DNA of 41,887 nucleotides, from positions 1 to 41,887 of IMG/VR virus record IMGVR_UViG_3300046675_000122; one strand, 5' to 3'. The number at the start of each line of letters is the position of its first letter. Position 1 is the first letter of the stretch. Of this stretch, positions 1 through 41,887 are shown piece after piece. The position numbers were made by a program, and so were the translations under genes. The notes under the pieces are model-generated. The model did not search any database. It saw nothing but the letters and a program-made list of their open reading frames with translations, and was not told the origin of the DNA. This DNA is from a virus.

Positions 1-282
1 GGCAACCGTCCCGGCACGCGATGGCTGCGTCGCAGTTGCGCTGTCCGCTCCGAAGGCCCCAAATCCGCCGCCCAGAGCATAGTTGACGCGGATACCGTTC
101 GCTGCCGACGAGGAGCAGTTGGAGAACGGATACTGATTGTTGGCGGCGTTGTTGCCTGTAGGCGTGAACTGCACGAAGATGCTCTGCTCGCCAAGCACCA
201 TGCACGGGTTTGCCGCGATCTCCATCTGCTGCGAGACGCCGTCGTGGAACGACGAGATGACGGGTACGGGCTGGCGGATCAT
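1..282 (-). CDS. LamG-like protein, N-terminal fragment (left-edge allele)
   Basis: This is the first 94 codons of a lectin-like protein whose reading frame runs off the left edge. It is the second version of the complete gene at 40463-41248: bases 1-282 align without gaps to 40967-41248 with four mismatches. The changes replace residues in the TGTNGANNQYL stretch with TGNNAANNQYP. The start ATG at 282 overlaps the TGA of the upstream gene (ATGA). The fragment is an assembly or population variant, not a second gene copy, because it lies where the circle closes. Function follows the full-length copy: a probable virion surface or adhesin domain. Confidence 0.8.
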   Translation of the reverse strand, partial: MIRQPVPVISSFHDGVSQQMEIAANPCMVLGEQSIFVQFTPTGNNAANNQYPFSNCSSSAANGIRVNYALGGGFGAFGADSATATQPSRAGTVA

Positions 283-395
283 GTGTACTGATTGATGATC
301 GGCGTGTAGTAGACCACGTTGCCAGACGAGGCGAGTCCCGCTGTCGTCGTGGTCGTCACGTTCTGCGCGATGTAGAGGCAGTGGTTTGGCGGGCA
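1..395. repeat. Left copy of imperfect terminal overlap
   Basis: Bases 1-395 correspond to 40967-41887 at the other end, apart from about 520 extra bases there that carry an HNH gene. The part left of the insertion (1-282) differs at 4 positions. The part right of it (279-395) differs at about 15 of 117. Such an overlap is expected when a circular or permuted phage genome is assembled from a mixed population. Confidence 0.85.
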
Positions 396-812
396 GACGC
401 CACCGAAGAACTGGGCGATGCCGGTGGCGGGCATGGTGTAGATCGTGCCGTTTCCGTTCTCGCCGACGTTGATCGAGAAAATCGGGCGAACGAGCGAATC
501 GCGGCGGAAGGTGTCGGCGAAGGAAATTGCGCCTTCGGTGCCGAGCGTGCCCGAGCTCACAGCCGGATAGGTCGTCGTGTCGTTGAAGTTTCCGATGACG
601 TAGACGTTGATCTGTCCAGTCGCCTGCCGGTTCGCGCTCGCGGTCGTGAACTGGAAGCCGTACAGGTAATCGAAGTAGACATTCGTCGTATTGGCGACGT
701 TGTTCGATCCCCATCCGGCGATCCACGTCTGCGACGAGGCGAGCGATTGGAGGGCCGTCGTCGTGACAGTTGTCGTTGCTGCTGCATACTTGAGCTTGAT
801 GTCGCCAGCCAT
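279..812 (-). CDS. putative virion protein, 177 aa
   Basis: Unrecognised 177-residue protein encoded between a repetitive tail fibre gene (ends 826) and the LamG-like gene (starts 282). It is rich in Thr, Asn, Ala and Gly, lacks a signal peptide or membrane segment, and looks like an all-beta structural protein. The N-terminus has a TTTVTTT stretch and a second Thr run lies near the C-terminus. The start ATG at 812 has a GGAG ribosome site eight bases upstream. The stop overlaps the next start as ATGA. A divergent C-terminal end of the same gene occurs at 41771-41887. Position suggests a fibre- or capsid-associated protein, but this is inference. Confidence 0.75.
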   Translation of the reverse strand: MAGDIKLKYAAATTTVTTTALQSLASSQTWIAGWGSNNVANTTNVYFDYLYGFQFTTASANRQATGQINVYVIGNFNDTTTYPAVSSGTLGTEGAISFADTFRRDSLVRPIFSINVGENGNGTIYTMPATGIAQFFGGVCPPNHCLYIAQNVTTTTTAGLASSGNVVYYTPIINQYT

Positions 813-825
813 GATCGGGCTCCGT

Positions 826-2847
826 TTAGGTCTTGCGAATGACGAGTTGCGCGTTGATGCCCTTGGCGGTTGCGACCGCGGTGGCTATGGCGATAATGAT
901 GTCTCCCGCGGTGACCGTCGTCGAGGTGAAATCGGAGACGGTCGTGCTCTCGACCAGAGTCCCGCTAGAGATTGCCACGCCGCTAGTATTGATCGAGTCC
1001 GAGATCGTCGGCACAGCCGTCCCGCTCGCCTTGCGGCAGAACTTGATGGTGCAGGTGCCGGCATCGACCGCGATCGACCAGCCGATGATCGTGCCGCTGT
1101 AGGGGACGACGTACCAGAAGCTCTGCGCGTTGGTCGAGATTGCATTCGTCAGGTCGCCGATACCGAAGGGAACGCCCGTCAGGCGCACGTTCGACGTGTC
1201 GGCACCGGCCTGATAGTTGGTCCCGTCGGAGGCGACGTAGATCGACTCGAACTTGCCGAGGGTTACCGTGCTGCGCCCGCTGATGTTGGACGTCGTCGGC
1301 GTGATGGTGACTACGCCCGCGCCGAGATTCACCAGCATCGCCGACCACCCGGTCGTGAACGACCCTGTCGCCTGGGGTAGCGTGACCGCAATTGCTGCGG
1401 CGTTGCTGAAGGTGACGACCTTACCCTGATCTCCCGCGACGACGGTGTAACTCGTTCCCGTCTGCGCGTTGATGAGTTGCGGGAGCGAACCCGTCACATC
1501 GTTGGCGAGGTCGACCGCGGCAAAGGTCGGCGCCCCACTCGCATTCCCGTGCAGAACAGTTGTCGTCGTGCCAAGCGAGCCCATCGCCGTGACGTCAGCA
1601 ACGGCATTGCCGAGGACGAGCGCGTTGGCGGTCAGGTTGCCGGTGTGCGTAACCGTCCCGGCGCCGCCCGTGTACTGCGGGATGTTGAGAGTTCCGGCGC
1701 TGTACGTTGCCGCTCCGCTTGTTCCGGTCGTTGTCAGAGTAAATGCGGTGCAGGAGGTGAGCGTTCCCGAAGAAGGCGTCCCGAGCGCACCGCCGTTGAC
1801 GACGAATGCACCAGCAGTTCCGGTATTGATGCCAAGCGCCGCGACGACGCCGGTTCCTGTCGCGGTTACCTTGATGTCTGCCGATCCGGCGCCGAGCACA
1901 ACCGAATCGAGCGTCAGCGCCCCGCCCGTGTGGGTGACCGTTCCGCCACCCGAAGGAACGGTGAACGCGCCTGTGCCATCAAGATATTTCGTCGCATCGG
2001 CAGGGAGTACGACGCTCGTCAGGTTGTTACTAGCGTCGGTGAGCGTGACGGCTGATGCCGTCAGCGCGTCGTAGTGATACAGCCCGGCGCCAAACCAGCA
2101 GCTATAGTTCGTGCCGCCCGCGGTCTGGTCCTCGACCTTAATTCCATAGCCCTCGGTCAGTGTGCCACCTGAAACGGAAATACTCTGCCCCCTGACCGCA
2201 TAAGCGGCGTCGACCGTACCGCTAGTAACACCAACGTTTGAGTTGACTCCGACTAGATTGGAAACGCTTCCAGCGCCGTTGTAGCTAATATCGAAATCAA
2301 GACAGAAAATGTTTTGTGCCGCTCCGTTTCCAGAAGCATCCAGTTCCAGTCCTATGCCGACGGGATTGTTGCCGGAGGATGCGACAAAAAAGAACCCGGC
2401 TGCAGCAGAATTGGCAGTCGTATTCTTTGCTACGTTGATGCCCGCTGCTGGGAGCGGTATATCCCCAATGCCAACACTCTGATTCGTTTTGTCGTAACTA
2501 AACCCGGAATTCCCGCCGAACGTGCTCGAATCGTTGAACTGAACCTGGGTGTCCAAACCTCCGGGCGTGCCGCCACCTCCTGCGTACTGCGGGATGTTGA
2601 GCGTGCCCGAGACATAGGTCGCCGCGCCACTCGTACCCGTCGTCGTGAGCGTGAACGCCGTGCAGTTGGTGAGAATGCCGGATGCGGGCGTGCCGAGGTT
2701 CGGCGCGACGAAGGTGAGGCCGGGAACTCCGGCGATGTCGCCGATCGTCGCCTTGAGCGAGGTTCCATCCGCATCCTGCTGGAGCTCGAGGACGTCGGTG
2801 ATCGACGGCGTGCCGCTTGCGATGCCCCAGATTCTGATGTTTGCCAT
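826..2847 (-). CDS. repetitive tail fibre protein, 673 aa
   Basis: Large Thr/Gly/Ala/Ser-rich protein typical of phage fibres. Two copies of a module with GTP(A/S)SG, LT(N/S)CTAFTLTTTGTSGAATY and TLNIPQY lie near residues 55-105 and 370-415. A VTHTG module also recurs twice. These are known fibre building blocks in Alpha- and Betaproteobacteria phages. The C-terminal third differs from the repeats and probably forms the receptor-binding tip. I chose the ATG at 2847, whose protein begins MANIRIWG, because AGGA lies just upstream. An in-frame extension to 2895 would overlap the preceding gene. The protein probably trimerises and acts in adsorption; host receptor unknown. Confidence 0.85.
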   Translation of the reverse strand: MANIRIWGIASGTPSITDVLELQQDADGTSLKATIGDIAGVPGLTFVAPNLGTPASGILTNCTAFTLTTTGTSGAATYVSGTLNIPQYAGGGGTPGGLDTQVQFNDSSTFGGNSGFSYDKTNQSVGIGDIPLPAAGINVAKNTTANSAAAGFFFVASSGNNPVGIGLELDASGNGAAQNIFCLDFDISYNGAGSVSNLVGVNSNVGVTSGTVDAAYAVRGQSISVSGGTLTEGYGIKVEDQTAGGTNYSCWFGAGLYHYDALTASAVTLTDASNNLTSVVLPADATKYLDGTGAFTVPSGGGTVTHTGGALTLDSVVLGAGSADIKVTATGTGVVAALGINTGTAGAFVVNGGALGTPSSGTLTSCTAFTLTTTGTSGAATYSAGTLNIPQYTGGAGTVTHTGNLTANALVLGNAVADVTAMGSLGTTTTVLHGNASGAPTFAAVDLANDVTGSLPQLINAQTGTSYTVVAGDQGKVVTFSNAAAIAVTLPQATGSFTTGWSAMLVNLGAGVVTITPTTSNISGRSTVTLGKFESIYVASDGTNYQAGADTSNVRLTGVPFGIGDLTNAISTNAQSFWYVVPYSGTIIGWSIAVDAGTCTIKFCRKASGTAVPTISDSINTSGVAISSGTLVESTTVSDFTSTTVTAGDIIIAIATAVATAKGINAQLVIRKT

Positions 2848-2854
2848 TGTGATC

Positions 2855-3751
2855 CTAGCTCGATCCGTAGCCCGCGAACGTGGTGAACACCCCAACGCCG
2901 GTAAGGGAGAACGTCTGCGTCGTCAGCAATGTGGCTCCGCTGAATACCTTGAAGGTACAGGTGCCGACGCCACCAAGTTCCTGCGCGACATTGAACCCGA
3001 CGGATAGTACTGAGGGGGAAAAGGTTATGGTCATGCTGCCCGCATGGCAACAGGGATAGACCCCAGTCGGGTCGCCGAGGGTGGGCCAATAGCCGATGTC
3101 GGCTACCTTGATGAGTGCGCCGCTAGTACTGGTCACCGTGAATCCGGTGAACACCCCGCTAACGGTGAAGTCCTGATTCGCTGGAGCGATTCCGGCAAAT
3201 GTCTGCAGAGTGTTCGACGGATGGTCGGTGAGAAACGTCGTCTTGTTGTTGTAGAAGCCAGTCGCGCTCCCGGAGTTTCCGAAGTAAAGGTTTGAGACAA
3301 GAGCGTTCGACGCCTCGTCGGGGATGTCGAGCGTGATCTTCGTGATCGGACTCGTCGGTGGGGGCGGACCTCCGTCTCCGATGCACACCTGTCCGATCAG
3401 ATCTACCGGCCAGCCGTGGACGTAGTGGTCGATGGCATTGATCGCGGTGAAGCACATATGGCCCGCCGCGTCGCCGAGCACGCCGTCGTTGTAGAAGCGC
3501 GAGCCGAGCGCGGGCGGATCGTCGATCAGGGCGCAGAGGCGTCCGGTCGCGGCGTCTCTGGCAAACCCGTCCTGAAAGGAAGCAGTTGCCGGGACCGCGC
3601 CGGTCAGGATGTAGAGCGTCGTCCCGTCTACTGAGAAGCGGATGCCCGCGAGATAGGGGTCGGCAACGTCGGGAGCCGTGTCGGACACGACCGCGCGCCC
3701 TGTCGTTGAATCAACGGGCAGGCGGTTGATGAACGTCACGGCAATCCCCAA
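2855..3751 (-). CDS. putative virion protein with beta-rich C-terminal domain
   Basis: 298-residue protein of unknown function between the capsid gene cluster and the long fibre gene. The first 120 residues resemble a structural adaptor. A Gly/Pro-rich segment (GDGGPPPPT) near residue 126 separates them from a second half predicted to be a beta-sandwich, with alternating hydrophobic strands and the motif GTCTFKVFSGATLL. This layout suggests an N-terminal virion attachment part and a C-terminal carbohydrate- or surface-binding module. No signal peptide or membrane helix is visible. The hairpin at 3795-3816 lies directly upstream, so this gene may start a new transcript or rely on read-through. 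Confidence 0.7.
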   Translation of the reverse strand: MGIAVTFINRLPVDSTTGRAVVSDTAPDVADPYLAGIRFSVDGTTLYILTGAVPATASFQDGFARDAATGRLCALIDDPPALGSRFYNDGVLGDAAGHMCFTAINAIDHYVHGWPVDLIGQVCIGDGGPPPPTSPITKITLDIPDEASNALVSNLYFGNSGSATGFYNNKTTFLTDHPSNTLQTFAGIAPANQDFTVSGVFTGFTVTSTSGALIKVADIGYWPTLGDPTGVYPCCHAGSMTITFSPSVLSVGFNVAQELGGVGTCTFKVFSGATLLTTQTFSLTGVGVFTTFAGYGSS

Positions 3752-3794
3752 AAAAGCGCGGGTAGCGGTGGCTGACCCCCTCCCCGCGCGGAAA

Positions 3795-3816
3795 CCCCCG
3801 GACTTTCATCCGGGGG
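3795..3816 (-). terminator. stem-loop after capsid genes
   Basis: A perfect 8-bp GC-rich inverted repeat (cccccgga / tccggggg) with a 6-base loop lies between the 106-aa gene and the 298-aa gene. On the minus strand it is followed only by a short T run (TTTCC), so it may be a weak terminator, an attenuator or an mRNA stabiliser bounding the capsid transcript. Confidence 0.55.
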
Positions 3817-3830
3817 CGAGAGGCACGCGG

Positions 3831-4151
3831 TTATGGCGTGGTGACTGCCGTCGAGGTCAGGAACGCATAGTCGCCCTCGACCAGCGCGACGCCGGTTTCG
3901 TTCGTCCAAGAGTTCCCGCTGCCCGATGAGGTCGTCACGCCGTCCGTTCCGATGCCGATCGTGCCGGAGCTTGTGACCCCGGCCGATGCGACCCGGGCGA
4001 ACTTCGCCAGATTGCGGCCCGCGACCGGGGTGCAGGTCAGCGTCATGCCAAGAGCGAATGGCGCGGTGGCGTCGGACGCCGTTCCGACAGTGGTCGTCGG
4101 CTTCCAGACATGGTTGGGCGTTGCGCCGATGATGGGGGAGTCAATGCTCAT
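3831..4151 (-). CDS. putative capsid decoration/head protein, 106 aa
   Basis: Small protein encoded directly downstream of the major capsid gene, where many phages carry a decoration (head-stabilising) protein. It is Thr/Gly/Ala-rich with short alternating hydrophobic segments (GMTLTCTPV, GDYAFLTS) that suggest a compact beta fold, and it has no signal peptide. I recognise no specific family motif. The role is inferred from its size and position, just upstream of the 3795-3816 stem-loop. It would be expected in large copy number if it is a decoration protein. Confidence 0.7.
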   Translation of the reverse strand: MSIDSPIIGATPNHVWKPTTTVGTASDATAPFALGMTLTCTPVAGRNLAKFARVASAGVTSSGTIGIGTDGVTTSSGSGNSWTNETGVALVEGDYAFLTSTAVTTP

Positions 4152-4184
4152 TTCAGATTCCTTTCAGTCGATTGGCGGCAACGA

Positions 4185-5156
4185 TCAGGCGTCTGCCCTG
4201 ACACCCTGGAACTGCGACCCGGAAACCGTGAGGTTGCCGGCCCATGCGAGCAGTTGCACGACGGCGTCCTGATTGACGCTGTAACGCTTGCTCGGGTCGA
4301 GCGGTACGAAGTTGCGATCACGGTGCGGGCGGAGGAACAGGTACTTCGTGTTCAGCATGTACATCGTGCTGACCGGGGCGAAACCGCCGATACCGCCGTC
4401 GAGCACCACGTCGGCCTGCATGAACTTGACCGTCGGGAACCCGAGGTCCGCGAGCTTGGAATCGGTGAACCGCTGGATCGCTTGGAGCGACGCCATGTAG
4501 AGCGCCCAGTAGGCGTTGTCCATCATGATGAGGTCGATGTGGTCCGCACCACGGACACACTTGGCGTAGAGCGCGTTCATCGCCGCCTGGATGGTCGTCG
4601 CCGTCAGCGCCGAGCCGCCGACCGAGTACTGGTTCTGCCAGAACGTCCACGTCTGGCGGTCGATGCCGCCGTAGGTGCCCGAGGTCGGCGTCTTGGAGAC
4701 GGCGGTCAGGAGGCCGGTGATCTGCTTCCCGCCGTTGGCGGTGCCGTCGGAATAGAGGCCGGCGGCAATCAGGTTCTGCATCGTCGCCTCGCCGACCTTG
4801 ATGCGGGACTCCATGAGGTCGATGATCTGTTCCTTGCTCGAGTTCTGCAGCATCTCGAGGCCCGACATCGTGATCGCGCAGGCGGCTTGCTTGATGTCGT
4901 ACTGCGCGGCGGAGATCACGTCCTGCGCGCCGATGGGAAGGGCTTCGTAGCCCGAGTACCAGCCGGCGTTGCCGTTCTGCTGGAACGAGAGCTCCTGCAG
5001 GATGACGTTACCGCCCCCGAAGGGCTTCACGTTCCCCTGCTCGCGCAGCTTGTAGAGGATGGCGTTGTTCTTGGTGACGTTATCCGCGATCTGGCCGGTA
5101 CGGCTCTGGATCGTCGTGGCAATGACGTCGGAAATTGCGGCGTTGGCGAATGCCAT
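4185..5156 (-). CDS. major capsid protein
   Basis: 323-residue protein that builds the icosahedral shell. Length, its place directly after the scaffolding gene and sequence features (IADNVTKNNAILYKL, GGNVILQEL, QITGLL, a conserved RQTW.FW motif and the VNQDAVVQLLAW end) match HK97-fold capsid proteins of podoviruses. No N-terminal protease or delta domain is visible, which agrees with the separate scaffold at 5861-6913. AGGAG lies six bases before the ATG at 5156. A promoter-like sequence at 5272-5300 and a roughly 110-base leader suggest separate, high expression. A short hairpin (ggttgt/acaacc) precedes the ribosome site and may affect mRNA stability. Confidence 0.93.
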   Translation of the reverse strand: MAFANAAISDVIATTIQSRTGQIADNVTKNNAILYKLREQGNVKPFGGGNVILQELSFQQNGNAGWYSGYEALPIGAQDVISAAQYDIKQAACAITMSGLEMLQNSSKEQIIDLMESRIKVGEATMQNLIAAGLYSDGTANGGKQITGLLTAVSKTPTSGTYGGIDRQTWTFWQNQYSVGGSALTATTIQAAMNALYAKCVRGADHIDLIMMDNAYWALYMASLQAIQRFTDSKLADLGFPTVKFMQADVVLDGGIGGFAPVSTMYMLNTKYLFLRPHRDRNFVPLDPSKRYSVNQDAVVQLLAWAGNLTVSGSQFQGVRADA

Positions 5157-5271
5157 GATGCGCTCCTAGGGTTGGTTGTTCACAACCTCGGAGGCTGGCC
5201 GCAACGATATGCGGTGCTGGAACCCGGTGGCTCGCTCTAGGCAGTCCGGTTTCCTGATGAGGACAGACAGG

Positions 5272-5300
5272 ACGATAGACTCCAATTATCGCCCTGTCAA
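5272..5300 (-). promoter_or_regulatory. sigma70-like promoter for the capsid gene
   Basis: On the minus strand TTGACA (5300-5295), a spacer of exactly 17 bases and TATCGT (5277-5272) form a good sigma70-type promoter. It points at the capsid gene, leaving a leader of about 110 bases. It lies in one of the few gaps of the late region and would allow extra capsid transcription. Confidence 0.6.
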
Positions 5301-5309
5301 ATTACGGCG

Positions 5310-5513
5310 CTATTTCCCGAGAATGCGATTCGCCTTGGCGACGATGGTCTGCCGGAGCGTGGGCGAGAGCTTGCCCTTGTTGACCATCTGGGTTGCCCTT
5401 GCCTTTGCGTTTGCGGCGTGGGCCTTGTCCGGCATCGGATAGGCTTTGCGGCCCGGGATGCCGAAGGTCGACTTTGGCAGGCTGTTGCGGGCGCTTGTCG
5501 TGAGTTTCGCCAT
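5310..5513 (-). CDS. small basic phage protein, 67 aa
   Basis: 67-residue basic protein (many Lys/Arg/Ala). It carries a pattern seen in many phage head regions: LPKSTFGIPGRKAYPMPDKAHAANA, here cited only by its key parts TFGIPGRKAYP and DKAHAANA, followed by a helical RATQMV...LRQTIVAKA segment. Related segments also occur fused to capsid maturation proteins. The biochemical role is unknown. It sits between the 110-aa gene and the capsid promoter, close to the scaffold and capsid genes, so a head-assembly role is plausible. Confidence 0.75.
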   Translation of the reverse strand: MAKLTTSARNSLPKSTFGIPGRKAYPMPDKAHAANAKARATQMVNKGKLSPTLRQTIVAKANRILGK

Positions 5514-5526
5514 TGTTTGCTCCAGA

Positions 5527-5859
5527 TCAAGGTCCGGCTGCGGCCGGCGTATTGGCGTTGATCGCGTCCACTACCTTCTGTTTGTTCGCCTCGACCCCGG
5601 CGAATACCGCATCCACCTTGGCCTGCACCGCGGGCGGTAGCGTCGTGCCCGACAGGGCGTCGGCCAGTTGCTGCTTCAGGCCGGCAACCAAGACCGACAG
5701 GCTGTCGATCTGCGTGCCTTCATCCGTTACGTCGGCCAGAACTTCGTCCAATGTCGCCATGATCTTTCCTTGGTTGTGCAGCAGTTGATGAAGCAGCGCC
5801 AGCACTCGCTCGCCGTCGCCGTCGTGTACGTGCAGATGGATCTCTGCTCGTATCTCCAT
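5527..5859 (-). CDS. small coiled-coil phage protein, 110 aa
   Basis: Helical protein of unknown function downstream of the scaffold. Residues 34-110 (MATLDEVLADV onward) contain the pattern TLDEVLADVTDEGTQIDSL followed by VLVAGLKQQL, common in small phage proteins and suggesting a coiled coil. I place the start at 5859 (MEIRAEIHLHVH) because GGAGAG lies five bases upstream, inside the end of the scaffold gene, and the ATG follows that stop at once. An internal ATG at 5760 would give a 77-residue protein starting at MATLDEV and is a real alternative. It may be a head-assembly accessory protein. Confidence 0.75.
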   Translation of the reverse strand: MEIRAEIHLHVHDGDGERVLALLHQLLHNQGKIMATLDEVLADVTDEGTQIDSLSVLVAGLKQQLADALSGTTLPPAVQAKVDAVFAGVEANKQKVVDAINANTPAAAGP

Positions 5860-5860
5860 A

Positions 5861-6913
5861 CTACTCTCCGAACGCGCGCTCGATGGTGGCGCGAAGCGAT
5901 TCCCCGCCCGGAGCCACTTGCCGGACCCCGGCGCCGTTCGGAGCGCCACGGATGGCGGTTCCAGCCGCGCGCTGCGCCTTTTCTGCCTGCGTGCGGCTCT
6001 GGTACTCGCGGTCGATGAGCGTCTTGCGAACGTCCGCGTGCATCCCGACCGCCATGTCGTAGGCGCTGCGGAGGTCGCGGGCGACGTTGTTCTCGATCAG
6101 GAGCGCCATGATGCCGCGCACCTGCGGGAAGAACTCGTTCTGCGGGTCGGCGGCGAAGGAGGAGAATTCCTGCTGCGTCTGCTGCACTGTCTGCTGCTGC
6201 ATGGCGCTGCTGCCGTACATCTTCTCTGTGAGGAGGTTCGCGGCCTGCGCCTCTGCCTTGGCGAGGTCGATGTTCACGGGTTGACTCAGATCAACGCCGT
6301 ACTGTTGCGCGAGCGAGAGGATCATGGCCTTGCGGTACTCCGGCCCACCCGTCCGCAACTGGTGCGCGGTCTGCAAGAGCGTCCGCATGGCGGTGATCGG
6401 CGTCGCCCCTTCGGCCTGGAGCTGGTCGGCATAAGGCACGAACTCGTTCAGCACCGCCTCTGCCACGTTCCCGCGACGAGCAACCGCCTCGAAGCCGTGC
6501 TGCAGTTCCTGCTCGCGCTGGTGGAGGTAGGGGCGGATCTCGGCCGGAACCTTGTCGTAGAAGGGCCGCATCTCCGCCTTCCACGACTGCGGCGGCTCGT
6601 TGAACTGGGGGGCAGCGGCACCGGGAGGCGGAGGCGGCGCGATGGCAGGAGCGGGAGCCCCCGGGGATGCCGGCGCCGTTTCTCCCGGTGCGCTGCTTTT
6701 CTTCGGCAGGAACCGGCCCGAGGCATCGCGTTCCCGCCCGTCAGTGGGCGCCTCGAGCGGCAGGGATTCCTGCGCGGGTGCTGCTTCGGGCTTGGCCGGA
6801 GCGTCCGGCGTGACGATCTTGTCGAACGAAGTCTCGATCGTGTTCGTGAGTTGCTGCGCGTCGTTCTGCGGCAGCACGTCTTCCTGCAGCGTGACGTCGT
6901 TCGGGTCGGCCAT
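5861..6913 (-). CDS. scaffolding protein
   Basis: 350-residue protein with the hallmarks of a podoviral scaffold. The N-terminal 110 residues are disordered, acidic and Pro/Ala-rich. The central part is helical (from PQSWKAEMRPFYDKVPAEIR, through EQELQHGF and a long Gln-rich stretch near residues 250-265). The C-terminal tail is short and basic. Scaffolds organise capsid subunits around the portal and leave or are degraded before packaging. Its position between portal and capsid genes fits. The ASGRFLPKK segment near residue 66 is common in such proteins. The start ATG at 6913 follows the 104-aa gene closely. Confidence 0.88.
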   Translation of the reverse strand: MADPNDVTLQEDVLPQNDAQQLTNTIETSFDKIVTPDAPAKPEAAPAQESLPLEAPTDGRERDASGRFLPKKSSAPGETAPASPGAPAPAIAPPPPPGAAAPQFNEPPQSWKAEMRPFYDKVPAEIRPYLHQREQELQHGFEAVARRGNVAEAVLNEFVPYADQLQAEGATPITAMRTLLQTAHQLRTGGPEYRKAMILSLAQQYGVDLSQPVNIDLAKAEAQAANLLTEKMYGSSAMQQQTVQQTQQEFSSFAADPQNEFFPQVRGIMALLIENNVARDLRSAYDMAVGMHADVRKTLIDREYQSRTQAEKAQRAAGTAIRGAPNGAGVRQVAPGGESLRATIERAFGE

Positions 6914-6916
6914 TCT

Positions 6917-7231
6917 CTATCCTCTCGCTTTGCCGGTGCGGATTGCCCGGTCGGTGTATTCCCACATCATCTCGCGCATCTGCACGCGCTCTCTCGTTTT
7001 CTGGTAGCGGTCCTCGACCTTGTGGCCGGCTACTTCGTGCGTATGAACGACGCCATGCTTTCCCATATGCTCGCGCAGAGCCGACTGAGAGTTGATAACG
7101 CTCCCGTCGATGGGGGAGACGAAGGGGGCAATGTCGTCACGTATGGCGGGCGCCTCCGATACTGCGCCGCGCGTAACTTCCACGAAGCTCTTTGATACGG
7201 GGTCATAGCGAAATGTCCTCCGCGCCATCAT
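6917..7231 (-). CDS. conserved small phage protein, 104 aa
   Basis: 104-residue basic protein found in podovirus head operons, with the recognisable parts RRTFRYDP near the start and SPIDGSVINSQSALREH in the middle. Its function is not established. The C-terminal half is highly charged and helical. The gene overlaps the portal stop as ATGA (start 7231), indicating translational coupling, and is followed by the scaffold after only a few bases. A role in head assembly or in host takeover is possible; I see no enzyme motif. Confidence 0.8.
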   Translation of the reverse strand: MMARRTFRYDPVSKSFVEVTRGAVSEAPAIRDDIAPFVSPIDGSVINSQSALREHMGKHGVVHTHEVAGHKVEDRYQKTRERVQMREMMWEYTDRAIRTGKARG

Positions 7232-9639
7232 TCGCCCTCGGCCTTGCGCTCGGCAGCCGATTCGCGCTGTTCGTGCGCGGCATCGGCCTCGTTCGCGTTC
7301 GTCTCCTTCGCCTGCTGGAGGCTCATCTGGTGAGCCTGCTGGCTCTGCTGCATGTCCTGCTGGTGCTGCGCGTCGGCCTGCGCCATTTCCTGCGCGCCCT
7401 GCACGATGTCGCCCTGCATCTGCGCGGATTGCTGCACGGCCTTCTGCGCGGCGGCGTCTCTGGCGACCTGCGCCTTGACCTGCGCCTGGATGAGAATGGC
7501 CTGCACTTCCGCCATCGTCTTCTCGCGGAACGCCTCGAGCTCGCCCTGGACCTTCTGGGTCTGGAGCGCCATCTGGTTCTGCATCTTCTGCATTTCCATC
7601 TGCATCTCGGCGTTTTTCATCTGAAGATCGCTCTGCTGCGCCTGCTGATCGCTCTGCGCCTTGGCCTGAATCGCCATCATCTTCGGGTCCTGCTTCGGCG
7701 GCGGCGGGTTGGCCTTCATGTCGTCGAAGGCGGCTTCGATCACGCCCTCGATGTCGCGGCCAACCCTGAACCCGCGGATGCCGAACATGAGAAGGGCTTC
7801 GGCGATCGGCATGAACTGCGGATTCCCCTCGACCGCGGGGATGGTGGCCTGCAGGAACTGGGTGATGCCGGTGATGAACTCGTTCCGCGCCGCGCGCTCG
7901 GTGTCGAGGTCGGGCTGGACGAGGGTGTCGGAGGCGATCTCTATCCGGTAGTCGGCAAGACGCCCCTGCCGCAGCAACTGCAGCGCCTGTCCCACGATGC
8001 CCATCGGCGCGGGCGGCTGCATCGGCGGGGGCGGCACGCCCGGATTCATCGGGACGACGTTCGGGGGCGCGGGCAGCATGCCGCCCTGAGGCGGCGGGCC
8101 CGGCGGGGCCATCGGCGGGGCTTGCTGCTGCTGCATGCGCGCGGCCATGGCGGCCTGCGCGTCCTTGATCGCCTTCTGTCCGTCCGGGGACTGCATGATC
8201 GCGGACTGCTGCACCAGCGTCTGGTCATCGAAGAATTCCACCATGACGTGCGCCATCAGACGCAGGATGTCGGTGACGAAGCGGGCGAGGTCCTGTTTGA
8301 GCGCGTCGAGCCGCACGGAGGCGAACTGCGCCTTGATCTTCTGCGCGCCGAGGGTTTCGTTCGGGTTCGATGCCCCACGGATGATGTCGGAGAGTCCCGT
8401 GATCTGGTAGATGTCCTGAATCAACTGCTGGCGCACGTTGAAGAGCTGCGTCACCGTCTCGATGATGGTGTCGAGCGGCAGGAGGTCCATCGTCCCCTTG
8501 ATGCCGCCCTTCTCGGCGAACGCGGCCCAAGTGTCGACGGGGATCAACTGGTTGTCGACCCCTTCGGTGAACATCCGCTGGATGCCTTCCTGCCCCTGAT
8601 CGTAGACGCCGACGACCTTCAATGCCTTCACCAGCATCTGCAGGCGCTGCGTGAGCGTGTCGATCTCGTCCGCCTGATCCTGATACATGACGTAATCGGG
8701 AACGGGAACGAGGTTGCCGGTGGTGTTGGTGGCGAATAAGGGCTTCGGACAGGGAAAGAAGCCCGGAAACTTCGTCGGGTCGTCCTTCTCATCGAGCAGG
8801 TCCGACCATTGCAGCGAGATCCAGCAGACTTTGGAGGTCCGCTTGTCCCAGATTTCGTAAATCTTGGCCTGCTTGAAGACCAGATGCTTCGGCTCGTCGG
8901 TTTCGACGGTCGAGTTCGACGCGTTCGGGTGCCGCGCGGGGACGTAGTCGAGCGGAATCTGGTCGCCAACTTTCGGGAAGCGGGCTTTGAGTTCGTCCCG
9001 CGTCATGTAGATGATGCGCCACAGCGCCGGCACCTCTTCCCACGTCCGGCTCGGCACGAAACCGAAGTCTTCCCAGTAGACGAAGTCGACGGCGGCGATG
9101 TTGCCGGCCAACTTCGCGTAGTAGTCGTTGTCGAGCGTGCCCGTCGGACTGTCCTGCGCCTTCTGGTATCTGACCCACGCGCAGCCCATACCGGGGAGAA
9201 GGCGATCCTGCAGCGCGTTCTTGATCGCCGGATGAAAGTCCGACTGGAAGCAGAGCTGGAAGTCGAGCGAGCGTTCGAGAATGAGTGCGGCGACGCGCGC
9301 GACCTGATCGGGGTCGGTGAAGCGGCGCATGACGATCGGCTGCGGCGGGCGACCGTACACCGCGGGCATGGTCGTGTTGATGATCGACCAGAGCATGTTG
9401 TACTTCTTGACGTTGATGCTGATGCCCTGCTCGGCGCGGGTGTCGCGGTAGCGGTTGACGACCCGGGTCGCCCGCTCGCGCCACTTCTCCATCTCCTTCT
9501 CGCAAGCCTTGACCTCCATTTTCCAGTAGGTGCAGCGGCCTTTGGAATCGTTGCCGAAGTCGGCATAAGACTCGACGGGGGTGTTGACGCCGTGGTTGGT
9601 GGCGGCATCGGTAACGTAGGCGGTGTTGCCGGGCGTCAT
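7228..9639 (-). CDS. portal protein, P22 type
   Basis: 803-residue portal, the dodecameric ring at one capsid vertex through which DNA is packaged and ejected. Size and N-terminal features (EKWRERATRVVNRYRD, INVKKYNMLWSIINTTMPAVYG, RPPQPIVMRR) match the P22 gp1 type. Residues 500-550 are Pro/Met-rich. From about residue 650 the chain is an extremely Gln/Ala-rich coiled coil, probably the long internal barrel seen in P22-like portals. The gene follows the ART-like gene with an overlap of four bases (9636-9639) and overlaps the next start, so the packaging genes are translated as a coupled set. Confidence 0.93.
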   Translation of the reverse strand: MTPGNTAYVTDAATNHGVNTPVESYADFGNDSKGRCTYWKMEVKACEKEMEKWRERATRVVNRYRDTRAEQGISINVKKYNMLWSIINTTMPAVYGRPPQPIVMRRFTDPDQVARVAALILERSLDFQLCFQSDFHPAIKNALQDRLLPGMGCAWVRYQKAQDSPTGTLDNDYYAKLAGNIAAVDFVYWEDFGFVPSRTWEEVPALWRIIYMTRDELKARFPKVGDQIPLDYVPARHPNASNSTVETDEPKHLVFKQAKIYEIWDKRTSKVCWISLQWSDLLDEKDDPTKFPGFFPCPKPLFATNTTGNLVPVPDYVMYQDQADEIDTLTQRLQMLVKALKVVGVYDQGQEGIQRMFTEGVDNQLIPVDTWAAFAEKGGIKGTMDLLPLDTIIETVTQLFNVRQQLIQDIYQITGLSDIIRGASNPNETLGAQKIKAQFASVRLDALKQDLARFVTDILRLMAHVMVEFFDDQTLVQQSAIMQSPDGQKAIKDAQAAMAARMQQQQAPPMAPPGPPPQGGMLPAPPNVVPMNPGVPPPPMQPPAPMGIVGQALQLLRQGRLADYRIEIASDTLVQPDLDTERAARNEFITGITQFLQATIPAVEGNPQFMPIAEALLMFGIRGFRVGRDIEGVIEAAFDDMKANPPPPKQDPKMMAIQAKAQSDQQAQQSDLQMKNAEMQMEMQKMQNQMALQTQKVQGELEAFREKTMAEVQAILIQAQVKAQVARDAAAQKAVQQSAQMQGDIVQGAQEMAQADAQHQQDMQQSQQAHQMSLQQAKETNANEADAAHEQRESAAERKAEGE

Positions 9640-10688
9640 GGCGACTCCACTGGCTGCGGTTTCATGCGGTTGAGCAATTCCTGATCCCAGATGACGTGGT
9701 TCATCGTGCCCTGACCGGCATAGCGCGAGCCGGCGTCAAGGTAGGACACACCGGGGATGCCGAGCGACTGCAACGCATCCGCTCCCCCGAGCGCCGAGTA
9801 GAGTTGCTCTCCAGTTGCGCTATTGATGTCCCTGTACGGATGGCCGGCTCGCAGCCCCGTTCCGGCCCCATAAGTCGGCGCTTTTTCTGCAATGGCCGAG
9901 GAAAGAGCGTCCTTCACCAGTTGCGTCTGCTCGCTCAGCGGCTTGTCCCATTGCAACATCCGAGGCAGCACTTCGTCGGGCAGATCCTGCTGATACATCT
10001 TGCCGAGCTTCCCAAATGTCGCACCAGAGTCCTTCCAGTTGCGAAGCCATTCGACCGCTGCCTTCGGGTCTTGCATGATCGAGGGCGACTTGCTGATGTT
10101 GTCGATTGCTTTCTGAATAGGATCACTGACTCCGGGCGCTCCACTCAGATAATGCACATAATTCAATGCCTGCTGTGCGGCGCCGGGACCAACATTCTTG
10201 TCCATGATCTCTCCGGTCGGATAACGCATGCCCACGCCGCCGAGCATATCGCTGTAGCTCTGCGCTGTCGCCGGATTCTCGGCAAAGTAGATGCCATGTC
10301 CATATGACTGCGCGCCCTGTCCCGTTCCGACCTTGCTCAGATCGTAGGCGTCCACCGAGTGCGGCGTGCCATGGTAGGTCACGACGCCGGCCATGCCGAT
10401 CGGAGCGAAACCCTGCGCGGTATTGAGCATCGACTCCCGATTTGCTGGATTGCTCGCATCCTCGGCGATCTGCGCGCCGAAGCGGTCAGCAAGTTCACCT
10501 GGGTTAGAGAGAAGGCTTGCAAGATAGTCCCTGCCGATGCGTTTGGCCGAGTCGATGGAGGACGTGAGGTTTCCAATGGAAGCATTGCGGCGCATCTGGT
10601 CAAGCGCGCCGGGAATGCTCGATATCGCATCGACTGAAGCCGAACCGCGGGCAAGAAGCTGCGCGAGGTAGGACTTCCAGTCGTCCAT
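9636..10688 (-). CDS. ADP-ribosyltransferase-like protein (polyvalent-protein ART type)
   Basis: 350-residue protein with the signature of the ADP-ribosyltransferase domain found in phage polyvalent proteins. YHGTPH at residues 105-110 is followed by YDLSKVGTGQGAQSYGHGIYF in parts (SKVGTGQGAQ; GHGIYFAEN at 130-138), and the C-terminal end has GIPGVSYLDAGSR and NHVIWD. In ART enzymes the H and Y residues bind NAD. The acidic catalytic residue cannot be assigned with certainty by eye. The N-terminal 90 residues are helical. It is encoded between terminase and portal, so it may enter the cell with the DNA and modify host proteins early. Upstream GGAGAATCTGAGC provides a ribosome site. Confidence 0.75.
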   Translation of the reverse strand: MDDWKSYLAQLLARGSASVDAISSIPGALDQMRRNASIGNLTSSIDSAKRIGRDYLASLLSNPGELADRFGAQIAEDASNPANRESMLNTAQGFAPIGMAGVVTYHGTPHSVDAYDLSKVGTGQGAQSYGHGIYFAENPATAQSYSDMLGGVGMRYPTGEIMDKNVGPGAAQQALNYVHYLSGAPGVSDPIQKAIDNISKSPSIMQDPKAAVEWLRNWKDSGATFGKLGKMYQQDLPDEVLPRMLQWDKPLSEQTQLVKDALSSAIAEKAPTYGAGTGLRAGHPYRDINSATGEQLYSALGGADALQSLGIPGVSYLDAGSRYAGQGTMNHVIWDQELLNRMKPQPVESP

Positions 10689-10690
10689 GC

Positions 10691-10819
10691 TCAGATTCTC
10701 CGCAGAACTTTCATTGTGATGGCGCGATGGGACTGATACTCGGCACTCAGCAACGAAATGAACCTTTGGATTACCGCTTCATAGCGGGTTCCGAACTTTC
10801 GCTGCTTTGCTCGTTTCAT
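10691..10819 (-). CDS. 42-aa basic protein between terminase and ART gene
   Basis: Very short gene starting MKRAKQRKFGTRYEAV and ending VLRRI, rich in Lys and Arg. It begins one base after the terminase stop and has a clear GGAGA ribosome site seven bases upstream. A nearly identical GGAGAATCT sequence then precedes the next gene. The gene fills an otherwise empty gap exactly. Function is unknown; its charge suggests nucleic acid binding, but this is speculative. Confidence 0.65.
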   Translation of the reverse strand: MKRAKQRKFGTRYEAVIQRFISLLSAEYQSHRAITMKVLRRI

Positions 10820-12412
10820 TTAGATTCTCCGGTCGAGCGGGCGGGCAACGGTCGACCAGAGGTCGGCAAGACGGACGTTTCCGCCGAAGGGCTTGGTCGC
10901 ATCGTAGGCCGTTTCGGGGAACTCGTACACGTTATCGGTGCGCCGGGGTTTGACCTGCCCGCCGACCACACCCCGAAGGACGTTGGCGAGGGCGTCGACC
11001 ACGTCGTCGTGGAGGCCGTCGGGGAAGTGGACGAACTCGCTGACGAGATCCGAGAGCCACGGAGCGGCGACCGGGAAGTAGACCCGTCCCGCCTCCAAGG
11101 CGCCCTGCAGCGGTCCCGCCTTCGCCTCCTTGTTGCCCACCCGGCTGAGCTTGAGGAATCGCGGGTGCAGGCCGGCGGCGTGGAGTTTCTCCATGATGTA
11201 AGGAGCGGAGGCCTGGACGATATTGTCGTGCTCGCAGAGGTAGGCCGAGACGTCGCGGTGGCGCTGGAGGAGGGTGACGAGAGCGGCGACCGATTCCTCG
11301 ATCGGGGCCTGCTTCCGCCAGAGGTCGACCAGATAGTATTCGTCGAGCCCCAAGGAATTGCGGATGACGCCGACGACGACGTGGACGGTGTAGTCACCGG
11401 CGCCGGCGGAAAGGGCGAAGTCGCTCGCGGCGACGAGCCGGCTCCGCAACGGCATGTCCATCGGGGTGAAGGTGCGCTCCAGCCATTGCGCCTGGAAGAA
11501 GTTCCCGAGCTCCGCCACCGGGTCATTGAGGTAGAGGCACCTCCAGACGCGAGGGCCGACGGCGACGCGGGTGCGCTCGAGTTCCACGAGCGGGTACATC
11601 TCGGGCCACAGCGCGTTTCCCTCCTGGTCGATCGCCCGGAAGTGGAGGTGCCGGTACGCCTCGCCCCCAGCCTCCATCTCGCGGATGACGGTGCCGGTGA
11701 GGTCGTCCAACGCCCATCTTGTCGCGGTGATGCAAAGCCGCGCCTGCGGCGCCTGGCGGGTGAGGAACACGGAGCGGAACCATTCGACGAGGGCGGCTTT
11801 GACGATGGCACTCGACGCCTCGGTTGCGTCCTTGATGCTGTCGTCCACGACCCCCCAGTGGAAGCCGCGGCCGGTAAGAGCGCCCCCGCGGCCGATGAAG
11901 AGCGCGCCCCCGCCCGCCATCGTCCGCATGTTGTCGATCGATTGGCTCGCCTCATCCAACTCCAGCGTCTCGAACACTTCCTTGTACTCAGGACTCCGGA
12001 GGAGATGCCGAAACTGCCGCCCGAAGGTCTGGGAGAGCTCCGCCCCGTAAGAGGCGACCACGATGTCCCAGTCGGGGTGACGGCCTAAGATCCAGGCAGG
12101 GGCGAGGATCGAGGTAAGCAGGGACTTGCCTGACCGCGGAGGGCTGGAGACTAATAGCCTGCGGTTATCGCCGCGTTCGCAGCGTTCGATTTCCTCAATG
12201 ATCTCTTCGTGGTGGGCGGCGAAGATGTAGCCCGGCCGTACCCACCTTATGAAATGGCGCAGGCTCTTCTTGGCGAGTCGCCGGGCAAGGAGGAGACAGG
12301 CGGCCTCCGCCGGCTGGAGTTCGGAGACGAGCCTTCCGCGAACCTCCAGAGCGCGCACGAAGGCGACTTCGGCCTCAGTGCGGGTCAAGCCGCCGAATTC
12401 AAGGTCGGCCAT
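10820..12412 (-). CDS. terL: terminase large subunit
   Basis: 530-residue DNA-packaging motor with ATPase and nuclease domains. Visible motifs are Walker A SSPPRSGKS (residues 89-97), Walker B GVVDDS (187-192), the coupling motif LCITATRW (226-233), and RNase-H-type nuclease acidic residues in VAASDFALS (D331), LCEHDN (E394) and GLHDDVVDAL (D469/D470). It cuts concatemeric DNA and pumps it through the portal. The ATG at 12412 overlaps the stop of the upstream small membrane gene by one base (TGATG). This is the gp17/gp2-like class that often supports headful packaging, which agrees with the permuted ends of the contig. Confidence 0.95.
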   Translation of the reverse strand: MADLEFGGLTRTEAEVAFVRALEVRGRLVSELQPAEAACLLLARRLAKKSLRHFIRWVRPGYIFAAHHEEIIEEIERCERGDNRRLLVSSPPRSGKSLLTSILAPAWILGRHPDWDIVVASYGAELSQTFGRQFRHLLRSPEYKEVFETLELDEASQSIDNMRTMAGGGALFIGRGGALTGRGFHWGVVDDSIKDATEASSAIVKAALVEWFRSVFLTRQAPQARLCITATRWALDDLTGTVIREMEAGGEAYRHLHFRAIDQEGNALWPEMYPLVELERTRVAVGPRVWRCLYLNDPVAELGNFFQAQWLERTFTPMDMPLRSRLVAASDFALSAGAGDYTVHVVVGVIRNSLGLDEYYLVDLWRKQAPIEESVAALVTLLQRHRDVSAYLCEHDNIVQASAPYIMEKLHAAGLHPRFLKLSRVGNKEAKAGPLQGALEAGRVYFPVAAPWLSDLVSEFVHFPDGLHDDVVDALANVLRGVVGGQVKPRRTDNVYEFPETAYDATKPFGGNVRLADLWSTVARPLDRRI

Positions 12413-12528
12413 CAGTCAGAGAAGAGCGCGAACGCGGACGGCAGCAGCCAGAGAAAGACCGCCAGCAGATACCACGGCCACTCCATCCCGTAGTGATAGA
12501 GCAGCAGACAGGCAATGAACAGCGTCAT
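12412..12528 (-). CDS. small membrane protein, 38 aa
   Basis: Small hydrophobic protein starting MTLFIACLLLYHYG and containing WPWYLLAVFLWLLPS. The two hydrophobic stretches could form a helical hairpin or one long membrane helix. No strong ribosome site precedes the ATG at 12528. An in-frame TTG at 12600 would add 24 residues. The stop overlaps the terminase start by one base (TGATG), which supports translation. Function unknown; holin-like activity cannot be excluded, though the lysis genes lie elsewhere (23575-25754). Confidence 0.5.
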   Translation of the reverse strand: MTLFIACLLLYHYGMEWPWYLLAVFLWLLPSAFALFSD

Positions 12529-12598
12529 CGCACTGCACAAACCCGTTTGGTATAAACCCGTGTTATCGACATCCCATACCCCTTGGTTGCGTTGCAGC

Positions 12599-12650
12599 AA
12601 AAAGCCCCATCAGCCGTATTTTTTGATTTTGCAGGCCGATTTTCCTGGGG
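12599..12650 (-). terminator. possible terminator/attenuator after terS
   Basis: On the minus strand CCCCA and TCGGCC can pair with GGCTGA and TGGGG (one G-U pair, a bulge, a long A-rich loop), followed at once by C and five T residues. It lies in the gap between the small terminase gene and the small membrane gene. It could reduce transcription into the late operon. Confidence 0.4.
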
Positions 12651-12652
12651 AT

Positions 12653-13219
12653 TCACTTCTGTCCTTCGCTCGTAGGGGGGGTGTCTTTCGGTAGGAAGGA
12701 GGGAATGTCCGGTACGACCAAGGGAGGTAGATCCAGAATTATTGGCTGCTTGGGTGAGGGACTGAGTGGTCCGGTTCCGCTCGGAGTCCCGGCCTCGTCG
12801 CCCGCTGACGGGGGGCTCTCTTTCATGGGCTCCAGGGTGACCACTGGCAGGGGAGCGGCAGGCGACCGCATCATCGCCACTATGTCCGCTTCGGTCAACT
12901 CAGATGCGCGTGACATATCCGTAAGTGGCGAGAGCATCAAGTGCTTAGGTGCATCCCCCCATCCACGCTGGAGGATCATCGCTGCGGCCCGTACTCGCAG
13001 TTCCATGTCCTCCCGACGGTCATTCATCACAGCGGCTAGCAGGCGTGCAGCGTCTTCGGTGTAGTCCCTGAACAGTTGCCATAGCTGGCGCCCGTCGGAC
13101 AGCCTGGGAACCGATCCTCGGCCGTTGCCGCTGCCTTTCTTACCCCAGCGCGGGTGAGCCTGTCCTTTCTGGAATGGACGACCAACGACCCGTTTAGCGC
13201 CAGTAGCGGACGTTTCCAT
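12653..13219 (-). CDS. terS: putative terminase small subunit
   Basis: 188-residue protein directly upstream of terL. The N-terminal part (VGRPFQKGQ, HPRWGKKGSGNGRG) matches a basic, Gly-rich lead common in small phage DNA-binding proteins. The middle is helical (LWQLFRDYTEDAARLLAAV, ELRVRAAAMILQRGWG) and the C-terminal 60 residues are Pro-rich and disordered. A small terminase recognises the packaging site and regulates the motor. The name rests on gene order and general features rather than a diagnostic motif. I chose the ATG at 13219. An in-frame TTG at 13246, with a GGGGG upstream, adds nine residues and is possible. Confidence 0.65.
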   Translation of the reverse strand: METSATGAKRVVGRPFQKGQAHPRWGKKGSGNGRGSVPRLSDGRQLWQLFRDYTEDAARLLAAVMNDRREDMELRVRAAAMILQRGWGDAPKHLMLSPLTDMSRASELTEADIVAMMRSPAAPLPVVTLEPMKESPPSAGDEAGTPSGTGPLSPSPKQPIILDLPPLVVPDIPSFLPKDTPPTSEGQK

Positions 13220-13246
13220 GGGCGCAAGCGTACCACTGTGGCACAA

Positions 13247-13595
13247 GCATGCAATGCCCCCTAGTGCTCGTCAGGCATTGTTGTTGCGTACGGAGTGCCT
13301 ACTGCAAAGCCTAGGTCTACGCCTGTGCTCTGCTGCCACTACTTCCCAGGATGATTGGGTGATAGTGAATGCTTACCAACGTGCCGTAAATCGTCACAGT
13401 GACGGCGTAGGGCGTCACATGGGTGTGGATAGTTAGTCGAGAGTGACTCGTGCTTTGTTGAATATCAGGCACTTAGCCTGTTGATTGTTTCTGGTACGGG
13501 TGTCGCATAGGTATGGGCGTAGGACCGATCAACTATCAGGACGACACCAAATGATCTTAACTAACCCGAATCAACCGACCAAGGGGGAATCGACC
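13247..13595. other. divergent intergenic region (terS / early small genes)
   Basis: About 350 bases without a convincing gene between the divergent late and early clusters. It should hold promoters for both, but I find only weak matches, such as a TTGATT near 13481 on the plus strand. The visible structure is the palindrome cluster at 13392-13418. An in-frame ATG at 13551 could extend the first plus-strand gene. Confidence 0.6.
13392..13418. promoter_or_regulatory. CGTCAC/GTGACG half-site cluster (putative operator)
   Basis: CGTCAC-A-GTGACG forms a perfect 13-base palindrome at 13392-13404, and a further CGTCAC follows at 13413-13418. The same half-sites recur as two inverted pairs at 17333-17372. 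The arrangement suggests binding sites of a dimeric phage regulator. Confidence 0.4.
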
Positions 13596-13826
13596 ATGAC
13601 ACAAGCCTACAGTGATCCGAGCAGGGAATCCGATCCTCATGCGTTGCCCGACGTGGAAGTGTTCTACAAGCAACGTGGCGACGTTTACGACGGCGCCGCA
13701 TTGCCCGATGCTGGTTGGTATTACTGGTACTGCTTCCCTGGTTGCCTGCCCGATTCGGACCCGATCGGCCCGTTTGAGACCGAGGCCGAGGCGAAGGCAG
13801 CGGCGCAGGAAGATTCGCAATCATGA
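13596..13826 (+). CDS. conserved small phage protein, 76 aa
   Basis: First gene of the short plus-strand cluster. The distinctive part is GWYYWYCFPGCLPDSDPIGPF (key residues W, C and the CLPDS..GPF pattern), followed by an Ala/Glu-rich helix. This pattern occurs in small early phage proteins of unknown function. The start at 13596 has GGGGGAA nine bases upstream. An in-frame ATG at 13551 would add 15 residues and also has AGGA upstream. The stop overlaps the next start as ATGA. Confidence 0.7.
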   Translation: MTQAYSDPSRESDPHALPDVEVFYKQRGDVYDGAALPDAGWYYWYCFPGCLPDSDPIGPFETEAEAKAAAQEDSQS

Positions 13827-13909
13827 GCGCGCTAACACGGCTCGAGCTCTACACCGCGGCGCTGTGCATTGTCGCCGTGATTATCGCCAACCTAATCGCA
13901 AGGGGTTAG
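13823..13909 (+). CDS. 28-aa single-pass membrane microprotein
   Basis: Tiny gene starting MSALTRLELYTAAL, with one hydrophobic segment (CIVAVIIANLIA) long enough to span or insert in the membrane. Its ATG overlaps the previous stop as ATGA, and the next gene follows after three bases with AGGGG from this gene as its ribosome site. This packing argues that it is translated. Function unknown. Confidence 0.55.
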   Translation: MSALTRLELYTAALCIVAVIIANLIARG

Positions 13910-13912
13910 ACC

Positions 13913-14536
13913 ATGAAAAGCTTAGAACAGTTTGATGTCGAAACCGCAAAAGCACGCGCCAAGCTAGAACGCGAACACGCCATAGCCGCTACGCTTCCGG
14001 CATTGCCTGACGCGCCGTCCATCATGGCGTTCGACCGCGAACCTTGGGTTTCCTACGAGGTTAAGACGATGGCGGATGCGCTCAGTATCATGCGCGCATT
14101 CGGTGAACTTGATTTCCTGTCGGCGCGGGAATCGGGTTGTCTGTCAATCGGTCGCGCCGATGGTCACGGCAAAGACTACGCGAACGCCAAAGAACGATGG
14201 GAGATCCCGCAAGGAGTCGAGCTCCGCCAGCGTGGCGGGCGCGGATTCTACACGGCGGAACTCGTTTTCTATCCGTTGACGCCAAGGGTCAAGGTTAGCG
14301 TCAAGATCGAACAGTTCCCGTACCAGTTCCGGGCACATATGGACGCGAATTACTCGCGCCATGGCGAAGTATCTAGCGCGAAGCTGAATGAGCCTAACGC
14401 ATTGCTCGGAATGTATACGGAGCGCGTCAAGTTCAACGGCGGATTGCCGGACGCTTTCGATCTTCGATACTACTTCAGCGGGCCGGATCACGTCGCCGAC
14501 CTCATCAACATTCTTCCGCAAAAGGTGACAGCATGA
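13913..14536 (+). CDS. hypothetical protein, 207 aa
   Basis: Unrecognised soluble protein. The N-terminus is a charged helix (VETAKARAKLEREHAIAATL). The rest has mixed alpha/beta character with motifs RGGRGFYTAELVFYP and LPDAFDLRYYFSGPDHV. No signal peptide, membrane segment or nuclease motif is visible. AAGGGG precedes the ATG at 13913. The stop overlaps the next start as ATGA, so it belongs to the coupled early cluster. A role in host takeover is possible from position alone. Confidence 0.7.
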   Translation: MKSLEQFDVETAKARAKLEREHAIAATLPALPDAPSIMAFDREPWVSYEVKTMADALSIMRAFGELDFLSARESGCLSIGRADGHGKDYANAKERWEIPQGVELRQRGGRGFYTAELVFYPLTPRVKVSVKIEQFPYQFRAHMDANYSRHGEVSSAKLNEPNALLGMYTERVKFNGGLPDAFDLRYYFSGPDHVADLINILPQKVTA

Positions 14537-14751
14537 GCGCGGACGTCTATATAACAGATGCTGCCGCGGTATTGCTTTGGCGCAATGAAGCATTTCGGCT
14601 GGAAAGCGTCGTCGCCGATCTTGTCGCGGCGCTGGAACGGTTGTTAGTTGAAGCGGGACAGGGGTCACGCAAAGGCCGCGCAATTGACTTGCTAGACCGC
14701 CAAACCGTCGACCAAGCCCGCGCCGCCATTGCCCGCGTCAGGGGGGAATGA
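14533..14751 (+). CDS. hypothetical helical protein, 72 aa
   Basis: Small helical protein with a hydrophobic heptad-like stretch (LESVVADLVAALERLLVEAG) and an Ala/Arg-rich C-terminus. No known motif. It is coupled on both sides: its ATG overlaps the preceding TGA, and GGGGGA at its 3' end serves the next gene. Possibly a dimerising coiled-coil protein. Confidence 0.65.
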   Translation: MSADVYITDAAAVLLWRNEAFRLESVVADLVAALERLLVEAGQGSRKGRAIDLLDRQTVDQARAAIARVRGE

Positions 14752-14753
14752 TG

Positions 14754-14972
14754 ATGACCGACCATTACAAACAGGTCTGCGCCATTGACGGCGCAATACG
14801 GAATCTGAAGCTCGTCCGCGATGCGCTCGCCGAGGCAAAGGCCGCCCCCAAACTGTTGCGGCGCATTCGGTCCGACCTGAAGTCTGCGGAAGGGGCGCGC
14901 AATCATGCGCGCGGGAAATGGTTGCGCGAGCAATGGAGAAAAGATGCAACCCAACCCTCCCACCCCGCTTGA
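14754..14972 (+). CDS. hypothetical basic protein, 72 aa
   Basis: Last gene of the short plus-strand cluster: a basic helical protein (AIRNLKLVRDALAEAKAAP, LLRRIRSDLKSAEGARNHARGK). Three successive ATG codons (14748, 14751, 14754) could start it. I chose the last because of its spacing from GGGGG. The protein has no recognised domain. A stem-loop at 15019-15042 lies downstream and faces the converging minus-strand operon. Confidence 0.6.
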   Translation: MTDHYKQVCAIDGAIRNLKLVRDALAEAKAAPKLLRRIRSDLKSAEGARNHARGKWLREQWRKDATQPSHPA

Positions 14973-15018
14973 GATTCGCCGCGAGCGCACCAGGCGGGCG
15001 GCTAAGTCTCCCTGACCC

Positions 15019-15042
15019 TGATGTTGTGAAAATGCAACATCA
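15019..15042. terminator. bidirectional stem-loop between convergent genes
   Basis: tgatgttg and caacatca form a perfect 8-bp stem with an 8-base loop. It lies between the plus-strand gene ending at 14972 and the minus-strand gene whose stop codon (15040-15042) is inside the right arm. T runs are short on both strands, so termination may be moderate. Confidence 0.5.
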
Positions 15043-15270
15043 TCTTTGCTGGTCACTGTGAACGAATCCGCCCGTTGATCTGGGCTTCCGCAGCGGTTGG
15101 GCATCCAGCTGAAACGGGCGGTATTTCCACAACGGGCAGACCGTCACCGTGCAATGCCTTATCTCGTCGATGTCCAGGCAGCAGCAGTCCAGGCACTTGG
15201 CCTTGATCGCCTGCCGGGGGCTGGCTGCGCCCGACTTTGCCCGCTCGATGACGCCATCATATTTGCTCAT
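15040..15270 (-). CDS. Cys-rich small phage protein
   Basis: 76-residue protein with a compact cysteine cluster: KAKCLDCCCLDIDEIRHC in parts (CLDCC, then RHC) and CPLWKYRPF. This spacing (CxxCC...C...C-P-L-W-x-Y-R) is a pattern I associate with small phage proteins of unknown function that probably bind a metal. It is the last gene of the methyltransferase-RusA operon and its ATG overlaps the RusA stop (ATGA). It may bind DNA or assist recombination, but this is inferred only from its neighbours. Confidence 0.75.
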   Translation of the reverse strand: MSKYDGVIERAKSGAASPRQAIKAKCLDCCCLDIDEIRHCTVTVCPLWKYRPFQLDAQPLRKPRSTGGFVHSDQQR

Positions 15271-15626
15271 CCGGTTATTTCCTCGATGTAGACGTTGACG
15301 GCCCCCGGAATGCCCTTGACCCGGATCAGGCGCAAGTCGTCGATCAGGCAGTCATCCTGATAGACGCCGGCCCACTGCATGGAGTCGGAGAGGGTTTTCC
15401 ACGCATTGTCCAAGTCCCGTTTGCGTTTGTCGGGCGGGCTGAAGTGAACCGTCACCCGCAGGCGGCTGAACAGGGTGCATTTCCTCCCGCTCTTGTGCGC
15501 TGCCGCAAAGACCGTGCTGCGGTATCGTTTCGCTTCGGTCGTCAGGTAATGGCTCCCGTTGCGCGTGTGCTTGGTCGCGTGGTTCCCCGTCGGCGGCCAC
15601 GGCAGCTCCAGCACGAGGCCGCTCAA
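15267..15626 (-). CDS. rusA: RusA-family Holliday junction resolvase
   Basis: 119-residue endonuclease that cuts four-way junctions during recombination and clears branched DNA before packaging. The family hallmarks are the N-terminal LELPWPPTGNH, then PPDKRKRDLDN (D71, D73) and YQDDCLIDDL (D91), which match the three essential acidic residues of RusA (Asp70, Asp72, Asp91 in E. coli). Length is normal for the family. The gene overlaps its neighbours at both ends by ATGA junctions. It works with the recombination proteins encoded at 18558-20775. Confidence 0.93.
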   Translation of the reverse strand: MSGLVLELPWPPTGNHATKHTRNGSHYLTTEAKRYRSTVFAAAHKSGRKCTLFSRLRVTVHFSPPDKRKRDLDNAWKTLSDSMQWAGVYQDDCLIDDLRLIRVKGIPGAVNVYIEEITG

Positions 15627-15979
15627 TGCTGCCTCTTGCTTGCTATCGCTGCGGCTATACGCTCGCGGTAGGCGCTCATCTCCTCACCGGGACGGGCATA
15701 GAGTCCGAGCCCCTTGGCGACCTCATGCGTTGCCTCGGGACTCCGCCACCAACCCGCCCCCACAGGCATCGGTGGCGGGGTCACATCCGGGGATTTGCGG
15801 AGCCAGTTTCGGGTGAACGTCCAGAAGTACGTCGGGCGTTTATGCGGGTGCGCCAGTAGCCACAGGTGCATCTTGGCGAGCTCGGTGTCGACGTCCTTGG
15901 TCGGCCATGCCTGGTGCAAGGCGCGGATCGTGATGTCGTTCAGTTCGACGACGCCGTTCTTGGCCTGGAGGGTGATCAT
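15623..15979 (-). CDS. putative replication-associated protein, 118 aa
   Basis: Small protein in which DVDTELAKMHLWLLAHPHKRPTYFWTFTRNWL (key residues D, E, KM, W, and the RNWL end) resembles the C-terminal helical part of some phage replication-initiation proteins. In those, a similar WPxxDVxxELxKMxxWL pattern is followed by FxxxWL. The rest is Pro-rich. I chose the ATG at 15979 because it overlaps the methyltransferase stop (ATGA). Reading further upstream enters the methyltransferase gene in another frame. If the similarity is real, this is the only replication-type gene visible in the window. Confidence 0.55.
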   Translation of the reverse strand: MITLQAKNGVVELNDITIRALHQAWPTKDVDTELAKMHLWLLAHPHKRPTYFWTFTRNWLRKSPDVTPPPMPVGAGWWRSPEATHEVAKGLGLYARPGEEMSAYRERIAAAIASKRQH

Positions 15980-16653
15980 GCCCGTTCCGCCTCTATGATC
16001 GCCCGCCCGATGATTTCCGCGATTTGCGGGACGATTGAATTGCCGAGGCATCTAAGGCGGTCCATCCTATTGGGAATCCCATCCTCTTTTCCCATTCTTC
16101 CGGCGACGTATCCAAACCCCGGCATCCCGGCCACTTCTGCATGGAAGGGCAACTTTGGTTTGCCGCCGCGGTCGGTGTGGCCGAGAATCCAGTTGCGCCT
16201 CCGCCTGTGGTCATGTCCAACGGCACAAGCTGGAATCTCGAGGATCGCCGTCCGATAGCCCAATGCAACCAAGTCAGCCTCCAAGTTGGCGAGGACCACG
16301 CCGTTGAGGTGAGCAACGTTCTCACCAATAACCCAAGATGGCCGGAGATTTTCAATAACTCGGCGCATTTGCGGCCAGAGGTAACGGTCATCTGCTGTGC
16401 CAGTTCGTCGGCCCCGGCTTGCGGAGGAAAAAGGTTGGCATGGGAATCCGCCGCAGACGACATCGGGGATTTCGACATACGCCGTGTCAACGTCATTGAT
16501 GTCCCCAATGTTGACGACATTGGGCCAGTGCTTCCGCAGGACGGCGCTGGCGTAGGGGTCGATCTCGGATTGCCAGATGACGCGCATTCCGGCCCGCTCG
16601 AGTCCGAGGTCGAATCCTCCGATGCCGCTAAAGAGTGAGCCAACGGTAAGCAT
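15976..16653 (-). CDS. dcm: DNA (cytosine-C5) methyltransferase
   Basis: 225-residue enzyme that transfers methyl groups from SAM to cytosine C5. Motifs are clear: I SLFSGIGGFDLGL (6-18), IV CGGFPCQPFS with the catalytic Cys (C72), VI ENV (111-113), VIII RRRR (150-153) and X GNSIVPQ (204-210). The target-recognition region between VIII and X is only about 40 residues, shorter than in most free-standing enzymes, so its specificity may be relaxed or short. It probably protects the phage DNA from host restriction. The gene is first in a four-gene operon. No partner restriction enzyme is present. A weak GTGGAT precedes the ATG. Confidence 0.92.
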   Translation of the reverse strand: MLTVGSLFSGIGGFDLGLERAGMRVIWQSEIDPYASAVLRKHWPNVVNIGDINDVDTAYVEIPDVVCGGFPCQPFSSASRGRRTGTADDRYLWPQMRRVIENLRPSWVIGENVAHLNGVVLANLEADLVALGYRTAILEIPACAVGHDHRRRRNWILGHTDRGGKPKLPFHAEVAGMPGFGYVAGRMGKEDGIPNRMDRLRCLGNSIVPQIAEIIGRAIIEAERA

Positions 16654-16844
16654 GGGTTATCCACAGCTTTGCTCATAGCTCCGGCTCTTTCCCTCCAGAT
16701 AGGAGGTACTCGTTAGCCCTCTGGGCGGCTAGTGCCGCACGGGACCGGGTTGACAGCCGGAGTCAGCGCCCGGATTTGTGTCCCCATAGTCCGCTGCTCC
16801 CCTACCGCCGTTAGCCTCGACGGGAACCTTACCGCACAAATGCA

Positions 16845-16945
16845 AAAGCCCGATACTGCTGCGGATCGGTTGGCCGATCGGGCGATGCTAGGCATCGCCG
16901 ACTCCCGGATTGCTCCGAGACCAACCCGCATGAGTATCGGGCTTT
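16845..16945. ncRNA. putative structured RNA or terminator complex (cloverleaf-like)
   Basis: A perfect 13-bp inverted repeat (aaagcccgatact at 16845-16857; agtatcgggcttt at 16933-16945) encloses three further hairpins. These are a 6-bp stem with loop ttgg (16864-16879), a perfect 8-bp stem with loop tag (16881-16899), and a 4-bp stem around 16906-16917 that can be extended by 2 bp. Together they form a four-way junction. A stem of A-run, GC, T-run type is also typical of bidirectional terminators. I cannot decide between a small RNA, an insulating terminator and an origin structure. Confidence 0.45.
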
Positions 16946-16972
16946 ATCGCTGCGGCCAACAGCACCTCCACT

Positions 16973-16986
16973 TTGATCTACATCAA
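16973..16986. promoter_or_regulatory. FNR/Anr-type palindrome
   Basis: TTGAT-CTAC-ATCAA is an exact match to the FNR/Anr consensus TTGATNNNNATCAA. Its centre lies about 65 bases upstream of the -35 box of the early promoter. Binding by a host oxygen-responsive regulator is possible, but a chance match cannot be excluded. Confidence 0.35.
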
Positions 16987-17044
16987 TGCGATTTGTCAAG
17001 TGCCCCGTGAGCGGCCCCATACCCGGGCTGATTTCTGAATAGTC

Positions 17045-17072
17045 TTGACAGGCATGATGGCTTGACTATAAC
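17045..17072 (+). promoter_or_regulatory. strong sigma70-like early promoter
   Basis: TTGACA (17045-17050), a 16-base spacer and TATAAC (17067-17072) point into the gene at 17103. TTGAC recurs inside the spacer (17063-17067) and TGTCAA lies at 17083-17088. The -35 box and TGTCAA therefore form an inverted pair around the start point, which could be an operator. AGGAGG at 17090-17095 is a near-perfect ribosome site. Confidence 0.75.
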
Positions 17073-17102
17073 ATTAGGCGTCTGTCAACAGGAGGTGTCG
17101 AA

Positions 17103-17336
17103 ATGGCGAAACGTGGCGAGAAGCTTACCCCTCTTCAGCGCGCTCTGGCAACCCAATCGCGCAAGCAGGACATATCGCAGGAACAGATAGACGTGGCCCA
17201 TGCGTGGATGCAGGACAAAATCGGCATGACGCAGGCAGCAACCGGACTAGACGAACCGAGGTCGGGAACGGTTCTCTACAAGATCGCTTGCTATCTCCGC
17301 GAGAGCTATCGGCGCGGGCAGCTGGTCATAAAGTGA
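17103..17336 (+). CDS. putative small DNA-binding regulator, 77 aa
   Basis: First gene behind the strong early promoter, with AGGAGG seven bases before its ATG. The protein is basic and helical. Its C-terminal half (MTQAATGLDEPRSG, TVLYKIACYLRESYRRGQL) looks like a helix-turn-helix followed by a basic helix, as in phage regulators that act on their own promoter, but I cannot assign a family. The stop lies within an inverted repeat (17333-17352), and a hairpin with a T run follows. The gene may therefore be transcribed alone at high level, as expected for an early regulator. Functional assignment is inference. Confidence 0.7.
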   Translation: MAKRGEKLTPLQRALATQSRKQDISQEQIDVAHAWMQDKIGMTQAATGLDEPRSGTVLYKIACYLRESYRRGQLVIK

Positions 17337-17377
17337 CGGCGAGCGCCGTCACAATGTGACGTGGAGCGTCACTTTTT
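17333..17377 (+). terminator. paired inverted repeats with T run (terminator/operator)
   Basis: GTGACGGCG-AG-CGCCGTCAC (17333-17352) is followed by GTGACG-tggag-CGTCAC (17356-17372) and five T residues (17373-17377). The second hairpin plus the T run is a plausible rho-independent terminator. The outer arms aaagtgacg and cgtcacttt can pair too, giving alternative folds. The half-sites match those at 13392-13418. Confidence 0.6.
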
Positions 17378-17441
17378 CGGGCACAGGACTTGCTATAGGG
17401 TGCCGTTTTGTGCCGGGCACGGTTATCGCTTTAGGGTAGGC

Positions 17442-17645
17442 ATGTACGAAGCCAACGACCTTGAGAAGCTAGTGTTCCCCGGACCCATGTCACCGGGGCT
17501 GACGCTCCGCGACTACTTCGCCGCTGCGGCGCTGATGGGAATGCACGCGAGGGACACGTTCGATCCGGGCCAAGCGACGCCACAGAAGCGGGCTCATCTT
17601 TGCTACATCGACGCCGACGCAATGCTGAAAGAGAGGGAGAAATGA
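17442..17645 (+). CDS. conserved small phage protein, 67 aa
   Basis: Small protein with the pattern GLTLRDYFAAAALMGMHA followed by a helix with Ala, Tyr/Asp and acidic residues (IDADAMLKER). This pattern occurs in many small early phage proteins of unknown function, where the last segment reads roughly ADALIAE. AGGGTAGG lies just upstream of the ATG at 17442. Reading further upstream would enter the terminator hairpin. The stop overlaps the next start (ATGA). Confidence 0.75.
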   Translation: MYEANDLEKLVFPGPMSPGLTLRDYFAAAALMGMHARDTFDPGQATPQKRAHLCYIDADAMLKEREK

Positions 17646-17866
17646 AAGACCACCCGAACTACAGACCCATCGACCCGCGCCATCGCATCATCGGCAGGCA
17701 TTCCAACTTCGACTCGCACGAACAGTGGACGTTCGTCCGCGTCCACAATCCGCGGCTCTACCGCAAGGACTTCCGGCGCGACTGGACGGTCGATCGCGTC
17801 GTGTTCGTCATCATGGCCGTGCTGCTCGCTCTGGGCTTGCTGGCCGTCAACCTGCCGGCGGCGTGA
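17642..17866 (+). CDS. small membrane-anchored protein, 74 aa
   Basis: The N-terminal 50 residues are polar and basic (PRHRIIGRHSNFDS, RLYRKDFRRDW). The C-terminus is one membrane helix (VVFVIMAVLLALGLLAVNL), which would anchor the basic part at the inner membrane facing the cytoplasm. No family recognised. GAGGGAGAA provides the ribosome site. It is coupled to the previous gene by ATGA and to the next by TGATG. Possibly a host-modifying protein such as an exclusion or inhibition factor (speculative). Confidence 0.7.
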   Translation: MKDHPNYRPIDPRHRIIGRHSNFDSHEQWTFVRVHNPRLYRKDFRRDWTVDRVVFVIMAVLLALGLLAVNLPAA

Positions 17867-18060
17867 TGAAGCGTGAACCATATCCGCCGGTCGAAGACCT
17901 CCAAGCCGCCTATGTTGCGGTAGCAAAGCTGATCGCTTGGTATCAGGGAAAAGGGCGCACCAAGCCGGAATTCATCACCGCAGCGAATGTTCCGATCGTC
18001 AACTCTCTTTCGCTGTCTCTACTTCTTATTGACGTGATGATTATCAAAATGAGGCTCTGA
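17866..18060 (+). CDS. hypothetical protein, 64 aa
   Basis: Small protein with an amphipathic first half (LQAAYVAVAKLIAWYQG) and a hydrophobic C-terminus (SLSLSLLLIDVMIIKM) that could associate with membrane or form a helix bundle. No family recognised. Both ends overlap neighbours by a single base (TGATG), which supports it as a real gene of the coupled early operon. Confidence 0.6.
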   Translation: MKREPYPPVEDLQAAYVAVAKLIAWYQGKGRTKPEFITAANVPIVNSLSLSLLLIDVMIIKMRL

Positions 18061-18284
18061 TGAGCGATCAGCCGAAGTTCTGCCGTGACTGCAAGTACGG
18101 AAGCGAACAAGTCAGGGTCGATGGCAAAGATGCCCTGTGCGGCCATGAGAACGCCGTAATGGTTGGATCGGATTACGAGGTCACCGGGGCGCCCGAAGAT
18201 CGGAAGTTCTATTCCTGCGTCGCAATGCGCGCCGGCATCTGCAAGGAAGGAAAACTCTGGGAGCCTAAAGATGCACACGCATGA
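18060..18284 (+). CDS. Cys-rich small phage protein, 74 aa
   Basis: CRDC near the start, a Cys-Gly-His (LCGHE) in the middle, and FYSCVAMRAGICKEGKLWEP at the end (Cys residues and MRAG..C..EGKLWEP being the key parts) match a pattern of small phage proteins likely to bind one zinc ion. Function is unknown. The start overlaps the preceding stop by one base. It is one of five small Cys-rich proteins encoded in the early regions (15040, 18060, 19175, 20455, 21696). Confidence 0.75.
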   Translation: MSDQPKFCRDCKYGSEQVRVDGKDALCGHENAVMVGSDYEVTGAPEDRKFYSCVAMRAGICKEGKLWEPKDAHA

Positions 18285-18462
18285 CGAGATGGACTTCATC
18301 GACGAACGGGACTGGCAGTTGCAGCAGAAGATGGATGACGAGGCAGAGCAGTTAAGGTACAGAGAAATACTGCGCCGCATTTCGGAAGGCGTGCCAGTCA
18401 GCAAGGACGACGTAATTCAGCTCTGCATCGCTTGCGGGATTGACAAGCGCGACGTGTTCTAG
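18271..18462 (+). CDS. hypothetical acidic protein, 63 aa
   Basis: Small charged protein starting MHTHDEMDFIDERDWQLQQK. Its C-terminal helix-turn-like segment (LRRISEGVPVSKDDVIQLCIACGI) could be a small HTH, but this is uncertain. GGAG lies seven bases before the ATG at 18271, which overlaps the end of the previous gene by 14 bases. An internal ATG at 18289 is also possible. The TAG stop overlaps a GTG that could begin the next frame. Confidence 0.6.
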   Translation: MHTHDEMDFIDERDWQLQQKMDDEAEQLRYREILRRISEGVPVSKDDVIQLCIACGIDKRDVF

Positions 18463-18557
18463 TGCAGACGATCGGCGAAGGCCTCAAGCAATGGCTCGAT
18501 GACTTCTATCGGCACGAGGCTTACCAACGTGAACGAGATCAAGAAAGGAAGGAACGA

Positions 18558-19172
18558 ATGGGCAGGTACGCAACAGAGGGCGGCGGGGGGTCGGACTTCA
18601 AACCCGCGCCGGCAGGGACACATCTCGCACGGGCATTTCGACTTATCGACCTCGGCACCCACCACGGCGAGTGGCAGGGCGCGCCGACGGTCAGGAATCA
18701 GGTCTTCATCGGATGGGAGTTGCCCGACGAGCTCGACTCATTCGGCGACAAGATGCAGCCCTACACGGTCGGGCGGTTCTTCACCAATAGCCTCTCCGAG
18801 AAGTCGAATCTGCGGCCCCTGCTCGAATCCTGGCGCGGCAAGGCGTTCAGCGTCGAGGAACTGATGAAGTTCGACCTCGAGACGATCGTCGGCCAGCCCT
18901 GCATGCTCACCGTCGTCCATGAGCAGAAGGACGGCAAGACGAAGGCAAAGGTGGTGAGCGCCGCCAAACTCCCGAAGAACATGACCGCCCCGCCGCAGAT
19001 CAATCCGAGTCAGGTGTTCTGGATCGACGAGTGGAACAGCGCCACATTCGAGCAATTGCCCGAAGGCTTCCAGAAGATCATCAAGGAATCCGACGAGTAT
19101 AAGCAGCGCATGATGCCGGCAAGGAATGGCAATGCGCCCCCGATCGACGACGACGATTCAATCCCATTCTGA
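18558..19172 (+). CDS. ssDNA-binding/annealing-like protein (DUF669-like)
   Basis: 204-residue protein beginning MGRYATEGGGGSDFKPAPAG, with VRNQVFIGWELP, RFFTNSLSEKSNLRPLLESWRG, and a C-terminal acidic tail (DDDDSIPF). An acidic tail of this kind is typical of single-stranded-DNA-binding proteins. The pattern matches phage proteins encoded next to a recombination exonuclease. It probably binds ssDNA made by the exonuclease at 19437-20192 and supports strand annealing. I chose the ATG at 18558 (AAGGAAGG upstream, conserved GRYA start). A GTG at 18462, overlapping the previous TAG, would add 32 residues and is a real alternative. Confidence 0.75.
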   Translation: MGRYATEGGGGSDFKPAPAGTHLARAFRLIDLGTHHGEWQGAPTVRNQVFIGWELPDELDSFGDKMQPYTVGRFFTNSLSEKSNLRPLLESWRGKAFSVEELMKFDLETIVGQPCMLTVVHEQKDGKTKAKVVSAAKLPKNMTAPPQINPSQVFWIDEWNSATFEQLPEGFQKIIKESDEYKQRMMPARNGNAPPIDDDDSIPF

Positions 19173-19174
19173 CC

Positions 19175-19444
19175 ATGAAAACCTGTCCCGAGTGCGGCAA
19201 GCCCCAGGGTACGTTCGGCACCAACTACCCGAGCAAGAAGGAACTCCATCTGTCCCAGGTGACGACCGGCGACGCCGTCGGCAGCACGGTCGGCGTCATG
19301 GTCTGCGACTGCGGGGGCAACCTCTTCATGGTGTTCTTCGATAACCGCAAGCTGCACATCCATTGTGACGGTTGCAACTCGTCCTATCAGGTGACGATGG
19401 TGAAAGACCTGCCGCAGCCGGAGCAGAAAGTCGACAATGTCTGA
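19175..19444 (+). CDS. small zinc-ribbon protein, 89 aa
   Basis: Contains CPECGKPQG near the start, CDCGG in the middle and HCDGCNSSYQV at the end. These are pairs of Cys residues that can form one or two zinc sites. It is encoded between the ssDNA-binding-like protein and the exonuclease, overlapping the latter by eight bases, which suggests a role with nucleic acid in the recombination module. Specific activity unknown. Confidence 0.75.
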   Translation: MKTCPECGKPQGTFGTNYPSKKELHLSQVTTGDAVGSTVGVMVCDCGGNLFMVFFDNRKLHIHCDGCNSSYQVTMVKDLPQPEQKVDNV

Positions 19445-20192
19445 TTACGCCTCCGAATCGGGCCACTGGTATAACCGCGACGGTACGCCGGCATACACCA
19501 TCGTCGGCAAGACCGGAGAGCGTCCGACGACGCTCCGCGACGCCCGCAAACTCGATCTGCTGCCCGGCTGCACGAAGGTGATGCAGGAGGCATCGCGCCA
19601 AGGACTCGAGCGCTACTTTCAGCGGCAGATATTCAACGCCACCATCAGCTTGGTGTCGACCACGCTGCCTAGCATTGCCGAACACGATTCGCTGTTTGCC
19701 GAAGCCCTGAAGATGTCGAAGGAAGCAGGAGCCAAGGCCGCGGAGCGCGGGACCGAAATCCACGGCGCTTTGGAGCGGTCGAAGAAAGGCCAGAGCGTCG
19801 CCCCGCAGTTCATCCCCTGGTTGGGCGTCGTCCACGACGAGCTCGTTAAGCACTGCGGGCTACAGGTCTGGAAGGCCGAGCAGTCCTATGCCCACAAGTT
19901 CGGCTACGGCACGAAAGTGGATTTGCACAGCGCAAACTGGCTGATCGACTACAAGTCGAAGGATGACGAGGTGCGCGAGGACGTGCAGTTGTGGGACGAA
20001 CACCACATGCAGCTTGCCGCCTGCCGCCTCGCCGCGGGCATACCGCAGGCGAGATGCGCGATCGTGTTCTTCGGCAGACAGACGCCGTGGGCGAAGTTCG
20101 TCGAGGCCGAGGAAGAGGATTTGCGCCGGGGTTGGGATATGTTCGAGGCGTTGCTCACCTACTGGCAGTCTAAGAACCGGATGGCGCGATGA
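19437..20192 (+). CDS. PD-(D/E)XK exonuclease (RecB/Cas4-like)
   Basis: 251-residue nuclease with motifs of the PD-(D/E)XK superfamily: RGTEIHG (104-110), E148, GTKVDL (D162), LIDYKSK (D171-K173) and HHMQLAAC with Q192. These correspond to motif I through the QxxxY-type motif of RecB/Cas4-like exonucleases. Phage members resect double-stranded ends to give 3' ssDNA for annealing. Its neighbour at 18558 is the likely partner, and NinB (20455) and RusA (15267) complete a recombination set. The start overlaps the zinc-ribbon gene by eight bases, and the stop overlaps the next ATG (ATGA). Confidence 0.88.
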   Translation: MSDYASESGHWYNRDGTPAYTIVGKTGERPTTLRDARKLDLLPGCTKVMQEASRQGLERYFQRQIFNATISLVSTTLPSIAEHDSLFAEALKMSKEAGAKAAERGTEIHGALERSKKGQSVAPQFIPWLGVVHDELVKHCGLQVWKAEQSYAHKFGYGTKVDLHSANWLIDYKSKDDEVREDVQLWDEHHMQLAACRLAAGIPQARCAIVFFGRQTPWAKFVEAEEEDLRRGWDMFEALLTYWQSKNRMAR

Positions 20193-20212
20193 TCGAACTG
20201 ACAGATGAGGAT
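20188..20212 (+). repeat. 25-bp direct repeat, copy 1
   Basis: The first 24 coding bases and one upstream base of the gene at 20189 are identical to 21695-21719, which begin the gene at 21696. Both encode MIELTDED. It is probably a recent duplication or module exchange. Confidence 0.8.
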
Positions 20213-20458
20213 CGGGCGGTGATTGAGCGTCTTTGGGCAGATAAATCGCTGGATTGGCGGGAATTCGTTGTGGCCGTTTACGCCGCTGGCAAGTCAGCCC
20301 GCATAGCACCGTCGCAAGAAGAAGTGGAGGCGCTGATTGCGCGGTTACCGTGCGACGAATCCGAATGTATTGGTGCGCTTCGCCGTCTCGCCGCGCCCGC
20401 TGAACCGCCATGGCCCGATGACAATAAGTTGCCGGACCCAGAATATCCCAAGAAATGA
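20189..20458 (+). CDS. hypothetical protein sharing N-terminus with the Lar-like gene
   Basis: 89-residue acidic protein starting MIELTDEDRAVIERLW. The first eight residues and 25 bases of DNA are identical to the start of the gene at 21696. The remainder (AVYAAGKSARIAPSQEEVEAL) also resembles the corresponding part there (VYRAGLAAGLERAA). The two N-terminal modules are therefore probably paralogous with different C-terminal parts. The Pro/Asp-rich end is disordered. No function recognised. Starts and stops overlap neighbours (ATGA). Confidence 0.7.
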   Translation: MIELTDEDRAVIERLWADKSLDWREFVVAVYAAGKSARIAPSQEEVEALIARLPCDESECIGALRRLAAPAEPPWPDDNKLPDPEYPKK

Positions 20459-20775
20459 GAACGCGCTGCCCCACCTGTGGCCGTATGCAGAAGCGTTCCA
20501 ACGCGCAGAACGCGCTCCTGTGGGCGCTCCTGACCGAGATCAGCGAGCGGCTGCGAGTGGACGGCAGAGGGTTTGAGCCGCCGGTTTGGAGTGAATATTT
20601 CAAGCGCCGATTCCTGGGCGCGGAGGAGTTCAGACTACCGTCGGGCGAGGTGCTGATCGTGCCGCATTCGTCCGCCGACTTGGACGAGGCAGCGTTCAGC
20701 GACTACCTCTCGAAGATCGAGGTGTGGGCGTCCGACAGGAACGTGTTCCTGCCCGACCGTGAGGCCATGATATGA
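20455..20775 (+). CDS. ninB: NinB-family recombination protein
   Basis: 106-residue protein with the NinB pattern: NAQNALLWALLTEISERL, then PPVWSEYFKRRFLG, GEVLIVPHSSADLDEAAFSDYLSKIEVWA in parts (PHSSADLD; FSDYLSKIE), and a D at the end. In lambda, NinB (Orf) binds single-stranded DNA and replaces RecFOR functions in RecA-independent and dependent recombination. An added N-terminal CPTCG could make a zinc contact, but only one pair of Cys is visible. Position just after the exonuclease supports a recombination role. Confidence 0.9.
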   Translation: MRTRCPTCGRMQKRSNAQNALLWALLTEISERLRVDGRGFEPPVWSEYFKRRFLGAEEFRLPSGEVLIVPHSSADLDEAAFSDYLSKIEVWASDRNVFLPDREAMI

Positions 20776-20975
20776 GCGAGAAGCGGACGCAGTGCGCGCA
20801 GATATTGGCGCATCTCCAGACAGGCGCTCACATTACGCCGCTGGAGGCGCTTGATCTGTTCAAGTGCATGAGGCTTGCCCCGCGCATTCACGACCTCAAG
20901 GCCATGGGTCACAAGATCGAATGCAAGATGCGTCACCAGAACGGGAAATACTTCGGGGAGTACTTCATACCATGA
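20772..20975 (+). CDS. helix-turn-helix protein, 67 aa
   Basis: Small protein with QILAHLQTGAHITPLEALDLF and CMRLAPRIHDLKAMGH, matching the winged HTH family seen in many phages near ninB (HTH_39-like). The two helices plus the basic end (IECKMRHQNGKY) suggest DNA binding. It may regulate the late switch, or its own operon. The ATG overlaps the NinB stop and its stop overlaps the next start (ATGA). Confidence 0.8.
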   Translation: MSEKRTQCAQILAHLQTGAHITPLEALDLFKCMRLAPRIHDLKAMGHKIECKMRHQNGKYFGEYFIP

Positions 20976-21523
20976 GCGTATTCGAGGACAGCACGACGAA
21001 CGGCTGGCTGCGGCAGCATGGGCCGATCAATCTGCGGCACTCGCCCAAGGTCGACCGCGCCCGGCGCGATCTGGCGGCAGCGGAGGGCATCATCAAGTCC
21101 GGCCTGTTCGGGCTCAACATCGTTCTCGCCATAATTATCCTGTGCGAGCTCCTGTCTGGGTGCGCTGCGGCTCCCGTCAAGACTCTGGACGTTACTTGGG
21201 CCGACTCCAGTTGCAGTCACCACAAGGTGATCCGCTTCGTGGATTCGTCGGCTCCCGTTCTCGACTGCATTGCCAATTCGAGCGCGGAGGATGCGATCGG
21301 CCTAGGCGCCTTGCTGATCTTGGGCGTCCCCGCCGCCGCCTGTGCGATACGCTATCCGGATCAGCCCGTAGCGACGGTCTACATGGCGATTCACTCACCC
21401 GCTGCCGAAATATGGGCGTGGCAGACGCTGCGCTCGCCTAATGCGCTCCTCGAATGGGAGATCGACAACGCGATGGGGAGGGCGTATCCGTGGATGCTAC
21501 CGTGGCTGCAAACGTGCTTATGA
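20972..21523 (+). CDS. membrane protein with internal lipobox-like motif, 183 aa
   Basis: The N-terminal 40 residues are polar and charged, followed by a hydrophobic helix (LFGLNIVLAIIILCELL) that ends in LSGC, a good match to a bacterial lipobox. A second hydrophobic segment (IGLGALLILGVPAAACAI) lies near residue 115. The lipobox sits about 60 residues from the start, too far for a normal signal peptide. Either the start is unusual, the motif is fortuitous, or the N-terminus is a cytoplasmic extension. The periplasmic part has several Cys (SSCSHH, VLDCIAN). No family assigned. ATGA junctions on both sides. Confidence 0.6.
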   Translation: MSVFEDSTTNGWLRQHGPINLRHSPKVDRARRDLAAAEGIIKSGLFGLNIVLAIIILCELLSGCAAAPVKTLDVTWADSSCSHHKVIRFVDSSAPVLDCIANSSAEDAIGLGALLILGVPAAACAIRYPDQPVATVYMAIHSPAAEIWAWQTLRSPNALLEWEIDNAMGRAYPWMLPWLQTCL

Positions 21524-21696
21524 ACGCCTCTCGACGACATGAGTCTGAACAAGTTCTGCTGAAGCGAATTGAATCGTGGCGCGTAGAGCAGAAAACGAAT
21601 CAACATGGATTCGCTGCCATGGCCGAATACATTATCCAAGCCATCACGGCGCAGATTTTGTCACGACATCGCGCCCCTGAGCGCCGGGAGGATTGA
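21520..21696 (+). CDS. hypothetical protein, 58 aa
   Basis: Small helical protein (SRRHESEQVLLKRIESW, FAAMAEYIIQAITAQIL). The ATG at 21520 overlaps the previous stop as ATGA. A GTG at 21490 in the same frame would lie inside the previous gene. The stop TGA overlaps the next ATG by one base. No family recognised. Confidence 0.6.
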   Translation: MNASRRHESEQVLLKRIESWRVEQKTNQHGFAAMAEYIIQAITAQILSRHRAPERRED

Positions 21697-21719
21697 TGAT
21701 CGAACTGACAGATGAGGAT
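21695..21719 (+). repeat. 25-bp direct repeat, copy 2
   Basis: Second copy of the repeat at 20188-20212, covering the start of the Lar-like gene. Confidence 0.8.
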
Positions 21720-22106
21720 GTGGCGGCGATCAAGGTCGCCATTGCTCCGCTGCAAACTGAGGACGATGAACAGGAGGCCGTCTACCGCGCTGGCCTAGCC
21801 GCAGGGCTGGAGCGGGCGGCGCGTGAATGCGATGTGAGAGCCAATCTCAGCTTCCCCGGAATCGAAGCTAAAGGCGCAATTGAATGTGCCGCCGCCATCC
21901 GCGCACTGGTGAAGCCAATGACCACGCCTGCGCCGACGCAAGCCCTGTTGCCGTGCCCATTCTGCGGCGCAGAGGCCGTCCATGTAGTTGCAGCGCACCC
22001 GAAGCACGCCCGTTATGTGATGTGCGTCTATTGCAATAACACAACGGCGATGACGGACACCGCCGAGCAAGCCGCCGAACTGTGGAATCGCCGCCTCGCC
22101 GCATGA
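21696..22106 (+). CDS. Lar-like restriction alleviation protein
   Basis: 136-residue two-part protein. Residues 1-75 resemble the neighbour at 20189 (same MIELTDED start). Residues 84-136 carry the Lar-type zinc finger: LLPCPFCGAEA (C87, C90), CVYCNN (C110, C113) and AAELWNRR (127-133). Lar of Rac prophage reduces type I restriction by stimulating modification. Phage homologues may act likewise or bind other targets. Together with the methyltransferase at 15976 it suggests two lines of defence against host restriction. The TTG at 21693 could extend it by one residue. Confidence 0.82.
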   Translation: MIELTDEDVAAIKVAIAPLQTEDDEQEAVYRAGLAAGLERAARECDVRANLSFPGIEAKGAIECAAAIRALVKPMTTPAPTQALLPCPFCGAEAVHVVAAHPKHARYVMCVYCNNTTAMTDTAEQAAELWNRRLAA

Positions 22107-22321
22107 ACCTAGACGAACTAGAAACATTGGCTTGCATGGACGAAGCCGGAGACTGCTATCTGACGCAAGTTCCCGGCGATGCCATCCTCGCCCTCATCGC
22201 CTGCGTGCGCGCTGCGGATGCGATGCTGCGGACGACGATAGATCGACCATTATCGCCAGAGCACATGGCGGCGAAGCGAGTCTACGACACTGCCCGCGCC
22301 AAGCTCGACGCGCTGTCCTAG
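22103..22321 (+). CDS. hypothetical protein, 72 aa
   Basis: Last gene of the plus-strand early operon. Acidic N-terminus (MNLDELETLACMDEAGDC) followed by a helical region (AILALIACVRAADAML) and a final basic helix. It has no signal or known motif. Its ATG overlaps the Lar-like stop (ATGA). Only 21 bases separate its stop from that of the converging late operon, without a clear terminator hairpin. Confidence 0.65.
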   Translation: MNLDELETLACMDEAGDCYLTQVPGDAILALIACVRAADAMLRTTIDRPLSPEHMAAKRVYDTARAKLDALS

Positions 22322-22342
22322 CCGCGCCGAGCCGGTACTGCA

Positions 22343-22777
22343 TCAGGCCGTTCCCGGCGGTGCCGGAGGCTGCGGCGGCTGCGCGGGCGGGATAGGCTGC
22401 CCCACCGTCCAGATCGTCTTGCGCGTGTAGTCGTAGTAGGCGTAAGCCGGGCTTCCGGCGTTCCGCCACTGGAATTGCCCCCCGACCATCTTGCCGGACC
22501 AGATGCCGGTGAGACACCCGGTCTTGGGCGAGAGCGGTCCCGTCATGGTCACGCAGTAATGCTGCGCGTAGCCGATCGGAGCGACGACTGCCTGGAAGAC
22601 CGTGCCGTGCGAGTCGCGCATCTGCTGATTGAGGCAGATGTCGCCGTCGGGACTGACCGCAGGAGGGGCAGCAAGCGCGGGCGGACCGCTCGGCGGACAG
22701 ACGGCGAAGTCATTGACGGTTGCGGCTCCCCATGCCATCGAGGAGAAAAGCGCGAGTGCTGCGATGATGATCTTCAT
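22343..22777 (-). CDS. secreted or periplasmic protein, 144 aa
   Basis: The ATG at 22777 is preceded by AAAGGAA and opens a typical signal peptide (MKIIIAALALFSSMAWG, cleavage likely after WGA). The mature part contains several Cys (VCPP, DICLNQ, HYCVTMTG, TGCLTG), which may form disulphides in the periplasm. It ends in a Pro-rich tail (PIPPAQPPQPPAPP). It is the last gene of the late operon, downstream of the lysis genes, so it could be a spanin-like or envelope protein, but no spanin hallmark (lipobox or TM plus coiled coil) is seen. Function unknown. Confidence 0.75.
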   Translation of the reverse strand: MKIIIAALALFSSMAWGAATVNDFAVCPPSGPPALAAPPAVSPDGDICLNQQMRDSHGTVFQAVVAPIGYAQHYCVTMTGPLSPKTGCLTGIWSGKMVGGQFQWRNAGSPAYAYYDYTRKTIWTVGQPIPPAQPPQPPAPPGTA

Positions 22778-22793
22778 TGCGGTTCCTTTCACT

Positions 22794-23159
22794 TTATGCG
22801 TCGTAAGGCGCGGGCTTGCGGCCCTTTTCGTGCCCGTGCGGCGGCGTTGCCGATACCGCAGAGAACGCTTTGAGGATGGACGCCACGCCCGCATCGGTGA
22901 CCTGCGTCACCCGGAGGTTGATCGGCAGACGGTTGCCGGTGAACGGGTCGACGCTGTCGTAGATGGCCTCCTGCGCGGTGACGAAATGCACCCCGCCGCC
23001 GAGCGCCGCCTTCTTCATCGCGTCGACCACCCGCGCCATCGCCGTATTGTTGGCCGAGACGAGAGCGCCGATCGGGTCGACGACTTCGACGTCGCCGATG
23101 ATCCTCTTCGCCTCGTTGCCGCTCCCGCCCTGCATGAGCAAGTAGGTGTAGGTAAACAT
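22794..23159 (-). CDS. hypothetical protein, 121 aa
   Basis: Soluble protein with no signal peptide. Segments SGNEAKRIIGDVEVVDPIGALVS and DVDPFTGNRLPINLRV suggest a small alpha/beta fold, and the C-terminus is basic and disordered. The ATG at 23159 overlaps the stop of the upstream Ig-like gene (TGATG). It lies between lysis/structural genes and the secreted protein. A structural role is plausible but not supported by any motif. Confidence 0.65.
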   Translation of the reverse strand: MFTYTYLLMQGGSGNEAKRIIGDVEVVDPIGALVSANNTAMARVVDAMKKAALGGGVHFVTAQEAIYDSVDPFTGNRLPINLRVTQVTDAGVASILKAFSAVSATPPHGHEKGRKPAPYDA

Positions 23160-23530
23160 CACGCCGTCCCGTGCGGGCGATTGACCACGCCGCCGATGTT
23201 GATCTTCCCCGCGATGCCGCCCGGGATGTCGCCGCCGGTCGCTGTGGCCGTCACCGTGTAGGTCTTGTTCAGTTCGAGCGTGCCGTCGTGCGGGAACTGC
23301 CACGACATATCCTGCGGATCGACCCGCGTCTTGCCGTTGAATACGCCCGTGAACGGCGTGCTGTTGTCGCTCGATGCGGTAAGGAAGAAGTTGCCCTTGC
23401 CGTTTCCCACTCCTGAATTCGTGTCGAACACCCAGTTGCAGACGTCGCCCTGCTTCAGCGGGCCGGAGGCGAGCGCGACCTGTCCCTGCCCCGGCTTGTA
23501 GCTGGTGAACGTCTTGGTGATGGTTGTCAT
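23159..23530 (-). CDS. beta-sandwich/Ig-like small virion protein
   Basis: 123-residue protein with alternating beta-prone segments (KTFTSYKPGQG, QVALASGPL, DGTLELNKTYTVTATATGG) and a Gly-rich loop before a strand, like the Ig-like and decoration modules of phage heads and tails. The start at 23530 has AAGGAG seven bases upstream and directly begins the folded part. A second in-frame ATG at 23575, also with GGAGG and overlapping the previous stop (TAATG), would add 15 residues (MSLWSTFLSLFKEKQ). Both may be used. Confidence 0.65.
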   Translation of the reverse strand: MTTITKTFTSYKPGQGQVALASGPLKQGDVCNWVFDTNSGVGNGKGNFFLTASSDNSTPFTGVFNGKTRVDPQDMSWQFPHDGTLELNKTYTVTATATGGDIPGGIAGKINIGGVVNRPHGTA

Positions 23531-23574
23531 TTGCTTCTCCTTGAATAGTGACAAGAAAGTTGACCAGAGACTCA

Positions 23575-24642
23575 TTATGAACCTCCGCCTAGGGTTTGCT
23601 GCTTCTGCTGCGTAACCGACACCCCGTAATACACCCCGCAGATGCCGCCCAAGACAAGACCGACGACAAGGTTGAAGCCGCCAGAACGCGCCTCCCCGGT
23701 CCAGCTACCTCCGAAGAGCGCGAGGAAGGCTTGCGCCCACTGCGGGATGTCGACCTTCTGGATGGCGAGCGTCTGCCCATAGCCGCCGACGATGAGCGAA
23801 CCCACCAACCAGTAGACCAGCGGCAGCAGCAGGAGGCTAACGTAGAAGACGGCGGAGGTTTGCCAGAACGGCTTGCTCATGGCCTGCAGCGCGAGGTCGT
23901 AAGTGCGCGCTGCAGCTACTCCGCCCCCGACCTCGGTGAGCGCCAGGACGGCCGGATCGGCGAGGACCGCAGCCTTCGCTGCCGCCGCGACCGTCGGATC
24001 TGCCGCGGCCTTGTCGATCGCATCTCCGGGGCCTGTCGCGCTCGGGACTGCCTTCGTGAAGGCGTCGACGACGACCTGTGCCGCCTTGGCGTTCGTCTGT
24101 CCGCGGTCGCCCTTGGCGAAGAGGCCGACCAGTTCGGGGATCATCTGCAGGATGGGAGCGAGCAGCAGCGGTAGCATGGTTGGGCTCTCGGTTGTGGGCG
24201 CTGGCGTGGCCGGCGCGGGTTCTGGTGTTCCCTGATCGGCAAGGATCGACTCGGCGATCGTCGCGCGCTTTACTGATTCGTTGACTGGATCGGCGGGTCG
24301 CTCATAGTGCGCGCAGACGACTGCGGCGGACTGCGTCGCCGTCATGCAGGCGCGGAGCGCGTCGCCGGCCGCTTTCTCGGTGCCATTGAGCTCGGCGTGT
24401 ACCCACGCCAGTTGATCCTCGAGCGATGAGCCGTGGATGTCCTTGCCGATGAGCGCCGCGAATCCGGCCTGCCGGTCTTGGTGCCACTGGGCGATGCCGT
24501 AGGCCGCCCCGCCGTCGCCGACCGCCGCGGGATTGAGGTTCGATTCGGCGACGAGATTGGCGACGATCCCCGCCGCCTGCTGAGCCGTCCACCCCTGACC
24601 TATGAAATAGGCCAGCGCGGAGCGGACGGCCGCAGAGTTCAT
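23575..24642 (-). CDS. endolysin: lysozyme domain fused to holin-like membrane domain
   Basis: 355-residue lysis protein. Residues 1-135 form a phage-tail-lysozyme-type domain (GWTAQQAAGIVANLVAESNLNP with E33 as likely catalytic acid, then AAYGIAQWHQDRQAGF) that cleaves peptidoglycan. A Pro/Thr linker (139-155) leads to a second part. This has amphipathic and membrane segments: MLPLLLAPILQMIPELVG (156-173), a strong helix near 270-292 (FYVSLLLLPLVYWLVGSLIVGG) and another near 325-345. The arrangement resembles a lysozyme joined to a holin-type module. An internal ATG at 24177 (M156) could make the membrane part alone. No signal peptide is present. Confidence 0.8.
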   Translation of the reverse strand: MNSAAVRSALAYFIGQGWTAQQAAGIVANLVAESNLNPAAVGDGGAAYGIAQWHQDRQAGFAALIGKDIHGSSLEDQLAWVHAELNGTEKAAGDALRACMTATQSAAVVCAHYERPADPVNESVKRATIAESILADQGTPEPAPATPAPTTESPTMLPLLLAPILQMIPELVGLFAKGDRGQTNAKAAQVVVDAFTKAVPSATGPGDAIDKAAADPTVAAAAKAAVLADPAVLALTEVGGGVAAARTYDLALQAMSKPFWQTSAVFYVSLLLLPLVYWLVGSLIVGGYGQTLAIQKVDIPQWAQAFLALFGGSWTGEARSGGFNLVVGLVLGGICGVYYGVSVTQQKQQTLGGGS

Positions 24643-24809
24643 CGGCTAAACAAATGGCCCCAGCCGCCAGAACTGACCGTAGGCCCGATGCCAAGCGCGA
24701 CCCAGATCACCATCAGAACGATAAAGACGATCATCAGCACCATGCGCGGCGGCGCTTCGACGAATACCGCCCACCCGAGAATTGCGAACAGCACGAATTC
24801 AAATAGCAT
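24639..24809 (-). CDS. small two-helix membrane protein (holin candidate), 56 aa
   Basis: Starts MLFEFVLFAILGWAVFVE with one membrane helix, followed by a short basic loop (APPRM) and a second (VLMIVFIVLMVIWVALG). A strong AGGAGG lies seven bases upstream of the ATG at 24809, and the TGA overlaps the endolysin start (ATGA). Size, topology and position directly upstream of the lysozyme gene fit a class II holin, although holin families are too varied for a firm name. Confidence 0.75.
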   Translation of the reverse strand: MLFEFVLFAILGWAVFVEAPPRMVLMIVFIVLMVIWVALGIGPTVSSGGWGHLFSR

Positions 24810-24818
24810 AACTGCCTC

Positions 24819-25277
24819 CTACTTGTGATACATGATGAACACGATGTTCACGATAACTGCGGCGACCGAAATGACGATTGCCCATGTCGAGCGGGAGTCG
24901 TTCTTTACTTCCTTCCCGCCCTCCTGCGCTCCTTCGCGTATGTCGATCCGGTGCGACAGTGACTCGAATCGTTTCTGGATGTCCGAATGCAGCGAGTTAT
25001 CCTGCCGCTGGTGATCCTCGATCTTTGCCAGCATTGCGTCGTAGCGGGCGTTCGACTCCGAGCGCGGCATGAGCAGCTTCGCCGCATCGTCGAGCGCGCC
25101 GCGAAGTTCGTTGACGCTCTCAAAACGCTTCTCGATCGCGTTTTCCTGCTTGTGGATGGCAGTGGTCTGATCGAGGAACCGCTGCTCGTAGCGCTTGTCG
25201 CGCTCGTCCAGCATCGAGAAGATGACTCGACGCAGGCCGTGGAGACTCCATCCTGTCTCATCGTCGTTGTTCTCCAC
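24819..25277 (-). CDS. tail-anchored coiled-coil protein of the lysis cassette, 152 aa
   Basis: Starts with GTG at 25277. Residues 20-120 are strongly coiled coil (RDKRYEQRFLDQTTAIHKQ, ESVNELRGALDDAAKLL, FESLSHRIDIREG), and the C-terminus is a single membrane helix (TWAIVISVAAVIVNIVFIMYHK). Similar tail-anchored coiled-coil proteins occur in many phage lysis cassettes and may assist holin or outer membrane disruption. Position upstream of the two-helix membrane gene and lysozyme supports this. Confidence 0.75.
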   Translation of the reverse strand: MENNDDETGWSLHGLRRVIFSMLDERDKRYEQRFLDQTTAIHKQENAIEKRFESVNELRGALDDAAKLLMPRSESNARYDAMLAKIEDHQRQDNSLHSDIQKRFESLSHRIDIREGAQEGGKEVKNDSRSTWAIVISVAAVIVNIVFIMYHK

Positions 25278-25283
25278 GATTCA

Positions 25284-25520
25284 TCATCCACCACGCAGCG
25301 CCCGCACCAGATAGTTCTTCGCCACTTCGTGCGTCATCGGGCTGTGCCGCATCGAGGTCGGTCCCAGTATGCGCCCGCTCACGGGCGCCGTAGTCGACGT
25401 CATGGGGGCGACCGCTCCGCCCACCGGGACCGAGTGGAACACGATATGGTGCGCTGCAGCGACGCCGGGGTTCCGTGCCGCCGCCTCGAGCAGCCGGTGC
25501 TGTGCAGGTGTCAGTGCCAT
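25284..25520 (-). CDS. small tandem-paralog protein A, 78 aa
   Basis: Starts MALTPAQHRLLEAAARNPG and ends YLVRALRGG. Both ends match those of the next gene upstream (25533-25754: TPAQHRLFEAAA and LVRALRGG), while the middle differs (HHIVFHSVPVGG, a Val/Pro-rich stretch). Tandem duplication followed by divergence is the simplest explanation. The function of the family is unknown. It sits between the fibre gene and the lysis genes. Confidence 0.75.
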   Translation of the reverse strand: MALTPAQHRLLEAAARNPGVAAAHHIVFHSVPVGGAVAPMTSTTAPVSGRILGPTSMRHSPMTHEVAKNYLVRALRGG

Positions 25521-25532
25521 TGCCGCCCTCCT

Positions 25533-25754
25533 TTACATGCTGCCGACGCTCCCAGTACCGCCGCCGCCGATGCCGCCGGAACCGCCACCGCGGAGCGCGC
25601 GGACGAGGGTCCTCTTGCGCGTCTCGCCCGCGTCCTTGATGCCCTCGCTCGCCATCTGGGCGGCCTTGTTCTGCGGGATGCCCTTGCGCTTGGCGATTTC
25701 AGGGTCGTGTGCTGCGGCCTCGAAGAGGCGGTGCTGTGCGGGTGTCCAGGGCAT
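25533..25754 (-). CDS. small tandem-paralog protein B, 73 aa
   Basis: Starts MPWTPAQHRLFEAAAHDP and has KGIPQNKAAQMASEGIKDAG, LVRALRGG and a Gly-rich tail. The PQNKAAQMASEG segment is the conserved part of this small phage family, so B is probably the ancestral form and A the diverged copy. Basic helical protein with unknown role. It overlaps the stop of the large fibre gene at 25754. Confidence 0.75.
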   Translation of the reverse strand: MPWTPAQHRLFEAAAHDPEIAKRKGIPQNKAAQMASEGIKDAGETRKRTLVRALRGGGSGGIGGGGTGSVGSM

Positions 25755-27085
25755 CAGATGATCCTCGCAATGGTGAGATATGAAGCGTAGGGCGCCGCGC
25801 CGCCTTGCAGCGTGCCGCTGTGGAAGGCGCTGAAGTAGATCTCGATGAAGTCGGTGGCGACGAGCTTCAGGGTAGCGTAGATGCTGACACTGTTGGTCCC
25901 GATGTCGTAGAGGCTTGTCCGTTGCGTCAGGAGCGCGGAGCCGTTCTTGTAGATGAAGATGTCGTCTTCCTTCGACGTCCCCGCCGTGATGTTGTAGGAG
26001 AGGATGGCGGAGATGGCGTAGGTGCCCGCAGCGGAGGCCGTGAAGCGGCTCGCGCTGAACTCGTTCAGGGAGTCGGCGATCTCGTTGGTGAACGTGGCGA
26101 GCGCGGCAGGAGCTCCGCCCGTAACCGCAACGTCGGCAGACTTCGTGGCGAACACATAGGAGAAGGTGCCGAGCTGCGTCTGCGGCGTGAAGCCGAGCGC
26201 GGTCGTCACATCGCCCGAGGTGAGCGTCACCGCCCCGGCGCGACCGTTGAACGACTGCACCGGGACGTAGGTGAGCGCGTTCGTGACGTCCGTGCTGGTC
26301 AGGAGCACCGCTCCGGTGCGGGAGTTGAACGACGAGACGCCCGCCACCGTGGGAATGGAGGCGATGGCCGAGAGCATCTGCTGAAGGGTCACCGGCTGCA
26401 GCGAGTTCGAGGCATCGCCCGCAAGCGTCACCGGGCCGGTGAAGGTGTCGCCCGCCTTGTTGGCCGGGGTGTAGGCAAGCGCCGTGGTCACGTCCGCCGA
26501 CAGGAGCGTGACCGCACCGAGCCGGGAGTTGAAGGACGAGACACCCGCGCTGCCGCCGCCGCTACCGGCGCCGAGCAGGAGCCAGCCGGTCGTGTTCCAG
26601 ATCAGTTGCGAGGGAACCCCGGTGCGACAGTCGCCGACCTGAATCGAGGAACCGTCCGCTCGCAGGATCGGCCAGTTGGCAGAGCCGTTGATGTTGAGTG
26701 TCGGGGAGGTCGTCGTGTTGGAGGAGGGGAAGATCAGGACGATGACCTGCCCGTTGACGAAGGAGGTCGAGCCGAAGGGGAGACTCGCGGTGTAGGCGTC
26801 CGCGGTATTGCCTTCGGCGGTGCAGCGGAGAAGCGAGCCGTCCTGCACCTGGGAGACGCGGGCGAAGTCGGTCAGTGCGGCGCCGAGGCCGACGTTGGTG
26901 AAGCGGAATCCGGCCATCGGCAGGTTCGCCGTCGGCACCGATTGTCCATCGCGGGCGATCGAGCCGGTGAGCGCGGCAGCGATGTCGCTCATCGTGGTAT
27001 TCGCCCACGCCGAGCGGATGACGGTGCCCGAGATTACGGGGTTGCCCGAGGGCAGGACGTAGGTGCCGTTTCCTTGACGGGGCAT
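25754..27085 (-). CDS. tail fibre protein with C1q-like head, 443 aa
   Basis: The N-terminal 60 residues (RQGNGTYVLPSGNPVISGT, MSDIAAALTGSIARDG) are the attachment module of many podovirus fibres. A middle shaft holds three copies of a repeat: SSFNSRLGAVTLLSADV, SSFNSRTGAVLLTSTDV and SFNGRAGAVTLTSGDV, each followed by TALxYTP-like parts. The C-terminal 130 residues (FTASAAGTYAISAILSYNI, DDIFIYKNGSALL, DFIEIYFSAF) have the pattern of a C1q/TNF-like trimeric jelly roll. It probably binds a host surface polysaccharide. Distinct from the collagen-like fibre at 37118 and the repetitive fibre at 826. Confidence 0.87.
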   Translation of the reverse strand: MPRQGNGTYVLPSGNPVISGTVIRSAWANTTMSDIAAALTGSIARDGQSVPTANLPMAGFRFTNVGLGAALTDFARVSQVQDGSLLRCTAEGNTADAYTASLPFGSTSFVNGQVIVLIFPSSNTTTSPTLNINGSANWPILRADGSSIQVGDCRTGVPSQLIWNTTGWLLLGAGSGGGSAGVSSFNSRLGAVTLLSADVTTALAYTPANKAGDTFTGPVTLAGDASNSLQPVTLQQMLSAIASIPTVAGVSSFNSRTGAVLLTSTDVTNALTYVPVQSFNGRAGAVTLTSGDVTTALGFTPQTQLGTFSYVFATKSADVAVTGGAPAALATFTNEIADSLNEFSASRFTASAAGTYAISAILSYNITAGTSKEDDIFIYKNGSALLTQRTSLYDIGTNSVSIYATLKLVATDFIEIYFSAFHSGTLQGGAAPYASYLTIARII

Positions 27086-28452
27086 TACTGACTCCCTAGT
27101 AACTGCGCGAGGCGCTTGCGGCGTACGGCTTCGTCTGCCTGCTGACTCATAACGGAGCCGACCGGCGCTGCCGATTCGCCCCCTAGATTGGCGGCAGAAT
27201 GAAGCAAGCGAGAGAGCATGGATTTGGCAATATCACTACGGTCGACCATCCAAGCAGCAAGACGCGCCGAGGTAGGCGTCACAACGCCTATGCCGACTGG
27301 ATTTCTGTTCCCGGCCCGAGCAACCCTGTTCCGCATCAGATCAACAGCGTTCAGGATGTCGGACTCGCGCGCATTGAGCGGAGCAACATCCGGCTCTCCC
27401 TTGGCGACGGCTTCCTTTAATCCGCGCGCAAGCGTCACCTCTGCCTCCGCACCTGCGCCGCGTTGCTGCTCATACGGACGGTCGCCGAGAATCTTGTAGG
27501 TGCCCTGCTTCAACGCCTGCGCCTGCTGAATAGGGAATTCGTTGGTGCCCGAGGCCGGAACGGTCCTAGTGAACGGCTGCCCGCTCTCATCTAGAATCGA
27601 ACTCGCGACAGCGTGTTCCGGCGTGAAGGTCGGCAGGTCAGGGTGCCGCATGAACTGAGCCTGTGCCGCCTGAATCGTATTCATGTCCTGCTCTGGCAAC
27701 GCTTGAGTTCTGAACTTCGTCAGCGCATCGTTAAGGGTCGATCCGACCTCTGCTTTATTGGCAGTTGCGGTCGAATTGGCGATGATGTCCTTGACCTCAT
27801 TGTTGAGGTCGCGCACCGTCGAAAGTCCTTTGTAGATTCCTGCATTCGACGGGTTGTATCCCTCATTCCACATCGTGTCACGGCCGCGGGCAAAAGCGCC
27901 CGACAGAACCTCCTCCGGTGACGGTTTCAGCGCGCTTTGCATAAGCCGCGAAGCGGTTGTCTCCATTGCGGGAGAAATGGCCCGTCCGACGACTGGCGCA
28001 GCCGCACCTAAGAGCACGGGTGCCTGCCGAACTGTTTCCTCCACACCATGACGAACCGCGTCCTGCAGATTCGGCATGGAGTTGGGAATCAGGTTCGCCA
28101 CATTGCCGACGCCTTTCGCCGCCCAGTCGATTCCTTTGCCGATGGTCTGCGGGATCAGGTTCATCGCCTGACCCATCTCGGTGCGCGGCTCGTAGGTCAT
28201 GCCCTGCTGCACGATGTTCTTGACCTCGGTCGGATCGGTCTGCGTGATGCCAAGTGCGTGCAGCGGAATCGACGCAAGTCCCGCGATGTCGGATGCGGGC
28301 TTTGCTATCGCTCCCGTCGCCATCGACAGCAGCGGCTCGAGCGCGCCCGCAATCGGCTCGCCCGCGAAGCGTTCCTTCTTCTTCGTCGGAATGTCTGCGA
28401 ACGCGCCCCCGCTTGCCGGGGCGGCGTCAGGAAGATCGTCGAACGCGCCCAT
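27085..28452 (-). CDS. putative internal virion/ejection protein, 455 aa
   Basis: Large, mostly helical protein with Ala-rich stretches and an acidic, disordered N-terminus (MGAFDDLPDAAPASGGAF). Segments such as AMNLIPQTIGKGIDWAAKGVGN and VLLGAAAPVVGRAIS are amphipathic and could insert in membranes. In podoviruses, genes between the tail connectors and the fibre encode ejection proteins that leave the capsid with the DNA and build a conduit through the envelope. No enzymatic motif is visible. It starts immediately after the 672-aa gene (overlap of one base at 28452). Confidence 0.75.
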   Translation of the reverse strand: MGAFDDLPDAAPASGGAFADIPTKKKERFAGEPIAGALEPLLSMATGAIAKPASDIAGLASIPLHALGITQTDPTEVKNIVQQGMTYEPRTEMGQAMNLIPQTIGKGIDWAAKGVGNVANLIPNSMPNLQDAVRHGVEETVRQAPVLLGAAAPVVGRAISPAMETTASRLMQSALKPSPEEVLSGAFARGRDTMWNEGYNPSNAGIYKGLSTVRDLNNEVKDIIANSTATANKAEVGSTLNDALTKFRTQALPEQDMNTIQAAQAQFMRHPDLPTFTPEHAVASSILDESGQPFTRTVPASGTNEFPIQQAQALKQGTYKILGDRPYEQQRGAGAEAEVTLARGLKEAVAKGEPDVAPLNARESDILNAVDLMRNRVARAGNRNPVGIGVVTPTSARLAAWMVDRSDIAKSMLSRLLHSAANLGGESAAPVGSVMSQQADEAVRRKRLAQLLGSQ

Positions 28453-30470
28453 TACTGCAAGTCCTGTCCCGTCATCTGCTTGTATCGAGCGGCTACAGCA
28501 GCCGAGTCCTTGCCTCCCGCAATCGCCGCTTTCGCTTCCTTCGCAAGCGCCGCTGCGTCAACCTTGCCGCCGGAAGCAGGAGCGGAAGGAGCCCCGAGTT
28601 GGGCGTCCAGACTAGGCACGCCCACCTTCTTCACGCCGAGGCGTTGCAGGGTCGCCAGATTCTCCGGGGGGATGATATTCGGGAAGTCGTTGTTCGACTG
28701 GGTGCCGCGCTTCCAATTGTCATTGACCGCCTTGATGCGGCCAGTCAAAAGAGTGCCTGCCGTCGACAGCGAGCCTTGCAACTGCGCCGGACTGTTCGCG
28801 GTCTTGAATTTGTCCATCCACGCCTGCGCTTCATGTTCGGAGGCGCCGGCTACGCGGAAGGTCCGCATCAGTTCCTCGCCTACCGCCTGCCGCGCCGTTT
28901 CAAGGTTGGTGATACTCGGATCGCCGGTCTGCACGGCGAGGAAGTTGACGAATTGATTTACCTTCTGCACGTCTCCGTTTTGCAGAGCGTTGGCGAGGTC
29001 GGACATCGTCCCCATATGGCTGATGGCAGTGTTGATGCTGGTGATGTTCTTGCCGGTTGGTCCTGACGTGAACTCGCGCCACATCGTCGAGCGAGTGGCA
29101 TTGAACGTTGGATCGTAGGCGGATACCTGCTTCGCCAGAGCTTCCCGATGTCCCCCGCGAGTAGAGAACGTGGTCAACGGAATCTCACCTGAAGCGATCT
29201 TCTGCACAACCGCAGCGTCCTCGGGCGGAAGGCTCGCAAGGAACTCCTGTCCGGTCTTGGTGAAGTCGCCGGGAACATCGGCCGCAGCATTCCCGCTTTG
29301 CGGGCGCAGGCGGGCAAGCTCGAGCATCGTTTGATTGTGCTCTGCCGCGCGCTGATTGGCCTCCTTCTGTGCGTCCGCCCGCTGCTGGATGCTGAGTTGC
29401 ATGTTCTGCGAACGCTCGAGCGCGGCATCCCGCAACTGCGCGATACGGTCAAGCCGCGCTTCATGGCGCTCGATCATTGCCTGCCGGCGGTCAGGCTCGA
29501 CGAGAGTGTTCTCCAACGCCTTCTGCATGAACTGCTGTTGCATCGGACTCGGCGGGAGCTTCGATGCGAACTTCAGCATGTCATAGGCATTCGGCGTCGT
29601 TGCTGCCTGCGCGGGCAGAATAAGCCCCGGCGGAGCCATGTTCGGCTGATTTCCGGGGATCATGGCCGGGGGCGCAGTGTTCGGCGGCGGGACTGCGCCG
29701 GCAGTCGGCGGCCCCGCAAGGCTCGGCGGGGGCGTCTGTCCCTGCGGAGGCATCGGAGGAATGTCCGACGGCACGGCGTCCGGCGTTGCCGGCGGACTCA
29801 TCTGCACCGGGCCGCTGATGTTGTTCTTCTGCATGTCGGCGAGTGCAGCGGCCTTGAGCGCCGCCTGCTCCTGCGGCGTCCCGCTCGGATTCACGAAGGC
29901 GCCGAGTTGCGGATTGATCGAATCTTCCCCGATCTTCGGGATCATGGGCGGCGGCACGACCGCTGCCTGCTGCCCGATCTGGCCGAGGTCGGGCACCATG
30001 GGCGGTGTCTGGTCGCCAGCCATCTTCGCCCCGAGCGACGGACCGTTCGCCCCGGCCAGGAGTTGCGCCATCGGGTTCTGCGGCGGCGGTTGCTGATCGG
30101 GCGGCGGCGTCGGCGCCTGGGTGTCGGGCGCTCCCGGCTGACCGGCGAGTCCCGCGAGGTCGCCCGGCAGGTTCATGTCTGGACGCGGGGGCATGGCCGC
30201 GGTCGGCTGCGGCATGTTGGCGATCGCGTCCTGCATCTGCTGATTGACTTCGTTCTGGTGCGCCAGCCCTTCGGTGTCTGCTGCGCTCGCCATCTTCGTG
30301 CCGAAGTAGGCTTGCGCGAGCGGCGCCAGAGCGTTCAGGAAGGATGCCCGTCCGCCGCGGTCGGGGAGTTGCATCCCGCCCATGCTCTGCTGCTGCAAGA
30401 GGGCCGCCAACTGGCGCTTGCGCGCGAGTTGCTTCGAGAACTCGTCGATGTAGTCGTAGTTGGTCGCCAT
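28452..30470 (-). CDS. putative internal virion/ejection protein, 672 aa
   Basis: Starts MATNYDYIDEFSKQLARKRQ with a Gln-rich helix. Residues 90-280 are strikingly Pro/Gln/Met-rich (PPPDQQPPPQNP and several NMAPPG segments) and disordered. Residues 280-620 are helical. The end is Lys/Ala-rich (ALAKEAKAAIAGG). The composition resembles ejection proteins that are stored partly unfolded inside the capsid. No domain recognised. It begins two bases before the S74 protein's stop region. The role is inferred from position and composition. Confidence 0.75.
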   Translation of the reverse strand: MATNYDYIDEFSKQLARKRQLAALLQQQSMGGMQLPDRGGRASFLNALAPLAQAYFGTKMASAADTEGLAHQNEVNQQMQDAIANMPQPTAAMPPRPDMNLPGDLAGLAGQPGAPDTQAPTPPPDQQPPPQNPMAQLLAGANGPSLGAKMAGDQTPPMVPDLGQIGQQAAVVPPPMIPKIGEDSINPQLGAFVNPSGTPQEQAALKAAALADMQKNNISGPVQMSPPATPDAVPSDIPPMPPQGQTPPPSLAGPPTAGAVPPPNTAPPAMIPGNQPNMAPPGLILPAQAATTPNAYDMLKFASKLPPSPMQQQFMQKALENTLVEPDRRQAMIERHEARLDRIAQLRDAALERSQNMQLSIQQRADAQKEANQRAAEHNQTMLELARLRPQSGNAAADVPGDFTKTGQEFLASLPPEDAAVVQKIASGEIPLTTFSTRGGHREALAKQVSAYDPTFNATRSTMWREFTSGPTGKNITSINTAISHMGTMSDLANALQNGDVQKVNQFVNFLAVQTGDPSITNLETARQAVGEELMRTFRVAGASEHEAQAWMDKFKTANSPAQLQGSLSTAGTLLTGRIKAVNDNWKRGTQSNNDFPNIIPPENLATLQRLGVKKVGVPSLDAQLGAPSAPASGGKVDAAALAKEAKAAIAGGKDSAAVAARYKQMTGQDLQ

Positions 30471-31724
30471 TTAGCTGACCTGCGCGTAATCGACCATGAG
30501 GTAGCCCGAGGGATGGGTGAGCACCGCCGCAGGCCGCAGAATGAGCAGGTCCTGCGCCATGACGCCACGCTCGCGCCGACCGAAGATATCGTACTCGTAG
30601 ACCGGCAAGCCGCCCGGCGTAGCCCCCACGCGAACGATCTTCGACTTGAGCCGCCGGTCGGAGATGAGTGCGGCCGAACCGAGTTGCGCAGCGCCCCCGA
30701 GGAGGTTGTTGAACGTCCCCAACTGGTTCTGGTACGACTGCTGGTTCGCCTGGTTCTGGGCCACCGCTCCCTGAAAGATCGGCGCGGGCTGGATGTTCGT
30801 CGGCGTCACCGGCTGGAATTGCGGACTGTTGACCTGCGTTCCCGAGAGCATTGCCATCAGTTGATTCAGGGGAATCTGCTGCAACTGCGCCTGCTCATTG
30901 AGTCCCTGCGAGCGCGAGGCGTTCGCAAGGTTCGCATTGGCGAATGCGTTCTGGATGTTCTGCTGATTGGTGAGGTTGTTCTGGGCGACCTGTCCCGATA
31001 GGAGTCCCGCATCCTGCGCCCGCTGCTGATTCCAGAGGTTCGCGGAGTTCAATTCCATTCCCTGCTGCTGCTGCGCGGCGTTGCCGCCCTGCAGGATCAT
31101 GTCCTCGATCGCCTGATTGACCTGATCGCCCTGACTGCGGCCGAGCGCCATCTGCTGCATCATGGCCCCGGGCGACGTCGTGACGCCACCCATGTTGGCG
31201 AGGCGCGTATTGAGGTTCGTCTGCTGCGCCTGCATGAGCGGAGCGGCGCGGGAGATGTACTTGCCCCACGCGGCGTTCTCCACCTGATTGCGGATGTCGG
31301 TCGGGTCCTGCACCTGATACTGCGCGCCGGGCAACTGGCTGTAGTCGAGATTCTTGCTGCCTCCGGTGTCGACCTGATACGCCATCGGCGGCAGCGTCCC
31401 CGTCTGGATGGGCTTCCCGAGCGTATTGCCCACGCTCCCGAGCAGGTTCTGTCCGGTGCCGAGCAGCCCAGAGGCAAGCTGCTGCGACTGCTGTAGTTGC
31501 TGCTGCTCGGCAGGACTCAGCGTCGTCGTGACCGTGTAGGCAGTATCGGGCTGTCCCGGCCCCGGCGGCGTCAGCGTCTTAGTGCCCCACGGCGTGACCT
31601 GATTCGCGTTGTTCAACTGGAATTGCGCGAGCGCCGTATCCTTGTTGGCCGCACCCTGCGCCGTCGCGGCGGCAGCGAGGTCAGGCGCCGGAGGCGCCGA
31701 CGGCTTGCCGAAGAGCTTTCCCAT
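30471..31724 (-). CDS. virion protein with C-terminal S74 chaperone domain, 417 aa
   Basis: The first 350 residues are Gln/Asn-rich and helical (PAEQQQLQQSQQL, GVTTSPGAMMQQMALGRS), as in ejection proteins. Residues 350-417 carry an intramolecular chaperone of endosialidase type: ISDRRLKSKIVRVG, GLPVYEYDI, RGVMAQDLL and GYLMVDYAQV. S355-D356 are the expected self-cleavage dyad. This domain normally folds trimeric fibres and then cuts itself off. Here it is fused to an ejection-type rather than a beta-helical body. Its place is between the Gly-rich 235-aa protein and the 672-aa protein. Confidence 0.82.
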   Translation of the reverse strand: MGKLFGKPSAPPAPDLAAAATAQGAANKDTALAQFQLNNANQVTPWGTKTLTPPGPGQPDTAYTVTTTLSPAEQQQLQQSQQLASGLLGTGQNLLGSVGNTLGKPIQTGTLPPMAYQVDTGGSKNLDYSQLPGAQYQVQDPTDIRNQVENAAWGKYISRAAPLMQAQQTNLNTRLANMGGVTTSPGAMMQQMALGRSQGDQVNQAIEDMILQGGNAAQQQQGMELNSANLWNQQRAQDAGLLSGQVAQNNLTNQQNIQNAFANANLANASRSQGLNEQAQLQQIPLNQLMAMLSGTQVNSPQFQPVTPTNIQPAPIFQGAVAQNQANQQSYQNQLGTFNNLLGGAAQLGSAALISDRRLKSKIVRVGATPGGLPVYEYDIFGRRERGVMAQDLLILRPAAVLTHPSGYLMVDYAQVS

Positions 31725-31733
31725 GTCTGACTC

Positions 31734-32441
31734 CTATGGCCCGATGGCCCCGACCTGTCCCGGCGCGAACGGACTCCACGTCGGAGCGCCCGCACTCATG
31801 CCAGTGTCCTTTTGTGCCTGAACGTAGGCATTCTGCGCGGCGGTCAGCGCCGCATACCACGCCGCTTTGCCCCCCGGATAAGAGTCCGGCTTCTGATCCA
31901 TGATCGAGCGCACCGCAGCGCGTGTCTGATTCTCGCGGGCAAGCAACTGATCCTGTGGCGGCATCGGCCCCGAGGGCGATGCTCCCGGCTGCAGCTTGCT
32001 CGTCGATGCGGCGAATGCGGGCGAGCTCACTCCCGGCTCCTGTCCCTGATTCATCGCCGACTGCAGGTTGCCCCAGTTGATGTTGACGTTCGACCCGCCC
32101 GGCAACCCCGGCGTGTTCACCGTCGTTCCGTTCGGCAGGGTGCCGCTTGAGCCGCCGCCCGGACCCGGGGGCGTGCCGCCTTTGCCTAGCAGACCACCAC
32201 CGCCGCCAGCACCGCCAAAGGTCATGCCCTGGTTCCCCGTCTGCGGGGTGAAGCGGAGCAGGCGATCACCGGGCAAGCCCCATCGGGTATCGCCCGGCTG
32301 GTACTGCGGCCCGAGGCCGGCAAGCATCTGCGCGAGGGCGTTGTTGAACTGCGGCTGGCCTCCTGCCGCTTGCGGGATGGCTCCCGGAGCCGGAAGTCCC
32401 ATTGCGCCTGCACCGCTTGCGTTTCCGAGTGCGATTCCCAT
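31734..32441 (-). CDS. Gly/Pro-rich virion protein, 235 aa
   Basis: Low-complexity protein with poly-Gly segments (GGAGGGGGLLGKGG), Pro-rich stretches and a C-terminal helix (GKAAWYAALTAAQNAYVQ). No signal peptide or membrane segment. It lies in the connector/ejection block between the GNAT gene and the S74 protein, and is probably a flexible internal virion protein. It follows the GNAT gene by one base. Confidence 0.7.
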   Translation of the reverse strand: MGIALGNASGAGAMGLPAPGAIPQAAGGQPQFNNALAQMLAGLGPQYQPGDTRWGLPGDRLLRFTPQTGNQGMTFGGAGGGGGLLGKGGTPPGPGGGSSGTLPNGTTVNTPGLPGGSNVNINWGNLQSAMNQGQEPGVSSPAFAASTSKLQPGASPSGPMPPQDQLLARENQTRAAVRSIMDQKPDSYPGGKAAWYAALTAAQNAYVQAQKDTGMSAGAPTWSPFAPGQVGAIGP

Positions 32442-32442
32442 G

Positions 32443-32913
32443 TCAGTTCACCTTGTTCCGAAGATGCGCCATACGATCCCGCAGGCCGAGCCAGCGGCAC
32501 TCGTCGCGGAACATCGCGTACACCAGCAAATCTCCCTCTGGGGCGGCATCCTTCAGCCGCGCCTCCAGATGAAAGCCCAGGCGCTCGTCGAACTCGCGCG
32601 CCGCCGTGTTCGTTTCCGCCACCAGACCCGTCACCCGCTTGCAACCGCACTCGATGAACGGGTAGTAAAACGTATACCAGAGCAGTTCCTTCGTCATCCA
32701 CCGCGAATGCGGAAGCGACGCGACGTGCATCATCATGTTCGCCCCGTTCCAGTTCTCGAACCAGATGCCGGCCAGTATGCGCCCCGTCTCCATGTCGGGC
32801 ATCATGTCGGCAATGCCGATGCCGCGCCCCGACTCGAAGCCGTAGGGCGTCTCCAGAATCTGCTGCATGAACTGGCTGATGACGCGATCGTTGCCGATCA
32901 GGAGCCGCTTCAT
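32443..32913 (-). CDS. GNAT-family acetyltransferase
   Basis: 156-residue protein with the acetyltransferase pattern NGANMMMHVAS followed by WYTFYYPFIECGCKRVTGLV (beta4-alpha3 acetyl-CoA site; key residues C, R, V), ETNTAAREFDERLGF and a final strand. Phage GNAT proteins of this type occur in tail-module neighbourhoods of many podoviruses. The substrate is unknown; a virion protein or a host protein are both possible. The ATG at 32913 overlaps the gp10-like stop (ATGA), so the start is secure. Confidence 0.82.
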   Translation of the reverse strand: MKRLLIGNDRVISQFMQQILETPYGFESGRGIGIADMMPDMETGRILAGIWFENWNGANMMMHVASLPHSRWMTKELLWYTFYYPFIECGCKRVTGLVAETNTAAREFDERLGFHLEARLKDAAPEGDLLVYAMFRDECRWLGLRDRMAHLRNKVN

Positions 32914-34580
32914 AGCGTGCCCCCGCGGTGGAACTGGAAGTCGGTGGCGAGCCACGTCGTCGGGAAGATCGTCGCGGTGCGGAGGAAGATCGCGCCCGAG
33001 AAGCCGATGTTGTTCAGTCCGAACCAGCGCTTCCACGTCCGTTGCTGCCCGCTCCACTGACCCGCGTCCCAAAGAGCACCATCCCAGAGGAAGGCGAGAT
33101 CGCCCGTCTCGATCGTCGGCAGTTGGGAAGCGTTCTCCACGATCTCGAAGTCGACGTTGAAGAACACGTCCGACGCAGGCTCGCCGTCGGAGAGGAACAC
33201 CGGGCGGCAGAGCGACCAGCTTTTCTGCGAGGGCGAGCCGAAGTAGTTGAATGCCTGCAGGCAGCGGCACTGGATAGACTTCCCGCCGGAGGTGGGCAGG
33301 GCGCTCGTCACCCGGATGTCGCCTCCGCTGGTGACGCGGGTGTCGCCATCGCTCGTCACCCGGATGAAAGACTCTTGCGTCGGGTCGTCGACGCCAACGT
33401 CGTCCCACGCGCGCCCGACGTAGCCGTTGCCGCCGAAGTAGGGCTCTTCGTAGAAGTTCTCCCAGCTCCACGCGACGTAGCCCTTGATCGTGCACCACGC
33501 ATCCAGAATGGTGTTCATCAGGAACTGGTACTGCCCCGCCGTGTCGGGCACGTTCAGGTAGAGCTGGTTGTGGCGGGCGGAAGTGAACAAGTCCCATCCG
33601 AAGAGTCCGGAGAACTCGTCCACGACCGCCGAGAGCGCGTGCTGGATGATGTCGGTGATGGGCGGCTGCATCAGCATCTTCGACTGCGCGAGCAAGGAAC
33701 TGAGCGCCATCACGCCATCTTCGGAGAGAATCAGGACGTCCGAGCCGAAGGGCGCAAGGCAGCGCCGCCCAACCGTCGCGCCCATCGTATAGACGCCGAC
33801 GAGCGTGAAGGAGTCGGAGACATCGGGGTCGAAGCCGTTGAAGACGGCGACGTTGCCCTTGGATGAGACGAACACGCTCTGGTCGTCCATGCCGGCGCCG
33901 GTATCGACCGACCACGCGATGCACGCCTGGGCGTAGCCCCCGAGCGGGAATATCTCGCCGCAGTCGAAGAGCGATACCTGTCCCGACACCTGATCGACCG
34001 GCAGATACCACACGCGGGTCGAATCCTTCTCGACGAACCAGAGGCGGCGGTGCATCTGCGAGACGTTCACGAGGTTCTTCGAGTCGAACCACGGGAAGAG
34101 TCCTGCATCCGCCGTGATGACGCAGTTCGCCCACGTCGTCCCGTTGTAGAACTGCGGCGTATCCACGCCGTTCACTGCGACGGTGAAATCCCCAGTGATG
34201 TTCGCCAACTGCACGTATTGCCAGCGGTCGTTGCCGAACCCGCTCGCCACGATGTCGCCCGCCGAATAGGCACCGCCGGCCGAGGCGTCGATGAAGTTGC
34301 CGTTGGCGCAGGCGAATATCTTCTCGGTGCCGTCGGGGGCGTTGTACTTGATGATCGTCTCGACCGGGGCATCGTCTGGGATGTTGTAGTACCACCGCGT
34401 CCACCCCGGGCGCACCATCAGGCCCGCACTCGTCGGGAAGAAGTTCTCCAGAATGACCGCCTGCGTTGGCGGCATCGAGGCGAGCGCATCGCGCACGTTC
34501 AGACCCCCGACCGGAGCAGGCAGGCTCGTCAGCATGGAACGCTGCTGAACGGGCGGGGCGAATTGTGTCGCGCGGACCAT
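32910..34580 (-). CDS. head-to-tail stabilisation protein (P22 gp10-like)
   Basis: 556-residue beta-rich protein. The start of the conserved part (LPAPVGGLNVRDALASMPP, ILENFFPTSAGLMVRPG) matches the family of P22 gp10-type and similar head completion or hub proteins, made of beta-propeller-like repeats. Short RVTS repeats (FIRVTSDGD, TRVTSGGD, IRVTSAL) near residues 425-445 are unusual. It is encoded directly after the gp4-like adaptor, which supports a place in the connector that seals the packaged head and carries the tail. Ends with ATGA overlap on the GNAT gene. Confidence 0.85.
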   Translation of the reverse strand: MVRATQFAPPVQQRSMLTSLPAPVGGLNVRDALASMPPTQAVILENFFPTSAGLMVRPGWTRWYYNIPDDAPVETIIKYNAPDGTEKIFACANGNFIDASAGGAYSAGDIVASGFGNDRWQYVQLANITGDFTVAVNGVDTPQFYNGTTWANCVITADAGLFPWFDSKNLVNVSQMHRRLWFVEKDSTRVWYLPVDQVSGQVSLFDCGEIFPLGGYAQACIAWSVDTGAGMDDQSVFVSSKGNVAVFNGFDPDVSDSFTLVGVYTMGATVGRRCLAPFGSDVLILSEDGVMALSSLLAQSKMLMQPPITDIIQHALSAVVDEFSGLFGWDLFTSARHNQLYLNVPDTAGQYQFLMNTILDAWCTIKGYVAWSWENFYEEPYFGGNGYVGRAWDDVGVDDPTQESFIRVTSDGDTRVTSGGDIRVTSALPTSGGKSIQCRCLQAFNYFGSPSQKSWSLCRPVFLSDGEPASDVFFNVDFEIVENASQLPTIETGDLAFLWDGALWDAGQWSGQQRTWKRWFGLNNIGFSGAIFLRTATIFPTTWLATDFQFHRGGTL

Positions 34581-35302
34581 TATTGCTGCTGCATCCAGTT
34601 GCCGTCAGGGACGTTGTAGATCGTGATGAGCGGGAAGGCCGGTTGCCGCGCCATCGACAGGATCGGGCCACCCGAGTCCTGAGCGATAGCATCATCGAGA
34701 TTCGTCTGGAACTCCGCGGCGAAGGATGTCGTGTCGAACTGCTTCGCCTGATAGAAGCGGAGCTTCACGCCTGAGATAATCAGGCGATCGTCGAAGATCA
34801 TGGTATCGGTGTCGTTGTCGCACTTCTTCTTCGGCTGTCCGTTGTCGGCGAGCGCCCACCACTTGCTAATGTAGTAGTAGGAGAAGGTGATCGGAACGGG
34901 CGCTCCCTGCCCGGGGATAGGCCAGAGCTCGAGCGCATTGCCGACCAGCCGAAACCGCTCGCGCGGCCCAGTCGAGAGGATTCCGGACTTCAGCCACTGC
35001 CACTGCTGCGAAGTCTCGGGCCCGATCAGCGGCCAGCGGTTCACGCGGTCCCATTCGGTCTGGGTGATCGGGCGGGCGAAGTCGTCGGGCAGGGGATAGG
35101 TGCCCTGTCCGGCGACTGCCGTCACCGTCGCGTCGCGGAAGAGTTGCCGCCAGACTCTACGCTTCACCAGCATCTCGCCGGTAACGTTCAGCAACGCGCC
35201 CAACTGCTGCGGTATCAGTTCCGAAGTGGCGTAGATGGAGGCTGGCGGCGCCAGCCCCATCTCAACCGCTGCGCTTTGCGCGAGTTCCAGTGCCGTTGTC
35301 AT
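34580..35302 (-). CDS. head-tail adaptor (P22 gp4-like)
   Basis: 240-residue protein with the segments LAQSAAVEMGLAPPASI, VKRRVWRQLFRDAT, TYPLPDDFARPI and DDRLIISGVKLRFYQAK, which match tail-accessory adaptors of the P22 gp4/T7 gp11 class. These attach to the portal ring after packaging. The order portal-adaptor-gp10 fits podovirus organisation, although here the portal gene is far away along the map. The 5' end (to 35302) overlaps the upstream gene by 41 bases, an unusually long overlap for this genome. Confidence 0.82.
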   Translation of the reverse strand: MTTALELAQSAAVEMGLAPPASIYATSELIPQQLGALLNVTGEMLVKRRVWRQLFRDATVTAVAGQGTYPLPDDFARPITQTEWDRVNRWPLIGPETSQQWQWLKSGILSTGPRERFRLVGNALELWPIPGQGAPVPITFSYYYISKWWALADNGQPKKKCDNDTDTMIFDDRLIISGVKLRFYQAKQFDTTSFAAEFQTNLDDAIAQDSGGPILSMARQPAFPLITIYNVPDGNWMQQQ

Positions 35303-35888
35303 CCTGGCCTTTCAGAGCCATGCCAGCCGTCAGCGACTCGAAGAGGTCCGAGAGCCGCTTGATCTCGTCCTTCTGTGCTGCCAGTTCTTCCTTGAGCGCC
35401 GCATTCTGCTTCGCCATCTTCTGCGCGAACGCCGAATCCTTGGCCTGCGCGACGAACGCCTCCGCCTTGCGCTTCAAGTCGTGGAACCCCATGACCTTCG
35501 CCCCGTAGACGTCGGCGAGCGTCGCCACCTGTTCCACGGTCAAGACGTTCAGGTAGTTCAGTTCCTCGGCCTGCGCGCGGGTGATCGCGGGCCAGTCGCG
35601 GAGCGGCGTGCCGCTCAAGTCCTGCGTCTGGTTCTGCTCGAACTGCTGCCACATGCGGGCGAAGCGCCGCTTATGCGTCGCATCCGCAATGGTGTCGATC
35701 AGCGTGCTTTTGTCGCCGGGGACGAGGATCTTCACGAACGGAACGGCGTCGAAGATCGGACGCCCCTCTTCCTCGCTCTTCTCTTCGTTCCGCAGCGCGC
35801 CCATGTAGAACTGGACGAACAGCTTCTCGTCGCCCGGCTCCATCGGCGGCACATCCATCTGCTTCTGCATCTGCTGAAAACCTTGCAT
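35262..35888 (-). CDS. conserved phage virion-region protein, 208 aa
   Basis: Helical protein with FVQFYMGALRNEEKSEEEGRP, FVKILVPGDKSTL, PLRDWPAITRAQAEEL, the pattern LTVEQVATL-ADVYG, and a strong C-terminal coiled coil (LKRKAEAFVAQAKDSAFAQ). This arrangement occurs in phage structural regions. The function is not established. The last 41 bases overlap the start of the adaptor gene, which implies translational coupling. The start MQGFQQMQKQMDVPPME at 35888 follows the glycosyltransferase-methyltransferase gene. Confidence 0.78.
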   Translation of the reverse strand: MQGFQQMQKQMDVPPMEPGDEKLFVQFYMGALRNEEKSEEEGRPIFDAVPFVKILVPGDKSTLIDTIADATHKRRFARMWQQFEQNQTQDLSGTPLRDWPAITRAQAEELNYLNVLTVEQVATLADVYGAKVMGFHDLKRKAEAFVAQAKDSAFAQKMAKQNAALKEELAAQKDEIKRLSDLFESLTAGMALKGQDDNGTGTRAKRSG

Positions 35889-35903
35889 GACTGTCCTCTC
35901 GTT

Positions 35904-37121
35904 TTAGATCGACACTTCGCCCGGCGGTCGGTAGCCGTCCTTCAGACTAATCAAGTGCGCTCTCGTCCAGCATACATCCATTCCATTTTTCCCGGTCGTG
36001 TACAGCCGGGCAGCCTGAAAACGCACCGGGGTATCGATGTACATAGCCCAGCGCCGATCGGTGTAATAGAGCCAACTGTTCTCGTTCCAGAAGCTGACGT
36101 GGGTCGGGTCCTGGAACGCTCCACGCCCATCGGTCGATGGGACTTGCGCGAAGATCCAGCCACCGGGAGCTAGGACGCGGTAGCACTCCTTCATCGTATG
36201 CAGAGGGCTCGGCAGATGCTCGAAGACGTCATAGGCGCGGATCACGCCTACCGACGAATCGGCAAAGGGCCAACGCTCAGCGAGATCGCACTTGATGTGT
36301 GCGTCTTTGCGATCGACCGTCTCGAAGCCTCTGTGCGCTCCGAAGCGCCCGCCAAGTTCGATGCAACGCAGCCCGTTGCGCTTCGCCCAGCACAGGGCCA
36401 TGTCCTCGGCGTAGACGTCGTGGAGGCGCAATGTGTTGCTCTGAATCTCCTGATTGTGCTTGAGCCAACTGTTCCCGCCATGCACGCGGTAAACGTAGAG
36501 CCCCTTGTCGATGTGGGCAAACTCCGTAGCCTGATACATCCGGCACATCAAGTCCTGATCATCCAGAACACGCATCTCTCTGGAGTAGCCGCCAACGCTC
36601 TCGTAGACGGATCGCCGAAAGGCCCGAAAGTGATTCGGCGCGTACCAGATCTTCGCAAGCGAGGCAGGTGTTGCGTCGAAGGTGATGGGCTCGTCGAGCA
36701 GCGACCCTGCGTACTCCGTTTCCCGGTACTTCCATCCGAACTCCTGTCCGAACCGATTGACCTTCTTGCCTTCGGCATCGCAGTGCAGCGCGTTGGAGTA
36801 AACGAAGCCGATGCGCTCGTCGGCGAATGCTGCCTTGCAATCGGCGACTGCGGTCGGCATCAGGAGATCGTCGTGGTCGAGTTCGAACAGGATCTCACCA
36901 CGCGCCCGCTCGCAAGCCATTGCCTTGAGCGGCCCGACGTATTCCGGCGCCTTGTATACGACGTGCGAATGCACGCGATCGTCGGAGAACTCGATCGGTA
37001 CGCCGCCGTTGTTGTAGACGATCTCCCACTCCCAATCGGGATCGGTCTGCGCTTTCAGGCTCTCGTACACCTTCGGCAGAAAGGTACTGTCGCACGACGG
37101 AGTGAAGATGGAGAACGTCAT
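35904..37121 (-). CDS. glycosyltransferase-methyltransferase fusion, 405 aa
   Basis: Residues 1-225 are a GT-A glycosyltransferase (family 2-like): SIFTPSCDSTFLPKVYESL at the start, GEILFELDHDDLL with the DxD-type LDHDD (81-85), and VLDDQDLMCRMY (186-196). Residues 250-345 are a class I SAM methyltransferase: RCIELGG as motif I, DVFEHLP (298-304) and YRVLAPGGW (314-322), as in Methyltransf_11. The pair could add a sugar and methylate it. The ATG overlaps the collagen-like stop (ATGA), tightly linking it to that gene. The likely substrate is the fibre protein, or host surface glycans; this is inference. Confidence 0.88.
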   Translation of the reverse strand: MTFSIFTPSCDSTFLPKVYESLKAQTDPDWEWEIVYNNGGVPIEFSDDRVHSHVVYKAPEYVGPLKAMACERARGEILFELDHDDLLMPTAVADCKAAFADERIGFVYSNALHCDAEGKKVNRFGQEFGWKYRETEYAGSLLDEPITFDATPASLAKIWYAPNHFRAFRRSVYESVGGYSREMRVLDDQDLMCRMYQATEFAHIDKGLYVYRVHGGNSWLKHNQEIQSNTLRLHDVYAEDMALCWAKRNGLRCIELGGRFGAHRGFETVDRKDAHIKCDLAERWPFADSSVGVIRAYDVFEHLPSPLHTMKECYRVLAPGGWIFAQVPSTDGRGAFQDPTHVSFWNENSWLYYTDRRWAMYIDTPVRFQAARLYTTGKNGMDVCWTRAHLISLKDGYRPPGEVSI

Positions 37122-38353
37122 GACGTCTTGGTGATCTTCAAGTAGCCTTGGTCGACACCCCATGCCTGCGACGCCTGCACGCCCTTGATCTGCACCCCGA
37201 TCACAGGCGAGCCGGAGCCCGGGACAGTGATGATTCCCTTGAGTTCCACCGTCTGCGACCCGGCGACCCGCTGTATCGGCAACGTGCCACTGCCCTGCGC
37301 GGTCTGCGCATAGGAAGCATCTCCGGTAGTGGTCTGGGCGCCGACGACGCGCCCGAATACCGTCGCACCGCCGACCGAGCACTGCACGCCGAATTGCGCG
37401 CCCTGAGTGCCCGCTGCCGGATGAGCGATCAGGACTGCTTGATATTCCCACTGCGAGCCTGTAGGCACGGTGAGGCCGGTGAAGACGTTAGTCACGGTCT
37501 GCGCCGCAGCGTTGGTCTGCGAACCCAATACCTGGAAGTTGACCTGATTCCCGAGTCCCGTCGTCCCTTGCGTACCCTGATTGCCTTGCGGGCCTTGCGA
37601 TCCATTCGATCCCGCGGCACCTTGGTCGCCCTTGGCGCCCTGTGCACCTGGACTCCCTTGCGCGCCGGGAGAGCCTTGGGCGCCAGGAGTGCCTGCCGTT
37701 CCCTGCGAACCCGGAGAACCCTGTGCACCAGGAGAACCTTGGGCTCCCGGACTTCCCTGCGCCCCCGGACTGCCGGTCGCTCCTTGTGTACCCTGATCGC
37801 CTTGCGCGCCAGGAGCGCCGGCGGTTCCTTGTGTTCCTTGACTGCCTTGCGCGCCTGTCGAACCAGCAGTTCCCTGCGTGCCCTGACTGCCTTGCGCACC
37901 GGGAGCTCCGGTGGCGCCTTGTGCGCCTTGATCTCCCTGAGCACCAGTGGTTCCGATAGCCCCTTGTGCACCCTGATCTCCTTGTGCTCCCGCGGCACCT
38001 GAAGTCCCCTGTGTTCCTTGTGTCCCTTGATCGCCCTGTGCACCCTGCGTTCCGGTGGTGCCAGTACTGCCCTGAGTGCCCTGCGTACCTTGAGTGCCTT
38101 GCGTCCCCTGCGAGCCCTGTGCGCCTGGACTTCCTGTCGCGCCCTGCACACCTTGCGGACCTTGCGCGCCACTTCCCGCTGCGCCTTGGGCGCCTTGATC
38201 TCCTTGCGGTCCCTGTGGCCCACCGAACGCGCCCTGCGCCCCTTGGGGGCCTTGCGGCCCCTGTGATCCGGGCACGTAAGGGACGCCGTTGATCGTGTCG
38301 ACGAAGAGATCGCCGATACGTCCGGTTGCGACCTGCAGGCGGGTGCTTGCCAT
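37118..38353 (-). CDS. collagen-like fibre protein, 411 aa
   Basis: The N-terminal 28 residues form an attachment part. They are followed by about 79 Gly-X-Y triplets, residues 29 to about 268, rich in GAQ, GTQ and GDQ and containing many Thr (GTTGTQGAQGDQG). A few interruptions (GAFGGPQ, GSGAQG) break the triplets. The remaining 140 residues form a beta-rich C-terminal head (NVFTGLTVPTGSQWEYQAV, VELKGIITVPG). Such repeats make a collagen triple helix in phage side fibres. Hydroxylation of Pro is not expected, but Thr and Gln could be modified. Glycosyltransferase genes flank it on both sides. Confidence 0.92.
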   Translation of the reverse strand: MASTRLQVATGRIGDLFVDTINGVPYVPGSQGPQGPQGAQGAFGGPQGPQGDQGAQGAAGSGAQGPQGVQGATGSPGAQGSQGTQGTQGTQGTQGSTGTTGTQGAQGDQGTQGTQGTSGAAGAQGDQGAQGAIGTTGAQGDQGAQGATGAPGAQGSQGTQGTAGSTGAQGSQGTQGTAGAPGAQGDQGTQGATGSPGAQGSPGAQGSPGAQGSPGSQGTAGTPGAQGSPGAQGSPGAQGAKGDQGAAGSNGSQGPQGNQGTQGTTGLGNQVNFQVLGSQTNAAAQTVTNVFTGLTVPTGSQWEYQAVLIAHPAAGTQGAQFGVQCSVGGATVFGRVVGAQTTTGDASYAQTAQGSGTLPIQRVAGSQTVELKGIITVPGSGSPVIGVQIKGVQASQAWGVDQGYLKITKTS

Positions 38354-39043
38354 CTACGCAACTCTCGATACCTTCCACTCGGTTGTCACCCCGGTAACGG
38401 CAGGCGCCGGAGCTTCCTTCCACGTATAGACGTGATGCCCGAAGTGCCCGAGATGCCTGCTCGCGGTGTGGTCGACCAATACCTTGAATCCCGCCTCCCG
38501 CACGCGCTGGCAGAACGGATTGTCCTCCGTCGAGATTTCCTTCTGCGCCTCGTCGTAATAGGGCAGGAACCACGGGCGCGGCACCTTATCGAACACCTGC
38601 GCTTCGATCAGGCAAAAGCCGAATCCCGTGTACCACGCTTCCTCCATCGCAACCGAGTTCTCGCCCGTGTGCATCATCCCCGAGCGGTCGGCCTTCGTCG
38701 CCGTGAACTCGAATGGCGTCTGCCGCTTCGGGTAGTTGCAGGCGACGTAGGGCAGTCGGCGGGAGAGCAGCATCTCCATCAGGTTCGGGTTGAACACCAT
38801 GTCGTCGTCGATGAAGAGGACGTGCGTGCAGCCCCATCGCATCGCGCCGTTGACCAGTTCCTCCCGGTTGTTCGGGATGTTGCTCGACTGGCGAATGAAC
38901 ATCCTGATGTCAAAGCCGGACGCTTCCGAGCGCGAGCGCAGCACCTGCGAGCACATCATCATCTCGGCCAGCGACTGCGCGAAGAAGATCGGGACGTAGC
39001 CCGCCGATGGGATACAGACGGCAACGCGGATTTTCTCGCTCAT
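38354..39043 (-). CDS. GT-A-type glycosyltransferase, 229 aa
   Basis: Contains VAVCIPSAGYVPIFFAQSL at the start and THVLFIDDDMVFNPNLMEMLL, where FIDDDM (77-82) is the metal-binding DxD motif of GT-A enzymes. NNREELV (58-64) and EDNPFCQRVREAG are also typical. Enzymes of this type transfer sugars onto proteins or glycans. The gene precedes the collagen-like fibre gene by one base and is itself preceded by a 54-aa protein (ATGA overlap). Substrate unknown; the neighbouring fibre is the obvious candidate. Confidence 0.87.
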   Translation of the reverse strand: MSEKIRVAVCIPSAGYVPIFFAQSLAEMMMCSQVLRSRSEASGFDIRMFIRQSSNIPNNREELVNGAMRWGCTHVLFIDDDMVFNPNLMEMLLSRRLPYVACNYPKRQTPFEFTATKADRSGMMHTGENSVAMEEAWYTGFGFCLIEAQVFDKVPRPWFLPYYDEAQKEISTEDNPFCQRVREAGFKVLVDHTASRHLGHFGHHVYTWKEAPAPAVTGVTTEWKVSRVA

Positions 39044-39204
39044 GCCTGATTCTCCGCTGCGGGAGCAACCCACTTCTCGCCCATTGCCTGCAATTCGGCC
39101 TGAACCTGATTGAACGCCGACTCTAGCAATGCGCGTTGCGTCTGGTACAACTGCAACTTGGTCAGCAGGTGCGCCCGCTTTTCTGTCCACAGTGCTTCGT
39201 CCAT
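39040..39204 (-). CDS. small helical protein, 54 aa
   Basis: Starts MDEALWTEKRAHLLTKLQ and is predicted to be one long helix (LYQTQRALLESAFNQVQAELQAMG), probably a dimeric coiled coil. GAGGGAACGAGAG lies upstream of the ATG at 39204, and the TGA overlaps the glycosyltransferase start (ATGA). It fills an otherwise empty stretch between the peptidase and glycosyltransferase genes. No family recognised. Confidence 0.65.
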   Translation of the reverse strand: MDEALWTEKRAHLLTKLQLYQTQRALLESAFNQVQAELQAMGEKWVAPAAENQA

Positions 39205-39230
39205 CTCTCGTTCCCTCTCGTTTGGTTTGG

Positions 39231-40463
39231 TTATGCTACTCGCCGCGCAAAGGGTGATCCGACGGGCGTCTGCGCGGTGATGCCCGTGAAGTGTCCTGCG
39301 GCCAGGATGTCGTAGAGCGCGAGCATCGACTTCTGGCCGAAGTCGGCGGCAACCGTGAGGTTCTTGGTGTAACTGTCGTTGAACTCATGCACCTCGGAGA
39401 GTTGCGCAACCGGAGCTCCTGTCGTCGTGCCATTCACCGCCCAGTAGGTCGTGGCACCCACCGGGATGCTGGTGATGAGCGCCACGCCAAGCCTTGCGTT
39501 GATCGCCGGTTGCCAGAAGGCATCGAGCGCGCTCCCCTGCCCCGTGTAGTAGCCGCCCGGCGGGTCGGACGATGTGTGGTTGCCATCGAGAACGTGCCAG
39601 TCCATGAAGATGCCGCACTCTCCAAAAGAGAGTTCCCGCGTCAGGACCGTTCGCGGCTTCGTTACCGTCTCGAAGAGATTGGTCGTGTCCGAGAAGTGGC
39701 GGTTGAGGTCGTTGTTCGTTCCCGCCGTCACTTGGAACTGCGCGCGGCAGTGACCGCCGTCCCGGCCGGGAGCATTGACCAGAGGCAGGATGACCCAGTT
39801 GAAGGCGTTGCGGAGAGCGATGGCTTCGGCGTCCCCGCCACATAGCCACTCGATCGCCTTGCGGAAGCAGGTCGTCGCCCAACACTCCCCCGCGTGGACG
39901 CCGGAGATGAGTCCCGCGGTTTTCTTGCCGATGCGCCCCGTCTGGATCTTGAAGCCGTAGAGCGGATAAGACGCGACCGTTCGTCCCAGCTCGTCCGTCT
40001 GCGTCGAGTAGGTGTCGACGATAAAGTTGGAGCCGCCCTGCAACTGCTGGATGTAGGGCAGATGGGCAACGGTATTGGTGAGCCAGTCGGTGATGACGTC
40101 GTAGCCTTCGAGCATCTCGCGCGCGAACCAGACGTCGTTCTGGGCGAAGGGCGCGGTCGGCTGGCAGGTGACGATGCCGCCCGTGTGCGAGACAAGCTGC
40201 GCCGGGAACCAGGAGAGGCCGTCGTAGGAGAAGAATCCCGTCTCGTTCGCATTCCACGGGTGGATGAGGGCCGCGTCCGAGAACTTGAACTGCGGGGTGA
40301 GCCCGTTCACTCCAGACGCCTTGATGGCCGGGGTCTGCGAGTTCGGCCCGTTGCCCTCGTAGATCGTTGTTCTCGGGACGAGCGTAATCACGCTACCCGC
40401 GACCGAGGACGACGGGTCGGCGCTGTTGCAATGCCCCTGCGAAGTGTCGAGGGTAATCGCCAT
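39231..40463 (-). CDS. M14 zinc-carboxypeptidase-like virion protein, 410 aa
   Basis: The first 110 residues are a beta-rich attachment domain (SVITLVPRTTIYEG, FFSYDGLSWFPAQL). The rest carries M14 metallopeptidase hallmarks: SGVHAGECWA with HxxE (H190, E193), NDLNRHF with the substrate-binding NR (254-255), FMDWHVLDG with H290, and VHEFNDSY with E360 as candidate catalytic Glu. M14 enzymes remove C-terminal or peptidoglycan-peptide residues using zinc. Encoded amid fibre genes, it may digest host surface peptide or peptidoglycan during entry. The start is fixed by the ATG at 40463, which overlaps the LamG-like stop by one base (TGATG). Confidence 0.82.
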   Translation of the reverse strand: MAITLDTSQGHCNSADPSSSVAGSVITLVPRTTIYEGNGPNSQTPAIKASGVNGLTPQFKFSDAALIHPWNANETGFFSYDGLSWFPAQLVSHTGGIVTCQPTAPFAQNDVWFAREMLEGYDVITDWLTNTVAHLPYIQQLQGGSNFIVDTYSTQTDELGRTVASYPLYGFKIQTGRIGKKTAGLISGVHAGECWATTCFRKAIEWLCGGDAEAIALRNAFNWVILPLVNAPGRDGGHCRAQFQVTAGTNNDLNRHFSDTTNLFETVTKPRTVLTRELSFGECGIFMDWHVLDGNHTSSDPPGGYYTGQGSALDAFWQPAINARLGVALITSIPVGATTYWAVNGTTTGAPVAQLSEVHEFNDSYTKNLTVAADFGQKSMLALYDILAAGHFTGITAQTPVGSPFARRVA

Positions 40464-41248
40464 CAGCCAAGCAGTGCGCCGTAGGGGCGATTGAGGGATG
40501 CCGCCGGAGCCGACGGCGTGAACGCATGGGCGAAACGCACCATTTGCCGCCTGAACGGGGACGGAAACGGCGAGGAAACGCCCTGCACTACGGCGGTTGC
40601 GGTAGTCAGCAGCAGATGGTTCTGGCTCCAGTCACGGCCGTTCGCCCAGTCGAGGGTGATGAGCCCCGGTGCGACACTCTGCGGACCGAAATTGAGGGCG
40701 CGGGCGAACTCGTCGGCGGTCAGGATGCGGCTCCATCGGGTAATGCGAAAGAGGTAGCCGAAGAAGTTGCGCGCGACCCCACCCGTCCTGCCGCCGATGA
40801 CCGATGGTTGGTTGGTCGATAGATTGATCGAGCCTGTTCCGTTCGTGGCAGTCCCATCGTTGGTCGCCAGACCACCGGCATTGATCGACAAATAGTTGTG
40901 AATGTTGGTGGCCGTCACGCTGCCGTCCCAACTCGAGCACCACGTATAGAAATTCCCCGTCGCCAGGGCAACCGTCCCGGCACGCGATGGCTGCGTCGCA
41001 GTTGCGCTGTCCGCTCCGAAGGCCCCAAATCCGCCGCCCAGAGCATAGTTGACGCGGATACCGTTCGCTGCCGACGAGGAGCAGTTGGAGAACAGATACT
41101 GATTGTTGGCGCCGTTGGTGCCTGTAGGCGTGAACTGCACGAAGATGCTCTGCTCGCCGAGCACCATGCACGGGTTTGCCGCGATCTCCATCTGCTGCGA
41201 GACGCCGTCGTGGAACGACGAGATGACGGGTACGGGCTGGCGGATCAT
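40463..41248 (-). CDS. LamG/concanavalin-like virion protein, 261 aa
   Basis: Beta-rich protein with the pattern of a LamG/concanavalin A-like sandwich: SIFVQFTPTG, the glycine-rich NYALGGGFGAFG, NFYTWCSSWDGS, GGRTGGVARNFFGYLFRITRWSRILTADEF in parts (FFGYLFRITRWSR) and a WANGRDWS end. The FGYLFRITRWSRILTADE segment corresponds to the conserved strand of this fold. It probably binds carbohydrate as a fibre tip or adsorption factor. The start at 41248 lies upstream of an HNH gene in this version, while the left-edge allele at 282 is directly preceded by the 177-aa gene. Confidence 0.82.
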   Translation of the reverse strand: MIRQPVPVISSFHDGVSQQMEIAANPCMVLGEQSIFVQFTPTGTNGANNQYLFSNCSSSAANGIRVNYALGGGFGAFGADSATATQPSRAGTVALATGNFYTWCSSWDGSVTATNIHNYLSINAGGLATNDGTATNGTGSINLSTNQPSVIGGRTGGVARNFFGYLFRITRWSRILTADEFARALNFGPQSVAPGLITLDWANGRDWSQNHLLLTTATAVVQGVSSPFPSPFRRQMVRFAHAFTPSAPAASLNRPYGALLG

Positions 41249-41283
41249 GTGTACTGGATTGCCGTTTGTGATAAAATGCCGAG

Positions 41284-41793
41284 ATGAGACACGATTTCGT
41301 ATGCGCTCATTGTGCGTCTCCGTTCTCGGTAGAGAATCCGAGACGACGAGACTGGCCGAAATTTTGTTGTCGCTCTTGCGCGAACGAAAGTCGCACGGGA
41401 CAGACAGGGCCGCTTGCTCGAAACTTCAAGGGCGGATGTCTTAGTCCAGCCGGATACCGAATGATCCGAATAAACGGTAAGCGCGGCCTCGAACATCGGC
41501 TTCTGATGGAAGCGCATCTTGGTCGCCCTCTTATAGCTACCGAGCACGTTCATCACATCAACGGAGTGAAGACAGACAATCGCATGGAGAACTTGGAGTT
41601 GCTTTCCGCGAAAGAGCACTCTGCAAAGCACTTCCGACGATTTCGCACAGACACGCATAAACAATGTGCGCTTTGCCTTCTCGTTCTTCCGAGAACATCT
41701 TTTTTCATAAGAAAAAAGACCAGTGAAGGAAGTGATCCAAGTCATAGTTATTGCAAAGAGTGCATGAGAATCAAGTATATTGATTCACGATAG
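41284..41793 (+). CDS. HNH homing endonuclease (free-standing)
   Basis: 169-residue protein encoded on the plus strand against the late genes. N-terminal zinc fingers (CAHC at 7-10; CCRSC at 28-32) are followed by an HNH_3-type nuclease core: EHRLLMEAHLG (70-80), EHVHHINGVKTDNR (87-100) and MENLELLS (101-108). A second Cys set (CALC at 128-131, CKEC at 157-160) ends the protein. The gene is less GC-rich than its surroundings. Its 3' end overlaps the C-terminal codons of the virion gene on the opposite strand by 23 bases. A possible -10 element (GATAAA) lies just before the ATG. The left-edge allele lacks this gene. Confidence 0.88.
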   Translation: MRHDFVCAHCASPFSVENPRRRDWPKFCCRSCANESRTGQTGPLARNFKGGCLSPAGYRMIRINGKRGLEHRLLMEAHLGRPLIATEHVHHINGVKTDNRMENLELLSAKEHSAKHFRRFRTDTHKQCALCLLVLPRTSFFIRKKTSEGSDPSHSYCKECMRIKYIDSR

Positions 41794-41887
41794 GCGTGTA
41801 GTAGACGACGTTACCCGACGCGGCAAGTCCCGCCGTCGTCGTGGTCGTCACGTTCTGGGCGATGTAGAGACAGTGGTTTGGCGGACA
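41771..41887 (-). CDS. 177-aa virion protein, C-terminal fragment (right-edge allele)
   Basis: The last 38 codons and stop of the homologue of the gene at 279-812, cut by the right window edge. The encoded end reads GNVVYYTPIVNQYT, against TPIINQYT in the left allele, and most base differences are synonymous. The HNH gene follows immediately, so the insertion preserved the full coding end of this gene. Confidence 0.8.
   Translation of the reverse strand, partial: CPPNHCLYIAQNVTTTTTAGLAASGNVVYYTPIVNQYT

What the first reader, a model, noticed from the sequence alone, without database searches (positions are those of the whole stretch)
35904..39043. Collagen-like fibre flanked by a glycosyltransferase and a glycosyltransferase-methyltransferase fusion
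A GT-A enzyme, a fibre with about 79 Gly-X-Y triplets rich in Thr and Gln, and a two-domain GT-methyltransferase are joined by ATGA or one-base junctions. Bacterial collagen-like proteins such as BclA carry O-methylated sugars on Thr. A phage cassette that builds, glycosylates and methylates its own collagen fibre would be a notable decoration system, perhaps masking the virion or aiding binding to host or mucus.
Basis: partly seen in the sequence, partly recalled or inferred. Interest (0 to 1): 0.75.

Follow-up and report, generated by a model that had tools for sequence, protein, structure and literature searches.

The report
Enzyme pair for Gly-X-Gln collagen fibres
A phage carries a collagen-like fibre gene overlapping a gene for a fused glycosyltransferase-methyltransferase; the same enzyme family recurs beside collagen-like genes in many phages and bacteria, and those collagens nearly always have glutamine at the third position of each Gly-X-Y triplet, which suggests an undescribed, testable way of decorating collagen.

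Summary
Window 35904-39043 (- strand) encodes a GT-A-like protein (GT1), a 411-aa collagen-like fibre with 79 Gly-X-Y triplets, and a GT2-methyltransferase fusion (GTMT), tightly coupled. Comparative data change the interpretation. (1) GT1 is not part of a conserved unit: 0 of 21 relatives has a collagen neighbour. (2) GTMT-collagen is a conserved pair found in phages and several bacterial phyla. All 20 GTMT-bearing bacterial genomes checked encode collagen, 17 within 6 kb. (3) The partner collagens share one residue: Gln is the commonest Y residue in 66 of 68 GTMT clusters with a scorable collagen, against 23 of 104 control viral collagens (p about 5e-25). Thr and Ser are nearly absent from some partners, so the Thr-glycan (BclA-like) idea is not supported. 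(4) The fibre ends in a TNF/C1q/BclA-like head. (5) A DUF6445 2OG-oxygenase-like gene abuts GTMT in 17 of 98 clusters, but not in this window. Best explanation: GTMT glycosylates and then methylates Gly-X-Gln collagens. That Gln is itself the acceptor is plausible but unproven. No experimental evidence exists yet. I found no report of this pair in the papers searched.

The parts
35904..37121 (-). GTMT: GT2-type (GT-A) glycosyltransferase fused to a class I SAM methyltransferase, 405 aa
   Evidence: PF00535 and PF08241 over cut-off; in 70 aligned relatives 70 match PF00535 and 68 match PF08241; AlphaFold2 pLDDT 96.4, pTM 0.93; GT-A matches K4CP Z 23.4, SpsA, TarP and others
36387..37121 (-). 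GT domain of GTMT (residues 1-245), with DHDD metal-site motif (D82, D84, D85) and LDDQD motif (D188 invariant)
   Evidence: invariant in 70 relatives at 40-68% identity; structure matches span residues 1-245
35907..36374 (-). methyltransferase domain of GTMT (residues 250-405), with invariant D270, E312, P328-S329, G334, D338-P339
   Evidence: PF08241 E 4.5e-10, residues 276-324; invariant columns
37118..38353 (-). collagen-like fibre protein, 411 aa: 28-aa N-terminal cap, Gly-X-Y stalk, C-terminal head
   Evidence: PF01391 E 4.3e-35; 79 triplets; PHROG tail-fibre families
37550..38269 (-). Gly-X-Y stalk, residues 29-268, with Gln at Y in 59% of triplets
37121..37549 (-). C-terminal head with TNF/C1q-like jelly-roll fold
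   Evidence: AlphaFold2 from 4 sequences, pLDDT 68.5, pTM 0.70; Pgp3 CTD Z 11.0, BC2L-C TNF-like lectin Z 9.8, BclA CTD Z 9.2 (rmsd 2.5, 109 aligned), C1q Z 8.4
38354..39043 (-). GT1: GT-A-like protein with FIDDDM motif, phrog_1574; neighbour of the pair but not part of the conserved unit
   Evidence: relatives; no collagen near them
39041..39205 (-). small ORF (54 aa) sharing ATGA with GT1; no known family

Best explanation
The pair collagen (37118-38353) + GTMT (35904-37121) is a dedicated fibre-plus-decorating-enzyme unit. The fibre would be a trimeric lollipop on the virion: an N-terminal cap, a roughly 68 nm collagen stalk (79 triplets) and a TNF/C1q/BclA-like head. GTMT would use its GT2 domain to put a sugar from a nucleotide-sugar donor on the nascent collagen chain, and its fused methyltransferase to O-methylate that sugar. 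Substrate recognition depends on Gly-X-Gln triplets, and the side chain at Y (Gln, about 47 sites here) is the most likely acceptor or recognition element, as hydroxylysine and Thr at Y are in animal, giant-virus and Bacillus collagens. Shown: the genes, coupling, domain content, fold predictions, conserved pairing, and the enzyme-to-Gln-Y correlation. Inferred: that GTMT acts on the collagen, the order of steps, sugar O-methylation, and Gln as acceptor. The confidence is for 'GTMT modifies the collagen, with Gly-X-Gln as determinant'; Gln as the acceptor itself is about 0.35.
For: Relatives at 41-68% identity found by GTMT sequence alone lie beside collagen ORFs: all 14 non-self hits of the first scan. 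In the wider set 32 of 60 viral and 30 of 38 bacterial clusters have collagen in the held DNA. All 20 bacterial genomes checked have one GTMT and at least one collagen, 17 within 6 kb, against 0.27 expected. In Streptomycetaceae 8 of 8 GTMT genomes against 61 of 113 others have PF01391 (p 0.009). Gln tops position Y in 66 of 68 clusters against 23 of 104 controls. Median Gln at Y is 65% in viral partners and 12% in 119 controls (p 3.6e-15). Unlinked collagens of GTMT phages are also Gln-Y (56-95%; S-CRM01). Distant collagens in GTMT Streptomyces genomes have 0-6%. Gln is at Y, not X (median 0). Collagen-linked members spread over the family tree. A GT-only relative without the methyltransferase (L452) sits between Ser-Y collagens. 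A 2OG-oxygenase-like DUF6445 gene abuts GTMT in 17 of 98 clusters.
Against: No biochemistry. 28 of 60 viral clusters have no collagen in the held DNA. Of 30 such records searched whole, 23 have none (up to 109 kb), so some members may act on something else. Gln-rich viral collagens exist without GTMT in the held record (10 with 50% or more; mostly fragments). DUF6445 is absent from the window. Genomic linkage does not identify a substrate. Two bacterial clusters (L126, L139) have Thr above Gln at Y. The head model rests on 4 sequences and is of medium confidence.
Confidence: 0.7

Rival explanations
1. BclA-like: the enzyme glycosylates Thr/Ser in the collagen and methylates the sugar; Gln at Y only stabilises the triple helix.
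For: The window fibre has about 34% Thr and 23% Ser per triplet over X+Y; BclA is glycosylated (PMC8968730); Thr is the usual Y residue in bacterial collagens.
Against: Partner collagens with almost no Thr or Ser exist (0-5% in L189, L151, L089, L120, L178); 9 of 68 clusters have under 3% Thr. Thr-Y collagens in the control sample have no GTMT.
Confidence: 0.2
2. GTMT acts on the host surface polysaccharide (O-chain masking or superinfection exclusion) and sits near fibre genes because host-interaction genes cluster.
For: The usual reading for GTs in the hypervariable tail-fibre region of marine myophages (PMC7029224). One subclade (L064-L105) sits beside other glycan-type genes and mostly lacks adjacent collagen.
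Against: Does not explain the pairing with collagen in bacterial genomes (17 of 20), the co-occurrence, or the shared Gln at Y, including in unlinked collagens of the same phage.
Confidence: 0.12
3. Hydroxylation-dependent route: a DUF6445 2OG-oxygenase first hydroxylates the collagen side chain, then GTMT glycosylates the hydroxyl, as lysyl hydroxylase plus GT do in animals and mimivirus L230.
For: DUF6445-like genes, with HxD...H and R conserved, abut GTMT in 17 of 98 clusters. In a separate scan seeded with DUF6445, 51 of 79 loci had a GTMT-family GT; some of these are GT-only relatives.
Against: No such gene in the window and none near GTMT in 80 of 98 clusters, so it cannot be obligatory unless encoded elsewhere.
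Confidence: 0.15
4. The methyltransferase methylates the Gln side chain directly (like PrmC on GGQ) and the GT acts elsewhere.
For: Gln is the shared residue and a methyltransferase is fused to the enzyme.
Against: The domain is of the Methyltransf_11 type, not recognised as PrmC-like by Pfam; it does not explain why the GT is always fused.
Confidence: 0.06

Closest known systems
BclA of Bacillus anthracis/cereus and its glycosylation
   Same: Collagen-like stalk with a C-terminal TNF/C1q-like head (BclA CTD Z 9.2); surface fibre; glycosylated collagen region (PMC8968730).
   Different: The window stalk is Gly-X-Gln, not Gly-X-Thr; the enzyme is one GT2-methyltransferase fusion encoded next to the fibre; in the family the acceptor cannot be Thr in general.
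Mimivirus L230 (collagen lysyl hydroxylase + glucosyltransferase)
   Same: A virus-encoded bifunctional enzyme that modifies the virus's own collagen-like proteins (PMC9614988); the DUF6445-GTMT neighbourhoods resemble its hydroxylase plus GT logic.
   Different: Different second domain (methyltransferase, not hydroxylase); Lys at Y is rare in the partners (median 0%); GT2 family, not the GLT25D1-like GT.
Collagen-like tail proteins of EHEC prophages (EPclA)
   Same: Phage-encoded collagen-like trimeric tail proteins (PMC3368898).
   Different: Recombinant EPclA was not glycosylated; its Y is 14.5% Gln; no GTMT association reported.
Mycobacteriophage virion glycosylation (Freeman et al. 2023, cited in PMC11652166)
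   Same: Phage-encoded glycosyltransferases decorate the phage's own virion proteins.
   Different: O-glycosylation of capsid or tail proteins, not of a collagen fibre.
Gln-linked hexose in mycoplasma lipoproteins (PMC4657876)
   Same: Precedent that protein Gln can carry a hexose in bacteria.
   Different: General, no sequence specificity, no dedicated GTMT, no collagen.

Membership tests
Collagen-like proteins (PF01391) | Uninterrupted Gly-X-Y triplets scoring over the Pfam cut-off | tested here: met
   119.7 bits against cut-off 27.2; 68 triplets in one run
Collagen-like proteins (PF01391) | Folds as a triple helix | not testable with these tools
   needs CD or protease resistance on purified protein
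BclA-type fibre | C-terminal trimeric TNF/C1q-like head after a collagen stalk | tested here: met
   model of residues 261-411 matches BclA CTD at Z 9.2 and C1q at 8.4; pLDDT 68.5; trimerisation not tested
BclA-type fibre | Thr-dominated Y position carrying O-glycans | tested here: not met
   Y is 59% Gln and 10% Thr; glycans not testable
GT2 glycosyltransferases (PF00535, GT-A fold) | Pfam match over cut-off, metal-binding acidic motif, GT-A fold | tested here: met
   26.1 bits against 23.3; D82, D84, D85 invariant in 70; K4CP Z 23.4
Class I SAM methyltransferases (PF08241) | Pfam match over cut-off | tested here: met
   40.5 bits against 21.2; 68 of 70 relatives
Class I SAM methyltransferases (PF08241) | Canonical glycine-rich motif I (GxGxG) | tested here: inconclusive
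   the family has LGG there with D270 of the next strand invariant; SAM binding not tested
Mimivirus L230-type collagen enzymes | Lysyl hydroxylase domain fused to the GT | tested here: not met
   the second domain is a methyltransferase; no DUF6445-type oxygenase in the window
Conserved GTMT-collagen unit (as defined here) | GTMT next to a collagen whose commonest Y residue is Gln | tested here: met
   window Y = 59% Gln, ATGA overlap; 66 of 68 clusters
Conserved GTMT-collagen unit (as defined here) | GT1 present as third gene | tested here: not met
   no GT1-like hit in the other GTMT loci and no collagen near 21 GT1 relatives

The most novel reading that the evidence does not exclude
GTMT is the founding family of Gln-directed collagen modification: a GT2 domain links a sugar to Gln (or hydroxy-Gln, where DUF6445 is present) at position Y of Gly-X-Gln triplets, and the fused methyltransferase caps it. 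This would be a repeat-wide, Gln-linked, O-methylated glycan coat on phage fibres and on bacterial surface collagens, with different enzymes serving Thr-, Ser- and Gln-type collagens.
Probability: 0.33. Interest if true: 0.88.

Novelty: new variant of a known kind. Interest (0 to 1): 0.74.

Why it matters
If right, it names a substrate for an enzyme family so far annotated only as 'glycosyl transferase' or 'methyltransferase' in phages and bacteria, gives a sequence rule (Gly-X-Gln) for spotting modified bacterial and viral collagens, and suggests how microbes without prolyl hydroxylase may stabilise or disguise collagen fibres. It is directly testable in a cultured phage (S-CRM01) and in cultured Streptomyces. 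A Gln-linked collagen glycan would be new chemistry for collagen, and the fused enzyme could be useful for making glycosylated recombinant collagens.

Tried and rejected
GT1 as the collagen enzyme: rejected as a conserved feature. Thr, Ser, Asn or Lys as the universal acceptor: rejected, each is nearly absent from some partner collagens. Gln as a by-product of base composition: unlikely, since distant collagens in GTMT Streptomyces have 0-6% Gln at Y while adjacent ones in this group have 46-88%. 'Every Gln-rich collagen has GTMT': not so in the held records (mostly fragments). A shared head domain as the determinant: the window head was found in only three other loci, so only the repeat is shared. 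tblastn with the collagen itself found nothing in phages (low-complexity filter). A census of the family of the Mucilaginibacter genome gave only one GTMT genome in 151 and is no replicate. Literature: no paper in the library linked a GT-methyltransferase fusion with collagen-like proteins, and none named DUF6445; subscription papers are not covered.
Full report
What is there. The window is a linear IMG/VR virus record of 41.9 kb, a podovirus-like structural operon largely on the - strand. It encodes a major head protein, portal, terminase, SU10-type adaptor and tape-measure-like proteins. The portal is about 37% identical to that of Myxococcus phage Mx8 over 56% of its length. In 35904-39043 three genes follow each other: GT1 (39043-38354), the collagen-like fibre (38353-37118) and GTMT (37121-35904). 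GT1 shares ATGA with a 54-aa ORF upstream; GT1 and the fibre abut; the fibre and GTMT share ATGA.

The fibre. Residues 29-268 hold 79 Gly-X-Y triplets, the longest run 68. X is mainly Ala/Thr/Ser, Y is 59% Gln, 14% Pro and 10% Thr. At about 0.29 nm per residue (textbook value) the stalk would be near 68 nm. The C-terminal 151 residues, modelled from four sequences (pLDDT 68.5, pTM 0.70), match TNF/C1q-like heads: Chlamydia Pgp3 Z 11.0, BC2L-C lectin Z 9.8, BclA head Z 9.2, C1q 8.4 (Foldseek E 1.6e-5 to BC2L-C). So the protein is predicted to be a BclA/C1q-like lollipop. A host-binding or sugar-binding role of the head is inference.

The enzyme. GTMT has a GT2 domain and a methyltransferase domain. 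An alignment of 70 sequences (40-68% identical to the window's) keeps D82, D84, D85, D188, D270 and D338-P339 in all, and 70 and 68 of them match the two Pfam families. The model is of very high confidence (pLDDT 96.4, pTM 0.93) and the GT part matches K4CP chondroitin polymerase (Z 23.4), WrtF, SpsA, TarP/TarS and others. Conservation of both domains over the family argues that both activities matter together.

GT1 is a bystander as far as conservation tells. Its relatives in phages (24-40% identical) have no collagen ORF within the held DNA in 21 of 21 non-self loci, and it was not found in the other GTMT loci. It may still act on a virion protein here.

GTMT travels with collagen. The first scan, by GTMT sequence only, gave 14 non-self viral loci, all with collagen ORFs beside GTMT. 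A profile scan gave 80 viral and 80 bacterial loci. Clustered at 85% identity, 32 of 60 viral and 30 of 38 bacterial clusters have collagen in the held DNA, nearly always on the same strand. In 49 clusters the collagen lies upstream, with ATGA overlaps in several. Of 20 bacterial genomes searched whole, all have exactly one GTMT and at least one PF01391 protein. In 17 the two are within 6 kb; 0.27 would be expected by chance if each genome had four collagen loci (the count of 17 was made by eye from the two tables). In 121 Streptomycetaceae, 8 of 8 GTMT genomes and 61 of 113 others have PF01391 (p 0.009). The bacterial hosts named in the records include Streptomyces, Kitasatospora, Frankia, Micromonospora, Agromyces, Planctomycetaceae, Mucilaginibacter, Thiothrix and Chlorobiales. 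In the tree, collagen-linked members occur in all major clades (quick tree).

The partner collagens are Gly-X-Gln collagens. In 68 clusters with at least 25 triplets, Gln at Y has median 64% (range 26-93) and is the commonest Y residue in 66. In 104 control viral collagens, drawn by a composition-neutral DNA pattern, it is commonest in 23 (Fisher p 5e-25). Medians in the earlier count: 65% viral partners, 56% bacterial partners, 12% controls. Published averages are 13.0% (viruses) and 18.4% (Gram-positive bacteria) (PMC3368898 Table 4). Gln at X is 0% at the median. No other residue except Gly is found in all partners: Thr and Ser together fall to 0-5% in L189, L151, L089, L120 and L178. The rule also holds in trans. 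Collagens far from GTMT in the same phage are 56-95% Gln at Y (seven records), as are the two long collagens of the cultured cyanophage S-CRM01 (Gln at 82 of 135 and 40 of 60 Y positions). In GTMT Streptomyces genomes, distant collagen-like repeats have 0-6%, as do most of those in GTMT-free Streptomycetaceae. Among the 120 control loci the only one with a GTMT match (L298) has 75% Gln at Y.

Relatives that break the rule are informative. Loci L452-L459 carry a GT domain of the same kind without this methyltransferase (140-159 bits against 400 or more for full-length members); their collagens are Ser-Y (L452) or mixed Thr/Gln (L453). This hints that enzyme type and Y residue go together, but it is only a few loci.

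A further neighbour. In 17 of 98 clusters a DUF6445 (PF20043) gene, with conserved HxD...H and R as in 2OG-Fe(II) oxygenases, abuts GTMT. A separate scan seeded with it gave a GTMT-family GT in 51 of 79 loci (the count includes GT-only relatives such as L449 and L452-L459). A hydroxylase, a GT and a methyltransferase around collagen would parallel lysyl hydroxylase plus GT in animals and mimivirus L230 (PMC9614988). The window lacks it.

Mechanism. Most likely GTMT glycosylates the nascent or unfolded collagen chain at Gly-X-Gln triplets and O-methylates the sugar. Position Y is where animal hydroxylysine and Bacillus Thr are glycosylated (established knowledge), so Gln at Y is the natural candidate acceptor. 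Gln-linked hexose has been reported in mycoplasmas (PMC4657876). None of this is shown biochemically here. The chief alternatives are Thr/Ser acceptors with Gln as a structural residue, and an action on host glycans; the first is contradicted by partners almost free of Thr/Ser, the second by the trans correlation and the bacterial pairs.

Limits. Many viral records are fragments; 28 of 60 viral clusters show no collagen in the held DNA, and 23 of 30 such records searched whole have none. Ten Gln-rich control collagens have no GTMT in their record. Control and partner sets were drawn differently (controls need 16 consecutive triplets). Clusters at 85% identity are not fully independent.

Membership and novelty. 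It is a collagen-like protein and a GT2-methyltransferase by tested criteria. It works like BclA glycosylation or L230 in outline but is not a member of either (Y residue, second domain). I rate it a new variant of a known kind; a Gln acceptor would make it categorically new.

Noticed in passing
window 39231-40463 (-): A zinc-carboxypeptidase-like protein (PF00246 E 3e-9, HAGE motif) sits in the structural operon just upstream; no relative in the phage collection.
   Followed up: partly
window 40463-41248 (-): 261-aa protein that looks by eye like a LamG-type lectin domain but matches no Pfam, PHROG or NCBIfam family.
   Followed up: no
window 41284-41793 (+): HNH endonuclease (PF13392) on the opposite strand at the end of the operon.
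   Followed up: no
L029 9205-9774, L072 5371-5991, L201 2839-3825 and others: DUF6445 (PF20043) proteins with 2OG-oxygenase-like HxD...H residues directly abut GTMT in 17 of 98 clusters; no paper in the library names DUF6445.
   Followed up: partly
L452 3067-11188: Two Ser-Y collagen-like genes (Ser at 60% and 74% of Y positions) flank a 598-aa GT of the same GT type without the methyltransferase, next to DUF6445: possibly an enzyme-to-Y-residue code.
   Followed up: partly
L216, L286, L306, L309, L239, L268, L277: Gln-Y viral collagens in records without GTMT; their modifying enzyme, if any, is unknown.
   Followed up: partly
L144 1215-1811 and 11 other bacterial loci: A TPR-repeat protein with a lipoprotein-like N-terminus recurs near GTMT in 12 bacterial loci.
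   Followed up: no
L103 1233-3551, L104 2915-5329: Large fused proteins (methyltransferase and/or GT2 domains plus DUF6445) directly upstream of GTMT in viral contigs.
   Followed up: no
L006 1-6422: A 100% identical copy of the locus (from within GT1 to the downstream structural genes) in a second metagenome record, so the gene order is not an assembly artefact of one sample.
   Followed up: yes
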